Assembly (NCBI RefSeq): GCF_000513935.1 | Contig: NZ_AZUY01000006.1 | Location: forward strand, 62,001 to 126,000 | Direction: 5' to 3' | Length of the DNA stretch: 64,000 nt | Source: Mesorhizobium sp. WSM3626 | GTDB lineage: Bacteria > Pseudomonadota > Alphaproteobacteria > Rhizobiales > Rhizobiaceae | In this document: piece by piece, positions 1-64,000 of the stretch | Layout: each line of letters opens with the position of its first letter | How positions within the stretch are numbered: position 1 is the stretch's first letter | Notes under the pieces: model-generated | What the model was told of the DNA's origin: nothing | What the model saw: only the letters and a program-made list of their open reading frames with translations | Databases searched by the model: none | Made by a program: the position numbers and the translations under genes

Positions 1-917
1 CACTCGGCATGCGGCCGGACCGCTCGGTCATCGTCGCCGAGGGCGACAGCTTTCCGACCGATCTCTACATGGCCGAAGGCGTGGCCTCGACGCGACCCGG
101 CACCGTGCTGCGGCTCGAGGGCGTCGACGCGCCGACTATTGAGGAACTGATCGACGAGCGTGTCGCGGTCATCCTGGTCAACCATGTCAATTACAAATCC
201 GGCCAGCTGCGCGACATGGCGGCACTGACATGCAAGGCCCACCAGGTCGGTGCGCTCATCGTCTGGGATCTCTGCCATACGGCCGGCGCCTTGCCGGTCG
301 AGCTCGACAGCGCCAATGCCGATTTCGCCATCGGCTGCACGTACAAATATCTCAATGGTGGTCCGGGCGCGCCAGCCTTCATCTACGCCGCCGAGCGGCA
401 TCACGACAAAGTCCGGCAGCCGCTCAGCGGTTGGTGGGGCCATGCGCGGCCCTTTGCCTTCGAACAGGGTTACGCGGTCGGCAGCGGCATCCGCCGGTTC
501 CTGTGCGGCACGCAACCTGTCTTGTCGACGCGGGCGCTGAAGGGGGCACTGGACCTTTGGGACGATGTCGACATGGCGGTGGTGCGTAAGAAGAGCATCG
601 CGCTCACCGATCTGTTCATCCAACTCGTCGAGACCAGATGCGGCGCCTACGGCCTGGAGCTGGAAAGCCCGCGCGACGGCAAGCAGCGCGGCAGCCAGGT
701 TTCGTTCCTCCACCCGCAGGGCTATCAGGTGATGCGGGCCCTGATCGAGCGCGGCGTGATCGGCGATTTCCGTGCGCCGTCGACGATCCGCTTCGGCTTC
801 ACGCCGCTCTATGTCGGTTACACCGATGTATGGCAGGCGGTCGACGTACTGGAAGATATCCTGCGCACCGGCGCCTGGAAGGACGCGCGCTTCGCGGTCA
901 AGACGGCGGTGACCTGA
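1..917 (+). CDS. kynU: Kynureninase, 5' end outside the window
   Basis: This PLP enzyme hydrolyses L-kynurenine to anthranilate and alanine in the cytosol. The frame is open at the left edge (phase set by codons starting at base 3), and about 100 residues of a usual ~410-residue kynureninase are missing. Counting from the ATG at base 9, WDLCHTAGA (about residues 87-95) supplies the PLP-contacting Asp and His, and TYKYLNGGPG (about 111-120) holds the Schiff-base lysine, K113. It converges with kynA with only 21 bases between stops. With kynA and kynB close by it belongs to a tryptophan-degradation cluster. The identification is firm; substrate preference for kynurenine over 3-hydroxykynurenine cannot be read from the sequence. 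Confidence 0.94.
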   Translation, partial: LGMRPDRSVIVAEGDSFPTDLYMAEGVASTRPGTVLRLEGVDAPTIEELIDERVAVILVNHVNYKSGQLRDMAALTCKAHQVGALIVWDLCHTAGALPVELDSANADFAIGCTYKYLNGGPGAPAFIYAAERHHDKVRQPLSGWWGHARPFAFEQGYAVGSGIRRFLCGTQPVLSTRALKGALDLWDDVDMAVVRKKSIALTDLFIQLVETRCGAYGLELESPRDGKQRGSQVSFLHPQGYQVMRALIERGVIGDFRAPSTIRFGFTPLYVGYTDVWQAVDVLEDILRTGAWKDARFAVKTAVT

Positions 918-938
918 AAAGCCGTCAAAACAGAGAGC

Positions 939-1775
939 TCAGAGCCGGGTACGGACGTTCCAGAGTTCGGGAAACAGGACGACCTCGAGCATCTTCTTGA
1001 GATAGGAGGCGCCCGATGTGCCGCCGGTGCCACGCTTCAGGCCGATGATGCGTTCCACCGTGGTGACGTGGTTGAAGCGCCAGCGGCGGAAGTAGTCCTC
1101 AAAGTCGACCAGCTTCTCGGCCAATTCGTAGAACATCCAGTAGCGCTGCGGATCGCGGTACACCGTCTGCCAGGCGACCAGGACTTCTTCGTTTTCCGTC
1201 CGCGTCTCGCGCCATTCCGTGCGCTTTGCATCCGCCCCAATGTCGAAGCCGTTGCGCGCCAGAAGCAGCAGCGCTTCATCGTAGAGCGACGGCTCGGCCA
1301 GAATCGCCTCCAGCTTGGCGTTGAGGTCCGGCCGGTGCTTGTGCGGCCCGAGCATGGCGAGGTTACGGTTGCCGGCCATGAACTCGATGGCGCGATACTG
1401 CCAGGATTGGAAACCCGAGGACTGGCCGAGCGAGTCGCGGAACTCGGTGTATTCGCTGGGCGTCATCGTGCGCAGCACGTCCCAGGCATTGTTCAACTGC
1501 TCGAAAATACGGGCGACGCGCGACAGCATCTTGAAGCTCGGCTCGAGCCGATCGGCACGGATCGAACGGATCGCTGCACCGATCTCATGCAAGGCGAGCT
1601 TCATCCATAATTCCGATGTCTGGTGCTGGATGATGAACAGCATTTCGTCATGCGCCGATGACAGCGGCGCCTGCGCGTCGAGCACTTTCTGCAGTTGCAG
1701 ATAGTCGCCGTAGGACATGCGTTCCTTGAACGACATCTCAGCGCCTTCGGACGCCGGATCGTAGGGCTCGCTCAA
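939..1775 (-). CDS. kynA: Tryptophan 2,3-dioxygenase
   Basis: This haem enzyme opens the indole ring of L-tryptophan with O2 to give N-formylkynurenine, the first step of the kynurenine route. The 278 residues match the normal length. Family motifs are [13 protein letters not shown] near residue 20, [14 protein letters not shown] near 47-60, [16 protein letters not shown] near 112-127, and a C-terminal block [20 protein letters not shown] with the haem-region His and the substrate-carboxylate Thr. The gene overlaps the upstream CoA ligase by 4 bases (ATGA), so the two are probably co-transcribed and translationally coupled. Confidence 0.96.
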
Positions 1776-3397
1776 TTGATTTTCTCCGTGCGCAGCCGGA
1801 AGCGCTGGATCTTGCCGGTCTGGGTCTTGGGCAGGGCGGCGATGAATTTTACCGATCGCGGGTATTTATAGGGCGCGATGGTTGCCTTGACGTGGTCCTG
1901 CAGGCGCTTGACGGTCATCGCGTCTGGCGAGACACCCTGCACCAGAACGACATGCGCCTCGACGATCTGGCCGCGCTCGCCATCGTCGGCGCCGATGACC
2001 GCGCATTCGGCGACATCGGGATGCGACAACAGCGCCGCCTCGACCTCGGGTCCGGCGATATTGTAGCCCGCGCTGACGATCATGTCGTCGGAACGCGCGG
2101 CGAAGTGGAAGAAGCCGTCCTCATCCTGCGTGAAGGTATCGCCGGTGAGGTTCCAGCCGTCGCGCACATAGTCCTTCTGCCTGTCATCGGCCATGTAGCG
2201 GCAGCCGGTTGGCCCGCGCACCGCCAGCCGTCCGGTCTCGCCACGCGGCACCTCGTGCATGTCGCCGTCGACGATGCGGGCCTCATAGCCGCCGACCGGC
2301 TTGCCGGTCGAAGCCGGCTTCCTGTCGTCAAAGCGGTTGGAGATGAAGATGTGCAGCATTTCGGTGGCGCCGATGCCGTCGAGGATCGGCTTGCCGGTCT
2401 TTCGCGTCCACTCTTCGAAGACCGGCGCCGGCAAGGTCTCGCCGGCCGAAACGGCAACACGCAGCGATGACAGATCGGCGCCTTCATCCATGGCCTTCAG
2501 CATGGCCCGGTAGGCGGTCGGCGCGGTGAAGGAAATGGTCGCTTTGTAGGTCTCGATGATGTGGACCATGTTGGGCGGCGTCGCCTGTTCCAGCAGTGTC
2601 GCCGCCGCACCGAAGCGCAGGGGGAATATGGCGAGCCCGCCAAGGCCAAAGGTGAAGGCGAGCGGCGGCGAGCCGACGAAGATGTCGTCCGGCGTCACCT
2701 GCAGGACTTCACGCGCGTAGGCATCGGCGATGATCAGGAGATCGCGGTGGAAATGCATCGTCGCCTTCGGCACGCCTGTCGTGCCCGAGGTGAAGCCGAG
2801 CAGGGCGACGTCATCGCGGCCGGTGCTGACGGCGGTGAAGGTGACCGGCTTGTCGAGGGCGGCGCGGTCGAGCTCGGCGTCATGGTTGGCGGTGCCGTCG
2901 AAGCCGATCACCTGCTTCAGGAACGCACTGTCCTTGGCGCAGGCGGTCATCTCGTCCATCAGCCTGGTGTCGCAGAGCGCGGTCGTTATTTCCGCCTTGT
3001 CGACGATCTTGGTGAGTTCACCGGCGCGCAGCATCGGCATGGTGTTTACGACGACGGCGCCGACCTTGGTGGCGGCCAGCCAGCAGGCGACCATTGCCGG
3101 GTTATTGGCGGAGCGTATCAGCACCCGGTTGCCCGGCTTGACGCCATAATTCTCGACCAGCGCATGGGCGAGCCGGTTCGTCCAGTCGGACAGTTCCTTG
3201 TAGGTGCGGCGACGGCCGTTGCCGATCAGCGCGGTGTGGTCGCCAAGGCCTTTCTCGACCAGCCTGTCGGTCAATTCGACCCCGGCGTTGAGGTGTTCCG
3301 GATAGTCGAAACCGTCGAGCAGGAAGTCGGGCCATTGGTCGGGCGGCGGCAAATGATCGCGCGTGAACGTGTCGGTATGCGCTGAAGGCCCAAGCAT
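1772..3397 (-). CDS. 2-aminobenzoate (anthranilate)-CoA ligase-like enzyme
   Basis: This is an ANL-superfamily acyl-CoA synthetase of about 541 residues that makes an acyl-AMP and then the CoA thioester. The phosphate loop [15 protein letters not shown] lies near residues 201-215, the [10 protein letters not shown] block near 415, and the catalytic Lys in [14 protein letters not shown] near the C-terminus. The ATG at 3397 is preferred because the next in-frame start upstream is a GTG adding 19 residues unlike the family. Position directly upstream of kynA, 4-base overlap, and the kynU/kynB neighbours make anthranilate the most likely substrate; benzoate-CoA ligase is the closest alternative. 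No 2-aminobenzoyl-CoA monooxygenase gene is present here. Confidence 0.82.
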
Positions 3398-3563
3398 CTT
3401 GCGGCTGCCCCTGTCTGCCTCACGTCCATGGTGGAACAGAGCGCAGGATCGCACCAGTCGAAATTTGTTTCAAGCCTAAAATGTTTTTCGCTCGAGCATT
3501 GACGCATGACATGGCGGCGGCCATTGCTAGTGTCGAAACGATGCCGCTTCGGGGAGGGTGCCG

Positions 3564-4394
3564 ATGCTCGACCATCGCATTGCCGACTGGGACAATGCCT
3601 ACGCCAACGGCGCCAATATCGCCGGCAGCGACCGTTGGCCGGCCGCCTGGGCGGAACCCGCGCAAGCATTCCGAGACGCGATGTCGGCGCAGGGCCGGGC
3701 ACGGCTCGACATCGCCTATGGCGACGGGCCGCGCAATCGGTTCGACCTTTTCCTTCCCGATGTCGCGCCCAGGGGACTCGTGGTGTTCATCCATGGCGGC
3801 TATTGGATGGAGACCGACAAGAGCTTGTGGTCGCACCTCGCCGGTGGCGGGGTCGGCACCGGCTTTGCCGTGGCGATGCCGTCCTATACGCAATGCCCCG
3901 ATATACGCATCGCCGGCATTGTCAGCGAAATCGGGGCGGCGATCGGCAAGGCGGCGGCCATGGTCGGGGGACCACTGATGCTGACCGGACATTCGGCCGG
4001 CGGCCATCTCGCCAGCCGCATGGTGACGACATCGACGCCTTTGGCGGCCGATGTCTCGCGGCGCATACGCCATGTCGTTTCGATTTCAGGCTTGCATGAT
4101 TTGCGTCCGCTGATGCGCACGGACATGAACACGGTGCTGAAAATCGACGAGCATGAGGCGCTGACGGAAAGCCCGGCACTGCTGCGGCCCGTGGATGGTG
4201 TCCGCATCACCTGCTGGGCTGGCGGCGGGGAGCGTTCCGAGTTCCTGCGCCAGAATGCATTGCTGGCCAATATCTGGACCGGGCTTGGCGCCATCACCAG
4301 TGCCGTGGTCGAGCCCGATCGGCATCATTACGACGTCGTCGATGGCCTTGCCGATCCGGCCCATGCGTTGACGCGAACCTTGATCTCGGAATAG
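3564..4394 (+). CDS. kynB: Kynurenine formamidase-like alpha/beta hydrolase
   Basis: This protein likely hydrolyses N-formylkynurenine to kynurenine and formate. It is an alpha/beta hydrolase of 276 residues with the oxyanion-hole motif HGGYW (77-81), the nucleophile elbow GHSAGG (Ser144) and a late His in EPDRHHYDVVDGL, the pattern seen in the hydrolase type of arylformamidase rather than the metal-dependent cyclase type. The ATG at 3564 is chosen for its well placed ribosome site GGGGAGGG at 3551-3558. It is divergent from the CoA ligase across 166 bases that must hold both promoters. Symbol kynB is by function and context; another small esterase is possible. Confidence 0.8.
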   Translation: MLDHRIADWDNAYANGANIAGSDRWPAAWAEPAQAFRDAMSAQGRARLDIAYGDGPRNRFDLFLPDVAPRGLVVFIHGGYWMETDKSLWSHLAGGGVGTGFAVAMPSYTQCPDIRIAGIVSEIGAAIGKAAAMVGGPLMLTGHSAGGHLASRMVTTSTPLAADVSRRIRHVVSISGLHDLRPLMRTDMNTVLKIDEHEALTESPALLRPVDGVRITCWAGGGERSEFLRQNALLANIWTGLGAITSAVVEPDRHHYDVVDGLADPAHALTRTLISE

Positions 4395-4440
4395 CCGAGA
4401 TCATTTTTGTCTTGTTATCAGCTTATTACAGGAAAATGCT

Positions 4441-5646
4441 TCAGCGCAACATCAGAACGCTGCAAACGTCTCCGGCAGCGGATGCAGGGGCAAAAGGCGC
4501 GCGCACGACCAGCCCGTTGGCGTCGGCAAGCATCCTCAGCATCGAGGAATCCTGGATGCCGAACGGCGTTGCCATCAGTTCGCCGTGGTCTTCCCTGACC
4601 ATCGCCCGCACATAATCCTGGCGCAGATCATTGGCGGGCATTGCGGTGCCCAGCCGCGCCTGACGGATGTCCTGACGGTAGGCGCGACCGCCCAGCCTTG
4701 CCAGAAGCGGCTTCAGGAACAATTGCGAGCAGACCAGGCTTGCCACCGGGTTGCCGGGCAGGCCGATGCATCTGATATCGCCGAGGCGTCCGAACATCAG
4801 CGGCTTGCCGGGACGCATGGCGATCTTCCAGAAGCCGAGCGTCATGCCTTCGCCGGTCAGCACGTCATGGATCAGGTCGTGGTCGCCGACCGAGGCGCCG
4901 CCCAGCGTAACGATGACATCGGCGCTCGCCGCGACAGCTTTCCTGACCATGCCGGCTATGGCGTCCTTGCAGTCGGCGGCGATCCCGAGATCGAGCGCGC
5001 GGGCACCGACCGACTGTGCTGCCGCGGCGACGCCATAGGCGTTGGACGAAATAATATGGTCAGGCCCGAGTTCGCTTCCGGGCGGCAACAGCTCGTCACC
5101 GGTGGCGATGATGGCGACCAGCGGCCGTTTCACCACGCTCACTCGGGGATGATTGGCCGATGCCGCCAGCGACAGTGCCGCCGGGTCGAGCACGCGCCCC
5201 CTTTCCAGCAGCACGTCGCCCTTGGAAAAATCGAGGCCGATGCGGCGGATGTTACGCCACTCCGCGGTGGGCTCGATCACCTCGATATTGCCACCGCCGA
5301 TATCCCGGACATTTTCCTGGATGACGATGGTGTCGGCGCCGTCAGGCAGCGGTGCGCCGGTGAAGATGCGCACGGCCTGTGCCTGGCCGACCGTACCGTC
5401 AAAGCCACGCCCGGCCGGCGCCATGCCGATCACCGCGAGTTTCGACGGCACCGACGCCACGTCGGCGGCACGCACTGCATAACCGTCCATGGCCGAAGCG
5501 TTGAAAGGCGGCTGGGTGCGAAGCGCCACGACGGATTCCGCCAGCACACGATCGGCAGCCTCGATGAGAGGAACGCTTTCGCCCTCCAGCGGCACGGCGC
5601 CATCAAGCAGGCGTTCGAGCGCCTCGACGACTGGAACCAGCGCCAT
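4441..5646 (-). CDS. moeA: Molybdopterin molybdenumtransferase MoeA
   Basis: MoeA inserts molybdate into adenylylated molybdopterin to form active Mo cofactor. The 401 residues are the normal size. Visible family blocks are PPFNASAMDGYAVRA near residue 45, RIFTGAPLPDGADTIVIQE near 92, the MoCF-binding core IIATGDELLPPG near 180 and LGGASVGDHDLI near 243, and the conserved MRPGKPLMFG with GLPGNPVAS near 275-300. Its ATG overlaps the moaC stop by one base (ATGA), so the pair is coupled. It is the last gene of the leftward operon. Confidence 0.96.
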   Translation of the reverse strand: MALVPVVEALERLLDGAVPLEGESVPLIEAADRVLAESVVALRTQPPFNASAMDGYAVRAADVASVPSKLAVIGMAPAGRGFDGTVGQAQAVRIFTGAPLPDGADTIVIQENVRDIGGGNIEVIEPTAEWRNIRRIGLDFSKGDVLLERGRVLDPAALSLAASANHPRVSVVKRPLVAIIATGDELLPPGSELGPDHIISSNAYGVAAAAQSVGARALDLGIAADCKDAIAGMVRKAVAASADVIVTLGGASVGDHDLIHDVLTGEGMTLGFWKIAMRPGKPLMFGRLGDIRCIGLPGNPVASLVCSQLFLKPLLARLGGRAYRQDIRQARLGTAMPANDLRQDYVRAMVREDHGELMATPFGIQDSSMLRMLADANGLVVRAPFAPASAAGDVCSVLMLR

Positions 5647-6128
5647 CAGGCACCTGCCTTGTAGTCGCCAGACTTGCCGCCGGTTTTTTCGACCAGCCGG
5701 ATACCTGAGATGACCATGGCGCGGTCCACCGCCTTTGCCATGTCATAGATGGTCAGGCAGGCCACGGACGCGGCGGTCAGCGCCTCCATTTCGACCCCGG
5801 TCTTGCCGGTGACGCGCGCCAGGGCAGTGACCTTCAGGCCTGGCAGCGCATGGTCAGGCTCAATGTCGACGGAAACCTTGGTCAGCAGCAGGGGATGGCA
5901 GAGCGGGATCAATTCATGCGTCTTCTTCGCCGCCATGATGCCGGCGATGCGCGCGGTGCCGAGCACATCGCCTTTCTTGGCATTGCCGGTAAGGATGGTC
6001 TTCAACGTCTCTGGATGCATCGAGACGAAACCCTCGGCAATCGCGGTGCGCGTCGTCTCGTCCTTGTCGCCGACATCGACCATGTTGGCCTCGCCCTGCG
6101 CGCCAAGGTGCGTGAGGTTGGCAGCCAT
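5646..6128 (-). CDS. moaC: Cyclic pyranopterin monophosphate synthase MoaC
   Basis: MoaC acts after MoaA and closes the pyranopterin ring of cPMP in Mo-cofactor synthesis. The 160-residue protein starts at the ATG 6128 ([20 protein letters not shown]); the longer frame would use a TTG. The hallmark LIPLCHPL near residues 73-80 and [17 protein letters not shown] near 112-128 are both present. The usual catalytic Lys and Asp lie in the C-terminal half. The start follows a mosaic palindromic repeat that fills the gap to trpC. It is coupled to moeA by an ATGA overlap. moaA lies 31 kb away at 36.7 kb. Confidence 0.96.
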
Positions 6129-6140
6129 CGTCAAATCGCC

Positions 6141-6234
6141 CTAGAGCGACGTGCGTCCATTCGGACGCACAAAGTGCGCTCTATCACTTTGACTCTATGC
6201 ATCGTGCTCTCCGAAAATCGATTCCGATTTTCGG
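6141..6234. repeat. Mosaic palindromic intergenic repeat (RIME-like)
   Basis: Several nested inverted repeats are visible. An outer pair TAGAGCG/CGCTCTA lies at 6142-6148 and 6177-6183. Inside it GTGCGTCC/GGACGCAC lies at 6151-6158 and 6163-6170 with loop ATTC. A third pair CCGAAAATCG/CGATTTTCGG lies at 6211-6220 and 6225-6234, again with loop ATTC. The composition matches mosaic repeats common between genes of Mesorhizobium and Sinorhizobium. The right half lies inside the trpC reading frame. Confidence 0.75.
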
Positions 6235-7043
6235 GCCGACCCATCGGACGCCTTGCCCGTGAGCAGCGAGCGTGTTGCAGCGGTCACATCCCGTTGGCGC
6301 ATCAAGCTCTCGCCCACCAGGAAGGCGTCGATCTCCATCCTTTGCAGTCTAAGACAATCGTCATGCGAGAAGATGCCGCTTTCGCTGACCAGCAAATGAC
6401 CACCCGGCACCATCGCCCGCAGCCGCTCCGACGTATCGAGGCTGGTCTCGAATGTCCGCAGGTTGCGGTTGTTGATACCGATCAATTGCGATGACAGTTT
6501 CAGCGCGCGCTCCGTCTCGGCTTCGTCGTGCACCTCGATCAGGGCATCCATGCCTAGCTCGAACGCGGTCGATTCGAGTTCGCTTGCCATGGCGTCATCG
6601 ACGCTGGCCATGATGATCAAAATGGCGTCCGCGCCCCAGGCCCGCGCCTCGTAGACCTGGTAGGGGTCGAATAGGAAATCCTTGCGCAGGGCGGGCAGCG
6701 TCACGGCGGCTCGCGCCTTGGTCAGAAACTCCGGTGCGCCCTGAAAGGAGGGCGCATCGGTCAGCACGGAAAGGCAGGCCGCGCCGCCTTTTTCATAAGC
6801 CCTGGCCAGACTCGGCGGATCGAAATCGGCCCGGATCAATCCTTTGGACGGACTTGCCTTTTTGATCTCGGCGATCAGTGCAAAGCCGCCCGATCTGCGC
6901 TTCGCTTCGAGCGCGGCGAGGAACCCGCGCGGTGCGTCGGCGTCCTTTGCGCGCGCCTTGATCTCGGCCAGCGGCAGGCGTGCCTTGGCGGCGGCTATCT
7001 CGTCGCGCTTGTAGGCTTCGATCTTGCGCAAAATGTCAGACAC
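6195..7043 (-). CDS. trpC: Indole-3-glycerol phosphate synthase
   Basis: TrpC closes the indole ring by decarboxylating and cyclising CdRP in tryptophan synthesis. It is a 282-residue TIM barrel. Family motifs are [12 protein letters not shown] near residue 58, [17 protein letters not shown] near 84, [20 protein letters not shown] near 115-134, [15 protein letters not shown] near 188 and LVSESGI near 218. The start is a GTG at 7043, 3 bases after the trpD stop, indicating co-transcription. The last ~13 residues ([13 protein letters not shown]) are encoded by a palindromic repeat and are not part of the conserved fold. Confidence 0.95.
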
Positions 7044-7046
7044 GGT

Positions 7047-8057
7047 TCACCCGTTCGAAATTTCGACCAGCCGGTCGAGCACCTGCAGCGCCCGGCCGCT
7101 GTCGATCGCCTGCGCGGCGATGGCGATGCCGTCGCCGAGTGTCGTCGCCTTGCCCGCGATCACCAGTCCGGCGCCGGCATTCATCAACACCGTGTCGCGG
7201 TAGGCGCCGGCGGCGCCGCCCAGCATGTCGCGCAAGGCCTTGGCATTATAGGCGGCATCACCGCCGCGCAGCTCACCCTTGGTATGGCGCTTCAGTCCAA
7301 CCTCTTCCGGGGTCAGCGTAAAGCTGCGGATTTCGCCGCCAACCAGTTCGGCGACCTGCGTCTCGCCTGTGGTGGTGATCTCGTCATAGCCATCGCCATG
7401 GGCGACCCAGGCATGCTCGGTGCCGAGCGCCTTCAGCGTTTCGGCCACCGGCATGATCCATTCCGGCATGAACACGCCGACCATCTGCCGCTTGACGCTG
7501 GCCGGGTTGGAAAGCGGGCCCAGCAGGTTGAAGATGGTGCGCGTGCCAAGCTCGCCCCGAACCGGACCGACATGCTTCATCGCCGGATGGTGCGCCGGCG
7601 CGAACATGAAGCCGACGCCGGCTTCATGGATGCATTTGCCGATAATCTCCGGCGCAATGTCGATCTTGACGCCGAGGGCAATCAGCACGTCGGCCGCGCC
7701 GGTCAGCGACGACAGGCCGCGATTGCCGTGCTTGGCGACAGGCACGCCGCTGCCGGCAATGACAAAGGCGGAGGCCGTCGAGATGTTGACCGAGTGCGAA
7801 TTGTCGCCGCCGGTGCCGACAATGTCGATGGCGCCGTCAGGGGCATCGACGCGAAGCATCTTGGCGCGCATCGTGGCGACAGCGCCCGAAATCTCGTTCA
7901 CCGTCTCGCCGCGCACGCGCAGCGCCATCAGAAAGCCGCCGATCTGCCCTGGGGTCGCATCGCCCGACATGATGATGTCGAAGGCCTCGCAGGCCTCCTC
8001 GAAGGACAGGGCAGTGCCGGTCGCGACCTTGGCGATATGGGTTTTCAGCGCGCTCAT
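7047..8057 (-). CDS. trpD: Anthranilate phosphoribosyltransferase
   Basis: TrpD joins anthranilate to PRPP, the second committed step of tryptophan synthesis. The 336-residue length is normal. The glycine-rich PRPP loop [17 protein letters not shown] lies near residues 78-94, [19 protein letters not shown] near 105-123, and the anthranilate-binding segment [20 protein letters not shown] near 152-171. The start overlaps the ppiD stop by 4 bases (ATGA) and its stop is 3 bases before trpC, so ppiD-trpD-trpC form one unit. Its substrate anthranilate is also the product of kynU 7 kb away. Confidence 0.97.
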
Positions 8058-9946
8058 CTTGTCGAGGCTTGAGCAACGGCGGCCTGGTCGATGCGGACAT
8101 CGTACTGCGTCTGCAACTGCGCCACCAATTGGTCGAGCAGGTCGTCGGACATGCCGGAGGTGAATGATTTCTGCGCGTCGTCCGGCACCGAGCTGGCGTC
8201 GGCGCCGGCCGGTTCGAACACTTCGGCGACCTTGAACAGGATCTGGCCGTCGCCGGTGGGCGAGGGGATCAAGCCGGTGCCGCCTTCGCCGACCCCGAAC
8301 ATCACGGCGGCGCCCTCCTTGCCGAAATCGGCGTCATCGGCTTCGCGCTTCAAGCCGCGCTTGGTCTGCTTTTCCAGCTTGAGGTCACCGGCGATGACGT
8401 CGAGCGTGGCGCCGGCCTTGAGGCGCTTCTCGAGTTCGCCCGCCTTGGCGGCGAGCCGCTTGGTGATCTCGGCCGCCGTCCAGTCGGCGACAACTTTCTG
8501 GCGCACCTCGTCAAGAGTGCGGTCGCGGGCCGGTGTGATCGAACCGACCTCATAGAAGACGAAGCCGTTGTCCGCGGTGGTCAGCGCCTCGTTTTCGGTG
8601 TTGGGTTCCGCATCAAAGACGGCCTTGATCAGAGACGGTGATTCCGGCAGGTCCTTGACGATGGAGCCATCGGGCCTCAGGCCATTGCGATCGATGGCGT
8701 CGACGGTGATGTCCTTAAGCTTCAATTTGGCGGCCGCGTCGGCCAGAGAACTGCCCGATGCACGGGTGTCCTCATAATTGTCGTGTACATCCAAAAGGAT
8801 GCGGCTTGCCTCGCCCAGCGCCAGGTCCTTGCGGATCTGGTCGGACACTTCGGCGAGCGGCTTTACCACCTCGGGCTTGATCTCGGTCACGCGCAACAGC
8901 ACTGGGCCGAAGGTGCCCTGAACGACCTGGCTGACTTCATTGACGTTGAGCGCGAAGGCGGCATCGGCAACCGCCTTGTCGGCGATCTTGTCCTTGGCGA
9001 GCGTGCCAAGCAGCGTGTCGGCCGGGGCCTTGCCTTCGGCGATCACCAGTTTGTCGAAGGTGGCGCCGGCCTTGAGCGAATCGAGCGCTGCCTTGGCCGC
9101 ATCCGGCGTCTTGAACACAAGCTGCTCGATGGTGCGCATTTCGGGCGTGGTGTAGCGTGCCTTGTTCTTGTTGTAGTCGTCACTGACCTGCTGGTCGGTG
9201 ACCGCGGTCGTGTCCATGATGTCCACCGGTTCCAGGCGGACATACGAGAATTTGCGGTATTCAGGTGCGGCGTAGGTTTTCTTGTTGGCCTCGAAATAGG
9301 CCTGGAGCACGCTGTCGCTCGGCGCTTCGATCGGCTCGACCAGCGTCTTTGGCAATGTCAAATAGTCGACGGTGCGGTCTTCACCGCGGTAGAGTGCGAC
9401 CGCCTTGAAGAACGTGTCCGGCGCCTTGAGGCCGTCCGAGACCGCTTCGACGATCTGCTGGCGCACCGCCACCTGGGCGCGGTTCTTCAGGTAATCCTCG
9501 GGCCGCATGCCGACCTCGTGCAGCATGTAGTCGAATGTCCTTCGGTCGAACTGACCACCAGGGCCCTTGAAAGCCGGATCTTCGCGGGTGAGTTCGGCCA
9601 GCCGGTCCTTGGAGAGGCCGAGGCCCAGCTTGCGTGCCTGTTCGTCGAGAACGGCACCGGAAACGAGTTGCGCCAGCACCTGGTTATCGATGCCGAGCGC
9701 CTTTGCCTGTTCATGAGTGAGGCGCTGACCGAACTGCTGCGACATGACGGCGAGCTGGCGGTCATATGCAAGGCGGTATTCGTTGATCGATACCTTGGTG
9801 CCGCCGGCCGTTATCACCGAATCGTGGCCCGCAAGGCCGCCCATCAGCCGTCCGGAGATGCCCCACGCGGCGAAACTGACCACCAGCAGCGAAAGCAATG
9901 TCTTCGCGACCCAGGTACCCGCCGCGCTTCTCAATATACCAAGCAT
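8054..9946 (-). CDS. ppiD: Membrane-anchored peptidylprolyl isomerase of the PpiD/SurA_N type
   Basis: This is a 630-residue periplasmic folding chaperone candidate tethered to the inner membrane. One hydrophobic segment near residues 15-33 ([17 protein letters not shown]) follows a short basic N-terminus, a SurA_N_3-like chaperone region with repeated short helices follows (about 40-240), and a parvulin-like module spans about 255-365 ([15 protein letters not shown] onwards). A long C-terminal region resembles PpiD homologues. Many alpha-proteobacterial PpiD parvulin domains lack activity, and this cannot be settled here. It is the first gene of the leftward operon and is divergent from tpiA. 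Confidence 0.88.
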
Positions 9947-10089
9947 GGTTACTTCCGATTTATGCGCATTTTCGCATGCGCCGAGTTTGAAACAAGCGCA
10001 ATAGCGCCCTTCCGGTTCACTGTCGATTGCTTTGTGGCCCGATTTTGGTAGTGAGGGCCAGAGCCTGATATCGCCCGGAGAAGCACACC

Positions 10090-10860
10090 ATGACGCCAGG
10101 AATTCGCCCGCTTGTCGCCGGCAACTGGAAAATGAACGGCACCAGCGCCTCGCTGAACGAGCTCAGGATGATCGGTAACGGTTTCATGAGCGGGCTCGAC
10201 GCCGAGACCGAAGCACTGGTCTGTGTTCCCGCGACGCTGCTTTCCCATGCCGCGGAGATCCTGTCACGCACGCCGGTCCATGCCGGCGGTGAGGACTGCC
10301 ATAGCAAGGAGAGCGGCGCCTATACCGGCTGCATTTCCGCGGAGATGCTGAAGGACGCGGGCGCGAGCCATGTCATTGTCGGTCACTCCGAATGCCGCGA
10401 ACAAAGCGGCGAGGACGACGCGACGGTCCAGGCCAAGGCCACCGCGGCCTGGCGTGCCGGGCTGGTGGCCATCGTTTGCATCGGCGAGACGCGGCAGGAG
10501 CGTGAGGCTGGAGCCACGCTGGAGGTGCTGTCGCGCCAGGTGGCCGGCTCGGTGCCGCCAAGTGCCACGCCATCCAACACCGTCATTGCCTATGAGCCGG
10601 TATGGGCGATCGGCACCGGCTTGACCCCAACCGCGGCCGATGTGGCCGAAGCGCATGCGCATATCCGTGAAAAGCTGTCGGAAAAGCTGGGGACCGCCGC
10701 TGCCAGGATGCGTATTCTCTATGGCGGCTCGGTCAAGCCGTCCAACGCGGTGGAGCTGCTGGGCGTCCGGAATGTCGATGGCGCGCTGGTCGGTGGCGCC
10801 AGCCTGAAAGCGGCTGATTTCCTGGGTATCGCCGAAGCCTATCGCAGCATTACAGGCTGA
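10090..10860 (+). CDS. tpiA: Triosephosphate isomerase
   Basis: TpiA interconverts dihydroxyacetone phosphate and glyceraldehyde 3-phosphate. The 256-residue barrel shows the three catalytic residues: K14 in GNWKMNG, H99 in IVGHSECRE and E169 in [12 protein letters not shown]. The phosphate loop YGGSVKPSN lies near residue 214. A ribosome site GGAGAAG at about 10077-10083 precedes the ATG. It begins a rightward run followed by secG and pyrG, an order common in Rhizobiales. Confidence 0.97.
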
Positions 10861-11027
10861 GAGTCACGAGGGTGGGCGGGTCTCGTTCCGTCCAAATTCG
10901 TTGCAAAGGGCGCGTTGCTTCCCATATTCCGGCCACGGGCTTGGAAATGCCGTGAAAGCATTGTATTGAGCCGCCTCCAATTCACCGGTCGTGTCCGCGG
11001 CCGGGCAGGGCCTTGCCAGGATAAACT

Positions 11028-11492
11028 ATGCAAACCGTACTGATCGTCATCCATCTCATGGTCGTGCTCGCCCTTGTCGGCGTGGTGCTGCTGCAGCGCT
11101 CCGAAGGCGGCGGCCTCGGCATTGGTGGCGGATCGGGCTTCATGACGGCACGCGGCGCCGCCAACGCTTTGACCCGGGCGACGGCGATCCTGGCGGCTGC
11201 GTTCTTTGTGACGTCGCTGACCTTGTCGATCATCGCCCGCTACGGCGAGAAACCGATCGACATTCTCGATCGGGTTCCCACGACCTCGGATGGCAAGGGC
11301 GTGCTCAACCAACTGCCGGGCAAGACCATGCCGGCACCCGCCGGCAACGCTACGCCGACGCCACCGTCCGGAAACGACGCCGCGGCAAAGCCTCCGGCCC
11401 CGGCCACCGCGCCCGCCGCCGGTTCGACGCCGCCAGCGACCAATGGGACGACCAACACAGCGCCGGCGGCGCCTCAGGTTCCGAACCAGTAA
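11028..11492 (+). CDS. secG: Preprotein translocase subunit SecG
   Basis: SecG is the small membrane subunit of the SecYEG protein channel. The 154-residue product has two hydrophobic segments, near residues 3-23 (VLIVIHLMVVLALVGVVLLQ) and 51-71 (TRATAILAAAFFVTSLTLSI), separated by the family loop RSEGGGLGIGGGSGFM. After residue ~85 comes a low-complexity Pro/Ala/Thr tail of about 65 residues that makes it longer than the enterobacterial form (~110), as usual in alpha-proteobacteria. It follows tpiA by 167 bases. Confidence 0.93.
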   Translation: MQTVLIVIHLMVVLALVGVVLLQRSEGGGLGIGGGSGFMTARGAANALTRATAILAAAFFVTSLTLSIIARYGEKPIDILDRVPTTSDGKGVLNQLPGKTMPAPAGNATPTPPSGNDAAAKPPAPATAPAAGSTPPATNGTTNTAPAAPQVPNQ

Positions 11493-11703
11493 CTTCCACG
11501 TCTCCAAACCGCGATCTGTGATCGTTTGAACACAGTCGCGGCAAATGCTGCGCGATCACGAAGATTCGACGGGCACCAGTGCGGTCTCGCGCTTGAGGCA
11601 CCCGCGCTTATTCGACTATAGATTGCACGCGGCATTTTCGGCGTCCTTGGGGGACGCCGGGCGACGCCGTGGGCAACAAGCATTGAACGATCGGATCTTC
11701 GCC

Positions 11704-12834
11704 ATGCAGCTTCGCAGCTTCATTTTCCTGGGACTTTGCGCCGCAATCGGCATGAGTTCCCCGGCCTTCGCCGGCATGCCGGCAAATATGGCCGCACAAC
11801 AGTCGGTGTCGCTTGAAAAAACCGACGCCATCGCCGTCGCGGCCAAGAGCGATGCGGCGCAGTTGAAGCTTCTCAAGAAGAAGAAAACCCCGACACCGGA
11901 CGACCTCGCCCAGATCAAGAAGATCGAGGCCAAGATCGCCGCTGGCAAGGAAGACGCCAAAGCCAAGGCGCTCGAAGCTAGGAAGCTGGCGATGCGCGAG
12001 GCAGCCAAAGCCAGGGCTGACGCGGACCGGAAGGCATTCCTGGCCAGCAAGGGTCAAAAAGCACCGGCAACCGAAGTGGCCGATGCCAAGCCGGCCAAGA
12101 AGACCATTAAGATTATCGAGCCGATTGAACCGGTCACGGCTATCCAGTCGGCCGAGCCTGTCCCGGCCGAGGTGATGAATGTCGCTTTGACCGGTAACAA
12201 TGGCGAATTGCGCAGCGAGGTGGTCGGCGGCCAGAAGCAGTCAAGCGGCGGCCTGTTCGCCGGTCTGTTCGGTGGAACCTCATCCGGCTCATCGATCAGC
12301 TATCTGCCCGAGACACAGGCGCTCGACTCGGCACTTGCCCAGAAGAATGCCAAGAAGCCGTTCAAGGTGAAGCCGGAATTCGTGCCTCAGGACGTGGAAT
12401 TCACGGGCTACGATGCCGGCACGATCGTCATCGACACCAGTGCTCGCCGGCTCTATCTCGTCGAATCATCGACCACCGCACGCCGCTACGCCATCGCGGT
12501 CGGCCGCGAAGGCCTGCAGTTCAAGGGCACGCTCGCGGTCGGCGACAAGCAGGAATGGCCGCGCTGGATCCCGACGCTCGACATGCAGAAGCGCGAGCCC
12601 AAGCACTACGGCCAGTACAAGGACGGCATGGCCGGCGGCGGCCAGAACCCGCTCGGCGCGCGCGCCATCTATCTCTATGACGGCAAGAAGGACACGCATC
12701 TGCGTATCCACGGCACCATCGCGCCGCAGTCGATCGGCACCAGTGCCTCCAATGGCTGCTTCCGCATGATGAACGAGCACGTCATGGATCTCTACAGCCG
12801 CGTCCGGGTCGGCACCAAAGTCGTCATCATCTGA
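11704..12834 (+). CDS. L,D-transpeptidase (YkuD domain) with signal peptide
   Basis: This periplasmic enzyme is predicted to make 3-3 cross-links in peptidoglycan or to attach outer-membrane proteins to it. The product is 376 residues, starting at ATG 11704, followed by a signal peptide (MQLRSFIFLGLCAAIGMSSP...AFA). Residues ~35-130 are Lys/Ala-rich and probably coiled coil. The YkuD domain covers about 235-376 with HGT near 338 and the catalytic Cys in SNGCFRMM near 349. The longer frame upstream lacks a signal-like start and was rejected. A strong terminator follows. Confidence 0.9.
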   Translation: MQLRSFIFLGLCAAIGMSSPAFAGMPANMAAQQSVSLEKTDAIAVAAKSDAAQLKLLKKKKTPTPDDLAQIKKIEAKIAAGKEDAKAKALEARKLAMREAAKARADADRKAFLASKGQKAPATEVADAKPAKKTIKIIEPIEPVTAIQSAEPVPAEVMNVALTGNNGELRSEVVGGQKQSSGGLFAGLFGGTSSGSSISYLPETQALDSALAQKNAKKPFKVKPEFVPQDVEFTGYDAGTIVIDTSARRLYLVESSTTARRYAIAVGREGLQFKGTLAVGDKQEWPRWIPTLDMQKREPKHYGQYKDGMAGGGQNPLGARAIYLYDGKKDTHLRIHGTIAPQSIGTSASNGCFRMMNEHVMDLYSRVRVGTKVVII

Positions 12835-12853
12835 CGTTTCCATCATCATGCCG

Positions 12854-12884
12854 AAAGGGCCGGCTCAGCCGGCCCTTTTGTTTT
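12854..12884 (+). terminator. Rho-independent terminator after the L,D-transpeptidase
   Basis: An 11-bp perfect stem AAAGGGCCGGC/GCCGGCCCTTT (12854-12864 and 12868-12878) with loop TCA is followed by TGTTTT. It sits 20 bases after the stop codon, as expected for an intrinsic terminator. Confidence 0.9.
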
Positions 12885-12912
12885 GCTTAAGGTCCCGCTC
12901 AAACCTGTTTGG

Positions 12913-12957
12913 TCGTGATCTTGTCCAAAAGCCGGATTCCACTTTTCGGGGTCATGG
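12913..12957. repeat. Short palindromic intergenic repeat upstream of pyrG
   Basis: The imperfect inverted repeat TGATCTTGTCCAAAAG ... CTTTTCGGGGTCA with central GGATTCCA resembles the dispersed palindrome of Rhizobiales and shares its CGAAAA-type arms and ATTCC centre with the element at 6211-6234. It lies between the L,D-transpeptidase terminator and pyrG. Confidence 0.6.
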
Positions 12958-13028
12958 TTCGAGCGCCATCTTGGGAAAAAGCCTTCGCGGCGGTTTTTTC
13001 TCTGGCGGAATCAATCCGGCCGCGTTAA

Positions 13029-14669
<1,641 letters not shown>

Positions 14670-14677
14670 TCGCTACC

Positions 14678-15217
14678 ATGCGGACCTATGTGGCGCTTCT
14701 CTACAGCATCACCCTGGGAGAGGGGCGGCGGGTCGTCATGTCCGATCTCAAGGCGATGGCGGAAGGCCTCGGCCTGAAGAATGCCCGCACCCTGGTGGCG
14801 ACCGGCAACCTGGTTTTCGAGAGCGAAAAGATCTCGATCGCCGGACTTGAGAAGCGGCTGGAATCCGCCTTCGAACAGACCTTTGGCCGCCATGTCGACA
14901 TCATCGTCCGTGCCGCCGGAGACTGGCGCAAACTCGCAAGCGGCAATCCATTCCCGACCGAGTCGGTGGAAGCCGGCGACCAGGTCGCGGTGCGCGTGAT
15001 GCGCAAACCCGTGGCCGAGGATGCCATATCGGGCCTTCAGGCCTATGCCGCAGCGGACGAGAAGGTGCTTCTGGTCGGCGGCGACATCTGGGTCCTCTTT
15101 TCACGGGAGAGGCCTAGCTCGCGGCTGCTCGCGGCCGCAAATCACAAGCGCATGGGCATCGGAACCTCGCGCAACTGGAACACGGTGCGCAAGCTGGCCG
15201 AGATGACCGGCGGATAA
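14678..15217 (+). CDS. DUF1697 family protein
   Basis: This 179-residue protein matches DUF1697, a small cytosolic family of unknown function. Diagnostic segments are TYVALLYSITLG at the N-terminus, DLKAMAEGLGLKNARTLVATGNLVF near residues 24-48 (cited as the block around TLVATGNLVF) and a C-terminal MGIGTSRNWNTVRKLAEM. The ATG at 14678 is 8 bases past the pyrG stop, so it is probably read through from pyrG. It is the last gene before the AT-rich segment. Confidence 0.85.
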   Translation: MRTYVALLYSITLGEGRRVVMSDLKAMAEGLGLKNARTLVATGNLVFESEKISIAGLEKRLESAFEQTFGRHVDIIVRAAGDWRKLASGNPFPTESVEAGDQVAVRVMRKPVAEDAISGLQAYAAADEKVLLVGGDIWVLFSRERPSSRLLAAANHKRMGIGTSRNWNTVRKLAEMTGG

Positions 15218-15274
15218 GTTAAGACGTTCTTTATAACCGCAGCGGCGCATTCGACTTTAGCTCCACTGAGATGG

Positions 15275-16306
15275 CTATGAAGCCTTTGTTCCCGTCATGA
15301 TTTCTGTGAACGCAAGCGACGTCCAGTGGTTTCTTGCTAGCTTTTGCAAGCAGGAAAATATGAGAACGTAGCCAAAATCAAGCCCTTGGATGATTTTGCT
15401 AGTCTGCTCCGCAACTTCCTTGTCCAGAATATCATCATGCATAGGGTGTATAATAGGTTGCCCGCCGTGCACCAAGGAGCTACGGAAATCATAAAGATTT
15501 CGGAGTTTTTTCTTAACGATAGCAATGCCCTTCGTTTCGAGTTCTAAAAAAATGCCGATCCTCTCCGTTAGAACTCGAAAATTTTCTCCGACCTTGGTAT
15601 CAAACAGAGTCTCAAGACAGTAGAATATCCATACCAAGTTGGTAGGAGTATCGGACACTCTGGCCATATGAAATAGCGCAAAGAATATTTGCTCGATAGG
15701 ATCTTTTGATACTTGCGTTGGTGATTTCCGTATATCGAAATACCAGCGCCATGCATCATCTGGGCTCAATACGGATGGCAAAGCTAGCCCGCCAGAAATG
15801 TCTTGCAGGTACGAAACCTCAAATATCGTACTCGTAAGAGATATTTCTGTATCCAGATTCTTTCCGTCGACGGACAACGATGAAACATATAGGTTAAGAG
15901 AAGCTGGAGCCGCTATATTGGAAACTAAAAATATATCATAGATATAATTCTCAATAATAGAATTATATATCTTGCTTGCTCTCGTGGCTTGACGTCACAT
16001 CTATAGTAATTATTACAGGAGCACGCGGGAATGGGTCCGCAGAGTCTCCCAACTCAATTGTTCCATCTGCTATTCCTTGGAGAGCAATAACAAGGTCTCG
16101 AAAGTGCTCGTATAGGGATTCGAAATCTGCTTCGATCTCGTAGATCTCGTTTCGAATTTTACGGTCTTATTTCTGAATGAGGTTTTCGCTACCGCCCAGA
16201 AATCCCTTAGGTTTACCTCTATTACTTGCCAATTGGCGTCAGTGATTTCACGCCCATATGTCCGCACCTCCAAGACGTATTGACTCTTTTTCGGCAAGAT
16301 CGCCAT
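15275..16306 (-). pseudogene. HEPN (ApeA-like) domain gene broken by two frameshifts
   Basis: Three minus-strand reading-frame pieces read as one protein. Piece 1 starts at ATG 16306 (MAILPKKSQYVLEV) behind the ribosome site GGGGAGAAA. At a four-base T run (plus strand 16157-16160) the sense passes to another frame reading RNEIYEIEADFESLYEHF. At a tandem CTTGCTTGCT (15971-15980) it returns to the first frame and runs to the stop at 15275. Adding one base in the homopolymer and removing one 4-base copy gives an uninterrupted protein of about 342 residues. Near its C-terminus LYDFRSSLVHGG is the R-x4-H signature of HEPN domains, as in ApeA-type proteins. The AT content is far above that of the neighbours. 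Sequencing errors cannot be excluded. Confidence 0.7.
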
Positions 16307-16360
16307 TTTCTCCCCGGTGGGTTGGCCCTGTATGGTAAGCATGTCCTGGTCAGAGGTTCA

Positions 16361-16398
16361 AAGCTAGGGAATCGAGGGCTAGCCTGGATCCCTAGCTT
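16361..16398 (-). terminator. Inverted repeat downstream of the NCS1 permease gene
   Basis: A perfect 10-bp inverted repeat AAGCTAGGGA/TCCCTAGCTT (16361-16370 and 16389-16398) encloses 18 bases, 14 bases past the permease stop. It could end permease transcription, although the minus strand has no long U run after it. It also marks the right border of the AT-rich segment. Confidence 0.45.
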
Positions 16399-16411
16399 TT
16401 ATCTAACTTGC

Positions 16412-17869
16412 TCAAGCTTTTGCTATCTTGGCGCCTGCACCCAGGGCGGCGGTGCGCAGCACGTAGTAGATGATGCCGGCGATCGCCACGCCGAAGAACC
16501 AGCCATAGACGCCCCACCAGGACGGCAGCCAGTTGGTGAAGTTCGGCAGGATCGAGGAGAAGATGGCGCCGATGCCGGCGGCGATGAAGGCATTGACATG
16601 CCAGCCGCCCTGGAAGCGGAACTCGCCGTCCTCGCGATACAGCGCCTCGACGTCGACCTCGCCCTTCCGGATCAGATAGTAATCGACCATCATCACGCCG
16701 AAGATCGGTCCCATCGTCGCGCCGATGACGTTGACGAAGGAGGCGGCACTGCCTTCCCACGGTGCGAACGGATAGAGCACAAGCGCGATGACAGCGGCGA
16801 TGTAGCCGCCCTTCTTGAAGTCGATCTGCCGCGGGAAGACATTGGAGAAGTCGAAGGCCGGCGACACGAAGTTGGCCACGACGTTGATGCCAAGCGTCGC
16901 CACCGCGAAGGTCAGCGCGGCAAGGGCGGCCAGGAACCAGCTGTCGAACTTGGCCGAGATCTGGTCGGGGTGCAGCAGCACCTCATGGTAAACGTCGTAG
17001 GCGGCAATGGTGGTGACGCCGGCGACCAGCGAGAACAGGATCAGGTTGATCGGCAGACCCCAGATATTACCCTTGCGCAGCGCCGCCTGATCGGGCGCAT
17101 AGCGGGCGAAATCGCAGAAATTGAGATAGAGCGCCGAAAAATACGTCACCCAGATCGCGGCGACCGCGAACAGCGACGTCCACGAGCCCGGCGTTCCAGG
17201 CACGCCGGCATCCTTGGTCTTTTCCAGAAGCACGTCCATCGGGATGTCGCTGGTGAAGGCGAAGGTTCCGGATTTGACGCAGAGATAGATGGCCAGGAGC
17301 AGCATCATCACCCAGACGGCTGGTCCCGCCCAATCCTGGAACCGGCGCACCGTTTCCATGCCTTTCTGGATGATGAGCAGTTGCAGGGCCCATATGACCA
17401 CGAAGCAGATCACCTCCAGGCCGGAATGGCCGAGGAAATGGGTGTTGGCGTTGAAATCGGCGAACCATTGCGAGCGGATGAGCAATGCAACGATGGCGCC
17501 GGAGGCGGCGGCAGTCTGCGCGCCGTACCAGAAGCAGGCGACGATGGCGCGCACCAGTGCCGGAATGTTGGCGCCCCAGATGCCGAAGGAGGCGCGGGCG
17601 AGCACGGGGTAGGGCACACCGGTCTTCACACCGGCATAGCCGACCATGTTCATCAGCGCGTAGATGATCAGCGAGCCGATGCCGATGGCGATGATGAAAT
17701 TGACGAAGCCGCCACAGAACAGAAACAGGCTGGCGGCGAGATAGTAGCCCCACAGGCTATGGACGTCCGACGTCCAGACGTTGAAGATCGAGAACGGTCC
17801 CCAGTTTCGAACCTTGGCAGGAGCGAGGTCTTCATTATACAGGTCAGGCGATGCGCCTTGTATCGTCAT
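16412..17869 (-). CDS. NCS1-family nucleobase/hydantoin/allantoin:cation symporter
   Basis: This inner-membrane permease of 485 residues belongs to nucleobase:cation symporter-1. The family N-terminus NEDLAPAKVRNWGPFSIFNVW is followed by about 12 hydrophobic segments; GVPYPVLARASFGIWGANIP near residue 90 and the WVTYFSALYLNFCDFARY block near 240 are typical. ATG 17869 is chosen over the longer frame because AAGGGGAC lies just upstream. The substrate (cytosine, uracil, allantoin or hydantoin) cannot be assigned. A palindromic site 70 bases upstream and a LysR remnant suggest regulated expression. Confidence 0.85.
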   Translation of the reverse strand: MTIQGASPDLYNEDLAPAKVRNWGPFSIFNVWTSDVHSLWGYYLAASLFLFCGGFVNFIIAIGIGSLIIYALMNMVGYAGVKTGVPYPVLARASFGIWGANIPALVRAIVACFWYGAQTAAASGAIVALLIRSQWFADFNANTHFLGHSGLEVICFVVIWALQLLIIQKGMETVRRFQDWAGPAVWVMMLLLAIYLCVKSGTFAFTSDIPMDVLLEKTKDAGVPGTPGSWTSLFAVAAIWVTYFSALYLNFCDFARYAPDQAALRKGNIWGLPINLILFSLVAGVTTIAAYDVYHEVLLHPDQISAKFDSWFLAALAALTFAVATLGINVVANFVSPAFDFSNVFPRQIDFKKGGYIAAVIALVLYPFAPWEGSAASFVNVIGATMGPIFGVMMVDYYLIRKGEVDVEALYREDGEFRFQGGWHVNAFIAAGIGAIFSSILPNFTNWLPSWWGVYGWFFGVAIAGIIYYVLRTAALGAGAKIAKA

Positions 17870-17939
17870 TGCAATGTCCCCTTCTTGCAGCACGCGCCCT
17901 CACGCGTTGACCGCGGAGGTTACGCCTGACGCAGGGGAA

Positions 17940-17962
17940 CCGGCAAGCAATCGATTTGCCGG
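17940..17962. promoter_or_regulatory. Palindromic operator-like site upstream of the NCS1 gene
   Basis: CCGGCAA (17940-17946) and TTGCCGG (17956-17962) form a perfect 7-bp inverted repeat with a 9-base spacer, ending about 70 bases upstream of the permease start. The 23-base size suits a dimeric regulator. It lies in a 251-base gene-free interval. Confidence 0.5.
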
Positions 17963-18120
17963 CTTTGACCTTAAAGATATTCAATGCGAACCGCGATTAT
18001 CGACGGGGCAATGATGGCGAGCCGCTTTTGAAAAGGCCTGCCTGTTGATTCGAGTTCTCGATCCACGGCCCGAATCTGGACGAACCCGTGTTCACGACAT
18101 CTGTCGGCAAGCGGGGGTGC

Positions 18121-18450
18121 CTAGGCGATGGCCATCACCCGCTTATGGTCCTCGACTTCGGAAAGCAGCCAGTCCTGAAAGAGGCCGGTACCCGGCTTGT
18201 TGCCGATGCTGCGGCGCTGATGCAGGTAGATGCCCGCCGGATAGGTATGGCGGGCGCTGAACGGGGCGACCAGCTTGCCCTGCTGCAGCAGATCCTGGGC
18301 CATCATCGTGTCGGCAAGCGCTATTCCAGCGCCATTGATCGCCTCGCGCATGATCAGCGTGCAATCATCCAGCGTCGTGCTGGATTTCGGCGTCGTGTCC
18401 AAAACGCCTTCCTGTTCCAGCCAGCGCTTCCATCGCATGGTCTCGCATTC
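18121..18450 (-). pseudogene. LysR-family regulator, C-terminal remnant
   Basis: Only the last ~105 residues of a LysR-type regulator (GcvA-like effector domain) remain. The diagnostic segments are MRWKRWLEQEGV, then DDCTLIMREAINGAGIALAD and a C-terminal GLFQDWLLSEVEDHK. The helix-turn-helix and first half of the effector domain are gone. Homology fades at about 18450, and within about 15 bases a DppD remnant begins on the opposite strand. It therefore lost its start through a deletion or rearrangement and is unlikely to work. Confidence 0.8.
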
Positions 18451-18457
18451 GCCATCG

Positions 18458-18589
18458 CTGCTGCGATTGCCGCAAGGCTGTGCCTTCGGTCCGCGTTGCC
18501 GGGTCCGCTACGAGCCCTGTCTAACCGGCAAGCCCGAGCTTGGTGCCGCCACGCACGCGGCGGCCTGCTTTCGGGTGGCGCAGACATGA
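18458..18589 (+). pseudogene. Dipeptide ABC transporter ATPase (DppD/OppD), C-terminal remnant
   Basis: The frame ending at 18589 reads SLLRLPQGCAFGPRCRVRYE and then AATHAAACFRVAQT, the cysteine-rich C-terminal tail of DppD/OppD-type ATPases (GCAF-x-PRC). Everything upstream, including Walker A, signature and Walker B, is replaced by the LysR remnant. Its stop overlaps the next ATPase start (ATGA), the normal coupling of an intact dppD-dppF pair. Confidence 0.75.
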
Positions 18590-19584
18590 GCGCACCGATG
18601 ATCGACAACGACCGTCCAATCCTCGAAACGCGCTCGCTCGGCAAGCGTTTCTCGATCGGCACCCGTTTTTCCGCCGAAGGCAGGCGAACCGTCCATGCGG
18701 TCGACAATGTCTCCCTGACGGTGCGGCGCGGCGAAACCGTAGGGTTGGTCGGCGAGTCCGGATGTGGCAAGTCCACGCTGGCGCGCTGTCTGGTCAGGCT
18801 CTACGACATTTCAGACGGTGAGCTGCTGTTCGAAGGCGACGACATCACGTCGCAGTCGCTGTCTGAACTGAGGCCGCTGCGGCGGCGCCTGCAAATGGTG
18901 TTTCAGGACCCGTCGGCCTCGCTCAATCCGCGCCGGCGTGTCGGCGACCTCGTGGCGGAACCGCTGCGCATCCATGGCAAGCTTTCATCGCGCGAGATCA
19001 CCAACCGCGTCGCGGAGCTCTTCGAGCTCGTCGGACTGTTACCGGACCATGTCATGCGCTTCCCCCATGAATTCTCGGGCGGGCAGCGTCAGCGTGTCGG
19101 CATAGCGCGCGCCATAGCCCTCAATCCCGATCTCGTCGTTCTCGACGAACCGGTCTCAGCGCTCGACGTGTCCGTACAGGCGCAGATCGTCAACCTGCTT
19201 GCCGACCTTCAGGAGAAGCTGGACCTCACCTATGTCTTCATCGCCCACGACCTGTCCGTGGTGCGTCAGGTCTCGACCCGCATCGCGGTCATGTATCTCG
19301 GCTCGATCGTCGAGGAAGGACCGGCGGAAGAGGTGTTTTCAGCCCCGGCCCACCCTTACAGCCAGGCGCTGATCTCGGCCGTTCCCGTCGTGGAGACGAC
19401 ACCCAGCGGGACGCGCAGGCGCATTATCCTTACGGGCGATGTGCCGAGCCCGCTCAATCCTCCATCCGGGTGCCGGTTCCACTCCCGATGCCCAATAGCG
19501 GTTGAGCGCTGCCGGTCGGAGCGGCCGGAACTGAAGGAGTACCGATCCGGCCGCAAAGCGGCCTGTCACTTACCAACGATATAG
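18586..19584 (+). CDS. Oligo/dipeptide ABC transporter ATP-binding protein (DppF/OppF type)
   Basis: This 332-residue ATPase would power peptide or nickel import as partner of DppD. Walker A GESGCGKST lies near residues 59-67, Q-loop VFQDPSASLNPR near 105, signature SGGQRQRVGIARA near 164, Walker B DLVVLDEPVSALDVS near 181, and switch HD in FIAHDLSVV near 222. The C-terminal oligopeptide motif CRFHSRCP is present near 302. The gene is intact but stands alone: DppD is reduced to a tail and no permease or binding protein follows. It is either a relict or works with subunits encoded elsewhere. Confidence 0.88.
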   Translation: MSAPMIDNDRPILETRSLGKRFSIGTRFSAEGRRTVHAVDNVSLTVRRGETVGLVGESGCGKSTLARCLVRLYDISDGELLFEGDDITSQSLSELRPLRRRLQMVFQDPSASLNPRRRVGDLVAEPLRIHGKLSSREITNRVAELFELVGLLPDHVMRFPHEFSGGQRQRVGIARAIALNPDLVVLDEPVSALDVSVQAQIVNLLADLQEKLDLTYVFIAHDLSVVRQVSTRIAVMYLGSIVEEGPAEEVFSAPAHPYSQALISAVPVVETTPSGTRRRIILTGDVPSPLNPPSGCRFHSRCPIAVERCRSERPELKEYRSGRKAACHLPTI

Positions 19585-19709
19585 CCGACATCACTCATCA
19601 ATCCGACCGCCAGATTTTTCAAAATTCTGTGTTCCGCGTGGAACCAACCGCCGGACGGCGCGTTTCGTGGGGTTCGATCGAGCGCATCTCGATCGAAGCG
19701 GAGGAAACG

Positions 19710-20012
19710 ATGGACTACCTGCATTTCTTTTCGCCCGTGCGGATATCGCGCGGGCAGGGGCATCCTGTGGAAGAAGTGGATAGTGTCGCCGAGGCGATGG
19801 TTTTCTTGCGTAAATGGCCGAAGGGACGGCGTGGGCCTGTGTATCAGTGTGCACTGAATTGCTGCTCGGCCGCCCTGGCGGGACAGATGTCGGCGGAGGA
19901 AGCAAGAAAGGCGTTCACCGGCTTTGCCCGGATCACGCGGCTTCTGGACGATGACATGGCTCTGCCGATAGGCAACGACAGCAAGGCGAGCATACACGCG
20001 CTGCGGCGGTAG
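19710..20012 (+). CDS. DUF982 family protein
   Basis: This 100-residue protein matches DUF982, small proteins largely confined to Rhizobiales and often found in accessory regions. Visible features are FFSPVRISRGQGHPVEEVDS at the start, VFLRKWPKGRRGPVYQCALN in the middle, and the CCSAALAGQMSAEEARKAF helix. The ATG at 19710 sits 5 bases after GAGGAAA; an earlier in-frame ATG at 19629 has no family match. The function is unknown. Confidence 0.8.
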   Translation: MDYLHFFSPVRISRGQGHPVEEVDSVAEAMVFLRKWPKGRRGPVYQCALNCCSAALAGQMSAEEARKAFTGFARITRLLDDDMALPIGNDSKASIHALRR

Positions 20013-20101
20013 CCGTCCACGGCCTTTACTGCTGGCGGATCGCGCCCGTTGCGGGCGCGATGTCGATGTTTGCGCTTCGGACAAACCGTCCCACCATCCG
20101 G

Positions 20102-20419
20102 TCACCAATCGACACTGTATCGATCGATCACCCAGAGCCATGATCCATCCGTTTGCCGGCCGGCGACCTCGCTTGTCACATCACCGTCCGGAAAGCGGGT
20201 AGACGTCAGCGCCAGATCACTGCTGACCAGCGCCGCACGCTGCTCGCCGACGGCAAACTTACGACCGGAGGCGGTGACGTCGGCATAGTAGCTGCGAATG
20301 GCTTCGTGGCCGTGCAGAAACCGTCCACCGCCACAGTCGATCACCGCATCCGGTTCGAACAACGAGGCCCGATCTCGCTGAATCTGCAGGAATTGGAGCC
20401 GCTGATTGCGCGGCAACAT
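20102..20419 (-). CDS. SnoaL-like (NTF2 fold) domain protein, short
   Basis: About 105 residues resemble the SnoaL/YybH branch of the NTF2 fold: RASLFEPDAVIDCGGGRFLH, HEAIRSYYADV and a C-terminal SWLWVIDRYSVDW. The first helix normally found (around 20-30 residues) seems short, so the gene may be N-terminally trimmed or may start at a non-ATG codon upstream. It is on the same strand as the cupin gene 32 bases upstream and may share its transcript. No catalytic function can be assigned. Confidence 0.6.
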   Translation of the reverse strand: MLPRNQRLQFLQIQRDRASLFEPDAVIDCGGGRFLHGHEAIRSYYADVTASGRKFAVGEQRAALVSSDLALTSTRFPDGDVTSEVAGRQTDGSWLWVIDRYSVDW

Positions 20420-20451
20420 GCGGGCGACGCGTCGACCGGATTCCCGTCTCT

Positions 20452-20865
20452 CTAAGCAGGTATCAGGACGGCGATGCGATGTATGCCGACCACCTTGCTT
20501 GTGTTGGTCGCCTCGTCGGTCTTGCCCTTGGCGCAAGTGTACATGTCGCCCTCCTTCAGCTTGAATTCCTTGTCCGCTTTCTTGATGGTGAATGCACCGG
20601 CGGTAATCGTGCAGACCATGTCGTTGTCCATCACCATTTGAGGAGCGTGTGCCCCGGGCTGAAAGACGACGTCGACAATCGAGATGCTCTTGTAGGCGGG
20701 AATGTCGGCGTTCCCGGTGCCGACCTCCACCACCCTGATGCCAGGGGCAATCTCCTTGCCGTCTTTCGGACCGTATTTCTTGGTCTTTGCATGCGCGGTC
20801 AGGACGAACAGAGGGGTTGCCGCCGCGGCCGTGAGACCAAGGGCAATTGCAGATCTGCGATTCAT
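20452..20865 (-). CDS. Secreted cupin-domain protein
   Basis: This is a 137-residue exported cupin. The ATG at 20865 follows the strong ribosome site GGGAGGAAGG and begins a signal peptide with twin arginines (MNRRSAIALGLTAAAATPLF, cleavage near AHA-K), so Tat export is possible. The cupin core includes VDVVFQPGAHAPQMVMDNDM near residues 69-88 and KLKEGDMYTCAKGKTDEATN near 107. Its ligand is unknown. The 274 bases upstream to dusA hold no gene that could be supported. Confidence 0.75.
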   Translation of the reverse strand: MNRRSAIALGLTAAAATPLFVLTAHAKTKKYGPKDGKEIAPGIRVVEVGTGNADIPAYKSISIVDVVFQPGAHAPQMVMDNDMVCTITAGAFTIKKADKEFKLKEGDMYTCAKGKTDEATNTSKVVGIHRIAVLIPA

Positions 20866-21139
20866 GCCTTCCTCCCATATGCTGGTCGCGCAACAATGTG
20901 AGCGACAACTAATATTACTCCTTTCCCATATGATTTTAAATGACCGTGATGGCGCCATGGCATTTCCGCCGCCTCATGATCGACCAATGCAGCTTGTGCG
21001 GGCAGGGGCGTGTGCACTATCTGTGCACAGAAAAGACTGATGCCTCACGTCACGGCGAGCAGAGAATGGCTGCCCGGGCCAAGTTCCGCAGTTCTTCTCC
21101 TTTTGGTATTGGACGGCCTGAGATCGAAAAGATAATGAA

Positions 21140-22135
21140 ATGAACAATATATATCACAAACTCGCCATAGCACCTATGATGGATTGGACGGACCGGCATT
21201 GCCGGTTCTTCCATCGCCGGCTGACGACATATGCGCTGCTGTACACCGAAATGGTTGTCGCCGACGCGGTGATCCACGGCGCACGCGAGCGGCTGCTTGG
21301 CTTCGATGAGGTGGAACATCCTGTCGCCCTGCAACTTGGCGGCTCGGATCCCGCAAAACTTGCCGAAGCGGCGCGCATTGGCGAGGCCTTCGGTTATGAC
21401 GAGATCAATCTCAATGTCGGCTGCCCGTCCGACCGCGTCCAGTCGGGCACCTTCGGCGCTTGCCTGATGAAAGTGCCCGACCTTGTCGCCGACTGTGTCG
21501 CAGCGATGAAAGCGGCAGTAACGGTGCCGGTTACGGTCAAATGCCGCATCGGCGTCGACGAACAGGATCCGGAGCCGGCGCTCGATGCGCTGGCGAATGG
21601 GGTTTTCGAGGCCGGCGCCGATGCCTTGTGGGTGCATGCTCGCAAGGCGTGGCTGGAAGGGCTGAGCCCCAAGGAAAACCGCGACATCCCGCCGCTTGAC
21701 TATGACAGGGTCTATCGGCTGAAGAAAAAAAAGAGGAGCCAATTCATTGGCATCAATGGCGGTATTCAGTCGCTTGAAGAGGCTCGGACGCATCTCGATC
21801 ATGTCGATGGTGCCATGCTCGGCCGCGCCGCCTACCACACACCAGGCATTCTGGCCGGTGTTGACGCCGCCTTCTACGGAGCGCTGCCGGAAGCGTTCGA
21901 TTTCGCGGCGCTGGTCGATGCGATGGCGGATTATGCGGCGCGCCATATCGAACAAGGCGGACGGCTCGGCCATGTCACCCGCCATATGGTCGGGCTGTTT
22001 CACGGGCTGCCCGGAGCGCGCCGCTACCGCCAGATCCTATCCATCGACGCGACCCGGCCCGGAGCCGGGCCGGACGTGCTGAAGACGGCTTTCGCGGCTG
22101 TCGAATTTGGTGGAGCGGCCGCCGAAGCGGCATGA
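21140..22135 (+). CDS. dusA: tRNA-dihydrouridine(20/20a) synthase DusA
   Basis: DusA reduces uridine 20/20a in the D-loop of tRNAs using FMN and NADPH. The 331-residue product shows IAPMMDWTDRHCRFFHR near residue 10-26, the catalytic Cys in NLNVGCPSDRVQSGTFGACL near 94-113 and FIGINGGIQ near 199. VDGAMLGRAAYHTPGIL near 221 is the DusA-specific FMN-phosphate region. The gene is monocistronic, with the accessory zone to its left and a mosaic repeat directly after its stop. Confidence 0.95.
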   Translation: MNNIYHKLAIAPMMDWTDRHCRFFHRRLTTYALLYTEMVVADAVIHGARERLLGFDEVEHPVALQLGGSDPAKLAEAARIGEAFGYDEINLNVGCPSDRVQSGTFGACLMKVPDLVADCVAAMKAAVTVPVTVKCRIGVDEQDPEPALDALANGVFEAGADALWVHARKAWLEGLSPKENRDIPPLDYDRVYRLKKKKRSQFIGINGGIQSLEEARTHLDHVDGAMLGRAAYHTPGILAGVDAAFYGALPEAFDFAALVDAMADYAARHIEQGGRLGHVTRHMVGLFHGLPGARRYRQILSIDATRPGAGPDVLKTAFAAVEFGGAAAEAA

Positions 22136-22137
22136 AC

Positions 22138-22241
22138 TTACAGCATGTCGCGGCGAATAGGATTCGCCTGACCGGCTGTAAGCTTCTGATTTTATGCATG
22201 TCGTTGTCCCGGAACCGAGGGCGCTTCCGGGCGACATGCAT
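22138..22241. repeat. Mosaic palindromic repeat between dusA and the aspartic protease gene
   Basis: Three inverted repeats lie in tandem. TTACAGC/GCTGTAA is at 22138-22144 and 22175-22181. Within it GGCGAAT/ATTCGCC is at 22152-22158 and 22162-22168. ATGCATGTCG/CGACATGCAT is at 22194-22203 and 22232-22241, abutting the stop of the next gene. The last module recurs at 47497-47543. The convergent position suggests a transcript-end role. Confidence 0.75.
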
Positions 22242-22945
22242 TAGTCCCTGAGGATCATACGGTCGCCGCGCACGTCGAAGCCCGAGAGCGAACCGATGAA
22301 GTTCATGCCGAGCAGGCTTTGGCTCAGCATGCCGGGAGCGGCGATCATCACCGACATATCCTTGCGCACGATGCCGCCGATCGCCAGCTCGTGGGTTTTG
22401 ACCGCTGCGGCGCGTGCCATGCCGTTGGCTGTCGAAACCTGTATTGTGTAGTTGAGCGCCGCCGGATTGAAGCCGGCGGCTTGCGCGTCTTCCGAAGTCA
22501 GGACCGTGCTGGTCGCGCCGGTGTCGACGACGGTGCGAACCGGGTTGCCGTTGACCAGGATGCGCGCTTCGAAATGACCATTGTCGGCCTTGTCCAGGGT
22601 CACGGTGGCGTGGCCGTCTTCGACGCCGAGCGCCAGCGGACTGCCGGGAACGAGGCCTGCGGTCACGCGGCTGGCGACGTCCTGCAACTCGTAACGATAT
22701 TGGTAGCCGGCAATCAGCGCGAGCACGATTGCCGCCCAGGCGCCGAGATTGCGGGCCATCACTCCGAGCGGAGCCGACCGCAGCAAGCCGGCGCCGATAA
22801 GGGCGGCGAAAGCCCCAAGCCAGATCAGCCGGCCAAAATCGTAATTCTCGACGCCGAGCGTGCTGCCGGCGGAATCGTTGAGCATGAGAAGCGCTGCCCC
22901 CACGCCGATCACCGCCATCACAGTCCAGAACAGCCGGCTGCTCAT
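22241..22945 (-). CDS. TIGR02281-type retropepsin-like aspartic protease
   Basis: This 234-residue membrane-anchored protein belongs to the clan AA aspartic proteases common in alpha-proteobacteria. Three hydrophobic segments lie in the first ~90 residues (about 5-22, 40-58 and 66-84). The retropepsin-like domain follows, with the catalytic motif RTVVDTGATSTVLT near residues 138-151 and a second glycine-rich turn LLGMNFIGSL near 212. Its substrates are unknown. It is followed upstream by the DUF1289 gene on the same strand, 10 bases away. Confidence 0.85.
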   Translation of the reverse strand: MSSRLFWTVMAVIGVGAALLMLNDSAGSTLGVENYDFGRLIWLGAFAALIGAGLLRSAPLGVMARNLGAWAAIVLALIAGYQYRYELQDVASRVTAGLVPGSPLALGVEDGHATVTLDKADNGHFEARILVNGNPVRTVVDTGATSTVLTSEDAQAAGFNPAALNYTIQVSTANGMARAAAVKTHELAIGGIVRKDMSVMIAAPGMLSQSLLGMNFIGSLSGFDVRGDRMILRD

Positions 22946-22955
22946 CCGTCCCTCG

Positions 22956-23186
22956 CTAGAGTGCGTCGCGTTCGCGCGCCATGCGGGTGCGGCGTGTTTC
23001 CCGGCGCGGCCGGCGCTCGACGGTTTCCAGCCGGGCGGGCAGTTCGGCCATCACGCTGCGGCGCGTCTCGGGCGTCATCGCCATCCAGGCGCCGATCTCG
23101 TCGCGCGTGCGGCCGCAACCGAAGCAGAAGCCGGTTTTCATATCGATCGAACAGACCAGGATGCAGGGAGTTTCGATGGCCGTCAT
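22956..23186 (-). CDS. DUF1289 small cysteine-rich protein
   Basis: The 76-residue product matches DUF1289: TPCILVCSIDMKTGFCFGCG holds four cysteines in a probable metal-binding arrangement, followed by RTRDEIGAWMAMTPE. An Arg-rich tail (about 55-76) follows. The start at ATG 23186 is the family N-terminus; the longer frame was rejected. It lies 10 bases upstream of the aspartic protease gene and is probably co-transcribed. The function is unknown. Confidence 0.85.
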   Translation of the reverse strand: MTAIETPCILVCSIDMKTGFCFGCGRTRDEIGAWMAMTPETRRSVMAELPARLETVERRPRRETRRTRMARERDAL

Positions 23187-23384
23187 GACTTTCTCTCGAG
23201 GGACCCGGTCCGGAATCCGCTCTTCCATCTCCACATGGTGCAACGGCAAAGCCAATGCAAGCCCTCGCGATAGCGCCTTCCGTGACCGCCTTTGCGGCAA
23301 ATCAGCAAGGACGATCGAGGAGGTTGTGCCGATCACGCAAGGCAGCTATGCCGCTCCCCGAATCCAGGAACGATTGTTCGCGAC

Positions 23385-24383
23385 ATGACCAGTGCACTGC
23401 CTTTCGATGATTTCCGCAACCTGCTCGACAATTTGCCGGCAGCCGACCTCAAAGCCGAAGCGCGCGTGCGCACGCTGTTTGCCAAGGCCGACAAGCCGGT
23501 GAATTCGCTTGGCCGCGTCGAGGACATCGCCGCGTGGCTCGCGGCCTGGAGCGGTCGCGCTCCGCCCGCCGTGACCAGGCCCTTGATGGCTGTCTTTGCC
23601 GGTAATCATGGCGTTGTCAGGTATGGCATTTCGACGAGGCCCGTGGCGGCGACCGCCAACGCGGTCGAGCTTTGCGCGGCCGGCGGTGCGGCGATCAACC
23701 AGATCTGCATTGCCAACGACCTCGGTCTGAAGGTGTTCGATCTTGCCCTGCACATCCCGACCGGCGACATCGCCGAGGATGCCGCGCTCGATGAACGCGG
23801 TTGCGCGGCCACCATGGCCTTCGGAATGGAGGCGATTGCCGGCGGCACCGACCTGCTTTGCCTGGGCGATCTCGGCGTCGGCAACTCCACCGTCGCCGCC
23901 GCCCTGTTCGCCGCGTTGCTGGGGGGCAGGGGTGCCGACTGGATTGGTCCGGGATCCGGCGCCGATGCGGCGATGCAGGCCCGCAAGGCGGAGGTGATCG
24001 ATGCGGCGCTGGCCTTTCACGGGAACCATCTGGAAGACCCGCTGGAGGCGCTGCGCCGGATCGGCGGCCGCGAGTTCGCGGCGATAGCCGGCGCAATCCT
24101 TGCCGCGCGGATGCAGCAGATACCGGTACTGCTCGATGGCTTCGCGGCAACGGCAGCCGCGGCGGTGCTGCATGCGGCGAACCCCGCAGCGCTTGATCAT
24201 TGTCTGCTCGCCAGCCTGTCGCCGGAGCCCGCGCATGCAAGGGCCGCCGAGCACCTCGGGCTGCGTCCGCTGCTCGATCTGGGCATCGGTCATGGCGAAG
24301 GGGCAGGAGCAGCCCTGGCGGCCGGGCTGGTCAAGGCAGCGGCATTGACAGGTTCAGGCATGGCGGCGGCTGTGCGGGGCTAA
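23385..24383 (+). CDS. cobT: Nicotinate-nucleotide-dimethylbenzimidazole phosphoribosyltransferase
   Basis: CobT makes alpha-ribazole phosphate, the lower-ligand precursor of cobalamin, from NaMN and dimethylbenzimidazole. The 332 residues match the family size. Segments are KPVNSLGRVEDIAAWLA near 41, VFAGNHGVVRYGISTRPV near 66, LGDLGVGNSTVAAALFA near 163, and the C-terminal LDLGIGHGEGAGAALA near 304 containing the catalytic Glu. No other cobalamin genes are adjacent, and no recognisable cobalamin riboswitch was found in the 198 bases upstream. Confidence 0.95.
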   Translation: MTSALPFDDFRNLLDNLPAADLKAEARVRTLFAKADKPVNSLGRVEDIAAWLAAWSGRAPPAVTRPLMAVFAGNHGVVRYGISTRPVAATANAVELCAAGGAAINQICIANDLGLKVFDLALHIPTGDIAEDAALDERGCAATMAFGMEAIAGGTDLLCLGDLGVGNSTVAAALFAALLGGRGADWIGPGSGADAAMQARKAEVIDAALAFHGNHLEDPLEALRRIGGREFAAIAGAILAARMQQIPVLLDGFAATAAAAVLHAANPAALDHCLLASLSPEPAHARAAEHLGLRPLLDLGIGHGEGAGAALAAGLVKAAALTGSGMAAAVRG

Positions 24384-24406
24384 GCACACCGCAACTGATA
24401 GATCCG

Positions 24407-25927
24407 CTACCGCCGTCGCGCGGCGACCGCGGCGGTCGGCAGCGCCGGCAGTTCTTCCATCACCCTGCTCAGCGGGAAGATGGCGATCGCCTCGGTGCCC
24501 TCGCGCAGCTTGGAATGAAGCTCGAACTCGCCGCCATGCATGGCGAGCAGCCCTTGCACGATCGGCAGGCCAAGCCCGGTGCCTTGCTCGGCGCTCTTGA
24601 TGGCGATCGACCCCTGGCCGAAGGCTGAAAGCACGATCGGGATCTCGTCCTCGGGAATGCCGGGGCCGTTGTCCTTGATCGAAATGTACTGTCCTCCACC
24701 CGCCGTCCAGCCGACCCGGACGCGGATTTCGCCGCCGGTGGCGGTGAATTTGATGGCGTTGGACAGAAGGTTGAGCGCGATCTGGCGCACGGCGCGCTCG
24801 TCGGCGAACAGCCGCGGCAATGTCTGTTCGAAATCCTGAACGACACGGATATCCTTGTTGCGTGCCTTCAGCTCCATCATGTGGCAGCAATCCTCGACGA
24901 TGTTGAGCAGCATCACCGGCTCCTCATTGAGCTGGTATCGGCCGGCCTCGATGCGCGACAGGTCGAGGATCTCGTTGATCAGGTCGAGCAGGTGCTGGCC
25001 TGAATCATGCACGTCATGGGCATAGTCGCGATAGGTGGGATTGCTCATCGGCCCCAGCACCTCGTTCGCCATCACCTCGGAAAAGCCGAGAATAGCGTTG
25101 AGCGGCGTGCGCAATTCATGGCTCATCGAAGCGAGGAAACGCGATTTTGCAAGGTTGGCGTCCTCTGCCCGCCGCCGCGCCTCGTCCGACATCGATTTCG
25201 CCGTCTCCACTTCGGCGATCAGCGCATCCTTTTCGGAGCGGAACGACAAGAGCAGCAGGGAGAAGCGATTGAGGTGACTGGCGATATAGGCGAAGAAAGG
25301 CAGCGACAGGACGAGCAGCCCGGCCATGATCGCCTCGACCGGCATCCACGATCTGGTCGCGGCATAGGCGTAGAGTGCCACCGGAAACGCGAAGGTCGCC
25401 AGCAGGGCGCCGATCAGGGACGAGGCCATGAGCGCGGTCCCTGCCATGGCGAACAGGAGCACCACCGCCTTGATCACCTGGAACTGGTCGACCTCGCAGG
25501 CGCCGCAGCCCAGCCAGACGAACCAGGCCCAGCCTAGGCCGCAAAGGAAATGCCCGACCAGGAATTCCCTGCGCGTTTGCAATGAGTTGAGTTCGGAAGC
25601 TTCCGTGCGCTCGATGCGCCGCGCCATGAAGACGACTGTTGTATAGCAGGTGAGTGTAAACAACGCCCAGAGCCCGATCTCATTGCCGACACCGGCCAGA
25701 CGGCCGGCCGCGGCGATCACCAGGACGAGCAGCGGGATGACGACGGCACCGCTTGTCATGGCCCGGGCGTGAAGCTTCAGCAGTTCGCGATCGAAATCGG
25801 GATTCCCGGCCTGCTGCGAAAGACGGTCGCGCGTCTTGCGCACCGCGCGCGCGACATCGCTGTTGCGATGCCGTTTCCTGCGGTCCACAATGAACTTGTC
25901 CGCTGTGTTCGAGCGTTGCAAGGGCAT
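24407..25927 (-). CDS. Membrane sensor histidine kinase (orphan)
   Basis: The 506-residue protein has an N-terminal region with about six hydrophobic segments (residues ~55-220), a short coiled coil rich in Glu/Ala, then a HisKA domain with FLASMSHELRTPLNAILGFS near 265 and an HATPase domain with LLSNAIKFTATGG (N box), DNGPGIPEDEI (G1) and GTGLGLPIVQGLLAMHGG (G2). The ATG 25927 is preferred over a TTG four codons earlier. The kinase core resembles PdhS/PleC-type alpha-proteobacterial kinases. No receiver domain or response regulator gene is adjacent, so its partner is unknown. Confidence 0.88.
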   Translation of the reverse strand: MPLQRSNTADKFIVDRRKRHRNSDVARAVRKTRDRLSQQAGNPDFDRELLKLHARAMTSGAVVIPLLVLVIAAAGRLAGVGNEIGLWALFTLTCYTTVVFMARRIERTEASELNSLQTRREFLVGHFLCGLGWAWFVWLGCGACEVDQFQVIKAVVLLFAMAGTALMASSLIGALLATFAFPVALYAYAATRSWMPVEAIMAGLLVLSLPFFAYIASHLNRFSLLLLSFRSEKDALIAEVETAKSMSDEARRRAEDANLAKSRFLASMSHELRTPLNAILGFSEVMANEVLGPMSNPTYRDYAHDVHDSGQHLLDLINEILDLSRIEAGRYQLNEEPVMLLNIVEDCCHMMELKARNKDIRVVQDFEQTLPRLFADERAVRQIALNLLSNAIKFTATGGEIRVRVGWTAGGGQYISIKDNGPGIPEDEIPIVLSAFGQGSIAIKSAEQGTGLGLPIVQGLLAMHGGEFELHSKLREGTEAIAIFPLSRVMEELPALPTAAVAARRR

Positions 25928-26003
25928 CAAAAGCTTCAATTTATGCGCGCAGCGATTTCAAGGTGTTAAGCTACGTTCGAATGATTAACCAACCGTTTGC
26001 CAT

Positions 26004-26627
26004 ATGAGCCGTTCCTGGTCGCCAAGGTCGCGCCCGCGGTACGCGGCACCTCGCCGCAGAAGCCTGTGGCGCAAGCCGCTGGACTACGGGCTGACCGTCA
26101 TCATTCTGGGGCTGTTGATCCTGCTTGCGGTGCGTCTTGACCGGGTGGAGACACGCAAGACGCAAGGTACGGCCATCATCAATGACGGCGATTCGATCAC
26201 GCTCGGCGCCGAGCGCATCCGCATGCGCGGCATCGACGCTCCAGAGTATACCCAGACCTGCCGCAAGAGCGGCGCCGACTATGCCTGTGGTACTCAGGCG
26301 CGCCAATCGCTGGTGCGGCTGATCGCCGGCAGGCCGGTCACCTGCAGCGGCTGGCAGCGCGATCGCTATGGCCGGTTGCTTGGCGACTGCAAGGCCGGCG
26401 GCACCGACCTCAACCGCGCCCAGGTCGAGGCGGGCTGGGCCGTCGCCTATGGCGACTTCGAAGGCGAGGAAGCCACCGCGCGCGCCGCAAGGATTGGCAT
26501 CTGGGCGGGCACGTTCGACCAGCCGCAGGATTGGCGCGACAGCCACCACGGCGATGTCGTGGAGCGAAAACATGGCATGCTGGCGTCGATCGGCGATGCC
26601 GTGCGCGAGATATTTCGCTTCTGGTGA
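26004..26627 (+). CDS. Staphylococcal nuclease-like (thermonuclease) protein
   Basis: The 207-residue protein has one N-terminal hydrophobic anchor or signal near residues 28-43 (LTVIILGLLILLAV) after an Arg-rich start, then an SNase fold. Diagnostic elements are INDGDSITLGAERIRMRGID near 58-77 and DAPEYTQTC with the metal-site Asp, then RDRYGRLLGDC near 120. It would act outside the cytoplasm on DNA or RNA. It is followed 33 bases later by a GST gene, perhaps on one transcript. Confidence 0.87.
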   Translation: MSRSWSPRSRPRYAAPRRRSLWRKPLDYGLTVIILGLLILLAVRLDRVETRKTQGTAIINDGDSITLGAERIRMRGIDAPEYTQTCRKSGADYACGTQARQSLVRLIAGRPVTCSGWQRDRYGRLLGDCKAGGTDLNRAQVEAGWAVAYGDFEGEEATARAARIGIWAGTFDQPQDWRDSHHGDVVERKHGMLASIGDAVREIFRFW

Positions 26628-26660
26628 AGCATGTCTGGCGGAAGGAAAAGGAGGATCGAA

Positions 26661-27272
26661 ATGAAGCTGTTCGACGGCGGTCGTGCGCCCAACCCACGGC
26701 GGGTTCGCGTTTTCCTCGCTGAAAAGGGGATCACGGTTCCGTTGGTGCCCATCGACATGGGCGCACTGGAACACAAGCAGCAGCCGGTCAGCTCGCGCAA
26801 TCCGCTGCGGCGCCTGCCGGTTCTGGAGCTCGATGACGGCACCATCCTCACCGAATCCGTCGCTATCTGCCGCTATTTCGAGGAGCTTTATCCCGAGCCG
26901 GCATTGTTCGGGCGCGGCGCACTTGGCAAGGCGCAGGTCGAGATGTGGCAGAGGCGGATGGAGTTCAACCTGCTCAGCAGCGTCACGCAAGCTTTCCGCC
27001 ACATCCATCCGGCCATGAAGGAATGGGAAATCCCGCAGATCCCCGAATGGGGCGAGGCCAACAAGCCGAAGGCGGTGGATTTTCTCAGGCTGCTGGACGC
27101 TGAACTGGGCAGCCGCGAATTCGCCGCCGGCGACAGCTATTCGATTGCCGACATCACCGGCCTGATCGCGATCGACTTCATGAAGCCGGCACGCATCAAG
27201 GTGCCGGAGGAATGCACCAATGTGCTACGTTGGCATCAGGCCGTCTCCAGCCGCCCGAGTGCCGCCGCTTGA
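26661..27272 (+). CDS. Glutathione S-transferase family protein
   Basis: This 203-residue protein has a thioredoxin-fold N-domain (KLFDGGRAPNPRRVRVFLAE; NPLRRLPVLELDDGTILTES near residues 46-65 with the cis-Pro and ES glutathione motif) and a helical C-domain with YSIADITGLIAIDF near 157. The ribosome site AAGGAGG lies 7 bases upstream of ATG 26661. Its stop overlaps the next gene start (TTGA). The substrate is unknown. Confidence 0.9.
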   Translation: MKLFDGGRAPNPRRVRVFLAEKGITVPLVPIDMGALEHKQQPVSSRNPLRRLPVLELDDGTILTESVAICRYFEELYPEPALFGRGALGKAQVEMWQRRMEFNLLSSVTQAFRHIHPAMKEWEIPQIPEWGEANKPKAVDFLRLLDAELGSREFAAGDSYSIADITGLIAIDFMKPARIKVPEECTNVLRWHQAVSSRPSAAA

Positions 27273-27886
27273 GCGTCCAACTGGACAGGCTCGCCGCGAC
27301 GGTCCGCGCCTGCCGCATCTGCGTCGACACTCCCGTCGGCAAGCCGCTGCCCCACAAGCCGCGTCCGGTGCTGCGACCCTCGTCCAGCGCCCGCATCCTG
27401 ATCGCCAGCCAGGCCCCCGGAACCAAGGTGCATGTGTCGGGCATGCCATTCACCGACGCTTCCGGCGACCGCCTGCGCAACTGGCTCGGTGTGACCAGCG
27501 ACGAATTCTATGACATCGAGAAATTCGCCATTGTGCCGATGGGCTTCTGCTTTCCCGGACAGGACGCCAAGGGCGGCGACCTGCCGCCGAGGCGTGAGTG
27601 CGCCCCGGCCTGGCGCGCGCCCTTGATGGCGTCGATGCCGCGGATCGACCTGGTGCTGGCGATCGGCATCTATGCGCAGACCTGGCACATGGGCGCGGCG
27701 CGCCGCCCCTCGCTGACGGAAACAGTGATGAACTGGCGCGCCATCTGGGAGAGTTCCGTCGGCCCCAAAGTGCTGCCACTGCCACATCCATCCTGGCGCA
27801 ACACTGGCTGGTTGAAGCAGAATCCTTGGTTTGAAATGGATTTGCTGCCTTTCCTGCGGTCGGAAATCCGCTATCGCCTCGGTTAG
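27269..27886 (+). CDS. Uracil-DNA glycosylase family protein
   Basis: About 205 residues resemble the UDG superfamily (the uracil-DNA glycosylase-like branch common in proteobacteria). Blocks are RACRICVDTPVGKPL near residue 12, LIASQAPGTKVHVSGMPFTD near 44-63 forming the active-site loop, and LPLPHPSWRN near 170 corresponding to the HPS motif. The TTG at 27269 is favoured because it overlaps the GST stop (TTGA), though an ATG at 27212 would add 19 residues. DNA glycosylase activity has not been shown for all members. Confidence 0.8.
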   Translation: MSVQLDRLAATVRACRICVDTPVGKPLPHKPRPVLRPSSSARILIASQAPGTKVHVSGMPFTDASGDRLRNWLGVTSDEFYDIEKFAIVPMGFCFPGQDAKGGDLPPRRECAPAWRAPLMASMPRIDLVLAIGIYAQTWHMGAARRPSLTETVMNWRAIWESSVGPKVLPLPHPSWRNTGWLKQNPWFEMDLLPFLRSEIRYRLG

Positions 27887-27994
27887 GCATTCAGCAAGAA
27901 ATCACTCGCTTTCGGCGCAGGCAGCAGAATTTCTTTCTTGTGAACGGCCCAAATAAAAGGGAATATAGCGAAACTATTCCACCAGGAGCCTCCG

Positions 27995-28486
27995 ATGGAT
28001 CGCCTTGACCGAAAAATTCTCCGCCTCCTGCAGGAGGACGCGACGCTCGCGGTCGCCGACGTTGCCAAGAAAGTCGGCCTGTCGACCACACCGTGCTGGC
28101 GGCGCATCCAGAAGCTCGAAGAGGAGGGCGTCATCAAGCGGCGCGTCGCCATTCTCGACCACGAAAAGGTCAATGTGCGGGTCACCGTCTTCGTGTCGAT
28201 CCGCACCAATTCGCACAGCCATGAATGGCTGCGCCGGTTCTCCGAGGTCATCCAGGAATTTCCCGAGGTGGTCGAATTCTATCGCATGAGCGGCGACGTC
28301 GATTACCTGTTGCGTGTCGTGGTGCCCGACATCGCCGCCTATGACGCCTTCTACAAGCGGCTGATCGCCAAGATCGAGATCCGGGACGTGTCGTCGTCCT
28401 TCGCCATGGAGCAGATCAAATACACGACCGAAATCCCGCTCGACTACATGGTGCTGGACAAGGAGTCGGGCGCCAACGCGGCCTGA
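27995..28486 (+). CDS. Lrp/AsnC family transcriptional regulator
   Basis: The 163-residue protein has an N-terminal helix-turn-helix (DRKILRLLQEDATLAVADVA, then STTPCWRRIQKLEEEGVIK) and a C-terminal RAM/AsnC ligand domain (EFYRMSGDVDYLLRVVVPDI near 93). It probably binds an amino acid effector and acts as a dimer or octamer. The start codon follows CAGGAGCC. The 108-base upstream region contains an AAGAAAT/ATTTCTT inverted repeat that may be an autoregulatory site. The usual divergent target gene is absent. Confidence 0.93.
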   Translation: MDRLDRKILRLLQEDATLAVADVAKKVGLSTTPCWRRIQKLEEEGVIKRRVAILDHEKVNVRVTVFVSIRTNSHSHEWLRRFSEVIQEFPEVVEFYRMSGDVDYLLRVVVPDIAAYDAFYKRLIAKIEIRDVSSSFAMEQIKYTTEIPLDYMVLDKESGANAA

Positions 28487-28495
28487 TCTCGCAAC

Positions 28496-29059
28496 TCAAT
28501 TCTTCTTCTTGTTGAGGAAACTCCAGGGCGAGTTCACCGGCAATACGATGGAATCCGGCACCGTGTCGACGGCCTTGACATCTGCCTTGCGCACGGCGTA
28601 ACCGGATTGGATGACGCTGACGCCGTCGAGAATGAACAATTGGCTTTTCTCCATCTCCGGATTCAGGGCACCAGCAACGGCGACCGGCTGGTAGGCTTCC
28701 GACATCTTGTAGGGACGGGCAGGCGTGACCAGCACGATCTGATTGGGCGGCGGCGTCGGCATGTGACTGCACGCGCCGGTCCAAGGCACCAGCAGGAACT
28801 GATAGACGAGATCGCCGTCGCGATCGACCGGCAATGCATAGCCGGCTAATTGTATCGTTTTGCCCTGTAGGGCAACCGACAGCGTCTCGCCGTGGTCCGG
28901 CAGTTTCGCCGCGATCATCGGCAGGCCGGCGTCTTCGGCAACCGCCTGGGTTACCGGGCGCAAATCCTTCCAAAAGATGTGCGTGGTTTCGGCCGAAGCG
29001 CCGGCGGTGGAGAGAGCAAGCGCGGCAGCAAGCGCCAGGATTGATTTGAAATGGGTCAT
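28496..29059 (-). CDS. DUF3299 secreted protein
   Basis: The 187-residue product has a signal peptide (MTHFKSILALAAALALSTAG, cleavage near ASA-E) and a DUF3299 domain with FWKDLRP near residue 29, LAGYALPVDRDGDLVYQFLL near 71 and the hallmark GACSHMPTPPPNQIV near 95. The family often accompanies metal or transport functions, but no role is established. It converges with the Lrp gene, with 10 bases between stops. Confidence 0.82.
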   Translation of the reverse strand: MTHFKSILALAAALALSTAGASAETTHIFWKDLRPVTQAVAEDAGLPMIAAKLPDHGETLSVALQGKTIQLAGYALPVDRDGDLVYQFLLVPWTGACSHMPTPPPNQIVLVTPARPYKMSEAYQPVAVAGALNPEMEKSQLFILDGVSVIQSGYAVRKADVKAVDTVPDSIVLPVNSPWSFLNKKKN

Positions 29060-29162
29060 GGCCGCATCCTTTGCGGGCGAGTAAAGACGCCGCCGTCGGT
29101 GGCGTCAATGCTCGAGCCGCATCACATGTCGGCGAGAACCGGCCGCAGCACTCCTCAACCTG

Positions 29163-29867
29163 TCAGGTCTTTCTGGCGGCGAGGCGCTCGATTGTCCTGG
29201 CATCCGATAGTTCCTTCACAGCATCCTTGCCGATCCAGCGCGCGGTCTTGTCGGTCGATTGCGCGAGCCTTTCGGCGACAGCAAGGGCAGCACCGTGCAT
29301 AACCATGGACCGTTTGCCGAGCGAACGAAGGGCCCAGTTCACACCCTTCTTCACGAAATTGCGGGCGTCGGTGGCCTGCGCTTCGATGATGGGCAAGAAG
29401 GCGAGAAAAGTCGCCTCCGGCTCTTTCTTCCGGTGGACGACGGACCAGGCCATCATGGCAAAAGCCGTGCGTCGAACAAATTCCCGTTCATCGGCCGCAA
29501 ATTCGCTGATCAGTTCTATCCAGGCATCCGTGTCGACGAACAGATCAGAGACGCCATCGACGATATCCCAGGAGTCGAAACTCGACGCCCATTGCCTCGC
29601 ATCCGCGGCGGAAAACCGCTTTGGGTCGGCCGTGACGGAGGCGATGAACTGCGCCTCCACGATACCTGTCTGCCACAGCGCGAACGCGCGCTCGTGGTTG
29701 CGCTTGATTTTCTTGGCAATCTGCCGCTGCACACCGTGCGAGATGCCGAGCGCACGTTCGATCTTGATGCCGTAGCGCAGCATGCCAAGACGATTTTCCT
29801 CCGAGGCGATCGAGCGCAGATGCGCGACGATTTCGTCGGCATTGGATTGGGGCGAAAGCTCGGCCAT
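29163..29867 (-). CDS. AlkD-like DNA alkylation repair protein (HEAT-repeat)
   Basis: The 234-residue helical protein resembles the DNA_alkylation family (AlkC/AlkD), glycosylases that remove N3/N7-alkyl purines. GILSGVQRQIAKKIK-like helix near residue 42 (GISHGVQRQIAKKIKRNHER), FDSWDIVDGVSDLFVD near 97 and FVKKGVNWALRSLGKRS near 178 fit the HEAT-like repeats and the catalytic Trp/Asp area. The start at ATG 29867 lies 8 bases from the stop of the dehydrogenase gene upstream, so the two are probably co-transcribed. Confidence 0.8.
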   Translation of the reverse strand: MAELSPQSNADEIVAHLRSIASEENRLGMLRYGIKIERALGISHGVQRQIAKKIKRNHERAFALWQTGIVEAQFIASVTADPKRFSAADARQWASSFDSWDIVDGVSDLFVDTDAWIELISEFAADEREFVRRTAFAMMAWSVVHRKKEPEATFLAFLPIIEAQATDARNFVKKGVNWALRSLGKRSMVMHGAALAVAERLAQSTDKTARWIGKDAVKELSDARTIERLAARKT

Positions 29868-29874
29868 CGCGATC

Positions 29875-30744
29875 CTATTTTTCCAGCCGGGCCAGCAACG
29901 AGGATGTGTCCCAGCGTTTGCCGCCCATCGCCTGCACGTCCTTGTAGAACTGGTCGACAAGCGCGGTCACCGGCAGCCGGGCGCCGTTGCGGTCGGCTTC
30001 CGCCAGGCAGATGCCGAGGTCCTTGCGCATCCAGTCGACGGCGAAACCGAAATCGTACTTTCCGGCGTTCATGGTCTTGTGCCGGTTTTCCATCTGCCAC
30101 GAACCGGCCGCACCCTTGGAAATCACCTCGATGACCTTTTCGATGTCGAGGCCGGCCTTCTTGCCGAAATGGATGCCTTCCGACAGTCCCTGCACCAATC
30201 CGGCGATGCAGATCTGGTTGATCATCTTGGTGAGCTGGCCGGCGCCCGCCGACCCCATCAGTCCAACCATGCGGGCAAAGGCGTCGATGACGGGCCTGGC
30301 CCTGTCGAACGCAGCCTCATCGCCACCGACCATGACGGTCAGCACGCCGTTCTCGGCGCCGGCCTGACCGCCGGAGACCGGTGCGTCGAGAAATGAGAAT
30401 CCGCCCGATTGCGCGGCTTGCGCCAGTTCGCGAGCGACTTCAGCCGACGCCGTGGTGTTGTCGATGAAGACCGAGCCTTTCTCCATCGCCTTGAAGGCGC
30501 CTTCCGACCCCGTGGTCACCGAGCGCAAATCATCGTCATTGCCGACACAGGAAAAGACGAAATCCTTGCCCTCGGCGGCCTGGGCCGGCGTCGCGGCAAG
30601 GCTGCCGCCATGTTGGGTGACCCATTGTTCGGCTTTGGCTTGGGTGCGGTTGTAGACGGTGACGTCGTGGCCGCCCTTGTTCTTCAGGTGTCCGGCCATG
30701 GGATAGCCCATGACCCCAAGACCGAGAAATGCCACCGATGCCAT
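29875..30744 (-). CDS. Beta-hydroxyacid dehydrogenase, 3-hydroxyisobutyrate/tartronate semialdehyde type
   Basis: The 289-residue NAD(P)-dependent dehydrogenase has the Rossmann motif FLGLGVMGYPMAGHL (residues 5-19), the substrate-binding DAPVSGGQAGAENG near 120, and the catalytic Lys in GQLTKMINQIC near 171. The NADP-type loop NRTQAKAE suggests NADPH preference. Candidate substrates are 3-hydroxyisobutyrate, tartronate semialdehyde or succinic semialdehyde (GLYR-like). It leads a two-gene unit with the AlkD-like gene. Confidence 0.88.
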   Translation of the reverse strand: MASVAFLGLGVMGYPMAGHLKNKGGHDVTVYNRTQAKAEQWVTQHGGSLAATPAQAAEGKDFVFSCVGNDDDLRSVTTGSEGAFKAMEKGSVFIDNTTASAEVARELAQAAQSGGFSFLDAPVSGGQAGAENGVLTVMVGGDEAAFDRARPVIDAFARMVGLMGSAGAGQLTKMINQICIAGLVQGLSEGIHFGKKAGLDIEKVIEVISKGAAGSWQMENRHKTMNAGKYDFGFAVDWMRKDLGICLAEADRNGARLPVTALVDQFYKDVQAMGGKRWDTSSLLARLEK

Positions 30745-30857
30745 GCCTTGTCCTTCCGGCGAAACAGAGATTTCAGCTGCGGAAGCTCTAGGCCATGCGA
30801 CGAATTCGTCAAGGCGCGCACCGCCGCATCGACTGGCACAGGCCTATCAGGAACGGT

Positions 30858-31682
30858 TCAGCGCTTTAGGTGGATCGTGATCCGGCGCTCGATCCATTCG
30901 ACGCCGTGGCGCAGGATTTCGACCATCACAAGATAGACGATGGCGACCCAAACATAGGCCTGGAAATCGAAGGATTTGGCGTAGGCGAGCTTCGCGTTGC
31001 CCATCAGGTCATAGACGGTGATGATGGCGACGATCGCCGAAGCCTTGATCATCAGAACCAGCTCGTTGCCGTAAGGCCGCAATGCCACGATGAACGCCTG
31101 CGGCAGGACAACCTTGCGCAGCGTCTGCAGCTTGTGAAGGCCGAGCGAGGCGGCTCCTTCCCATTGGCCCCTGGGCACGCTTTCGATGGCGCCGCGCAGG
31201 ATCTCGGCCTGATAAGCCGCGGTGTTGAGCGCAAAGGCGAAGACGCCGCAGTTGAAGGCCTCGCGGAAGAACCACCACAGCCCGATGGATTCGAGCTGCA
31301 GCCGGAAAGAACCCAAGCCATAGTAGACGAGGTAGACCTGGACCAGCAGTGGCGTGCCGCGGAAGAAATAGACATAGCAATAGGCAAGGCCGGACAGGAA
31401 ACGGCTCTTCGACATGCGGCCATAGGTGACGGGCAGCGAAAAGATCGCGCCGACCACCATCGAGATGGCAACGAGCGACAGCGTGGTCCACAGCCCCTGC
31501 AGATAGGCAGGCGCATATCTGGCAAAGAACTCGCCATTCCAGGCATAGATGAGATAGGCGAGGATACCGAGGCCGAAGAGAATCCAGAGGCCGACGAGCG
31601 CGTACCCGACGATACGGGTGCGCGACCAGCCGCGTGCCTGCGGCGGCGGCCGGTCAACGGAGATAGCTTGGCTGACGCTCAT
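30858..31682 (-). CDS. Polar amino acid ABC transporter permease (HisM type)
   Basis: The 274-residue inner-membrane permease carries the polar amino acid permease signature. Hydrophobic segments begin near residues 25-45, a first cluster includes FFRGTPLLVQVYLVYYGLGS near 103 (EAA-like region 1), and the EAA loop is IESVPRGQWEGAASLGL near 174 with LPQAFIVALRPYGNE near 203. The start at ATG 31682 overlaps the HisQ-type gene stop by 4 bases (ATGA); a longer frame has no homology. It would form the channel with its partner for lysine/arginine/ornithine or histidine uptake. Confidence 0.9.
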   Translation of the reverse strand: MSVSQAISVDRPPPQARGWSRTRIVGYALVGLWILFGLGILAYLIYAWNGEFFARYAPAYLQGLWTTLSLVAISMVVGAIFSLPVTYGRMSKSRFLSGLAYCYVYFFRGTPLLVQVYLVYYGLGSFRLQLESIGLWWFFREAFNCGVFAFALNTAAYQAEILRGAIESVPRGQWEGAASLGLHKLQTLRKVVLPQAFIVALRPYGNELVLMIKASAIVAIITVYDLMGNAKLAYAKSFDFQAYVWVAIVYLVMVEILRHGVEWIERRITIHLKR

Positions 31683-32395
31683 CGTGCCTCCCTCCGTCCC
31701 AGCGAACGCAAGATGAACCCGGTCGCGATCGACGACAGGATCGCCAGGACGAGGAAAACCAGGGCCGCGACGCTGTAGAACAGGAACGCGTGTTTCGTGA
31801 CACGCGCCGCCACCCCCGCGTTGCGCAGGGTTTCGGCGAGGTTGACGACCGAGACCAGGGCGGTGTCCTTGAGCAGGCTGAGCCAGCAATTCTCGAGGCC
31901 GGGGAAGGCGATGCGCAGCAGCTGAGGCAGGATCACCTTGCGCATGGTCAGCCATGTCGACAGGCCGATCGCGTAGCCGCCCTCATACTGGCCCTTGGGA
32001 ATGGCGCGAAAGGCGGAGAGGAATACCTCGCTGGCGTAGGAGGAAAAGATCAGCGACAGCACGATCATGCCGGCGATGAAGCTGTCGACGTCGACCGTCG
32101 CGTCGGGCTTGAACAGGCGGATGACATATTGCAGCAGGATGGGCATGCCGAAGAAGAACAGGAACAGCGTCACCAGTTCCGGCAGGCCGCGAAACACGGT
32201 GGTGTAGATGTTGGCGGCCACCCGCAGCGACGGTTCTTCGGACTGCTTGGCCCAGGCGACGAAAAAGCCGATCGTCAGGCCGATCGGCAGCGTTGCAAGG
32301 GCAAGCGCGATGGTGACCAACGCGCCATAGGCAATATCGTCACTCCAGCCCTCGGGTCCCCAACTCAGCAGTGTCCATATGCTTTGGGCTGGCAT
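31679..32395 (-). CDS. Polar amino acid ABC transporter permease (HisQ type)
   Basis: The 238-residue permease begins MPAQSIWTLLSWGPEGWSDD, typical of HisQ/ArtQ, with TVFRGLPELVTLFLFFFGMP near residue 67 and the EAA loop FRAIPKGQYEGGYAIGLS near 128-145. It contains about five hydrophobic segments. It overlaps the HisM-type gene and follows the binding-protein gene by 73 bases, so it sits in one leftward operon. Confidence 0.92.
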   Translation of the reverse strand: MPAQSIWTLLSWGPEGWSDDIAYGALVTIALALATLPIGLTIGFFVAWAKQSEEPSLRVAANIYTTVFRGLPELVTLFLFFFGMPILLQYVIRLFKPDATVDVDSFIAGMIVLSLIFSSYASEVFLSAFRAIPKGQYEGGYAIGLSTWLTMRKVILPQLLRIAFPGLENCWLSLLKDTALVSVVNLAETLRNAGVAARVTKHAFLFYSVAALVFLVLAILSSIATGFILRSLGRREAR

Positions 32396-32468
32396 TGACT
32401 GGTCTTATCCCCACGGCGCTCCTGAGATGAAAGGCGGCAGGAGACCCCTGCCGCCTTGGCAATGATGA

Positions 32469-33254
32469 TCAGGACTCGGCGCCGTAGACGTCGAACTTGA
32501 AGTACTTGTCGTTGATTTCCTTATATTTTCCGTTTGCACGGATGGCGTCGATGGCGGAATTCAGCTTGTTGACCAGGTCGGTCTCGCCTTTGCGAACGGC
32601 TATGCCGGCGCCAGGGCCAAAAATTTCGACCGGTTGCGGCGATGGCTGGCCGAGGATCTTGCAGCAGGCGCCGTCAGGCGAATCAAGCCACTGCTGCAGC
32701 ACGACGATATCGTCCTCGATAGCGTCGAGACGGCCATTGGCAAGATCTGCCTGCTCCTCGGGGCTGCTCGGATAACCTTTGACGGTGCTGTCGGTGTAGG
32801 TCTTCGAGGCATAGTTGAAATGGGTGGTCGTGGTGGCGACACCGATGCTCTTCCCGGCGAGGTCTTCCTTGGTCACGCCCTTCAGCGGCGAATCCTTCGG
32901 CACGGCGAGCGCCGACGGCGTGTTGTAGTATTTGTGCGAGAAGTCGACCTTCTCCTTCCTCTCCGGCGTGATCGACATCGAGGCGACGATGGCATCGAAC
33001 TTGCCGGCCTGAAGTGCGGGAATGATGCCGTCCCAATCCTGGGCGACGAAGGTGCACTTGACCTTCATCTCATCGCAAAGCGCCTTGGCGATGTCGATGT
33101 CGAAGCCGACAAGCTGGCCATCGGCGGTGAGGTTGTTGAATGGGGGGTAGGCGCCTTCGGTGCCGATCCGCAGGGTCTTTTCCTGGGCCTGGGCTACGCC
33201 GAGCGTCAGCAGCGCAGCCGATGCGGCGAGCGCGATACGCAGTGCAATACGCAT
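32469..33254 (-). CDS. Periplasmic basic amino acid-binding protein (HisJ/ArgT type)
   Basis: The 261-residue protein has a signal peptide (MRIALRIALAASAALLTLG, cleavage near AQA-QEK) and a type-2 periplasmic fold with LRIGTEGAYPPFNN near 30, the SBP_bac_3 signature VGFDIDIAKALCDEMKVKC near 52, and DAIVASMSITPERKEKVDFS near 90. Residues around ASMSIT and R-x-VDFS fit binding of a polar amino acid, probably lysine, arginine, ornithine or histidine. ATG 33254 follows AGAGAGGACT. It is first in the operon; no ATPase gene follows the permeases. Confidence 0.92.
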   Translation of the reverse strand: MRIALRIALAASAALLTLGVAQAQEKTLRIGTEGAYPPFNNLTADGQLVGFDIDIAKALCDEMKVKCTFVAQDWDGIIPALQAGKFDAIVASMSITPERKEKVDFSHKYYNTPSALAVPKDSPLKGVTKEDLAGKSIGVATTTTHFNYASKTYTDSTVKGYPSSPEEQADLANGRLDAIEDDIVVLQQWLDSPDGACCKILGQPSPQPVEIFGPGAGIAVRKGETDLVNKLNSAIDAIRANGKYKEINDKYFKFDVYGAES

Positions 33255-33413
33255 GATAGTCCTCTCTTTATGGTCCCGGCCGTCGTTCCGAAACGGCTCT
33301 GTGGGGCGGTGCTTTTTGACCGACCGCTGGGCCGATACTCCCACTCTTTCCAAGAAAAAAGCAACTGCAAAACCGCCAAAATCGGTAATGGGATTCTGCC
33401 CTTACGTTACATC

Positions 33414-33923
33414 TCAAGCAACGAGGCCGGTCGTGCGCTCGATGAAGTCGGCTATGGATTCTACGTCGTCGAGGTCGAACGCCGGCAGGCTCTTGTCGGT
33501 GATGGCAAAATCCGCGGCGACGGCGACAATATTGGGATCACCCGCCGCAAGCGGCGTCCGGTCCTTCGCTTCCAGTCGCCTCGTTTCGATCTTGCGGTGG
33601 GATTCGCGCTTGTAGCCTTCGACCAGCACGATGTCGCACGGGGCAAGCCGCGAGAGGATCGCGTCCAGCGGCGGCTCTTGCTCGCCACGCAACTCGTGCA
33701 TCAGCGCCCAGCGATTGCCCGACACGATCGCGACCTCGGTTGCGCCGGCCTGCCGATGGCGGAAGCTGTCCGCGCCTGGCTTGTCGATGTCGAAATCATG
33801 ATGGGCGTGTTTGACCGTCGAGACCTTCCAGCCGCGCCGCACAAGCTCGGCGACCAGCTTCTCGGTGAGTGTGGTCTTGCCGGAGTTTTTCCAGCCGGTG
33901 ATGCCGAAGACGCGTCTATTCAT
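33414..33923 (-). CDS. mobB: Molybdopterin-guanine dinucleotide biosynthesis adapter MobB
   Basis: MobB is a GTP-binding adapter that helps MobA attach GMP to molybdopterin. The 169-residue protein shows Walker A GWKNSGKTTL near residue 9, VSTVKHAHHDFDIDKPGADS near 33-52, and VLVEGYKRESHRKIE near 96. Its ATG overlaps the mobA stop by 4 bases, so the two are co-translated. It is the downstream gene of the pair. Confidence 0.94.
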   Translation of the reverse strand: MNRRVFGITGWKNSGKTTLTEKLVAELVRRGWKVSTVKHAHHDFDIDKPGADSFRHRQAGATEVAIVSGNRWALMHELRGEQEPPLDAILSRLAPCDIVLVEGYKRESHRKIETRRLEAKDRTPLAAGDPNIVAVAADFAITDKSLPAFDLDDVESIADFIERTTGLVA

Positions 33924-34552
33924 GGCGTCATGCTCTGCAACAGGCGCGCGGCCTGGGCAAGATCGTCCGGCACGTTGATGTTGAAGAAAGGATCGATTGG
34001 TTGTCCGGCGGATTGCAGGAACGGGAATTCCACCTCGACATAGTCGTGCCGCTTGATGAAGGCCGAAACCCGCTTGTTGTCTTCGTCGACCAGGAAATGC
34101 CGCAAGGCTTCGCGGCATCCGGTCGGCCATAGCGCGAAGGTTGGATGCCGCCTGCCTGACGAGAAAGCGACGGCGATCGAACCGGGACGTTCATCGACTG
34201 CCGCCGCCAGACGATCGACGAGATCCAGCGGCAGGAAAGGCGTGTCGCCGGCAGCAGTGACGACCGCCTTGCAAGGCCTGCCGGCAGCGGCCCATTCCAG
34301 GCCGGTGAGGATACCGGCAAGGGGCCCGGCAAAGCCTTCAACGGTATCGGCCAGCACCGGCAGCCCGAAACGGGCAAACCGTGCCGGGTCGCCGTTGGCA
34401 CTAAGCGCCAGGGTCTCGAACTGCGGACCAAACCGCGACAGGACCTGGTCAAGCAAGCAGCCGCCGCCCAGCGGCAACAACGCCTTGTCACCACCGCCCA
34501 TTCGTCTCGACTGGCCACCGGCCAGAATGATCCCCGTGACATCGCGCTTCAT
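33920..34552 (-). CDS. mobA: Molybdenum cofactor guanylyltransferase MobA
   Basis: MobA links GMP to the Mo cofactor, giving bis-MGD needed by DMSO-reductase family enzymes such as nitrate reductase and formate dehydrogenase. The 210-residue nucleotidyltransferase begins with GIILAGGQSRRMGGGDKALL near residues 7-26, the GTP-binding loop; the metal-site Asp lies in TAAGDTPFLPLDLV near 100. It is coupled to mobB and separated from moaC-moeA and moaA by several kilobases each. Confidence 0.95.
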   Translation of the reverse strand: MKRDVTGIILAGGQSRRMGGGDKALLPLGGGCLLDQVLSRFGPQFETLALSANGDPARFARFGLPVLADTVEGFAGPLAGILTGLEWAAAGRPCKAVVTAAGDTPFLPLDLVDRLAAAVDERPGSIAVAFSSGRRHPTFALWPTGCREALRHFLVDEDNKRVSAFIKRHDYVEVEFPFLQSAGQPIDPFFNINVPDDLAQAARLLQSMTP

Positions 34553-34606
34553 GCCATCCAGCCTGTACGCCAGCCGCCGGAAATCGCAAGCGGCTTCAAG
34601 GGAGTG

Positions 34607-35551
34607 CTAGAGTCCTTCCGGCGCCATGGCCGGGCCGGTGCTTTCGGCGACGATCCTTCGCCGGCCGACGATGCGCTCGCGATAAAGCGCATAGAGGCCC
34701 GAGCCGACGACTATTGCCGCGCCGGCGATCATCGGCATGTCCGGTATGTCACCGAAGATGATCAGGCCAAGCAGTATCGACCAGAGGAGCGCGGTGTAGC
34801 GGAACGGCGCGATGAAGGAGATCTCGCCCGAACGCATCGCCATGATGATGAATTGATAGCCGATCAGCACCAGCACTGCCGCCAGCGCCAGCAGCGCCGT
34901 GCTTTTGCCTGTCATCGGTGTCCAGCCGCCCAGCGGCGTCAACAGAAAGGCGCCGACGACGGTCATGGCAAGCGCGGTGGCGGTTGATACCAGCATCGTC
35001 GGGACGGCCTGGGGGATGCGCTTGGTGGCGAGGTCCCGCACCGTGCAGCACACGACGCTGGCCAGCGCCACCAGAGAATAGACGCTGAAGCCCTCGAAAC
35101 CCGGCCGCACGATGATCATAACCCCGGCAAAACCGATAGCGATCGCCAACCAGCGCCGCCAGCCGACCGCTTCGCCGAAATACAGCGCCGCACCCATCGT
35201 CACCGCCAGCGGCAGTGCTTGCAAGACGGCCGAAACGCTGCCGATCGGCAAATGGGCGAGGGCGACAAGGAAGGACACGGTAGCGCCCGCTTCACTCAGC
35301 ACACGGATCGCCACCAGCGGCTGCAGCATCAGGCGAGGCTGGACAAGCGCTCCGCGTTGCCAGGCCAGCAGGCCGACGAAGAGCGAGGCGAACGCCCCTC
35401 TGATCAGCATGACCTGCGCCATGTTCATCGACTGGGAAGAGTATTTGGTAATGGCGTCGTTGAGCGTGAAGCCAACCATCGCCACCACCATGAACAACGC
35501 GCCGCGAAGATTTGGGGAAAGGGGCAAGACATCTACCGGTTGCTTTGGCAT
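34607..35551 (-). CDS. DMT-family (EamA) transporter
   Basis: The 314-residue inner-membrane protein has ten hydrophobic segments arranged as two EamA repeats (GALFMVVAMVGFTLNDAITK at the start, and the second repeat from about residue 150). This is the drug/metabolite exporter family; members export amino acids, riboflavin or purines, and the substrate cannot be assigned. The ATG at 35551 is used since upstream residues of the longer frame are not family-like. It runs toward mobA with a 54-base gap. Confidence 0.87.
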   Translation of the reverse strand: MPKQPVDVLPLSPNLRGALFMVVAMVGFTLNDAITKYSSQSMNMAQVMLIRGAFASLFVGLLAWQRGALVQPRLMLQPLVAIRVLSEAGATVSFLVALAHLPIGSVSAVLQALPLAVTMGAALYFGEAVGWRRWLAIAIGFAGVMIIVRPGFEGFSVYSLVALASVVCCTVRDLATKRIPQAVPTMLVSTATALAMTVVGAFLLTPLGGWTPMTGKSTALLALAAVLVLIGYQFIIMAMRSGEISFIAPFRYTALLWSILLGLIIFGDIPDMPMIAGAAIVVGSGLYALYRERIVGRRRIVAESTGPAMAPEGL

Positions 35552-35706
35552 GCAAGCCTGTAACAGCCCGCAACGAAACAGCAACAGCAAAGGGCTGGGC
35601 CAGGACCGGATACCCATCGTCGCCGGCGTGAAATCATCCTGGATCAGGCACGAATTCTCTCGGAAGGCGGCATTGCCTCCCGACACCTGTACAGCCGAGG
35701 CGATCC

Positions 35707-36066
35707 CTATTTCTTCGGCGTCAGCACCTCGGTGCCATTCCCCTCCTTGCCGGCGATGGTCCACAGGCCATGCAGCGACCCGTCATCCTCAACCTTGTAG
35801 ACGACGAGGCCAATATCCTTGCCCATTGCGTAGCCGGCGGAGAATGCGTTGTCGTTGCGCATGCAGATGCCATCGGAGGATGAGCCGCCCGTCTCCCAAT
35901 GGATCGCGCAGGTGGTCCCGCTGGTCAGCGTGATGGTGGCTTCGCCGTCATAGGACGAACCGTCGAAATTGGTGCCGGCGACGGTGTAAGTGCCGCCGAT
36001 CGACTGGGCAGCCACGGGCAGGGCGGCCAAGCCGAGCAAGGCGAAAGAAAGAAGAAGTTGGCGCAT
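35707..36066 (-). CDS. Small secreted protein of unknown function
   Basis: The 119-residue product has a clear signal peptide (MRQLLLSFALLGLAALPVAA, cleavage near AAA-QSI). The mature part is about 98 residues of beta-rich repeats: GTYTVAGTNFDGSSYDGEAT, TTCAIHWETGGSSSDGICM with two cysteines that could form a disulphide, and LVVYKVEDDGSLHGLWTI. I recognise no named family, although similar exported proteins occur in other rhizobia by memory. It is monocistronic. Confidence 0.65.
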   Translation of the reverse strand: MRQLLLSFALLGLAALPVAAQSIGGTYTVAGTNFDGSSYDGEATITLTSGTTCAIHWETGGSSSDGICMRNDNAFSAGYAMGKDIGLVVYKVEDDGSLHGLWTIAGKEGNGTEVLTPKK

Positions 36067-36203
36067 GATGTTATCCCCCGAGAAAGCGATGAGCCGCTAG
36101 GGAATGGAGGCTAGGCGGGAAACCGTCACCAGTAAATCTGACGGACATTTGCGGACAAAGATTTGTTTGCCGTGTGGCTAAAATGCTCATGACCACCTAC
36201 GGC

Positions 36204-36677
36204 TCATGGCCCCTTAAGGCTGCCGGCGATGACGCCGACCAGCGGGTCATATTTCGATTTCAGCGCCGACGGATAATCGATCCAGACCGTGCGGATGACG
36301 CCATCCCTGCCAAACAGGCGCCGCTCGTAAAAGATCTTTCCATCCTTCATGCCCGACAGCACCGCCCAGTCCTTGCCGGCCTTGCTGTAGGTCACCATAT
36401 AGCCCGGCTCGTTGCTCGCTTTTTCGCCGGCAATGAACCCGTTCGGCGTGTCCTCATCGACATTGAATATGCCGGAGCATGTCAGGCTGGCGCCGTCCGC
36501 GCTCAGCCACACCTGCCCGTCGCCATTCTCAGGCTCGGGCTGGCGATCGGTAAAGACATCGTCGGGAAAAGTGCAGACGGTGCCGAAGCGCTCGTTCACG
36601 TAGGTGGATTGCTCGGCAAACGCAGTGCTCGCCGAGACCACGGCGAGAGATATCACGGTCGAAAAGAGCCACCGCAT
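36204..36677 (-). CDS. Secreted protein of unknown function
   Basis: The 157-residue product begins MRWLFSTVISLAVVSASTAFA, a signal peptide. The mature part includes two cysteines (GTVCTFPDDVF near residue 33 and LTCSGIFNVDEDTPNG near 66), and aromatic-rich segments such as EPGYMVTYSKAGKDWAVLSG near 90. I do not recognise the family. It lies between the moaA gene and the other small secreted protein on the same strand, but with large gaps on both sides (55 and 137 bases). Confidence 0.65.
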   Translation of the reverse strand: MRWLFSTVISLAVVSASTAFAEQSTYVNERFGTVCTFPDDVFTDRQPEPENGDGQVWLSADGASLTCSGIFNVDEDTPNGFIAGEKASNEPGYMVTYSKAGKDWAVLSGMKDGKIFYERRLFGRDGVIRTVWIDYPSALKSKYDPLVGVIAGSLKGP

Positions 36678-36732
36678 GTCTGCCCCGAAGCCGATGATTG
36701 CAGGGCAATTCTCGCACAAAAAGACGAGAAGG

Positions 36733-37728
36733 TCAGCCGCCCGTGACACTCATATGCCGCGACACTGACGGACGGCTGGTGCGGCGATCGATGATGAAGT
36801 CATGGCCTTTCGGCTTGCGGCCGATGGCTTCGTCTATAGCGTCGGCGACAAGTTCGTTGCCTTCGGACGCGCGCAGCGGCGCGCGCAAATCGGCCGCATC
36901 CTCCTGGCCAAGGCACATATAGAGCGTGCCCGTGCAGGTCAGCCTGACCCGATTGCAGCTTTCGCAGAAATTATGCGTCATCGGCGTGATGAAGCCGAGT
37001 TTCCCGCCGGTCTCGCTGACATGGACATAGCGGGCCGGGCCACCGGTCTTGAACGGGATGTCGGTCAGCGTGAACTGGCGCTCGAGCGAAGCGCGCAGCA
37101 GCGACAGCGGCAAATACTGGTCGGTGCGGTCGGCATCGATCTCACCCATAGGCATGGTTTCGATGACGGTCAGGCCCATGCCCCGGCCATGCGCCCAGCG
37201 CATCATCTCGGGCAATTCGGCGTCGTTGAAATCCTTCAGCGCCACCGCGTTGAGCTTGACGTTCAGTCCCGCCGCCTGAGCCGCGTCGATGCCGGCCATG
37301 ACCTTGTCGAGATGACCCCAGCGGGTGATGGCGTGGAATTTGTCGGCATCGAGCGTATCGAGCGAAACGTTGATGCGCTTGACACCACAATCGGCGAGTT
37401 CGGCGGCGAAGCGCGAAAGCTGCGAGCCGTTGGTGGTCAACGTCAGTTCTTCCAGTGCGCCGCTCTCGAGGTGCCGCGAAAGCTGGCGCACCAGATGCAT
37501 GATGTTCTTGCGCACCAACGGCTCACCGCCGGTGAGGCGCAACCGTCTGACACCCTTTTCGATGAACACGGTGCAGAGCCGGTCGAGTTCTTCCAGCGAC
37601 AGCAGGTCCTTCTTGGGCAGGAAGGCCATGTCCTCCGCCATGCAATAGGTGCAGCGGAAATCGCAGCGGTCGGTGACCGACACTCTGAGATAGCTGATCG
37701 TGCGACCGAAGGGGTCGATCATGTTCAT
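36733..37728 (-). CDS. moaA: GTP 3',8-cyclase MoaA
   Basis: MoaA is the radical-SAM enzyme that begins Mo-cofactor synthesis from GTP. The 331-residue protein has the N-terminal SAM cluster [10 protein letters not shown] with C22, C26 and C29, GGEPLVRKN near 67, and the C-terminal second cluster [14 protein letters not shown] near 258-271. It ends in the conserved double glycine (SVTGG), needed for activity. A 20-residue-class N-terminus [17 protein letters not shown] is usual. It is the first gene of its strand after the MoaA region and is divergent from DUF971. Confidence 0.96.
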
Positions 37729-37919
37729 GTTCGAACGTTTCCGTGGCCGTTATCGGCATCGTTATATATTGCTATGTGATACGATCCAGCCCGCCATTCA
37801 AGATAGCTTGCCTCGATCCTTGGTAACATTCCGCGACCGACATTGCGTGTCGGACACCGTTGACGCCTTTGCGTACGGGGCGAAGCAGCGTAGGGAAGGG
37901 CATTCAGGCAGGATCGACC

Positions 37920-38273
37920 ATGACAGCGCCAAAAGAACTGAGGGTCTCCAGGGACCGCAAGCTGCTCACCGTGACGTTTCCCGGCCATCAGCCGTTCGAG
38001 TTGCCGGCGGAATTGCTGCGCGTGGCATCGCCTTCCGCGGAAGTGCAGGGCCATTCGCCGGAACAGAGAGTGACGGTTCCCGGCAAACGCGACGTGGCCA
38101 TCCTGAAGATCGAACCGGTGGGCAATTACGCCGTGCGCATCACCTTCGACGATTTCCATGACACCGGCATCTTCACCTGGAATTACCTGCACACGCTCGG
38201 CCACGAGAAGGACGCACGCTGGAACGCCTATCTCGCGGAGCTCGCCGAAAAGGGCTTGAGCCGCGATCGTTAG
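37920..38273 (+). CDS. DUF971 protein (gamma-butyrobetaine hydroxylase-like N-terminal)
   Basis: The 117-residue protein matches DUF971: PKELRVSRDRKLLTVTFPGH, then FELPAELLRVASPSAEVQGH and ITFDDFHDTGIFTWNYLHTL near residues 77-96. The family is a stand-alone copy of the N-terminal domain of gamma-butyrobetaine dioxygenases and is often linked with Fe-S or Mo-cofactor genes; here it is divergent from moaA. Zinc-binding residues are not all apparent. The function is not established. Confidence 0.85.
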   Translation: MTAPKELRVSRDRKLLTVTFPGHQPFELPAELLRVASPSAEVQGHSPEQRVTVPGKRDVAILKIEPVGNYAVRITFDDFHDTGIFTWNYLHTLGHEKDARWNAYLAELAEKGLSRDR

Positions 38274-38336
38274 CCGCCGTTGCGTCGTCAAAACGTCATG
38301 TGCCGGGAGTAGGGGCGGCGGATCGGGAGACGGAAA

Positions 38337-38948
38337 ATGTCGGTGATCACCACAGTCGAACAACTCGAAGCGCTCTACGGATTGCCCGGCGAAGCCTCCG
38401 TGGTCAAGGAACTCGACCATGTCATTCCCGAATACGCAGCCTTTATCGAAGCCTCGCCCTTCGTCGCGCTCGCGACCAGCGGTCCGGAGGGGCTGGACTG
38501 TTCGCCGCGCGGCGATCTCGCGGGCTTCGTGCGCATCGTCGATGCGAAAACGCTGATGATGCCGGACCGGCGCGGCAACAACCGTGCCGATTCGCTAAAG
38601 AACATCATCCGCGACCCGCGCGTCGGCCTGCTGTTCCTGGTGCCGGGCTCCGGCACGACGCTGCGCATCAACGGCCGGGCGCATATCACCACGGATGCAG
38701 CGCTGTGCGCGTCGTTCATGGTCGAGGGCAGGCCGGCGCGTTCGGTCACCGTGATCGATGTCGATTCGGTTTATTTCCAGTGCGCCCGGGCGATCGTGCG
38801 GTCGGAGCTGTGGAACCCGGAGAGACATGTCGATCCGAAGTCGCTGCCGACACCCGGAAAGATCCTGGAAATCACCAGCCGCAAGAATATCGACGGCGAA
38901 AGCTACGACAGGGAATGGCCGGAACGGGCGAAAAAATCGATGTGGTAA
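38337..38948 (+). CDS. FMN-binding pyridoxamine-phosphate-oxidase-fold protein
   Basis: The 203-residue protein belongs to the split-barrel PPOX/flavin reductase group (MSMEG_1061-like). Elements are AAFIEASPFVALATSGPEGL near residue 34, CSPRGDLAGFVRIVD near 55, PDRRGNNRADSLKNIIRDPR near 76-95 and VGLLFLVPGSGTTLRINGRA near 97-116. This fits binding of FMN and reduction of an unknown substrate; it is not PdxH. It is monocistronic. Confidence 0.8.
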   Translation: MSVITTVEQLEALYGLPGEASVVKELDHVIPEYAAFIEASPFVALATSGPEGLDCSPRGDLAGFVRIVDAKTLMMPDRRGNNRADSLKNIIRDPRVGLLFLVPGSGTTLRINGRAHITTDAALCASFMVEGRPARSVTVIDVDSVYFQCARAIVRSELWNPERHVDPKSLPTPGKILEITSRKNIDGESYDREWPERAKKSMW

Positions 38949-38964
38949 TCTACTGAAAGGGCGG

Positions 38965-39417
38965 TCACGCCTCGTTCAGCACGTCATAGATCTTGCGCAT
39001 CTGGTCGCCGATCATGTCGCATTGCTCCGGCGTCGACTGGCTCATCGCCTTCTCGATCAGCGCCATATGCACTTTCAGCGCCTGCATCAGCAGCGCCTCG
39101 CCGGCTTCGGTCAGCGTAAGCCGCAAGACGCGCTTGTCCTTCTCGTCGCCTTCGCGCCGCAGCAGGCCACGTGTCTCGAGCTGCGGCAACAACATGGTGA
39201 TGTTGGAGCGGCCCACGAGCAGCTTGCGGGCAAGGTCGTGCTGCGACATGCCGGGATGGCGGTAGAGATTCATCAGCACGTCGAGCTGCGCCGGCTTCAG
39301 GTCGAGCGGCGCGAGTTTCACCGCCAGCGTGCGCTCCAGCACATGGCAGGCGCGCGCCACCGCGACCCAGTTGCGAAAACGCGGGTTGTCCCAGGGTAGC
39401 TCTTGTTTATTGTTCAT
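38965..39417 (-). CDS. MarR-family transcriptional regulator
   Basis: The 150-residue winged-helix repressor has the recognition region MSQHDLARKLLVGRSNITML near residue 59 and TRGLLRREGDEKDKRVLRLT near 80-99, with the DxRxxxL-type wing. Its start codon at 39415-39417 lies within one of two GTTCA-N4-TGAAC operators, so autorepression is likely. It is divergent from an alpha/beta hydrolase which it probably controls. The ligand is unknown. Confidence 0.92.
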   Translation of the reverse strand: MNNKQELPWDNPRFRNWVAVARACHVLERTLAVKLAPLDLKPAQLDVLMNLYRHPGMSQHDLARKLLVGRSNITMLLPQLETRGLLRREGDEKDKRVLRLTLTEAGEALLMQALKVHMALIEKAMSQSTPEQCDMIGDQMRKIYDVLNEA

Positions 39418-39445
39418 CTTTGAACTATTATGTTCATGCTTGAAC
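39412..39445. promoter_or_regulatory. Twin MarR-type operators GTTCA-N4-TGAAC
   Basis: Two 14-base palindromes, GTTCATCTTTGAAC at 39412-39425 and GTTCATGCTTGAAC at 39432-39445, have identical arms and centres 20 bases apart, about two turns of DNA. The first covers the MarR start codon; the second lies 19 bases before the hydrolase start. The spacing lets two dimers bind one face. Confidence 0.8.
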
Positions 39446-39464
39446 GTATGGATGGATCCTGACT

Positions 39465-40376
39465 ATGGCATCATTCGGGCTGAAGGTCATCCGAGGTGTG
39501 TTTGGTGCGGCCGAACATGTCGCGCCGCGCATCACCGGACGCGCGGCTTTTGAATTGTTCTGCCGTACGCCAAACTCCAGGACGCTGACCGACGGCGAGC
39601 GCCGCGCTATCGACCGCGCCGCGGAGTTCATGGCCGAGGCGCGGCATCACCGGCTGAAGACCGCGACCGGCTGCGTCATGGTGCATGAATTCCGCCCCGA
39701 GCCGGGCCGCGAGCCTGCCGGCACCGTTCTCGTCATCCATGGCTGGCGCTCGCGTACCGAATATATGCGCGTGCTGATCGAAGGGTTTCGCGCTGCCGGC
39801 CATAAGGTCGTCTCGCTCGATCTTCCCGGTCATGGCCATTCGCAGGGCAGGCACCTCAACATGGTCAACGCCGTCGAAGCCGCAAGAGTGGCCGGCGAAT
39901 GGTTCGGGCCATTCGTGGCCGCCGTCGGCCATTCCTTCGGAGGCGCTGTTGCCGTCAATGCCATCGCCGGCTCCGTCAAGGACATCCTCCCACTGGCGGC
40001 CGCACGTCTTGTGCTGATCGCGGCGCCAAGCTCACTGCCGGCAATCTTCGACGACTTCAGCCGCATGCTCAATGTCGGTCCCCGCTCGCAAGTCGCGATG
40101 GCTGACCGCGTCGAATATCTCTCCGGCCGGCCGCTGCATGAATTCACCGGTGACTGCCAGCTTGCCCAGGCGCCCGTGCCGACGCTGGTCATCCACGCGC
40201 CTGACGACCGGGAGGTGCCGGCTGAACACGCACGACGCTATGCCGGCGCCGGTGATCATGTGCGGTTGCATTGGGCCGACGGGCTCGGCCATCGCCGCAT
40301 TCTGGTCGACAAGGGTGTGGTTGAACGCGCCGTCGACTTCGTGGCCACGCAGCGCGGGCCGTCGCTGCTCCACTGA
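39465..40376 (+). CDS. Alpha/beta hydrolase, lysophospholipase-like
   Basis: The 303-residue cytosolic hydrolase has the nucleophile elbow GHSFGGAV near residue 149 (AAVGHSFGGAVAVNAIAG), an oxyanion turn VIHGWRSRTEYM near 90, a catalytic Asp near IHAPDDREVP (250) and a late His in DGLGHRRILVDKGVVERAV near 270. The substrate is unknown. It is driven from the operator region shared with marR and converges with the rhodanese gene. Confidence 0.85.
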   Translation: MASFGLKVIRGVFGAAEHVAPRITGRAAFELFCRTPNSRTLTDGERRAIDRAAEFMAEARHHRLKTATGCVMVHEFRPEPGREPAGTVLVIHGWRSRTEYMRVLIEGFRAAGHKVVSLDLPGHGHSQGRHLNMVNAVEAARVAGEWFGPFVAAVGHSFGGAVAVNAIAGSVKDILPLAAARLVLIAAPSSLPAIFDDFSRMLNVGPRSQVAMADRVEYLSGRPLHEFTGDCQLAQAPVPTLVIHAPDDREVPAEHARRYAGAGDHVRLHWADGLGHRRILVDKGVVERAVDFVATQRGPSLLH

Positions 40377-40384
40377 GCTTCAGG

Positions 40385-40780
40385 CTATTTCTTCTTTTCC
40401 CCCGGCTCTACGGGCAACCCGGCCGCTTTCCAGGCCGTGTAGCCGCCGAGAATGTGCTTGACCGGTGAAAGCCCCATGTCCTGTGCGGTCTTGGTGGCCA
40501 GCGCCGAACGCCAGCCGCCGGCGCAGAAGAAGACGAAGCTTTTTCCCGAAGCGAAGAAGGGTTTGTGGTAAGGGCTTTCGGGATCGATCCAGAACTCCAG
40601 CATGCCACGGGTGACATGCTTGGCGCCGGGAATTCTGCCGTCACGCTCGATCTCTCGAGGATCGCGCAGATCGACGAAAATGGTGTCTTCGTCTTCAAGC
40701 AGTCCCGCCGCTTCCTCGGGTGAGACCACTTCGATCTCGGCGTTGGCCTCATCCAGCAGTTCGCGATACCCTTTTTTCAC
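40385..40780 (-). CDS. Rhodanese-like domain protein
   Basis: The 131-residue protein starts at GTG 40780 behind the strong site GGGAGGGA; a longer upstream frame has no homology. The single rhodanese domain has FVDLRDPREIERDGRIPGAK near residue 35-54 and the active-site loop FFCAGGWRSALA near 82, with Cys followed by AGGWRS. It probably transfers sulphur in the cytosol. The C-terminus ends in EKKK. Confidence 0.88.
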   Translation of the reverse strand: MKKGYRELLDEANAEIEVVSPEEAAGLLEDEDTIFVDLRDPREIERDGRIPGAKHVTRGMLEFWIDPESPYHKPFFASGKSFVFFCAGGWRSALATKTAQDMGLSPVKHILGGYTAWKAAGLPVEPGEKKK

Positions 40781-40844
40781 TGTCGTCCCTCCCGGCCGCA
40801 GGTTTGCTGGCAAGGCGGATTTCGAGCACAACGAACGGTGTTTG

Positions 40845-41459
40845 TCACGCCTCGACTGTGCCGGCCATGGTCTTCCAGGCGGCCATTGCCCCGGCCACCG
40901 TCGCCAGCAGGGCGGCCCGGGAAGCGCCGTCACGCGCCTGGATCGACATGCCGTGCTGGACCGTTGCGAAAAAGGTCGCCGCGGCACGGCAATCGAAGCC
41001 GGCGGGCAGTTCACCCTCGGCCACGCCGCGCTCGAGACGCTTCCTCAGGGCGGTAAGATTCTCGGCGCGGCGGCGCCGCAAATCCGTGCAGATCGCGCCT
41101 CGGCTCGAGTCTTCGTGCAGCGCACCCAGCGTAATCAGGCAGCCCTGCGGGCGATCCGTCTGCGAATAGGCCTTTGCAGTGCGGCGCAGAAACCGCTCGA
41201 TCGCAAGGCGCGCCGTTGGCGCCTCTTCCAGCGCGAGCCAGATGTCGGCGCCCTCCACGCGGGAATAGAGATCGGTCGCCTCGAGGAACAGGGCCTCCTT
41301 GCTACCGTAGGCGGCATAGAGGCTCGGCGAATAGATGCCCATCGCGGCGGCGAGATCGCTGATCGACGCGCCTTCATAGCCCTTGGCCCAAAACACATCC
41401 ATCGCGCGCCGCAGGGCCGCGGTTCGGTCGAACGTGCGGGGACGGCCTCTTTCCGACAT
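40845..41459 (-). CDS. TetR-family transcriptional repressor
   Basis: The 204-residue protein has an N-terminal helix-turn-helix: MDVFWAKGYEGASISDLAAA near residue 17-36 and GIYSPSLYAAYGSKEALF near 39-56. Its C-terminal ligand domain resembles AcrR/YxaF-type repressors. It is divergent from an SDR gene across a palindromic operator and is the likely repressor. The effector is unknown. Confidence 0.93.
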   Translation of the reverse strand: MSERGRPRTFDRTAALRRAMDVFWAKGYEGASISDLAAAMGIYSPSLYAAYGSKEALFLEATDLYSRVEGADIWLALEEAPTARLAIERFLRRTAKAYSQTDRPQGCLITLGALHEDSSRGAICTDLRRRRAENLTALRKRLERGVAEGELPAGFDCRAAATFFATVQHGMSIQARDGASRAALLATVAGAMAAWKTMAGTVEA

Positions 41460-41481
41460 GACGCTCTTTTCTGTGCTGATC

Positions 41482-41549
41482 GATACATAAATGAGTTGAC
41501 GCGACTGGGCAAGGTTGGCAGATATTTATGTATCAATCGCTACATAAAT
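41482..41549. promoter_or_regulatory. TetR operator sites between tetR and SDR
   Basis: ATTTATGTA (41524-41532) and TACATAAAT (41541-41549) form a 9-bp palindrome with an 8-base spacer just before the SDR start; GATACATAAAT at 41482-41492 is a third copy, inverted with ATTTATGTATC at 41524-41534. Binding would cover both start regions. Confidence 0.75.
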
Positions 41550-41559
41550 GGAGAAATCG

Positions 41560-42306
41560 ATGTCATCAGGAAGTTTGAACGGCAAGGCGGCACTCGTCAC
41601 CGGAGGCAGCCGCGGTATCGGCGCGGCAATCGCGCGAAGGCTCGCGGCAGACGGGGCCGATGTCGCGCTGACCTACGTGCATGGAGAGGAACTGGCTCGG
41701 TCCGTCGTCGCCGAGATAGAGACCAAGGGCGGTCGCGCCATCGCGATCAAGGCTGACAACCGTGATGCCGAGGCCATAGACCAGGCGGTTGCCGATGCGG
41801 TGACCGCCTTCGGCCGGCTCGACATCCTGGTCAACAGTGCCGGCATCTGGCGTGCGGCGCCGATCGATACGCTGTCGCTTGCCGATTTCGACGAAACCAT
41901 GTCGGTCAATCTGAGGGCGCCGTTCATCGCCTCGAAAGCGGCGGCAAGACACATGAGCGAGGGCGGCAGGATCATCTCAATCGGCAGCAATCTGGCCGAG
42001 CGGGTCACCGACACCAGCCTGGGAGCCTACTCGGCCAGCAAGGCGGCGCTGGTCGGTCTGACCAAGGCATTGGCCCGCGACCTCGGGTCACGCGGCATCA
42101 CCGCCAATGTGGTTCATCCCGGCTCGACGGATACCGACATGAACCCGGCCGACGGCCCGCATGCCGACCATCAGCGCCAGAAGATGGCGACCCCGCGATT
42201 CGGCAAGGCGGAGGATATCGCCGGCATGGTTGCCTGGCTCGCCGGACCGGAGGGCCGTTTCGTCACCGGAGCCGCGCTGACCATCGACGGCGGCGCAAAC
42301 GCTTGA
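41560..42306 (+). CDS. Short-chain dehydrogenase/reductase, FabG-like
   Basis: The 248-residue NAD(P)-dependent oxidoreductase has the classical SDR motifs TGGSRGIGAA near residue 14-23, NSAGIW near 91, the catalytic Ser in IISIGSNLAERV near 140, YxxxK in YSASKAALVG near 155 and NVVHPGSTDTDMNP near 183. The ATG 41560 follows GGAGAAA and is preferred to 41548. It is the likely target of the divergent TetR repressor; the substrate cannot be inferred. It is not the housekeeping FabG, which sits in a fab cluster. Confidence 0.88.
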   Translation: MSSGSLNGKAALVTGGSRGIGAAIARRLAADGADVALTYVHGEELARSVVAEIETKGGRAIAIKADNRDAEAIDQAVADAVTAFGRLDILVNSAGIWRAAPIDTLSLADFDETMSVNLRAPFIASKAAARHMSEGGRIISIGSNLAERVTDTSLGAYSASKAALVGLTKALARDLGSRGITANVVHPGSTDTDMNPADGPHADHQRQKMATPRFGKAEDIAGMVAWLAGPEGRFVTGAALTIDGGANA

Positions 42307-42517
42307 GGCGCGAGGCTTCCCGTGGCCGGGGGCGACAGTTCGGTCGCGCCGGCCGTCACGATGTTGTGAAACCGTTCTGCAACAGCCCTGCCGAAATTTA
42401 TGAAAGCTTAACGAAATCGGTATGAATCGGTATAGTCGCGCCTTACATCCGCCATGCGGTGAGCGGGACGGTTTGTCGTGCGGAACGGGAACCGGTTGCG
42501 ACCGGAGCGGGTGATCC

Positions 42518-44407
42518 ATGAAATTCCTCGGTACAAAAGCAACCGTGATGCCGCTGGTGGCGATTACGGCGACGCTGGCTTTCGGCATGCCTCAGGCAGG
42601 GGCCCAAGGGCTTTTCGACATGCTGTTCGGCGGCGGCATCAGGCACGAGCCGAAGGGCGAATTTCCGCCTCCTCCGCCAAAGCACAAGCCGAAGGCGCCG
42701 GCCGGCAGCGGCGACGGCGGTAGCGTGAGGATCAGCGGTCCGTCATACTATACTTACAAGGCCGACAGGCTGGTGCGTGTCGACTTCTCGACGCTAGCGA
42801 CCGCGCCGCAGCCGGCGACACCGCAAGATGCCGCTTTCGTTCCTTCGGCCACCGGTGCTGCCTTCCACGATGCCATTGCCGGCCTCAGCGACTACGAACT
42901 CTACGCGGAGCCCGACATCGCCAAGGCGCTGATCGCCTATTACTCGGCCAACCCGGATTTCATCTGGGTGAACGGAACCAGCCCCAACAACCGTGCGCAA
43001 GATGCCGTGCGGGTGCTCGGCGAGGCTGCCAGCTACGGCCTCACGCCTGCCGACTACACCGTCGACGTGCCAGCCACCAGTTCGACCTCGACAGACGACG
43101 CAGCCAAGCTAAAGGAACTCGTCCGTTTCGAGATGGCGCTGTCGGCACGCGTCCTGCGTTACGCTCATGACGCCCAGAGCGGCCGCGTCGAGCCCAATCG
43201 TATGACCGGCTACTACGATTTCCCGGCCAAGCCGCTCGACATGATAGGCGTGCTGAAGACACTGGCGCATACACAGGAAGTTCGTACATATCTGGAATCG
43301 CGCCATCCGCAGAATGCGGAGTATCAGGCGCTGCGCGTCGAACTGGAATCGCTGCAGGCGAGTGCCGAGAACGAAATCGTCGTCGATCCCAAGCTGCTGC
43401 TGAAGCCAGGCGAAACCAGCCCCGAACTGCCAAAGCTCCTGTCGCTGATCGCGCGTAATCTCGACGACGAGATGGGCGGCAGCTATGGCGAGGTCCTGTC
43501 GCGGCTGGCGACCAGCGAAATCTATGTTCCCGAACTGGTCCCGCTCATCAAGGCGGTGCAGCAGAAGGAGGGCATGAAGGGTGACGGCGTCATCGGACCG
43601 CGCACCGTCGCCACGCTGGCCGGGACGTCGAAGGCCGACAGGCTGCTGAAGGTCGAGGTGGCGCTGGAAGAACTGCGCTGGCTGCCTTCCGATCTCGGCA
43701 GTCCGCGTGTTTTCATCAACCAGCCCGCCTTCACCGCAAGTTACATTGACGACGGCCAGGAAAAGCTGAAGACGCGTGCCGTCGTCGGTCGGGTTACCAA
43801 CCAGACGGCCTTCTTCTACGATCAGATCAAGCAGGTCGATTTCCACCCCTACTGGGGCGTGCCGCAGTCGATAATCGTCAACGAAATGCTGCCGAGGTTG
43901 CGCGGCGACCCCGGCTATCTCGACCGTGCCGGCTACGAGGTGACGGATTCACGCGGCAAGCGCATTCCTTCGTCGGCAGTGAACTGGGGCGCTTATGGCG
44001 CCAACATTCCCTACAATGTGCGCCAGCAGCCGAGCGAGGCCAATGCGTTGGGCGAACTGAAGATCCTGTTCCCCAACAAGCATGCGATCTACATGCATGA
44101 CACGCCGCAGAAATCATTCTTCAAGCAGGATATGCGCGCGCTCAGCCATGGCTGCGTACGCCTGCAGGATCCACGCGGCATGGCGGCGGCGGTGCTCGGC
44201 ACCTCGGTCGATTATATCGCGGAGAAGCTGAAGCACGGACACTCGACCGAGGATGTGACGCGCAAAATCCCGGTCTATGTCGCCTATTTCACCGCCTGGC
44301 CAGACATGTCCGGCAAGGTCGAGTATTTCAGCGACGTCTATGACCGCGATTCCCGGCTAAAGCAGGCCCTGGATGCGACCGAGGCGGTGCGCTCGCCCTC
44401 GAGCTAA
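42518..44407 (+). CDS. Large L,D-transpeptidase (YcbB-like) with peptidoglycan-binding domain
   Basis: The 629-residue periplasmic protein has a signal peptide (MPLVAITATLAFGMPQAGAQ near residues 11-30) and a Pro/Lys linker (PPPPPKHKPKAPAG near 50). A scaffold and peptidoglycan-binding region covers about 120-360 (KGDGVIGPRTVATLAG near 357 is the PG_binding motif). The YkuD-like catalytic domain follows, with SHGCVRLQDP near 545 including the catalytic Cys. This domain order matches YcbB/LdtD, which makes 3-3 cross-links. It is separate from the smaller L,D-transpeptidase at 11.7 kb. Confidence 0.92.
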   Translation: MKFLGTKATVMPLVAITATLAFGMPQAGAQGLFDMLFGGGIRHEPKGEFPPPPPKHKPKAPAGSGDGGSVRISGPSYYTYKADRLVRVDFSTLATAPQPATPQDAAFVPSATGAAFHDAIAGLSDYELYAEPDIAKALIAYYSANPDFIWVNGTSPNNRAQDAVRVLGEAASYGLTPADYTVDVPATSSTSTDDAAKLKELVRFEMALSARVLRYAHDAQSGRVEPNRMTGYYDFPAKPLDMIGVLKTLAHTQEVRTYLESRHPQNAEYQALRVELESLQASAENEIVVDPKLLLKPGETSPELPKLLSLIARNLDDEMGGSYGEVLSRLATSEIYVPELVPLIKAVQQKEGMKGDGVIGPRTVATLAGTSKADRLLKVEVALEELRWLPSDLGSPRVFINQPAFTASYIDDGQEKLKTRAVVGRVTNQTAFFYDQIKQVDFHPYWGVPQSIIVNEMLPRLRGDPGYLDRAGYEVTDSRGKRIPSSAVNWGAYGANIPYNVRQQPSEANALGELKILFPNKHAIYMHDTPQKSFFKQDMRALSHGCVRLQDPRGMAAAVLGTSVDYIAEKLKHGHSTEDVTRKIPVYVAYFTAWPDMSGKVEYFSDVYDRDSRLKQALDATEAVRSPSS

Positions 44408-44410
44408 TCG

Positions 44411-44887
44411 CTAACTCTCTGACAGCGGGCGCCGGAAACCGGCGTCGCGCCCGGCGATCACCCAATAGACCAGCCCGGCCACAAGACCGGCGACGGCGAT
44501 GATGCCGATATCGGCCCAGCGCTCCGGATCGACCTCCTCCGCCGCGCTCGGCCAGATCAGGAAGAAGCCGCCGGCCGCTGCGGCGGCGCCGAAGAGCATG
44601 TGCAGCAGGGCGCTGCGCAGGGAGAAAAACTCGGCGATCAGCGCGAAAATCAGTGTCTGTGGCGCGGTCAGCACAACCGTCAGGAAATAGATGAACATGC
44701 CAAGCGGCGGCACCACCAAGGCCGCGATCGGCGATACGCCCATGAGGTCGAAATAGGCGGGCGCGTTGGGCAGGGAACTCAGCGCCGCATAGATCGCCAC
44801 TACGGCGATCAGCCCAACCAGTATGGCGACAAGATAACCGGCCAGCATCATCAGGACGCGCTTCATCAAGTGCTTCGCAGTCGACAT
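44411..44887 (-). CDS. Hypothetical inner-membrane protein
   Basis: The 158-residue protein has about five hydrophobic segments (residues ~13-35, 50-75, 78-98, 105-122, 130-150), with charged loops and an acidic stretch EEVDPER near 118. I do not recognise the family. The start is ATG 44887. It converges with the YcbB-like gene, with 3 bases between stops. Confidence 0.65.
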   Translation of the reverse strand: MSTAKHLMKRVLMMLAGYLVAILVGLIAVVAIYAALSSLPNAPAYFDLMGVSPIAALVVPPLGMFIYFLTVVLTAPQTLIFALIAEFFSLRSALLHMLFGAAAAAGGFFLIWPSAAEEVDPERWADIGIIAVAGLVAGLVYWVIAGRDAGFRRPLSES

Positions 44888-45000
44888 GCCCACCCCCGTG
44901 AAGCCCGTTCATCCTACAGTCAGCCATCAATGGCGAATTGACGCAAGGGGAGACGGAAGACCTGGCCAGCGTCGTGGCCCGACGCAGGCGGACCAGCCAC

Positions 45001-45744
45001 TCAGGCGCCGCCGCACATATGCTGCGAATCCGGCAGAGCCCAGGAGCCTTTCGCGACGAGGTCGACGGAATAATAGACCCGGCCACGGTCGTCGTCCTTG
45101 GGGCAGTCCCTGGGAATCGAGATCAAGCACATGACGACCGGTTCTCCAACCTTCGAGGCAGCCAATCCAGGCTCGCGATCATAGGAGACAGCCCCGCCAC
45201 CATTGGTGAACGTGGCCGCGCTGCCCGCGTCGGGACTGGCCGTTTCCAGCGGATCGTCGCCGAGGCGCGTGGTAAGCGTCTTGATGTGCGTCGATGCGCA
45301 TTGGCCGATTGCTAAGGGCAAGGGCTGATCGTTATGCCCGGGGTTTCGCCCGGCGGCTTCGAGCGCCTTCTTGCCAATCAGCGCGACGTTGTAGTCCTGC
45401 ACCCAGGATGGCGCATTCCCATAGGTCTGCAAGGCGTTGTTAAGCGCGCTGACGATACAGGCCGTATCGCTCTTGCAGGCATTGCGGTCGGCGATCAGCC
45501 CGCGGGCAATCTTGCGCTTGTCGCCGCCGAACGCTGGCTCGAAACCCTTGTACGCCTTCGAAACCAGCAGATCGATCGCCGACAGTTGCGGGTCGGCGCA
45601 GATCGCTTTTTCCGCCGGCAGGCTTGCCTTGGCGCAGTCGAAGGACGGCCCATCGGCCCGCGCCCGAGAAACGGCAAGGAAACTGCCGGCTGGGACGATG
45701 GCGAGCACGGACAGCAAATAAGTTCTAACGAAACATCGCATCAT
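45001..45744 (-). CDS. Secreted LprI/DUF1311-type protein
   Basis: The 247-residue exported protein has a signal peptide (MMRCFVRTYLLSVLAIVPAG, cleavage near ARA-DGP) and an N-terminal lysozyme-inhibitor LprI-like (DUF1311) module with FDCAKASLPAEKAICADPQL near residue 34-53 and RNACKSDTACIVSALNNAL near 90. Four cysteines likely pair. The C-terminal half, with CLISIPRDCPKDDDRGRVYY, is a second domain I cannot name. The start could be the second Met (45741). Confidence 0.72.
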   Translation of the reverse strand: MMRCFVRTYLLSVLAIVPAGSFLAVSRARADGPSFDCAKASLPAEKAICADPQLSAIDLLVSKAYKGFEPAFGGDKRKIARGLIADRNACKSDTACIVSALNNALQTYGNAPSWVQDYNVALIGKKALEAAGRNPGHNDQPLPLAIGQCASTHIKTLTTRLGDDPLETASPDAGSAATFTNGGGAVSYDREPGLAASKVGEPVVMCLISIPRDCPKDDDRGRVYYSVDLVAKGSWALPDSQHMCGGA

Positions 45745-45887
45745 GACCCCCAAGCCAATAGGATTGCCCAAGGCGCGGCCCCGCGCCGGCGCATAACATA
45801 CCCCAAGGATAGACAATTTGGGCTCCCGTTTCGTCGTTGAGAATGCTCGTAGGTAGCGCATTCGCGACGAGGATATCCCTGCGAATC

Positions 45888-46145
45888 CTATTTTGGTTCG
45901 GCCGTCACAGGATCGAAGTCGATTTCGACCTTTGCCTTGTCCGAGGTGTAGTAGGTGACGGTGTAGCCGTCCTTGTCCCAGTCGACCTCTTTCACGTAGC
46001 GAAACCCGTCACGCTGCTCGACCTTGGCGATGATCTCCGACAGCTTCTTGGCATTGGGTGGCGGCAGCGGAGTTTCATCTGCGGCAAAGGCAGGCCCGGC
46101 GGCGAGAAGAACGGCGACGGAGGTCGCAAGCAGAAATCTGGACAT
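45888..46145 (-). CDS. PepSY-domain periplasmic protein
   Basis: The 85-residue protein has a signal peptide (MSRFLLATSVAVLLAAGPAF, cleavage near AFA-A) and a single PepSY-like module: AKKLSEIIAKVEQRDGFRYV then KDGYTVTYYTSDKAKVEIDF. PepSY domains inhibit proteases or bind ligands. A similar two-residue proline stretch PPPNAK precedes it. It is monocistronic. Confidence 0.8.
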   Translation of the reverse strand: MSRFLLATSVAVLLAAGPAFAADETPLPPPNAKKLSEIIAKVEQRDGFRYVKEVDWDKDGYTVTYYTSDKAKVEIDFDPVTAEPK

Positions 46146-46415
46146 GGTTTTCCCTCAAGTTTCGACGGAGGGAAACTCGCTGCCATGCAGGTTTGTTCCG
46201 CATATGGGCATGCCGGGTCACCGATCCAAGGATTTGCAGTTGCGGCAAGACAAGCGTCCTATGCCAAAACCCACGATGGCCGCTTCAATATTCATGGCGA
46301 TGCAACATTGGCGTCATGTCGTCGTGCCTGCATCCCGACGTTTCAATGCCTGCGCAAAAAGGCAGAACGCTGAAGGGGCGGACTGTAGCTGCCGATGTGA
46401 TGCCCAGCAAACAGA

Positions 46416-46490
46416 TGGTGGGCGATGCAGGGATTGAACCTGCGACCCCACCCGTGTGAAGGGTGTGCTCTCCCGCTGAGCTAATCGCCC
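46416..46490 (-). tRNA. tRNA-Val, anticodon CAC
   Basis: The cloverleaf is complete: acceptor GGGCGAT/ATCGCCC, D-arm GCTC/GAGC, anticodon stem CACCC/GGGTG with loop TTCACAC (anticodon CAC), five-base variable loop GGGTC, T-arm GCAGG/CCTGC with loop TTCAATC, discriminator A and an encoded CCA (46416-46418). It reads GUG valine codons. No integrase or attachment duplication is visible next to it. Confidence 0.96.
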
Positions 46491-46629
46491 GCTCGTTGCC
46501 CGAAGGCCAAGCGAGCCGCGATATAAGGGAGGCCGGCCCGTTAAGTCAAGGCAGTGTCTGGTGTTCTCACACAGATCGGATTTGCGGTCCCGCCAGGGCC
46601 CGTTCCGGAGACATTTTCATCGCCGGCGC

Positions 46630-47313
46630 TCAGTGCGCGGCGGCGCCGATCAGCCCTTGCGCCAGATCGAGCGTCAATGCGTCAAAATGCGATATCACCG
46701 CCGAGGGCTCGAACTCGCGCACATGACGGTCGGTGTAGCCGAAGTCGACGGCGACGACAGGAATGCCGGCGGCCTTGGCGGTGTCGATATCTGTTTGCGA
46801 ATCGCCCACCATCAAGGCGCGGTGCGGATCGCCGCCGGCCCGTTTGATGGTTTCGATCAGGTGACGCGGATCGGGCTTGCGGAACGCGAACGTGTCCTGC
46901 CCGGCAATTGCCGCGAAATGCCTGGTCAAGCCAAGCGCTTCGATCAGCGCCAGCGAGTTGGCTTCGTATTTGTTCGTGCAGATGGCCAGCAGATAGCCGG
47001 CCTTCTCAAAGCGGGCAATCGCCTCGATCACGCCGGGGTAGGGCCGGGATTTGCCCGGAATATTGTCGGTGTAGTGATCGAGGAACAGTTTCAGCAGCCG
47101 GTCGTGCTCCTCAACCTTGAGGGATCGTTGCTGCGCGGCATGCGCCCGTTCGATCATCACCCGGCCGCCATGGCCGACGAAGCGTCTGAAGCCGGCTTCG
47201 TCGACGGCTGCCAGTTGGCTGGCCGCCAGGCTGTGGTTGAGGCTGTCGAGCAGGTCCGGCGCCGTGTCAATCAGCGTTCCATCGAGGTCGAACACGATGA
47301 TCGGGCGACTCAT
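46630..47313 (-). CDS. gph: Phosphoglycolate phosphatase
   Basis: The 227-residue HAD hydrolase removes phosphate from 2-phosphoglycolate. Motif I is FDLDGTLIDT (residues 8-17), motif II is the Thr in LAICTNKYE near 112, and motif III/IV is MVGDSQTDIDTAKAAGIPVV near 173-192. The helical cap lies between 20 and 85. It is isolated on its strand and has a mosaic repeat to the right; other HAD phosphatases are possible but the length and motifs fit Gph. Confidence 0.9.
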   Translation of the reverse strand: MSRPIIVFDLDGTLIDTAPDLLDSLNHSLAASQLAAVDEAGFRRFVGHGGRVMIERAHAAQQRSLKVEEHDRLLKLFLDHYTDNIPGKSRPYPGVIEAIARFEKAGYLLAICTNKYEANSLALIEALGLTRHFAAIAGQDTFAFRKPDPRHLIETIKRAGGDPHRALMVGDSQTDIDTAKAAGIPVVAVDFGYTDRHVREFEPSAVISHFDALTLDLAQGLIGAAAH

Positions 47314-47442
47314 GATCCATCCTGCGCAGATTTGTGCATCGGCAGGCGATAGCGGCTGCGACGCTTTAAGGCAAGCAGACTGGTGGGGCCGCCGCCAAAG
47401 GCTTTGACCCGGCCGGCAAAAGTGCTAGGAGCCCGAAACGCT

Positions 47443-47543
47443 AAAGCGCGTTGCGTCGAAACGGACTCCCTGCGGCGCGCTTTGGGTCTTTGTTTCATGC
47501 ATGTCGTTTCCCAAAACCGAGGTCACTTTTGGGCGGCATGCAT
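47443..47543. repeat. Mosaic palindromic repeat upstream of rpiA
   Basis: AAAGCGCG/CGCGCTTT lies at 47443-47450 and 47476-47483, followed by ATGCATGTCG/CGGCATGCAT at 47497-47506 and 47534-47543. The second module shares its arms with the element at 22194-22241, including the ATGCAT ends. It lies in the gph-rpiA gap just before the rpiA start. Confidence 0.75.
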
Positions 47544-47566
47544 TAGGTTTCGGGGCAGCAAACGGC

Positions 47567-48298
47567 ATGGATGCGAGGCAATTGAAGGTCGAGGCCGCGC
47601 GGGCGGCCCTTGCCCAAGTCACCGACGGCATGCGGCTCGGCATCGGCACCGGCACCACTGCCGACGAGTTCGTGCGGCTGCTCGCCGACAAGGTTGCCTC
47701 CGGCATGACCATAACAGGCGTGCCAACGTCGGAACGCACCGCTGCGCTGTGCCGCGAACTCGGCGTGCCGCTGTCGACGCTGGAGGAAACGCCCGAACTC
47801 GATCTCACCGTTGACGGCGCCGACGAAGTCGACCCGGAGCTGACATTGATCAAGGGCGGCGGCGGTGCGCTGCTGCGTGAGAAGATCGTGGCCGCGGCCT
47901 CGCGGCGCATGATCGTCATCGCCGACCGTTCGAAGATGGTCGAGACGCTCGGCCGGTTTCCTCTTCCCGTCGAAGTCAACCGGTTCGGCCTGCGCGCGAC
48001 CGAGATCGCCGTGGCCGTGGCGGCTGGAAATCTCGGCCTTTCCGGTCCGGTGACATTGAGGATGACGGGAGGCCAGCCTTTTGTTACAGACGGCGGCCAT
48101 TTTATCCTCGATGCATCTTTTGGCCGCATTCCGGATACAAGAGCGCTTTCGAATGCTCTCCACGCCATTCCTGGCGTGGTCGAGCACGGTCTTTTCATCG
48201 GGCTGGCGTCAGCGGCCATCATCGCCGGCGGCGACGGTATCCAAACTGTCCATGCCGCCCGAAAACCAGGGAGTTCTACCGATCATGATGTTGCATAA
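47567..48298 (+). CDS. rpiA: Ribose-5-phosphate isomerase A
   Basis: RpiA interconverts ribose 5-phosphate and ribulose 5-phosphate in the pentose phosphate pathway. The 243-residue product has [16 protein letters not shown] near residues 25-40, [20 protein letters not shown] near 84-103 with the catalytic Asp/Glu/Lys region, and LPVEVNRFG near 134. ATG 47567 is the family start. The following DUF2059 gene begins inside its 3' end, so the two are coupled. Confidence 0.96.
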
Positions 48299-48905
48299 CC
48301 GGGTTCGCCGTCTTTCCGTCCTTGTGGCGGCTTCGGCCGTCTTCGCGTTCTCCTCGCCTGTCTTCGCGCAGGACGTCACGGAATCGCATCTGAAGGCCGC
48401 ACGCGCCGCGGTTGCCGCGATCCACGCGACCGACCCGTTCGACAGCATCCTGCCGCAGGCCGCCGCGGCGCTCGAATCGCAGCTCATCCAGAAGAACCCT
48501 GACATGCAGGAGCTGATCGGCAAGACGATCAACGAGAAGGCACTGGCGATGGCCTCGCGCCGCGCGGATCTCGAGAAGGAAGCGGCTCTTGCCTATGCGA
48601 AAGTGTTTTCCGAAAAGGAACTCACCGACATCGCGGCCTTCTACAGCTCCGAGTCCGGCAAGAAGCTGCTCGACAGCGGCCCGACCGTGACGCGCGACCT
48701 CGTCAAGGCCGCCGACATCTGGCAGAACGGCGTAGCTCGCGATCTTGCCCAGCAGGTCGGCGAAACGCTGGCGGCGGCGGCAAAAGCGAAGGCGCCGGCT
48801 GCGCCTGCGCCCGCCGATGGCGCCGCTCCGGCCGACAATGCGGCCCCGGCGGATGGCGCCGCACCCGCGGACGGTTCGGCTCCCGCCGACGGCACGCAGA
48901 ACTGA
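48285..48905 (+). CDS. DUF2059 secreted protein with APADG repeat tail
   Basis: The 206-residue product has a signal peptide (cleavage near VFA-QDV) and a helical DUF2059 domain ([20 protein letters not shown] near residue 100, [14 protein letters not shown] near 119). From about 170 to the end is a low-complexity tail of 5-residue units, PADGA/PADNA/PADGS. It overlaps the end of rpiA by 14 bases and starts at the Met pair 48285/48288. The tail may reach through the periplasm or contact peptidoglycan. A terminator follows. Confidence 0.85.
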
Positions 48906-48941
48906 TCCTGCATTTCAAACGCTGCCTTTGCGGCCATCTGT

Positions 48942-48970
48942 AAAGCCCGGCCTGTCCGGGCTTTTCTTTT
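48942..48970 (+). terminator. Rho-independent terminator after DUF2059
   Basis: A 9-bp stem AAAGCCCGG/CCGGGCTTT (48942-48950 and 48956-48964) with loop CCTGT is followed by TCTTTT. It lies 37 bases past the stop and separates the gene from gor. Confidence 0.9.
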
Positions 48971-49024
48971 GGTGGTTTGCGGCCTACCTGTCACTCACAT
49001 TTTTGGCGTTCAAGGAGCCGCTTC

Positions 49025-50416
49025 ATGGCCGGTTATGACTACGACCTCTTCGTCATCGGCGGAGGCTCCGGCGGGGTGAGGGCGGCACGGGTCGCGGCAG
49101 CGCTCGGCAAGCGCGTCGGCATCGCCGAAGAATACCGTTTTGGCGGCACCTGCGTCATCAGGGGCTGCGTGCCGAAAAAGCTCTATGTCTATGCCTCGCA
49201 ATTTCCCGAGCATTTCGCCGACGCCGCCGGCTACGGCTGGACGGTGCCGGGAGCCAGTTTCGACTGGCAGACGCTGGTCGCCAACAAGGACCGCGAGATC
49301 AGCCGCCTGGAGGCGATCTACAAGAAGAACGTCGAGGGTTCGGGCGGCGAGACCTTTCATTCGCGGGCGATGATCGTCGACCCGCACGTGATCCATCTCC
49401 TGAGCGAGGACCGCACCGTCACCGCCGATCAGATCCTGATCGCCACCGGCGGCCGTCCGGCGGCGCATCCGGCACTGCCCGGCCACGAACACTGCATCTT
49501 CTCCAATGAGGCTTTCGACCTCAAGGAACTGCCGAAGACGATTATGATCGAGGGCGGCGGCTATATCGCGGTCGAGTTCGCCAACATCTTTCACGGGCTC
49601 GGCGTCGACACCACGCTGGTCTATCGCGGCAAGGAAATTCTTGGCCGCTTCGACATGGATCTGCGGCGCACGCTGCATGAGACGATGGAAAAGAAGGGGA
49701 TAAAAATCCTTTGCCATTCCGTCTCCGAATCGGTCAGCAGGCGGCCGGACGGGCGGCTCGACGCGCAGCTCATCAGCGGGCAGGTGCTGACGGTCGACCA
49801 GGTGATGCTGGCCATCGGCCGCATCCCCAACAGCGAGAATATGGGCCTGGAGGGCATAGGCATCGAGATGGCCGCCGCGACCGGTGCGATCAAGGTCGAC
49901 CGGTATTCCCGCACCAACATCGACAATATCTGGGCGATTGGCGATGTCACCAACCGCGTACAGCTGACGCCGGTGGCGATCCACGAAGCGATGTGCTTCG
50001 TCGAGACGGCGTTCAAGGGCAATCCGACGGCGCCCGACCACGACACGATCGCGACCGCCGTCTTCTCGCAACCCGAAATCGGCACGGTCGGCCTATCGGA
50101 AGACGAAGCCGTCAAGCGCTTCGCCGATATCGAAATCTACCGCGCCAGCTTCCGGCCGATGCGGCACACGCTGTCGGGCCGTGACGAAAAGATGATGATC
50201 AAGCTGGTCGTCGACGGCGCTTCGCGCAAGGTTCTCGGCGCCCACATACTGGGGCCGGATGCCGGGGAAATGGCACAGTTGCTCGGCATCCCCCTGAAAG
50301 CGGGGCTGACCAAGGATGATTTCGACCGCACCATGGCCGTGCATCCGACCGCGGCAGAAGAGCTCGTCACCATGTACAAGCCGACCTACCGGGTGAAGGA
50401 CGGCGAGCGCATCTGA
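49025..50416 (+). CDS. gor: Glutathione-disulfide reductase
   Basis: The 463-residue flavoprotein reduces oxidised glutathione with NADPH. FAD-binding VIGGGSGGVRAAR is near residue 10, the redox disulphide GTCVIRGCVP has Cys43 and Cys48, the NADPH loop GGGYIAVEFANIF is near 179, and the second FAD motif NIWAIGDVTNRVQLTPVAI is near 300-318. The dimer His-Glu is in HPTAAEE near 440. ATG 49025 gives the canonical N-terminus. Glutathione rather than trypanothione or mercuric ion is inferred from length and motif detail. Confidence 0.94.
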   Translation: MAGYDYDLFVIGGGSGGVRAARVAAALGKRVGIAEEYRFGGTCVIRGCVPKKLYVYASQFPEHFADAAGYGWTVPGASFDWQTLVANKDREISRLEAIYKKNVEGSGGETFHSRAMIVDPHVIHLLSEDRTVTADQILIATGGRPAAHPALPGHEHCIFSNEAFDLKELPKTIMIEGGGYIAVEFANIFHGLGVDTTLVYRGKEILGRFDMDLRRTLHETMEKKGIKILCHSVSESVSRRPDGRLDAQLISGQVLTVDQVMLAIGRIPNSENMGLEGIGIEMAAATGAIKVDRYSRTNIDNIWAIGDVTNRVQLTPVAIHEAMCFVETAFKGNPTAPDHDTIATAVFSQPEIGTVGLSEDEAVKRFADIEIYRASFRPMRHTLSGRDEKMMIKLVVDGASRKVLGAHILGPDAGEMAQLLGIPLKAGLTKDDFDRTMAVHPTAAEELVTMYKPTYRVKDGERI

Positions 50417-50435
50417 CGCCTCGCCTGTCGACGCG

Positions 50436-50461
50436 CCGCCGCCAGCCTTGGCCGGCGGCGG
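50436..50461. terminator. GC-rich hairpin between convergent gor and mgtE
   Basis: CCGCCGCCAGCC pairs with GGCCGGCGGCGG across a two-base turn with one mismatch. It lies 20 bases past the gor stop and 12 bases past the mgtE stop. There is no T run on either side, so it may be a shared roadblock rather than a typical intrinsic terminator. Confidence 0.45.
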
Positions 50462-50472
50462 TAGTCAAACCG

Positions 50473-51837
50473 CTACAGCAGAGTGCCGCGCAGAATGACC
50501 AGCGCCACTGAGAAATAGATCACCAGTCCGGTGACATCGACCAGCGTGGCGACGAACGGCGCGGATGCGCTGGCGGGGTCGAAACCGACCCGTTTCAGGG
50601 CGAAAGGCAGCATCGACCCCGACAGCGAGCCGAAGGTGACGATGCCGACCAGTGCGGCGCCGACAGTCGTGGCGATCAGCGGCCAGTGCGGGCCATAGTC
50701 GTAGAAGCCCATATATTGCCAGAGCGCGATGCGGCAGACGCCGACGACGCCGAGCATGGCGCCGAGCACGAGACCGGTAGGCAATTCGCGCAACGCCACC
50801 CGCCACCAGTCGCGCAGGCCGATCTCGCGCAGTGCCAGCGCACGGATGACCAGCGAGGTCGCCTGCGAGCCGGAATTGCCGCCGGAGCTCATGATCAGCG
50901 GGATGAACAGCGTCAGCACGATCGCTTTCTCCAGCTCGCCCTCATAGCTTTGCATCGCATTGGCCGTCAGCATCTCGCTGATGAACAGCGCGCAGAGCCA
51001 GCCGCCACGCTTCTTGATCATGGCGAGGAAGCTCATCTTCATATACGGCTCGTCCAGAGCCTCCATGCCGCCGAAGCGATGCACGTCCTCCGTGGTCTCC
51101 TCGATCATCGTGTCGATGATGTCGTCGATGGTGACGATGCCGAGGATCTTGCCGTGGTCGACGACCGGAACGGCGAGCAGATCGTATTTGGAGATCGTCT
51201 GCGCCAGGTTTTCGCGGTCGATCAGCGGGCTGACCGTCACCGGCATGCGGTCGGGCGCCACCGACAGGATCGAGTCGTCCGGCTCACCGGCGATGAGCCG
51301 ACGCAAGCCCGTCGACCGCACCAGGAGGTGTGTTTGCGGATCGACGATGTAGATTGCATACACGGTCTCGCGCGTCCGCTCGACCTTGCGGATGTAATCG
51401 AGCGTGCGTCCGACGGTCCAGTCGGAGGGAACGCTGACGAACTCCGTCGTCATGATCGAGGCGGCGCTGCCTTCAGGATAGCCCAGAATGGAAAGCAGGG
51501 TCGCGCGTAGCGGCGGCACCAATGCGCCGAGCAGCTCGGAGCGTGCCGGATCTTCGAGCTCGCGCAGGATGTCGGCCGCGCGGTCGACCGACATGGCGGT
51601 GAGCAGCTTGCTCGCCTTGGGACGGGGCAGGGCCTCCGCCAGTTCGGGCGCGCCCTCAAGCTCAGGCTGATCGAAAATCTCGACCAGCCGTTCGAAGGGT
51701 ACGGCGCAAAGCAGCTCCGTCGCGGTTTCGCGCGATTCATGATTGAGCGCCTCGACAACGTCGGCGACGTGGTCATTGGCAAGGATGCAGGCGATGGCGA
51801 TGGCCTCGTCGTCCGCTACCGGGGAAAAATCGTTCAT
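50473..51837 (-). CDS. mgtE: Magnesium transporter MgtE
   Basis: The 454-residue MgtE channel has the cytosolic N-terminal domain (about 1-130; superhelix of short helices), two CBS domains (about 140-260; SIMTTEFVSVPSDWTVG and AVPVVDHGKILGIVTIDDII), and a C-terminal membrane domain of five hydrophobic segments with PLIMSSGGNSGSQATSLVIR near 313-332, the pore motif. The N and CBS domains sense Mg2+ and gate the pore. A structured leader precedes the ribosome site. Confidence 0.95.
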   Translation of the reverse strand: MNDFSPVADDEAIAIACILANDHVADVVEALNHESRETATELLCAVPFERLVEIFDQPELEGAPELAEALPRPKASKLLTAMSVDRAADILRELEDPARSELLGALVPPLRATLLSILGYPEGSAASIMTTEFVSVPSDWTVGRTLDYIRKVERTRETVYAIYIVDPQTHLLVRSTGLRRLIAGEPDDSILSVAPDRMPVTVSPLIDRENLAQTISKYDLLAVPVVDHGKILGIVTIDDIIDTMIEETTEDVHRFGGMEALDEPYMKMSFLAMIKKRGGWLCALFISEMLTANAMQSYEGELEKAIVLTLFIPLIMSSGGNSGSQATSLVIRALALREIGLRDWWRVALRELPTGLVLGAMLGVVGVCRIALWQYMGFYDYGPHWPLIATTVGAALVGIVTFGSLSGSMLPFALKRVGFDPASASAPFVATLVDVTGLVIYFSVALVILRGTLL

Positions 51838-51849
51838 GGTTCACTCCTT

Positions 51850-51897
51850 GCCGTCCGGCAGGACATGAACCATTCAGGTCACGTCTAGGCGGACGGC
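51850..51897 (-). promoter_or_regulatory. Structured 5' leader of mgtE
   Basis: In the mgtE transcript GCCGTCCG (51890-51897) pairs with CGGACGGC (51850-51857), forming an 8-bp outer stem. Inside it GACGTGA (51879-51885) pairs with TCATGTC (51862-51868) through seven pairs including one G-U. The ribosome site AAGGAG follows within four bases. The position fits translational control, but the fold is not a known magnesium riboswitch to my reading. Confidence 0.5.
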
Positions 51898-52108
51898 GGT
51901 TGCGTTCGACTGTGACTGTCGCCAGGCATGGCGCGGTGACCTTTCCGCTTGCGGGTTCGCTTTTGACTGTCTGCAAGCCGGCGCAACATAGGAGCGCGCC
52001 TTGCCGAGTCAATCGCGGTGAGGAAGGAAAACAGTGCCGAACGGCGCCGATCGCGAGACTGTGATCACCGTGTGCCGTTCAACGCGACAAGTCCCGGTGA
52101 CGTCGTCG

Positions 52109-54001
52109 TTATTTCTGCTTCAGCCGACGCGAGAACCGCGTCCATTTGTCCTCTACCGGCCTTGGCTGGGCCAGGATCGTGGTGAGTTCGAGAGGCAGGC
52201 TCGGGGCGAGCGGCTTCTTCGTGGCGACGCCGTCGGCAATCAAGACCATCGAGTGGTAGAACTCGGTGCCGGCAGCCGATCTCGGCGCCACGGCTTCGTG
52301 CATGACACTGATCACCGTCACATCCGGGCAGTTGTCCTTGATGGCCTGGTGGAAGGCAATCTTGCCGTCAGGGTCGAGAGCACCGGTCGCCTCATCGAGG
52401 AACAACAGTCCCGGCTGCTGCAGTATGATACGAGCCACCACCAACTTCTGTTTCTGGCCGCCCGACAGGACCTGATCCCAGCTTTTGCCCTCGCGGCTTT
52501 CATTGGCCATGTGTTCGATGAAATCGCCAAGGCCAGCCTTGTGCAGCGCCGACGCGACCTGGGCATCGCCATGATCGCGTTCGGAGCCGGGCAGGCAGAC
52601 CAGCTGCTTCAGTGATACCTGCGGCAGCTTGACCTCCTGGGCGGCATAAAAACTCTTCACGCCCTCGGGGAAGACGATAGTGCCGCGGCCGTAGGGCCAC
52701 AAACCGTTGATCGCCTTGATCAGCGAGGTCTTGCCGCAACCGGATTCGCCCTTCAGGAAGGTCCATTCGCCGCGCCGGAAGCGCAGGTTGGCGGAGCTGA
52801 GGAATGGCGTCGCGTCCTCGCCCTGATGCGCCAGCTCCAGCTTCTGGATGGTCAGGCCGAAAACCGGATTCTGGCTGGCGTAGTGGAAGTCGGAACGGCC
52901 GCTCTGGCTGTAGAATTCCTGTGGGTGCTGGACATTCTCGATCGCGTTGGCGAGCTCCGTCACACGCTGGCTATTGGCGCGAAGCGTGGCGATGGCGGGC
53001 ATGACGTGAATGAACCACGAACACTGGCTGATGAGTTGGCCCACCATTTCAGAGCCGGTGATGTAGCCTTTATAGTCCAGGCGGCTGTGGATGAACGGCA
53101 CCAGGCCAGGAGCATAGGCCACAATACGGGCGCCGATGAAATTGTAGATCAACTCGAACGACATATAGCTGGTGTTGACGACATTCAGCCGTCCCCAGGT
53201 GCGATCGATGTCGACATAGAGCCGGTCGTGCATCATTTTCTGCACGCCCTCGCCATGTGAGGCGGCGACATGGAAGCTGCGGCGCAGAAATGTCGTCAGT
53301 TCGCTACGATAGCTTCCCTCGGCCTTCTGCATGCGAATATTGAGACGTTCGAGCAGGCTGCCGAGCTTGACCGCGATCCAGGTGTTGAGGGGCACGTAAG
53401 TGGCAACCGCGAGGAGGGCCAGAACAGCGCTGCCATAGCTGCCAAGAAACTCCAGACCTTTGACCTCCACCGACGACTGCAGCAGGTTCTGGCCGATAAA
53501 GTAGAGCGAAGTCGCCAGCCCCAGCACGCCCATGGCGAGGCCGATCGCACCGCCGGTCATGTCCTTGATCGATTCCTGGATGCGCTGGTCGACATTGTCG
53601 GGCGCAACGATGCCGCCGTCCGCGGAACCATGTTGAGCATGGAAATGAGTATGGTTGCCGTCGAGCAAGGCCTGGTTGAATTTGTCATTCAGCCAGCCAC
53701 GCCATTTGCGGTGCAAGGTTGCCGAGACGAGATTGCGAATACCGGTGAAGCCGGCATCCTTGAGCAGGACGAGCAGCACCAGCACGCCGGCGTTGGTCAG
53801 GATTGTCTCCAGCGGACGGGTGTTGGCGGCGTCGTGCAGGAAGGCAATTGAATTCACCAATTCGCCCGAAGCCATGGCGAACCACACGCTGGCCTTACTG
53901 GACAGCGCGGTGAGCAGCGCGATCACCAGCGTCAGCGTCCAGGCTTCCTTCCAGCGGTCCGAGACCCAGTAGGCCCGCATGAGCCCCCAGAAATTGCGCA
54001 T
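52109..54001 (-). CDS. BacA/SbmA-like ABC transporter with fused ATPase (BclA/ExsE type)
   Basis: This 630-residue protein has an N-terminal ABC_membrane_2 region (about five hydrophobic segments to residue ~390, with LVSATLHRKWRGWLNDKFNQ near 90 and DNVDQRIQESIKDMTGG near 133) and a C-terminal ATPase: Walker A GESGCGKTSLIKA near 425, signature SGGQKQKLVVARI near 520, Walker B GLLFLDEATGALDPD near 537. This is the BacA-related half-transporter family (for example BclA, YddA, ExsE) that moves peptides or very-long-chain acyl compounds as a homodimer. The ATG at 54001 is used; a TTG at 54106 could add 35 residues. Confidence 0.82.
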   Translation of the reverse strand: MRNFWGLMRAYWVSDRWKEAWTLTLVIALLTALSSKASVWFAMASGELVNSIAFLHDAANTRPLETILTNAGVLVLLVLLKDAGFTGIRNLVSATLHRKWRGWLNDKFNQALLDGNHTHFHAQHGSADGGIVAPDNVDQRIQESIKDMTGGAIGLAMGVLGLATSLYFIGQNLLQSSVEVKGLEFLGSYGSAVLALLAVATYVPLNTWIAVKLGSLLERLNIRMQKAEGSYRSELTTFLRRSFHVAASHGEGVQKMMHDRLYVDIDRTWGRLNVVNTSYMSFELIYNFIGARIVAYAPGLVPFIHSRLDYKGYITGSEMVGQLISQCSWFIHVMPAIATLRANSQRVTELANAIENVQHPQEFYSQSGRSDFHYASQNPVFGLTIQKLELAHQGEDATPFLSSANLRFRRGEWTFLKGESGCGKTSLIKAINGLWPYGRGTIVFPEGVKSFYAAQEVKLPQVSLKQLVCLPGSERDHGDAQVASALHKAGLGDFIEHMANESREGKSWDQVLSGGQKQKLVVARIILQQPGLLFLDEATGALDPDGKIAFHQAIKDNCPDVTVISVMHEAVAPRSAAGTEFYHSMVLIADGVATKKPLAPSLPLELTTILAQPRPVEDKWTRFSRRLKQK

Positions 54002-54106
54002 CGAGGATACCGGCGTCAAATGCGACTGCCCTGCGGCGTCGCGGTGTAGTCCATCCGGTACTGACTCTTGCGATCGTCTGCCGATCCGAATCACGATCCC
54101 GCCCAA

Positions 54107-54556
54107 ACCTTTTTTGTTTTGTTACGGATGGTAACACCAATTGATCATTTTCCATTAATTTTAAACCGGGCCGATCAGAAAGCCGCCGCGGCCGTTGCCC
54201 TGAGGCAACAGATTTAAGATCGAATTGACATCAAAATCGTGGATGATGATCAGAACATTTCAAGGAATTTCAGCCGTTTAGGCACCACGGCCGTGGCCGC
54301 GGTAGATCTTCCCTTAGGGAAGCTTCGTACACGGCTTTGTGACTCAAAAGTCGTGTGAGGCGGGGGATTTTCTTACTGGGCCTGGCCAGAATTCCCGAAA
54401 TACCCTGCCCTCAATGTCTGATTCCTTGCCGCAGCGACGTCGCCAAACTCGCCTGTCCCGTCATCAACCAAGGGGTTGATCCGCACCAGCGCGCCAACGG
54501 TGGCTGGTTCTTTCATCAGCAAGGCCAAAATGGCGGCGAAGTGGCGTCTGCTGGCC
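54107..54556. other. Gene-free interval with three palindromes
   Basis: This interval lies between the BacA-like gene and the DsbA-family gene. I find no convincing coding sequence. It contains CCACGGCCGTGG (54285-54296), the hairpin CTTCCC-TTA-GGGAAG (54308-54322) and a longer hairpin with arms CACGGCTTT and AAAGTCGTG (54330-54338 and 54347-54355, one G-U), then GGCGGGGGATTTTC. The rest is AT-richer near 54220-54275, where promoters for the BacA-like gene may lie. Confidence 0.5.
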
Positions 54557-55237
54557 TCAGTCGGCCTTTTCCAATTCACCACGCCCCTTGGCCGCCGCGA
54601 CCTGACGGATCGCATCAGCCAACGTGTCCGCGTCCTGCGCGCCCATCACGGCATATTTACCCTCGAGCAGGAAGCACGGCACGCCTGTGATGCCCATGCG
54701 CGAAGCGGTGGCGATTTCCGTGCGAACCGCTTCGACATCGGCGTCGCTCGGCAAGAGCGTTTCAACAACCGAGGCGTCCATGCCGGCCTTGCGGGCAGCT
54801 TCGACCAGCACCGTATGGTCGCCGATGTTGACGCCTTCCTCGAAATTCAGCTGGAACAGGCGGCGCACCAGCCGGTTCTGAACGTCCTCGCCGGCAGCAC
54901 CGGCCCAGCGAATCAACCGATGCGCGTCGAGCGTGTTTGGGGCCACCTTTATGGCGTCAAAGGCAAAGGAAATGCCCTCGGCCTCGCCAAGCGGCTCGAT
55001 GCGGGCATGAATTTCGCTAATGCGCTCGTCGCTGCCAAACTTGGCCAGCATGTATTCGTGGCGGTCCTTGCCTTGCGGCGGAATGGTCGGATCGAGCTGG
55101 AACGGCCGCCAGCGTATATGAACTTCGACGTCTCCGGCCGCGGCGACCGCCTTGTCCAGCCGCTTCTGGCCGATGAAGCACCACGGGCAGACGACGTCCG
55201 ACACCACATCGACGGTTATGGCGTTCGCTTCGCTCAT
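54557..55237 (-). CDS. DsbA-family (FrnE-like) oxidoreductase
   Basis: The 226-residue thioredoxin-fold protein has the active site VVCPWCFIG near residue 15-23 (CPWC) and the cis-Pro region GITGVPCFLLEG near 184. The long helical insert matches FrnE/2-hydroxychromene isomerase-type DsbA relatives, with no signal peptide, so it is cytosolic. The start is ATG 55237. It is 16 bases downstream of the binding protein gene and probably co-transcribed. The substrate is unknown. Confidence 0.87.
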   Translation of the reverse strand: MSEANAITVDVVSDVVCPWCFIGQKRLDKAVAAAGDVEVHIRWRPFQLDPTIPPQGKDRHEYMLAKFGSDERISEIHARIEPLGEAEGISFAFDAIKVAPNTLDAHRLIRWAGAAGEDVQNRLVRRLFQLNFEEGVNIGDHTVLVEAARKAGMDASVVETLLPSDADVEAVRTEIATASRMGITGVPCFLLEGKYAVMGAQDADTLADAIRQVAAAKGRGELEKAD

Positions 55238-55253
55238 CTCTATCTCCGGGTTT

Positions 55254-57074
55254 TCAGTTCGGTTTGCGCCACCAGGTCGGCAACTGGTAACCGAATATGG
55301 GCGTCTTTCGCGGATGTTCCAGATAATTCCAGTAAGCAAGCCACTGCTGCGTGTTGTATTGCATCGGCACCATGTAATTGCCGGAGATCAGCAGCCGGTC
55401 GAGAACGCGAACCGCCGCGACGTAATCCTCCTTCGAACGGGCTCGCAGCATTGCGTCGATGGCGGCATCGATCGCCGGATCGGCGACGCCGGCGAGATTG
55501 AACGATCCTTCTGTCCTGGCCGCGGCGGACGACCAGCGCCCGATCTGCTCGATGCCAGGGGACAACGAATTGTTGAAGCCGCTGGAGCCGATCAGGACTT
55601 CGAAATCGAAACGCTGCTTGCGCGACTGGATCTGGTCGCCATCGAGGCTGCGGATGCTGACGTTGATGCCGATCTTCTCCAATGTGCGCTGGTAGATGCC
55701 GGCCAGACGCTCTTCGTCCTGCGAGGCGGTCAGGATCTCGAAACCAAAAGGTTTGCCATCGGGATCGATCATCGTGCCATTGTTCACGTGGTAGCCGATG
55801 CTTTTCAGAAGGTCGAAAGCGATCTTCAGCACCTTGCGGTCCTGGCCCGAACCGTCTGTCACCGGCGGTTTCCAGGTGCCGTCCATGACGTCGGCCGGCA
55901 CGCGGCCGGGGTAGGGCGCCAGAAGCGCCTTTTCCCTGTCGTCAGCCGGATGGCCGAGCGCGGAAAGCTCGGAATTTTGCCAATAGCTCATCGTGCGCGT
56001 GTACTTGCCGCCGAACAGATTTTTGTTGGCCCATTCGAAATCGTAAAGCATGCCGAGCGCGCGCCGAACCACCGGGTTGGAAAACTTCGGCAACCTCGTG
56101 TTGAACAGAAAACCGGTCACGACAGGCGGAATGCCAGTGTCGAAGGTTTCAGAAACCACGTCACCCCTATGGAAGGCGGGAAAGTCGAGGTCGCGCTCGC
56201 GTTTCACGGGATCGCCGTCGTCGTCGATGGCGCAAAGCCCCTTCTTGAAGGCTTCGAGCTTGGCGTTGGCGTTGAGAAAATACTCGATGGTGATCTGATC
56301 GTAATTGTCGAAACCCCGCTTGGCGGGAACGCCGTTGCCCCAATAGTCGGGGTTGCGCTTGAAGACGATGCGCTGGCCGGGCGTCACCTGCGCGATCCTG
56401 TAGGGACCGCTTCCGATCAACGGCTTCAGCGTCGTTCTGTCGAAAGTGTCGATGTCGAAAGCGTGCTTGGGGATGATCGGCGTCAGCGCGATGATCAGGG
56501 GAAACTCACGATCGGCCTTGTCGTTGAAGGTGAAGCGCACGCTATGGTCGCCGGTCTTTTCGAGCTTGGCGATCCTGGCCATGCGGTCGCTGTAGGGTGG
56601 GCGGCCTTTCTGCGTATAGGCATCGTAAGTGAACAGCACGTCTTCCGGCGTCACCGGCTGACCATCCGACCATTTGGCATTCGCGTTGAGATGGAACTCG
56701 ATGCTCTGGCGCTCGGGGTCCATGTCGGCGGTGTCGGCCAAAAGCCCGTAGAGGGTAAAAGCCTCGTCGGCACTGCGCTGCATCAGCGGCTCGAAGACCA
56801 GATTGCCGAAGATCGTGTCCATCATGCCGCGCGCCGTCGTGCGCAGGCTTTTCAGGATGAAAGGGTTCAGATTGTCGAAGCTGCCGACCACGCAATAAGT
56901 GATGCTGCCACCCTTCGGAGCGTCGGGATTGACGTAGCTGAAATGGGTGTAGTCCGGCGGCAGGGCCGGTTCGCCCTGCATCGCAATCGCGTATTTCGGC
57001 TCCGACAGCGCCGGTGGCGACGACAGGGTGAAAAACGATAGTGCGGTGACCAGCCAAACAAGAACGCGGCCCAT
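55254..57074 (-). CDS. Family 5 extracellular solute-binding protein (oligopeptide type, YejA-like)
   Basis: The 606-residue protein has a signal peptide (MGRVLVWLVTALSFFTLSSP, cleavage near ALS-EP) and the SBP_bac_5 fold: HFSYVNPDAPKGGSITYC near residue 43, SIEFHLNANAKWSDGQPVTP near 118 and KPLIGSGPYRIAQVTPGQRI near 200, with the YejA-like N-terminus DYTHFSYVNPDAPKGG. It should bind peptides or similar molecules. ATG 57074 follows AAGGAG. No permease or ATPase genes adjoin, so it works with subunits elsewhere. Confidence 0.88.
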   Translation of the reverse strand: MGRVLVWLVTALSFFTLSSPPALSEPKYAIAMQGEPALPPDYTHFSYVNPDAPKGGSITYCVVGSFDNLNPFILKSLRTTARGMMDTIFGNLVFEPLMQRSADEAFTLYGLLADTADMDPERQSIEFHLNANAKWSDGQPVTPEDVLFTYDAYTQKGRPPYSDRMARIAKLEKTGDHSVRFTFNDKADREFPLIIALTPIIPKHAFDIDTFDRTTLKPLIGSGPYRIAQVTPGQRIVFKRNPDYWGNGVPAKRGFDNYDQITIEYFLNANAKLEAFKKGLCAIDDDGDPVKRERDLDFPAFHRGDVVSETFDTGIPPVVTGFLFNTRLPKFSNPVVRRALGMLYDFEWANKNLFGGKYTRTMSYWQNSELSALGHPADDREKALLAPYPGRVPADVMDGTWKPPVTDGSGQDRKVLKIAFDLLKSIGYHVNNGTMIDPDGKPFGFEILTASQDEERLAGIYQRTLEKIGINVSIRSLDGDQIQSRKQRFDFEVLIGSSGFNNSLSPGIEQIGRWSSAAARTEGSFNLAGVADPAIDAAIDAMLRARSKEDYVAAVRVLDRLLISGNYMVPMQYNTQQWLAYWNYLEHPRKTPIFGYQLPTWWRKPN

Positions 57075-57306
57075 GACCGTCTCCTTAACAGGTCGGCTTG
57101 ATGATTCGGTCCGCACCCTAGCATGGGGCAACTGCGTGGCGGCCAATGGCGTCGTCAAGAATTACAAGTGAGCGGGCTGGATTCGACGCCGCTTGCAGTG
57201 TAACACGCCGTCCGAAGTCATTCTGTTGCCTCATTTTGGCAACAGGTAGCTGGACCACACGGCACGAAGAAGCCGGTCCCGGGATCATTGAGAGGAAGTA
57301 CACGAC

Positions 57307-57936
57307 ATGACGAGCCTGAACAGCAACGCGTACCGCCTGTCGGTCATGGCCGCAGGCGTGGTTGGCTTTCTCGGCGCAGGACTTCCCTCTGCTTCCGCGC
57401 AGCAGCAGCCGCAGATTCCGCAGGGCTGGTTCAAGGCCTGCACCAAGCAGGAAGATGTCGACATCTGCAATGTCCAGAACATCGTCACCGCTGGCAATGG
57501 CCAGCTCGTCACCGGCGTCAGCCTGATCGAGCTCAAGGGCAAGGTGAACCGCAAGGTGTTCCAGGTGACGGTCCCGACCGGTCGCCTCGTGCCTCCCGGC
57601 ATCGGCCTGCAGATCGACACCGGCAAGGCGCAGAAGCTCGACTATGTTATCTGCTTCCCGGATCGTTGCGTGGCCGAAGTGCCGCTGACCGACCAGCTCG
57701 TCGCCTCGTTCAAGAAGGGTCAGGGGATCACGCTGACCTCGATCAATTTCCAGAACCAGGCCAACCCGATCAAGATCGCGCTGCAGGGCTTCAGCGGCGC
57801 CTATGACGGCCCCCCGCTGCAGCAGTCGGACATCGAGGACCGGCAGAAGAAGCTCCAGGACTTCGTCGCCAAGAACAACCAGGACTTCGCCAAGAAGCTC
57901 AAGGACGAGCAGGACAAGGCGAAGACCGCGAACTGA
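57307..57936 (+). CDS. Invasion-associated locus B (IalB)-family protein
   Basis: The 209-residue secreted protein has a signal peptide (cleavage near ASA-QQQ) and an IalB-like core: GWFKACTKQEDVDICNVQNI near residues 40-59 and LDYVICFPDRCVAEVPLTDQ near 112-131, giving conserved cysteines. The last ~40 residues are Gln/Lys-rich helix (EDRQKKLQDFVAKNNQDFAK). IalB proteins are common in Rhizobiales and in Bartonella are linked to erythrocyte entry; here no host role is implied. A strong terminator follows. Confidence 0.86.
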   Translation: MTSLNSNAYRLSVMAAGVVGFLGAGLPSASAQQQPQIPQGWFKACTKQEDVDICNVQNIVTAGNGQLVTGVSLIELKGKVNRKVFQVTVPTGRLVPPGIGLQIDTGKAQKLDYVICFPDRCVAEVPLTDQLVASFKKGQGITLTSINFQNQANPIKIALQGFSGAYDGPPLQQSDIEDRQKKLQDFVAKNNQDFAKKLKDEQDKAKTAN

Positions 57937-57964
57937 TCCGCCATCGGGGTCATTATCGAGTCAA

Positions 57965-57991
57965 AAAAAGCGGGGTCATGCCCCGCTTTTT
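57965..57991. terminator. Bidirectional terminator between ialB-like gene and hspQ
   Basis: AAAAAGCGGGG (57965-57975) and CCCCGCTTTTT (57981-57991) form an 11-bp perfect stem with loop TCATG. A and T runs flank it on both strands, which suits these convergent genes. Confidence 0.93.
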
Positions 57992-58015
57992 CTGTCCGTC
58001 TCAGTATGCCGGAAG

Positions 58016-58339
58016 TCAGTGCCTGGACTGTCGTTTCGGCGCGTAGCGCCCATCCGGCTTCTTGTCGAACATTTCCTTGATCTGCGGATGGCGGACGGGT
58101 TCTCCCGACTGATCCTCGAGCAGATTCTGCTCTGAGACATAGGCGATGTATTCGGTTTCTGAATTCTCGGCGAGCAGGTGGTAGAACGGCTGGTCCTTGC
58201 GCGGCCGCACGTCAGCGGGGATGGCTTCGTACCATTCGTCGGTGTTGGCGAATTGCGGATCGACGTCGAAAATGATGCCTCGGAACGGGAACAGCCGGTG
58301 GCGAACCACCTGTCCGATCGCGAATTTGGCCGTTTTCAT
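58016..58339 (-). CDS. hspQ: Heat shock protein HspQ (hemimethylated-DNA-binding YccV type)
   Basis: The 107-residue product matches HspQ/YccV: AKFAIGQVVRHRLFPFRGII near the start, FDVDPQFANTDEWYEAIP and DQPFYHLLAENSETEYIAYV near 49-68. In E. coli HspQ affects protein turnover through Lon and was described as binding hemimethylated DNA. The C-terminus is basic. ATG 58339 is the family start. It is convergent with the ialB-like gene. Confidence 0.92.
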   Translation of the reverse strand: MKTAKFAIGQVVRHRLFPFRGIIFDVDPQFANTDEWYEAIPADVRPRKDQPFYHLLAENSETEYIAYVSEQNLLEDQSGEPVRHPQIKEMFDKKPDGRYAPKRQSRH

Positions 58340-58481
58340 CGTACTCACCACTGAATTCCTTGACTTTATTTGGCGCAGACTCCGCATCAATTCAATCCCG
58401 GGCGTCTGAGCGCCTTCAAAATACGCGGAATGCGCAACAAAGGTTTTGGATGAACGTACCGCGGCAAAGCCCGCAAAATCG

Positions 58482-59696
58482 CTACCGCTGCCGCGTCGGC
58501 TTCCGAAGGCCGCCCGCAAGGGCCGCAAAGCCGCTGCCGGGACGCAGCCCTTCGCGCATGAAAAAGGCGCGAAGCGGTGCAAAACCACCAAGCACGCCGA
58601 GACCGACGACACGCGCCATTTGCGCCGGCAACATATCGGAAAGAAGCGACACGTTGAGCAGATTGACCGCGCTACTCCGCGCGAGGATGTCAGGCCGGCG
58701 TTTGAAATCATAGGCTGCAAGGGCCTCAGCAGCGCCGGGATCTCCGCGATTTTCCGTTGCGATTCCAACCAGATCGTCGATATCCCTGATGCCTAGGTTG
58801 AGGCCTTGCGCACCGATCGGCGGGAATACGTGCGCGGCTTCACCGACAAGCGCCATCCGTCGCGCCGCGAAACGCAGAGGGGTCACCGTCGACAATGGAT
58901 AAATCTGGCGGCCCGGCTCCACGGTTACCCGGCCGAGCATCGATTGCATCTTTCGTTCGATCCGCAGCGAGAGCGTTGCGTCGTCCAACGCGGCAAGCTC
59001 CCTGGCGGTCTCGGGCTTGACCACCCAGACAAGGCTGGAGCGATTGCCCGGCAGCGGAACCTGCGTGAACGGGCCAGTCTCGGTATGGAACTCCGTCGAG
59101 GTGAAGCCATGTTCGCGGCTGTGGCCAAAATTGAGGACGAGCGCCGCCTGAGGGTAGGCGCGCGCCGCCGTCGAGATGCCCGCGGCCTCGCGGGCCGACG
59201 ACAGGCGGCCATCGGCGGCGACCGCAAGGGATGCATCGATTTCGCTGCCGTCGGCCAGCGCGGCATGAGCTTTGGCGGCGCCGAGATGCCAGGTCTTCAC
59301 CATCGATCTGCGCCATTCGATCCCGGAATGCTCGGCCACCTTGCCGGCAAGCGCGGGTCCAAGGACACTGTTGGGCAGGTTCAGGCCAAACTGTTCCTCG
59401 TCGATCTCGCTGGCGCGGAAAGTGACGACGGGACTGCGGATCAGCCGGCCGGTCGCATCGACAATGCGCATCACCTTCAAGGGTGCGGCCTTGGACTCGA
59501 TGTCCTGGAGCACGCCCAGCCGTTCGAGCACTTTCAGCGCAGGCGTCATGAGCGCCGTGGTGCGGCCATCGGGAGCCGAAACCTCGGGCCCGGCAATCGT
59601 CACCGGAAAACCGGCATCGGCGAAGGCAAGTGCGGCGATCAATCCCGCCGGCCCCGTGCCTGCGATCAGTATCCGCGCTGTTTCCTGATGCTCCAA
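58482..59696 (-). CDS. UbiH/UbiF/COQ6-family FAD monooxygenase
   Basis: The 404-residue flavoprotein hydroxylates an aromatic ring, probably in ubiquinone synthesis. The FAD-binding motif LIAGTGPAGLIAALAFADAG is near residue 9-28, the DG-like region is near AVAADGRLSSAREAAGIS (163), and the GD motif is LVGEAAHVFPPIGAQGLN near 280. Which ring position it attacks cannot be told. It is divergent from DUF2182 and followed on its strand by hspQ at 142 bases. Confidence 0.88.
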   Translation of the reverse strand: MEHQETARILIAGTGPAGLIAALAFADAGFPVTIAGPEVSAPDGRTTALMTPALKVLERLGVLQDIESKAAPLKVMRIVDATGRLIRSPVVTFRASEIDEEQFGLNLPNSVLGPALAGKVAEHSGIEWRRSMVKTWHLGAAKAHAALADGSEIDASLAVAADGRLSSAREAAGISTAARAYPQAALVLNFGHSREHGFTSTEFHTETGPFTQVPLPGNRSSLVWVVKPETARELAALDDATLSLRIERKMQSMLGRVTVEPGRQIYPLSTVTPLRFAARRMALVGEAAHVFPPIGAQGLNLGIRDIDDLVGIATENRGDPGAAEALAAYDFKRRPDILARSSAVNLLNVSLLSDMLPAQMARVVGLGVLGGFAPLRAFFMREGLRPGSGFAALAGGLRKPTRQR

Positions 59697-59767
59697 GATC
59701 GGTTTCCGGCTTGCTGTGCGAGGCGGCCATCAGACCTGCCAGTCAAGAGACGCATATAGGGCAGATC

Positions 59768-60697
59768 ATGCGGCTTGATCAACGCGGCGATTCGGCCCAT
59801 TCGAGTGGAATGACCGGCCAACAGGATGATTTCAGCCACCTCGATCGTGCCGGCCGCGCCACGGCAAACGTCGCGCGCAACCCGCGCTTGACGGTCAACG
59901 TCGTCGTCGGTGCAAGCATCGCACTGGCCTGGCTGCTGCTTGCCGCGATTGCGATTCGCGGCGCCGAAGCCCAGATCAGCGCGCCAGGCGATGCTTTGTT
60001 GCGTAATTTGCCGCAACTGCCGTTACCGGCCGTCCTCGAACGGTTCTTCGCGCTCTGCCTTTCACCAGCGCCGCTCGACGCAAGCATTGGCCCGCATACC
60101 CTGGCGCTCATCCTCATGTGGTTTCTCATGGCGATCGCCGCGATGCTGCCATCCGCGGCACCAATGATCCGCATTTATTGCGAGATCGCCGATACGGCGC
60201 GGATCAAAGGGGAGTCAGTCGTCCATCCGCTGGTGCTGGTTGCCGGCTACCTCTGCGTCTGGCTTGCCGCCTCGATGCTGTTTGCGGCACTGACACTTGC
60301 CGTCCACGCATTCGCCGCCTCCGGCGGGATATTCGATCCGGTGCTTGGCGTTGCTGGTGGGCTCGCCTTGCTGGTTGCCGGCCTCTACCAGTTCAGCGGC
60401 CTCAAGGAGGCCTGCCTGACGAAATGCCGGAACCCGTTCTCGATCCTGTTTTCGAACTGGAGTGCCGAGACCGTCCGCGTATTTCGGCTCGGCGCCGCGC
60501 AAGGCATCTGGTGCCTGGGATGTTGCTGGGCATTGATGCTGGTGATGTTCGCCGTGGGCGTGATGAATGTCTTCTGGATGGCGCTGATCGGTGTGTTCAC
60601 CCTGATTGAAAAACAGACGACGGGCAGTCTTCCAACCCGGCTGGCTGGTGCGATACTGCTTGTCTGGGCAGCCGCGCTGCTAGTAGTCTCGCTATGA
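59768..60697 (+). CDS. DUF2182 predicted metal-binding membrane protein
   Basis: The 309-residue protein matches DUF2182: LALILMWFLMAIAAMLPSAA near residue 114-133 (MW-x-M-x-AMMLPS signature) and QFSGLKEACLTKCRNPFSIL near 215-234, with a His/Cys-poor loop. About seven hydrophobic segments are visible. The family is thought to bind metal, perhaps copper, and often occurs beside DUF1326. The start is uncertain between ATG 59768 and ATG 59810. It is followed 13 bases later by the DUF1326 gene. Confidence 0.85.
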   Translation: MRLDQRGDSAHSSGMTGQQDDFSHLDRAGRATANVARNPRLTVNVVVGASIALAWLLLAAIAIRGAEAQISAPGDALLRNLPQLPLPAVLERFFALCLSPAPLDASIGPHTLALILMWFLMAIAAMLPSAAPMIRIYCEIADTARIKGESVVHPLVLVAGYLCVWLAASMLFAALTLAVHAFAASGGIFDPVLGVAGGLALLVAGLYQFSGLKEACLTKCRNPFSILFSNWSAETVRVFRLGAAQGIWCLGCCWALMLVMFAVGVMNVFWMALIGVFTLIEKQTTGSLPTRLAGAILLVWAAALLVVSL

Positions 60698-60710
60698 GTG
60701 GGGAAATTCG

Positions 60711-61325
60711 ATGGCAGATCAAAGCTGGGCAATGAAAGGAGAGCTCGTACTCTCCTGCAATTGCACCGTTTTTTGCCCTTGCGTGTTGTCGCTTGGCAGT
60801 CATCCTCCGACCGAGGGCTATTGCCAGACCTGGGCGGGTTTTCGTATCGACGCTGGGCATTTCGGCGAGGTCGACCTCTCCGGCCTCAATCTTGGGCTGA
60901 TCATGGAAATCCCCGGTTACATGAGCCGCGGCAACTGGACCGCGGGCCTGTTCATCGACATCAGAGCCTCGGTCTACGCGGTCAAGGCATTGACCAAGAT
61001 CTTCACCGGCAAGGCCGGCGGGACGACGTCGCTGCTCTCGATCCTCGTCGGCAAATTCCTGGGCGTCGAACAGGTGCCGATTACCTACGAGACGCGGGAC
61101 AAGACGCGTATTGTCCAGATACCGAAGATCATCGACGGGGCGGTCACGCCAATCGCGGGCAAGGACCGCGAGAAGGATACGGTGATCACGAATTCCGAAT
61201 ACTGGATCGCGCCGGAGATCATCGTGGCGAGGTCCGACAAGAGCAAGATGCGCGCCTTTGGCCGCAATTGGAATTTCGCCGGCCGCTCGGCCGAAATCTG
61301 CAAGCTGGATTGGCGGGGCCCGTGA
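60711..61325 (+). CDS. DUF1326 protein
   Basis: The 204-residue cytosolic protein has the DUF1326 signature MKGELVLSCNCTVFCPCVLS near residues 8-27: a CNC-x4-CPC cysteine cluster that could bind a metal ion, then EGYCQTWAGFRIDAGHFGEV near 36. The end includes KSKMRAFGRNWNFAGRSAEI. It is co-transcribed with DUF2182 (13-base gap) and its stop overlaps the pcs GTG. No function is established. Confidence 0.88.
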   Translation: MADQSWAMKGELVLSCNCTVFCPCVLSLGSHPPTEGYCQTWAGFRIDAGHFGEVDLSGLNLGLIMEIPGYMSRGNWTAGLFIDIRASVYAVKALTKIFTGKAGGTTSLLSILVGKFLGVEQVPITYETRDKTRIVQIPKIIDGAVTPIAGKDREKDTVITNSEYWIAPEIIVARSDKSKMRAFGRNWNFAGRSAEICKLDWRGP

Positions 61326-62140
61326 GAAAGAACACAAAGGCCCGGAAAATCGCCGAGAAGATCACCGAGCGGATTCCGCGACCGAAGAAGAAGGTAACCT
61401 GGCCGCAGGCGCGCGCGTTTTCGGTGCATCTGCTGACCGCCTCCGGTTCGTTCCTGGCTTTCCTGTCGCTGGTCGCGGCGAGCGAGGAGCGCTGGACGGC
61501 CATGTTCTGGTGGCTCGGACTGGCGCTGTTCGTCGATGGCATCGATGGGCCGATCGCCCGAAAGCTGGAGGTCAAGGAAATCCTGCCGACCTGGTCCGGC
61601 GAACTCCTCGACAACATTATCGACTATGTGACCTACGTGCTGATCCCGGCCTTCGCGCTCTACCAACGGGGCTTCATGGGCGAAGGCCTCTCGTTCCTTT
61701 CGGCCGCCATCATCGTCGTGTCGAGCGCGATCTACTATGCCGACACCGGCATGAAGACGAAGGAGAACTTCTTCAAGGGATTCCCCGTGGTCTGGAACAT
61801 GGTGGTGTTCACTCTATTCGTCATAGAACCGGGACAATGGGTTTCGTTCGCCGTGGTCGTGGTGGCCGGTATTCTGACTTTTGTCCCGATAAACTTCATC
61901 CATCCGGTGCGGGTGGAGCGGCTGCGGCCGATCAATCTCGGCATGACACTGTTGTGGTGCGCCTTTGGCGCGCTTGCGCTCGCGCAGGCGGCGCTCGCCG
62001 CCTTCTACGACCAGATCGGCGTGCTGGGCGAGCAGGTCGGCACTTTCACCAAGATCGGCATTACCGTTACCGGGCTCTATCTTGCAACCATTGGTGGCCT
62101 CATGCAGTTCTTTCCAAACCTCGGCGCCAAAAAGGCCTGA
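61322..62140 (+). CDS. pcs: Phosphatidylcholine synthase
   Basis: Pcs condenses choline with CDP-diacylglycerol to form phosphatidylcholine, the route typical of rhizobia. The 272-residue membrane protein starts at GTG 61322, overlapping the DUF1326 stop (GTGA). The CDP-alcohol phosphotransferase motif reads FVDGIDGPIARKLEVKEILP then GELLDNIIDY near residues 75-110, with the catalytic Asp residues. About eight hydrophobic segments are visible. The basic N-terminus (ITERIPRPKKKVTWPQ) is family-like. Confidence 0.95.
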   Translation: MRKNTKARKIAEKITERIPRPKKKVTWPQARAFSVHLLTASGSFLAFLSLVAASEERWTAMFWWLGLALFVDGIDGPIARKLEVKEILPTWSGELLDNIIDYVTYVLIPAFALYQRGFMGEGLSFLSAAIIVVSSAIYYADTGMKTKENFFKGFPVVWNMVVFTLFVIEPGQWVSFAVVVVAGILTFVPINFIHPVRVERLRPINLGMTLLWCAFGALALAQAALAAFYDQIGVLGEQVGTFTKIGITVTGLYLATIGGLMQFFPNLGAKKA

Positions 62141-62167
62141 CCAGCCGCTTTTCAAGGAATCCCGTCC

Positions 62168-63145
62168 ATGTCCAAAGCGATCCGCATCCATGCCAATGGC
62201 GGCCCGGAAGTCCTGACCTATGAAGACGCCGATCCCGGCCAGCCGGGTTCGGGCCAGATCCTGATCAGGCATACCGCGATCGGTCTCAACTTCATCGATG
62301 TCTATCATCGCTCGGGCCTCTATCCGCCGCCCGGAGGGTTTCCGCTCATTCCGGGCAGCGAAGCCGCCGGCATGGTGCTGGAAGTCGGCCAGGGCGTCGA
62401 CTGGCTGAAGCCCGGCGACCGGATTGCCTATGCCGTGACGACGGGCGCTTATGCGCAAGAGCGCGTCATCGATGCCAGCAAGGTCGTCAAGGTGCCGGAC
62501 GGCATCAGCGACGAACAGGCGGCCGCCATGATGCTGAAGGGCATGACCGCGGAATATCTGCTGCGCCGAACCTTCAAGGTAAAGGCAGGCGACACGATCC
62601 TGTTTCATGCAGCGGCCGGCGGCGTCGGGCTCATTCTGGGCCAGTGGGCGAAGCATCTCGGGGCGACGGTCATCGGCACCGCCAGCTCTGCCGACAAGAT
62701 CGAACTGGCCAAGGCACACGGTTTCGATCACGTCATCAACTACAAGGAGCAGGATTTCGTCGCCGGCGTCGCCGCTATCACCGGCGGCAGGAAATGCGAC
62801 GTTGTCTATGATTCCGTGGGCAACGACACATTTCCGGCCTCGCTCGACTGCCTCAAGCCGCTCGGTATGTTCGTCAGCTTCGGGCAGTCTTCCGGACCCA
62901 TCCCGCCGTTTTCGATGTCGCTGCTGGCGCAGAAGGGCTCGCTGTTTGCCACGAGGCCGACGCTGTTCGTCTACAATGCTAAACGCAAGGATCTCGACGC
63001 CTCCGCCGCCGCACTGTTCGAGGTTGTGCTCAGTGGTGCTGTCGAGATTAAGATCAATCAGCGCTATGCGCTGAAGGACGCGGGCAAGGCACATCAGGAT
63101 CTTGAAGGACGTAGAACGACAGGCACGACCGTCCTGGTTCCCTGA
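62168..63145 (+). CDS. NADPH:quinone oxidoreductase (zeta-crystallin-like)
   Basis: The 325-residue MDR-family enzyme lacks the zinc-binding residues of alcohol dehydrogenases. Motifs are LNFIDVYHRSGLYPPPGGFP near 40-59 (substrate), AAAGGVGLILGQWAKHLGAT near 147 (NADPH loop AxxGGVG), and FSMSLLAQKGSLFATRPTLF near 246. It should transfer one electron to quinones. It follows pcs by 27 bases and may be in the same transcript. Confidence 0.92.
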   Translation: MSKAIRIHANGGPEVLTYEDADPGQPGSGQILIRHTAIGLNFIDVYHRSGLYPPPGGFPLIPGSEAAGMVLEVGQGVDWLKPGDRIAYAVTTGAYAQERVIDASKVVKVPDGISDEQAAAMMLKGMTAEYLLRRTFKVKAGDTILFHAAAGGVGLILGQWAKHLGATVIGTASSADKIELAKAHGFDHVINYKEQDFVAGVAAITGGRKCDVVYDSVGNDTFPASLDCLKPLGMFVSFGQSSGPIPPFSMSLLAQKGSLFATRPTLFVYNAKRKDLDASAAALFEVVLSGAVEIKINQRYALKDAGKAHQDLEGRRTTGTTVLVP

Positions 63146-63369
63146 CGACAGCCTGGGTTTTCAGCGTCCTGCCGCAGCGGCGGGCATGGTTTGCACGAAA
63201 AGCCGGCCAGCCGTATCCTTGTGCGAGAAGGGCTAATCTTTACCCTTGAGTTTCCGCTGAAATTCTTGAAGCTCTTTCAAGTTGCGTGCTGCTTTCGCAC
63301 GAGAGCCGGCCGCGCATACGATGCTTGCGGGAACACAGAACATGTCCGGTAATCCGGATGGGAGGCACT

Positions 63370-64000
63370 GTGAGTGCAAATCATGATGGGGCGAACCTGC
63401 TTGAGGTTCGTGGCCTGACCAAGATATTCGGCACGTTGACGGCGTGCGACCATATCGACCTCAACATCGCCAAAGGTGAAATCCACGCTTTGCTCGGCGA
63501 GAACGGCGCCGGCAAGTCGACGCTGGTCAAGATGCTGTTCGGCTCGCTGGAGCCCAATTCGGGCGAGATTTTCTGGAACGGCCAAGCGGTGCGGATCACC
63601 AGCCCTGGCGCCGCCAAGAAGCTCGGCATCGGCATGGTGTTCCAGCATTTTTCGCTGTTCGAGGCGCTGACGGCTGCCGAGAACATCGCGCTGTCGCTGG
63701 ATGACGGCTCGCCGATCAGCAGCATCGCGGCCAAGGCGAGGGCGCTTTCCTACAGCTACGGCCTGCCGCTCGATCCGGAATCGCTGGTCGGCGACCTTTC
63801 GGTCGGTGAGCGCCAGCGCATCGAGATCATCCGCTGCCTGTTGCAGACGCCACAACTCATCATCCTGGATGAGCCGACATCGGTACTGACGCCACAGGAG
63901 GCCGACAAGCTGTTCGAGACGTTGGAACGGTTGCGCTCGGAAGGCAAATCGATCCTCTACATTTCGCACCGGCTCGAAGAGGTCAAACGCATCTGCGACC
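63370..64000 (+). CDS. ABC transporter ATP-binding protein, nucleoside/simple-sugar type (3' end outside)
   Basis: The partial product (210 residues to the right edge) starts at GTG 63370 behind GGGAGGC. It is the first of two nucleotide-binding domains of the RbsA/BMP-type ATPases: Walker A LLGENGAGKSTLVKMLFG near residue 38-55, Q-loop GMVFQHFSLFEALTAAENIA near 87, signature DLSVGERQRIEIIRCLLQ near 147 and Walker B LIILDEPTSVLTPQEADKL near 168. MVFQHFSLFE is typical of ATPases paired with BMP-family nucleoside-binding proteins. The permeases and binding protein must lie beyond the window. Confidence 0.9.
   Translation, partial: MSANHDGANLLEVRGLTKIFGTLTACDHIDLNIAKGEIHALLGENGAGKSTLVKMLFGSLEPNSGEIFWNGQAVRITSPGAAKKLGIGMVFQHFSLFEALTAAENIALSLDDGSPISSIAAKARALSYSYGLPLDPESLVGDLSVGERQRIEIIRCLLQTPQLIILDEPTSVLTPQEADKLFETLERLRSEGKSILYISHRLEEVKRICD

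Follow-up and report, generated by a model that had tools for sequence, protein, structure and literature searches.

Introduction

The M-box (ykoK) Mg2+ riboswitch (RF00380) controls mgtE-type genes. Mycobacteria reportedly combine an M-box with an upstream ORF (uORF), and attenuators of mgtCBR are said to operate in Salmonella. In translational attenuators of the ermC type, the ribosome on a leader peptide picks between two hairpins, one of which hides the Shine-Dalgarno sequence (SD) of the gene. According to the accessible parts of the sources, poor translation of the mgtL and corL uORFs at low Mg2+ turns mgtA and corA on, and MgtL carries the destabilising run EPDP with Glu2 and Asp4 (PMC11282234, PMC11552253). 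The accessible part of a 2024 report describes the mgtE motif (SRC-65-1) as a strong riboswitch candidate, reported in Thioalkalivibrio only (PMC11109978). No description of alphaproteobacterial Mg2+ sensing via mRNA leaders was found in the literature searched. Among the matches listed there was no report on a leader peptide or uORF of mgtE, mgtA or corA in rhizobia or other alphaproteobacteria, most subscription papers lying outside the scope of the search, and the main text of the S. meliloti Ribo-seq paper PMC10117765, as far as accessible, contains neither 'mgtE' nor 'magnesium'.

Here we analysed the mgtE leader in a 64,000-nt stretch of DNA from Mesorhizobium sp. WSM3626 (the window) and its relatives in other genomes. 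A preliminary description had reported two nested stems before mgtE and had read them as possibly a compact Mg2+- or protein-responsive translational switch specific to Rhizobiales. That interpretation as a whole is partly supported by our analysis, which suggests that ribosomes reading a leader peptide may be used to sense magnesium.

Results

The mgtE locus and its two stems

The features of the locus are collected in Table 1. The mgtE product scored 319 bits against TIGR00400, for which the cut-off is 233. The predicted promoter has 9 of 12 consensus matches (0.1 expected) and is the sole sigma-70-like site in 51700-52300; counted from it, the mgtE leader would be roughly 140 nt long. The preliminary description presupposes a transcription start before the stems, and the predicted promoter does lie upstream of them. 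No intrinsic terminator was found on the mgtE strand in 51700-52300. In some genus relatives (e.g. G046, G003) about 100 extra nt stand between the promoter block and the leader, at window position ~51960-51970, and the promoter block is still matched there in two-piece matches. Within these extra nucleotides, L027, L047 and others have a AATCGAAACCGATTTTCGGGGTCATGCGCTA-like sequence that looks like a small repeat element. On the same strand upstream of mgtE, and 271 nt before it, is a 665-codon ORF (52109-54106, minus strand), which we take to be a fused ABC transporter of the SbmA/BacA-like kind.

Table 1. Positions of the features of the mgtE leader in the window.
Feature	Position	Strand	Basis
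mgtE, Mg2+ channel, 454 aa	50473..51837	minus	TIGR00400, PF01769, PF03448, CBS all above cut-off
P2 3′ arm GUGAACC, last SD base and SD-start spacer of mgtE	51838..51844	minus	covariation, swap test
mgtE Shine-Dalgarno AAGGAG	51844..51849	minus	sequence
P1 3′ arm, adjoins mgtE Shine-Dalgarno	51850..51857	minus	fold and covariation
Inner stem 3′ arm UCAUGUC, overlaps P2 5′ arm	51862..51868	minus	sequence, fold
P2 5′ arm GGUUCAU	51865..51871	minus	covariation, swap test
Inner stem 5′ arm GACGUGA, begins with last base of uORF stop	51879..51885	minus	sequence, fold
uORF, 14 codons, leader peptide MPGDSHSRTQPPSA, stop TAG	51885..51929	minus	pattern search, leader comparison
P1 5′ arm, from the third base of uORF codon 11 through the first of codon 14	51890..51897	minus	covariation
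Block of rare codons 5-8, AGT CAC AGT CGA, with free codon 6 and near-invariant CGA at codon 8	51906..51917	minus	codon tables
Probable uORF ribosome site GGAAAGG, 10 nt before uORF ATG	51940..51946	minus	sequence
Predicted sigma-70-type promoter TTGACT-N16-TATGTT	51985..52012	minus	consensus scan

Both nested stems are present, in exactly the interval first given for them (51850-51897). On the mRNA strand the outer stem pairs GCCGTCCG with CGGACGGC over 8 bp, and the inner stem has 7 bp including one G-U. The four-base gap reported between the stem and AAGGAG does not exist; the stem abuts AAGGAG directly. A 66-nt stretch folds at -30.6 kcal/mol, compared with -17.3 +/- 2.7 for 200 dinucleotide shuffles (z -4.98, 0/200), and folding with longer flanks gave z of -2.5 (4/200 shuffles) and -3.8 (0/200).

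The statement that the fold is not an M-box was borne out: Rfam gave no M-box match in the mgtE leader at a strict or a permissive threshold. As a candidate identity, RF00380 was rejected after cmscan gave no covariance-model match (window at gathering score; 51780-52050 at E<=5; 16 relatives). No family of Rfam 15 matched the leader, and besides tRNA elsewhere just chance-level matches were returned.

A conserved uORF with near-invariant rare codons

The 5′ arm of the 8-bp stem falls inside the 14-codon uORF. In 80 mgtE loci (L002-L076 from Mesorhizobium and close kin; L077-L081 from Bosea, one MAG and three Methylobacterium), conservation judged by eye is higher within this arm and upstream of it than in the loop. 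A uORF of the MPGDSHSRTQPPSA type, M-[P/S]-x-D-S-(x)-S-R(CGA)-xxx-P, was found in the window and in 80 of the 80 named mgtE loci with a wider pattern, and in 77 of 80 with a narrower one. The pattern specified codons 1-4 and demanded a stop in frame no more than 30 codons on, so the stop is present by selection; codons 5-8 were not in the pattern.

Codon tables were made for 76 Mesorhizobium-lineage leaders (window included) and 43 distant leaders. CGA stands at codon 8 in 76/76 and 41/43 of them, respectively. AGT is found at codon 5 in 75/76 and 40/43 and at codon 7 in 76/76 and 33/43, and codon 12 is CCG in 76/76 and 35/43. The third base of codon 11, which is the first base of P1, is G in 76/76 and 41/43. 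Codon 6 is free and is wholly absent in 5/76 Mesorhizobium-lineage and 5/43 distant leaders, and some leaders elsewhere have gained one or two codons. The Mesorhizobium-lineage uORF ends at TAG (27) or TGA (49), after 13 to 16 codons. Both AGU and CGA are wobble-read codons. AGT makes up 5.2% of the Ser codons and CGA 4.7% of the Arg codons in a set of 45 long window ORFs selected by G+C3. That AGT and CGA are conserved at codons 5, 7 and 8 though rare in the window argues that not only residues but also codons or bases are constrained.

The early residues of the peptide usually include one Pro and one Asp (MPSDS/MPGDS), and the run is richer elsewhere (MPDDSSR, MSDDDSSR). The corA leader in one genome encodes MPTDPDSSR, with CGC in place of CGA. 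A destabilising run of the mgtL type would be weak here, because most leaders have one acidic residue early. GGA/AAGG-like letters are seen by eye, uncounted, in many leaders at a spot similar to that of the probable uORF ribosome site. This site, AAAGGUCA, can pair with UGACCU downstream of the uORF stop. The segment AGGUCAC in the same region (51935-51941, minus strand) is complementary to GUGACCU (51874-51880) just after the stop, so uORF initiation itself might be under pairing control.

Two covarying helices, P1 and P2

P1 is the 8-bp stem of the preliminary description, and it joins uORF codons 11-14 to a segment near the mgtE ribosome site. P2 joins the SD/start spacer of mgtE to a segment after the uORF stop. 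The stems are not the compact, self-contained element first proposed: the outer stem competes with a second helix, and the last codons of the conserved uORF supply its 5′ arm. It is the outer stem that is widely conserved; the inner 7-bp stem belongs to the Mesorhizobium lineage.

Covariation in homologous mgtE leaders, named at the outset as the check on the stems, exists for P1 and P2 among leaders of genomes of the order. It was scored in alignment A2, which holds 35 leaders from outside the Mesorhizobium lineage, aligned with MAFFT without regard to structure. A2 leaves out that lineage and leaders with long or degenerate spacers (L122, L124, L159, L161, L169 and Methylobacterium L079-L081). 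Leaders L121, L125, L128, L129, L133, L134, L137, L139 and L140 are absent from A2, the codon tables, the swap test and the ribosome folding. In A2, P1 (in the ORF GCCGUC, near the SD GACGGC, each with variants) is paired in 87.9% of cells, with two-sided changes in 6/8 pairs and a covariation score of 0.344 against 0.132 in shuffled alignments (0/500) and at most 0.091 when the arms were slid. Its pairs 54-125 and 55-124 (A2 columns) are unpaired in 16/34 and 15/28 of the rows with letters. P2 (GGCUCACC with GGUGAGCC) is paired in 92.0% of cells, with two-sided changes in 5/8 pairs (reached by 3/500 shuffles) and a covariation of 0.209 against 0.142 (0/500). P3, the inner hairpin of distant families, is 79.2% paired and scores 0.279 against 0.146 (0/500); its two-sided changes in A2 (4/7 pairs) are no better than those of shuffles (306/500). 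A third alignment of non-mgtE leaders (A3, MAFFT) was too gapped, and no counts were taken from it.

In the swap test, each leader's region was scored against the arms of other leaders. The test was given 43 mgtE and 28 other leaders and used 38 and 26 of them, with L079, L081, L122, L130 and duplicates left out. For the 38 mgtE leaders, the own P1 arm scored 19.1 against 15.7 when permuted (0/20,000) and exceeded the foreign mean in 32/38; for P2 the values were 19.2 against 17.2 (0/20,000) and 31/38. The 26 leaders of other genes had not been used in defining P1 and P2. Among them P2 scored 20.5 against 17.5 (0/20,000), with the own arm ahead in 25/26, and P1 scored 16.4 against 14.8 (11/20,000), with the own arm ahead in just 17/26; here as in the covariation scores, the controls leave shared ancestry in. 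The best P1 helix begins 8 nt after the CGN codon in 33/38 mgtE leaders and 22/26 leaders of other genes.

Within the Mesorhizobium lineage, all eight P1 pairs form in 70/76 leaders. The seventh pair is lost in L050, L067, L069 and L071, and an uncompensated mismatch falls among the first six pairs in L007 and L075; the P1 arm CGGGCGGC of L063 and L072 pairs fully. The inner stem, GACGTGA with TCACGTC or TCATGTC, is found in 62/76 leaders. The central P2 pair in this lineage (n=76) is C-G in 42, U-A in 18, U-G in 16 and C-A in none. The P1/inner-stem hairpin of Mesorhizobium uses bases that P2 also needs, and only one of the two can form at a time. Judged by these pairings, a leader hairpin would cover the SD and start of the controlled gene, as in attenuators of the ermC type.

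Folding with a ribosome on the uORF

Leaders were folded with RNAfold, with the ribosome represented by an unpairable footprint and the start region taken from 12 nt before the mgtE start codon to its end. In the window without a ribosome, the start region was unpaired with a probability of 0.38, or 0.60 with longer flanks. With the footprint front at +13, it was unpaired at 0.52-0.74 with the P site at codons 1-7 (0.73 at codon 7), at 0.36 at codon 8 and at 0.16 from codon 9 on. With the front at +16, the step came one codon earlier, and CGA in the A site already closed the start (0.25-0.26). The exact codon of the switch thus varies with the footprint. The step at codon 8 in the window scan places the predicted switch on or beside the near-invariant CGA. 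A programmed stall in the leader ORF may occur, the one pointer to it being this predicted switch position at codons 6-8.

For 70 distinct Mesorhizobium-lineage leaders, the +13 means were 0.52 at codon 7, 0.25 at codon 8 and 0.21 at codon 14. The corresponding means of 41 distant leaders changed little in prediction (0.44 at codon 7, 0.39 at codon 8, 0.35 at the end). In 61/70 Mesorhizobium-lineage and 34/41 distant leaders, a ribosome at codon 5 left the start more open than one at the last codon. Compared with RNA carrying a terminating ribosome, ribosome-free RNA was the more open in just 48/76 and 26/41 leaders, or 39/70 and 27/41, in two runs. By these counts, an early paused ribosome would open the start more reliably than an absent one.

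The prediction of two exclusive folds coupled to uORF translation is thus clear for the window and for the average of its lineage, with a small effect in distant families. The effect is small there because P2 together with P3 often beats P1 at equilibrium. A purely thermodynamic switch for all species was rejected, being unsupported by the footprint folding outside the Mesorhizobium lineage. For distant families, a co-transcriptional kinetic choice or a contact between P1 and the P3 loop must be assumed, and this is the weakest part of the argument.

Spread of the leader

Of 397 genomes drawn from the order, 58 have a close MgtE ortholog (E 5e-154 or better), seven in the genus of the window (itself included) and 51 in others. 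The leader was found at 53/58 of these orthologs: 50 have a match to the covariance model R1 directly upstream (E<=1e-5), and three more have readable uORFs (G338, G260, G452). At five of the 58 it was not found (G373, G357, G510, G517, G306). By eye and pattern, 45 of the 51 distant orthologs have a clear uORF and one has a degenerate one (L159); the uORF is present in L121, L125, L128, L129, L134, L137, L139 and L140, and L133 has none. R1 was built from 33 of the 51 distant mgtE leaders together with L077 and L078, which match by construction; the other 17 of the 50 mgtE matches and 28 non-mgtE matches are not part of it. The searches of order and class genomes used stricter filters, which lose weak matches.

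In the class, 11 of 385 sampled genomes gave a match at E<=0.01, two of them belonging to the order (G000, G260). Just one of the nine outside the order is clear (G850, E 4.6e-8), and it precedes an ABC permease. Named carriers of the mgtE leader outside Mesorhizobium are Pseudaminobacter, Aquamicrobium, Bosea and Methylobacterium. It also stands on plasmid records of Aureimonas (E 9e-11), Methylobacterium bullatum (E 1.5e-4) and Sphingomonas (E 2.2e-4), the last weakly scored yet readable. Leaders before an mgtA operon were found in Shinella (E 3.4e-15) and Paracoccus (E 4.9e-7). The readable copies before mgtA of Paracoccus (Rhodobacterales) and mgtE of Sphingomonas, both on plasmids, contradict the proposed restriction to Rhizobiales. 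At two Phyllobacterium mgtA loci, the P2 part alone scored (E 0.015, 0.069) and no such uORF was seen.

Genes behind the leader

R1 had 78 matches in the order (E<=1e-5), 50 before mgtE, two before mgtA operons, one before a corA operon and 25 before other genes. A conserved short uORF is therefore found in the leaders of all three Mg2+ transporter genes. In the two mgtA operons, an ORF of ~100 codons is followed by a P-type ATPase whose best match is to the magnesium-translocating families NF011702/TIGR01524, the sequences being fragments that score below the full-length cut-offs. The ORF between leader and mgtA (L188, L203, L216) has ~94-105 codons in L188 and L203 and an NPxTGRxECRW-like motif; the one ORF tested, that of L203, had no Pfam match. 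In the corA operon (L206), a 69-aa membrane protein precedes CorA, which scored 164 bits and above the cut-off with PF01544, and 179 with TIGR00383, below its cut-off of 201.

Fifteen of the 78 matches (L182-L186, L189-L196, L199, L170) directly precede a protein of 64-99 residues that has a single probable membrane helix and the motif FxPxxxxH. Three of these proteins were tested and had no Pfam match above cut-off; we regard them as a candidate family of small Mg2+-linked membrane proteins. The 69-aa protein before corA in L206 resembles this family. Three matches precede DUF1003 proteins (L200 tested, PF06210; L201 alike by eye; L202 by first residues). The position of DUF1003 directly behind the leader suggests a Mg2+ link for this uncharacterised family. 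ABC permeases follow three of the 78 matches (L187 tested, PF00528; L197 and L198 alike by eye). An ABC permease of ~535 aa (L172, L187, L197, L198, L208 and L211) stands behind the leader or a weaker match of it in several families, once outside the order; PF00528 was tested for L172 and L187. Two matches precede members of the low-affinity iron permease family (PF04120 by test in L207, with which L212 agrees fully over the part read), and two precede proteins that look outer-membrane-like by eye and had no Pfam match in their first 100 residues.

Discussion

We consider it likely that the leader is a Mg2+-responsive leader-peptide translational attenuator, which would control mgtE by Mg2+ supply. 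By computation, the ORF is conserved, two helices covary and overlap in Mesorhizobium, a switch position is predicted, and three unrelated Mg2+ transporter families are associated with the leader. From these we infer translation of the uORF, Mg2+ as the signal, pausing or drop-off as the sensing step and the on/off direction. Mg2+ is named mainly because the genes or operons behind 53 of the 78 matches encode Mg2+ importers from three unrelated families. Since the outer stem takes its 5′ arm from the end of the conserved uORF, the likely sensor is the translating ribosome and not an RNA aptamer or a protein site. Of the proposal of a translational switch tied to Mg2+, both the translational output and the tie to Mg2+ are probable, the leader being common to mgtE, mgtA and corA; for the proposed aptamer or protein sensor, a translating ribosome is likelier.

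In the proposed mechanism, a ribosome would start on the 14-codon uORF. When Mg2+ is sufficient, normal translation would pass codon 8, cover codons 11-14 and open P1; the freed GGUUCAU would then pair with the SD/start spacer of mgtE (P2) and turn mgtE off. At low Mg2+, the ribosome would pause or drop off within the first 7-8 codons, owing to the early Pro/Asp residues and the wobble-read AGU and CGA codons. With the ribosome held early, P1 (and the inner stem in Mesorhizobium) would form and keep the P2 segment away, and the mgtE start would be open. The anatomy of the leader points to occlusion of SD and start as the predicted output, not to Rho-dependent termination.

An unlikely alternative of opposite sign is that P1 docks on the loop of a P2/P3 hairpin, so that a pseudoknot holds mgtE off and a ribosome running through the uORF opens it. 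The P1 3′ arm does sit in the apical loop of P3 in distant families (A2), and P2+P3 is often the predicted minimum-energy fold even where P1 is possible, nested folding being unable to score pseudoknots. However, in Mesorhizobium the P1/inner-stem hairpin and P2 exclude each other through shared bases, and P2+P3 still covers the start once P1 is removed, which means that the start would stay closed if P1 alone melted. It is about equally improbable that the attenuator senses another cue, such as general translation stress, a tRNA or tRNA modification for the AGU and CGA codons, or another metal. The 25 of 78 matches before genes without a known Mg2+ role, including the low-affinity iron permease family and ABC permeases, fit such a cue, but the sharing of one leader by mgtE, mgtA and corA argues against it.

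Rather less probable is a ligand- or Mg2+-binding riboswitch whose core, AGCGACAGU(NNN)AGUCGA, coincides by chance with part of an ORF, with no role for the peptide. Conservation at codons 3-5 and 7-8 does extend to third positions, and by eye CGAC/GUCG in the codon block could form a 4-bp hairpin. Yet codon 6 is unconstrained and missing as an entire codon from 10/119 leaders, the other length changes seen in the block are whole codons except in the degenerate L159 (2 extra nt), and the third base of codon 2 varies. Moreover, the 80/80 named loci passed the requirement of an in-frame stop within 30 codons, no Rfam family matched, and in Methylobacterium, where the hairpin is not possible, CGA is still in frame. 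That hairpin is itself a possible reason for the conserved codons, since most leaders could form it, but it is broken in Methylobacterium and interrupted in Bosea. Incidental pairing in a dense intergenic region, to which the richness in G+C might lend itself, is hardly credible in view of the shuffle, covariation and arm-swap tests.

We return to the leader-peptide attenuator. A wider proposal, tentative when all its parts are taken jointly, is an alphaproteobacterial Mg2+ regulon under one cis-acting leader peptide, comprising mgtE, the mgtA operon, the corA operon, the single-helix membrane proteins of 64-99 residues, DUF1003 and the ABC permease. Here the ribosome would gauge Mg2+ by decoding the near-invariant, wobble-read CGA after M-P-x-D-S-(x)-S, and P1 would lie 8 nt downstream so that decoding this codon throws the switch. 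If the three unrelated importer families do share one leader-peptide switch, it would by association flag the small membrane protein, DUF1003 and the ABC permease as newly Mg2+-linked and would offer a system for studying how ribosome speed at given codons reports an ion.

Comparison with known systems

Like the M-box, the leader described here is a putative regulatory leader of an mgtE-type gene; unlike it, neither the window nor 16 relatives matched RF00380. The ermC-type attenuators differ in having an antibiotic as inducer and an unrelated peptide and fold. The Thioalkalivibrio mgtE motif, compared by its description in the accessible part of the source, is likewise a structured leader with the SD and AUG of mgtE at a stem base, but it is confined to that genus (PMC11109978). 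There are parallels with mgtL/corL of E. coli and Salmonella as the accessible parts of the sources present them: a short uORF before a Mg2+ transporter gene, two exclusive leader folds, and poor uORF translation turning the transporter on, the folds and this logic both being predictions in our leader. Like MgtL, the peptide has an early Pro and Asp (Pro2 and Asp4 here), and Asp4 is common to both. By the same sources, mgtL and corL act through Rho-dependent termination, whereas the predicted target here is the gene's own ribosome site. Conserved CGA/AGU codons and one leader type for mgtE, mgtA and corA also set our leader apart. The two are alike in logic and apparently unrelated, with no sequence kinship seen by inspection. 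As far as searched, the leader is thus an undescribed, distinct family of a known kind, the leader-peptide attenuators, and is most likely Mg2+-responsive. If so, a single leader-peptide switch that serves Mg2+ importers of three unrelated families across an order would be a counterpart of mgtL/corL and the M-box.
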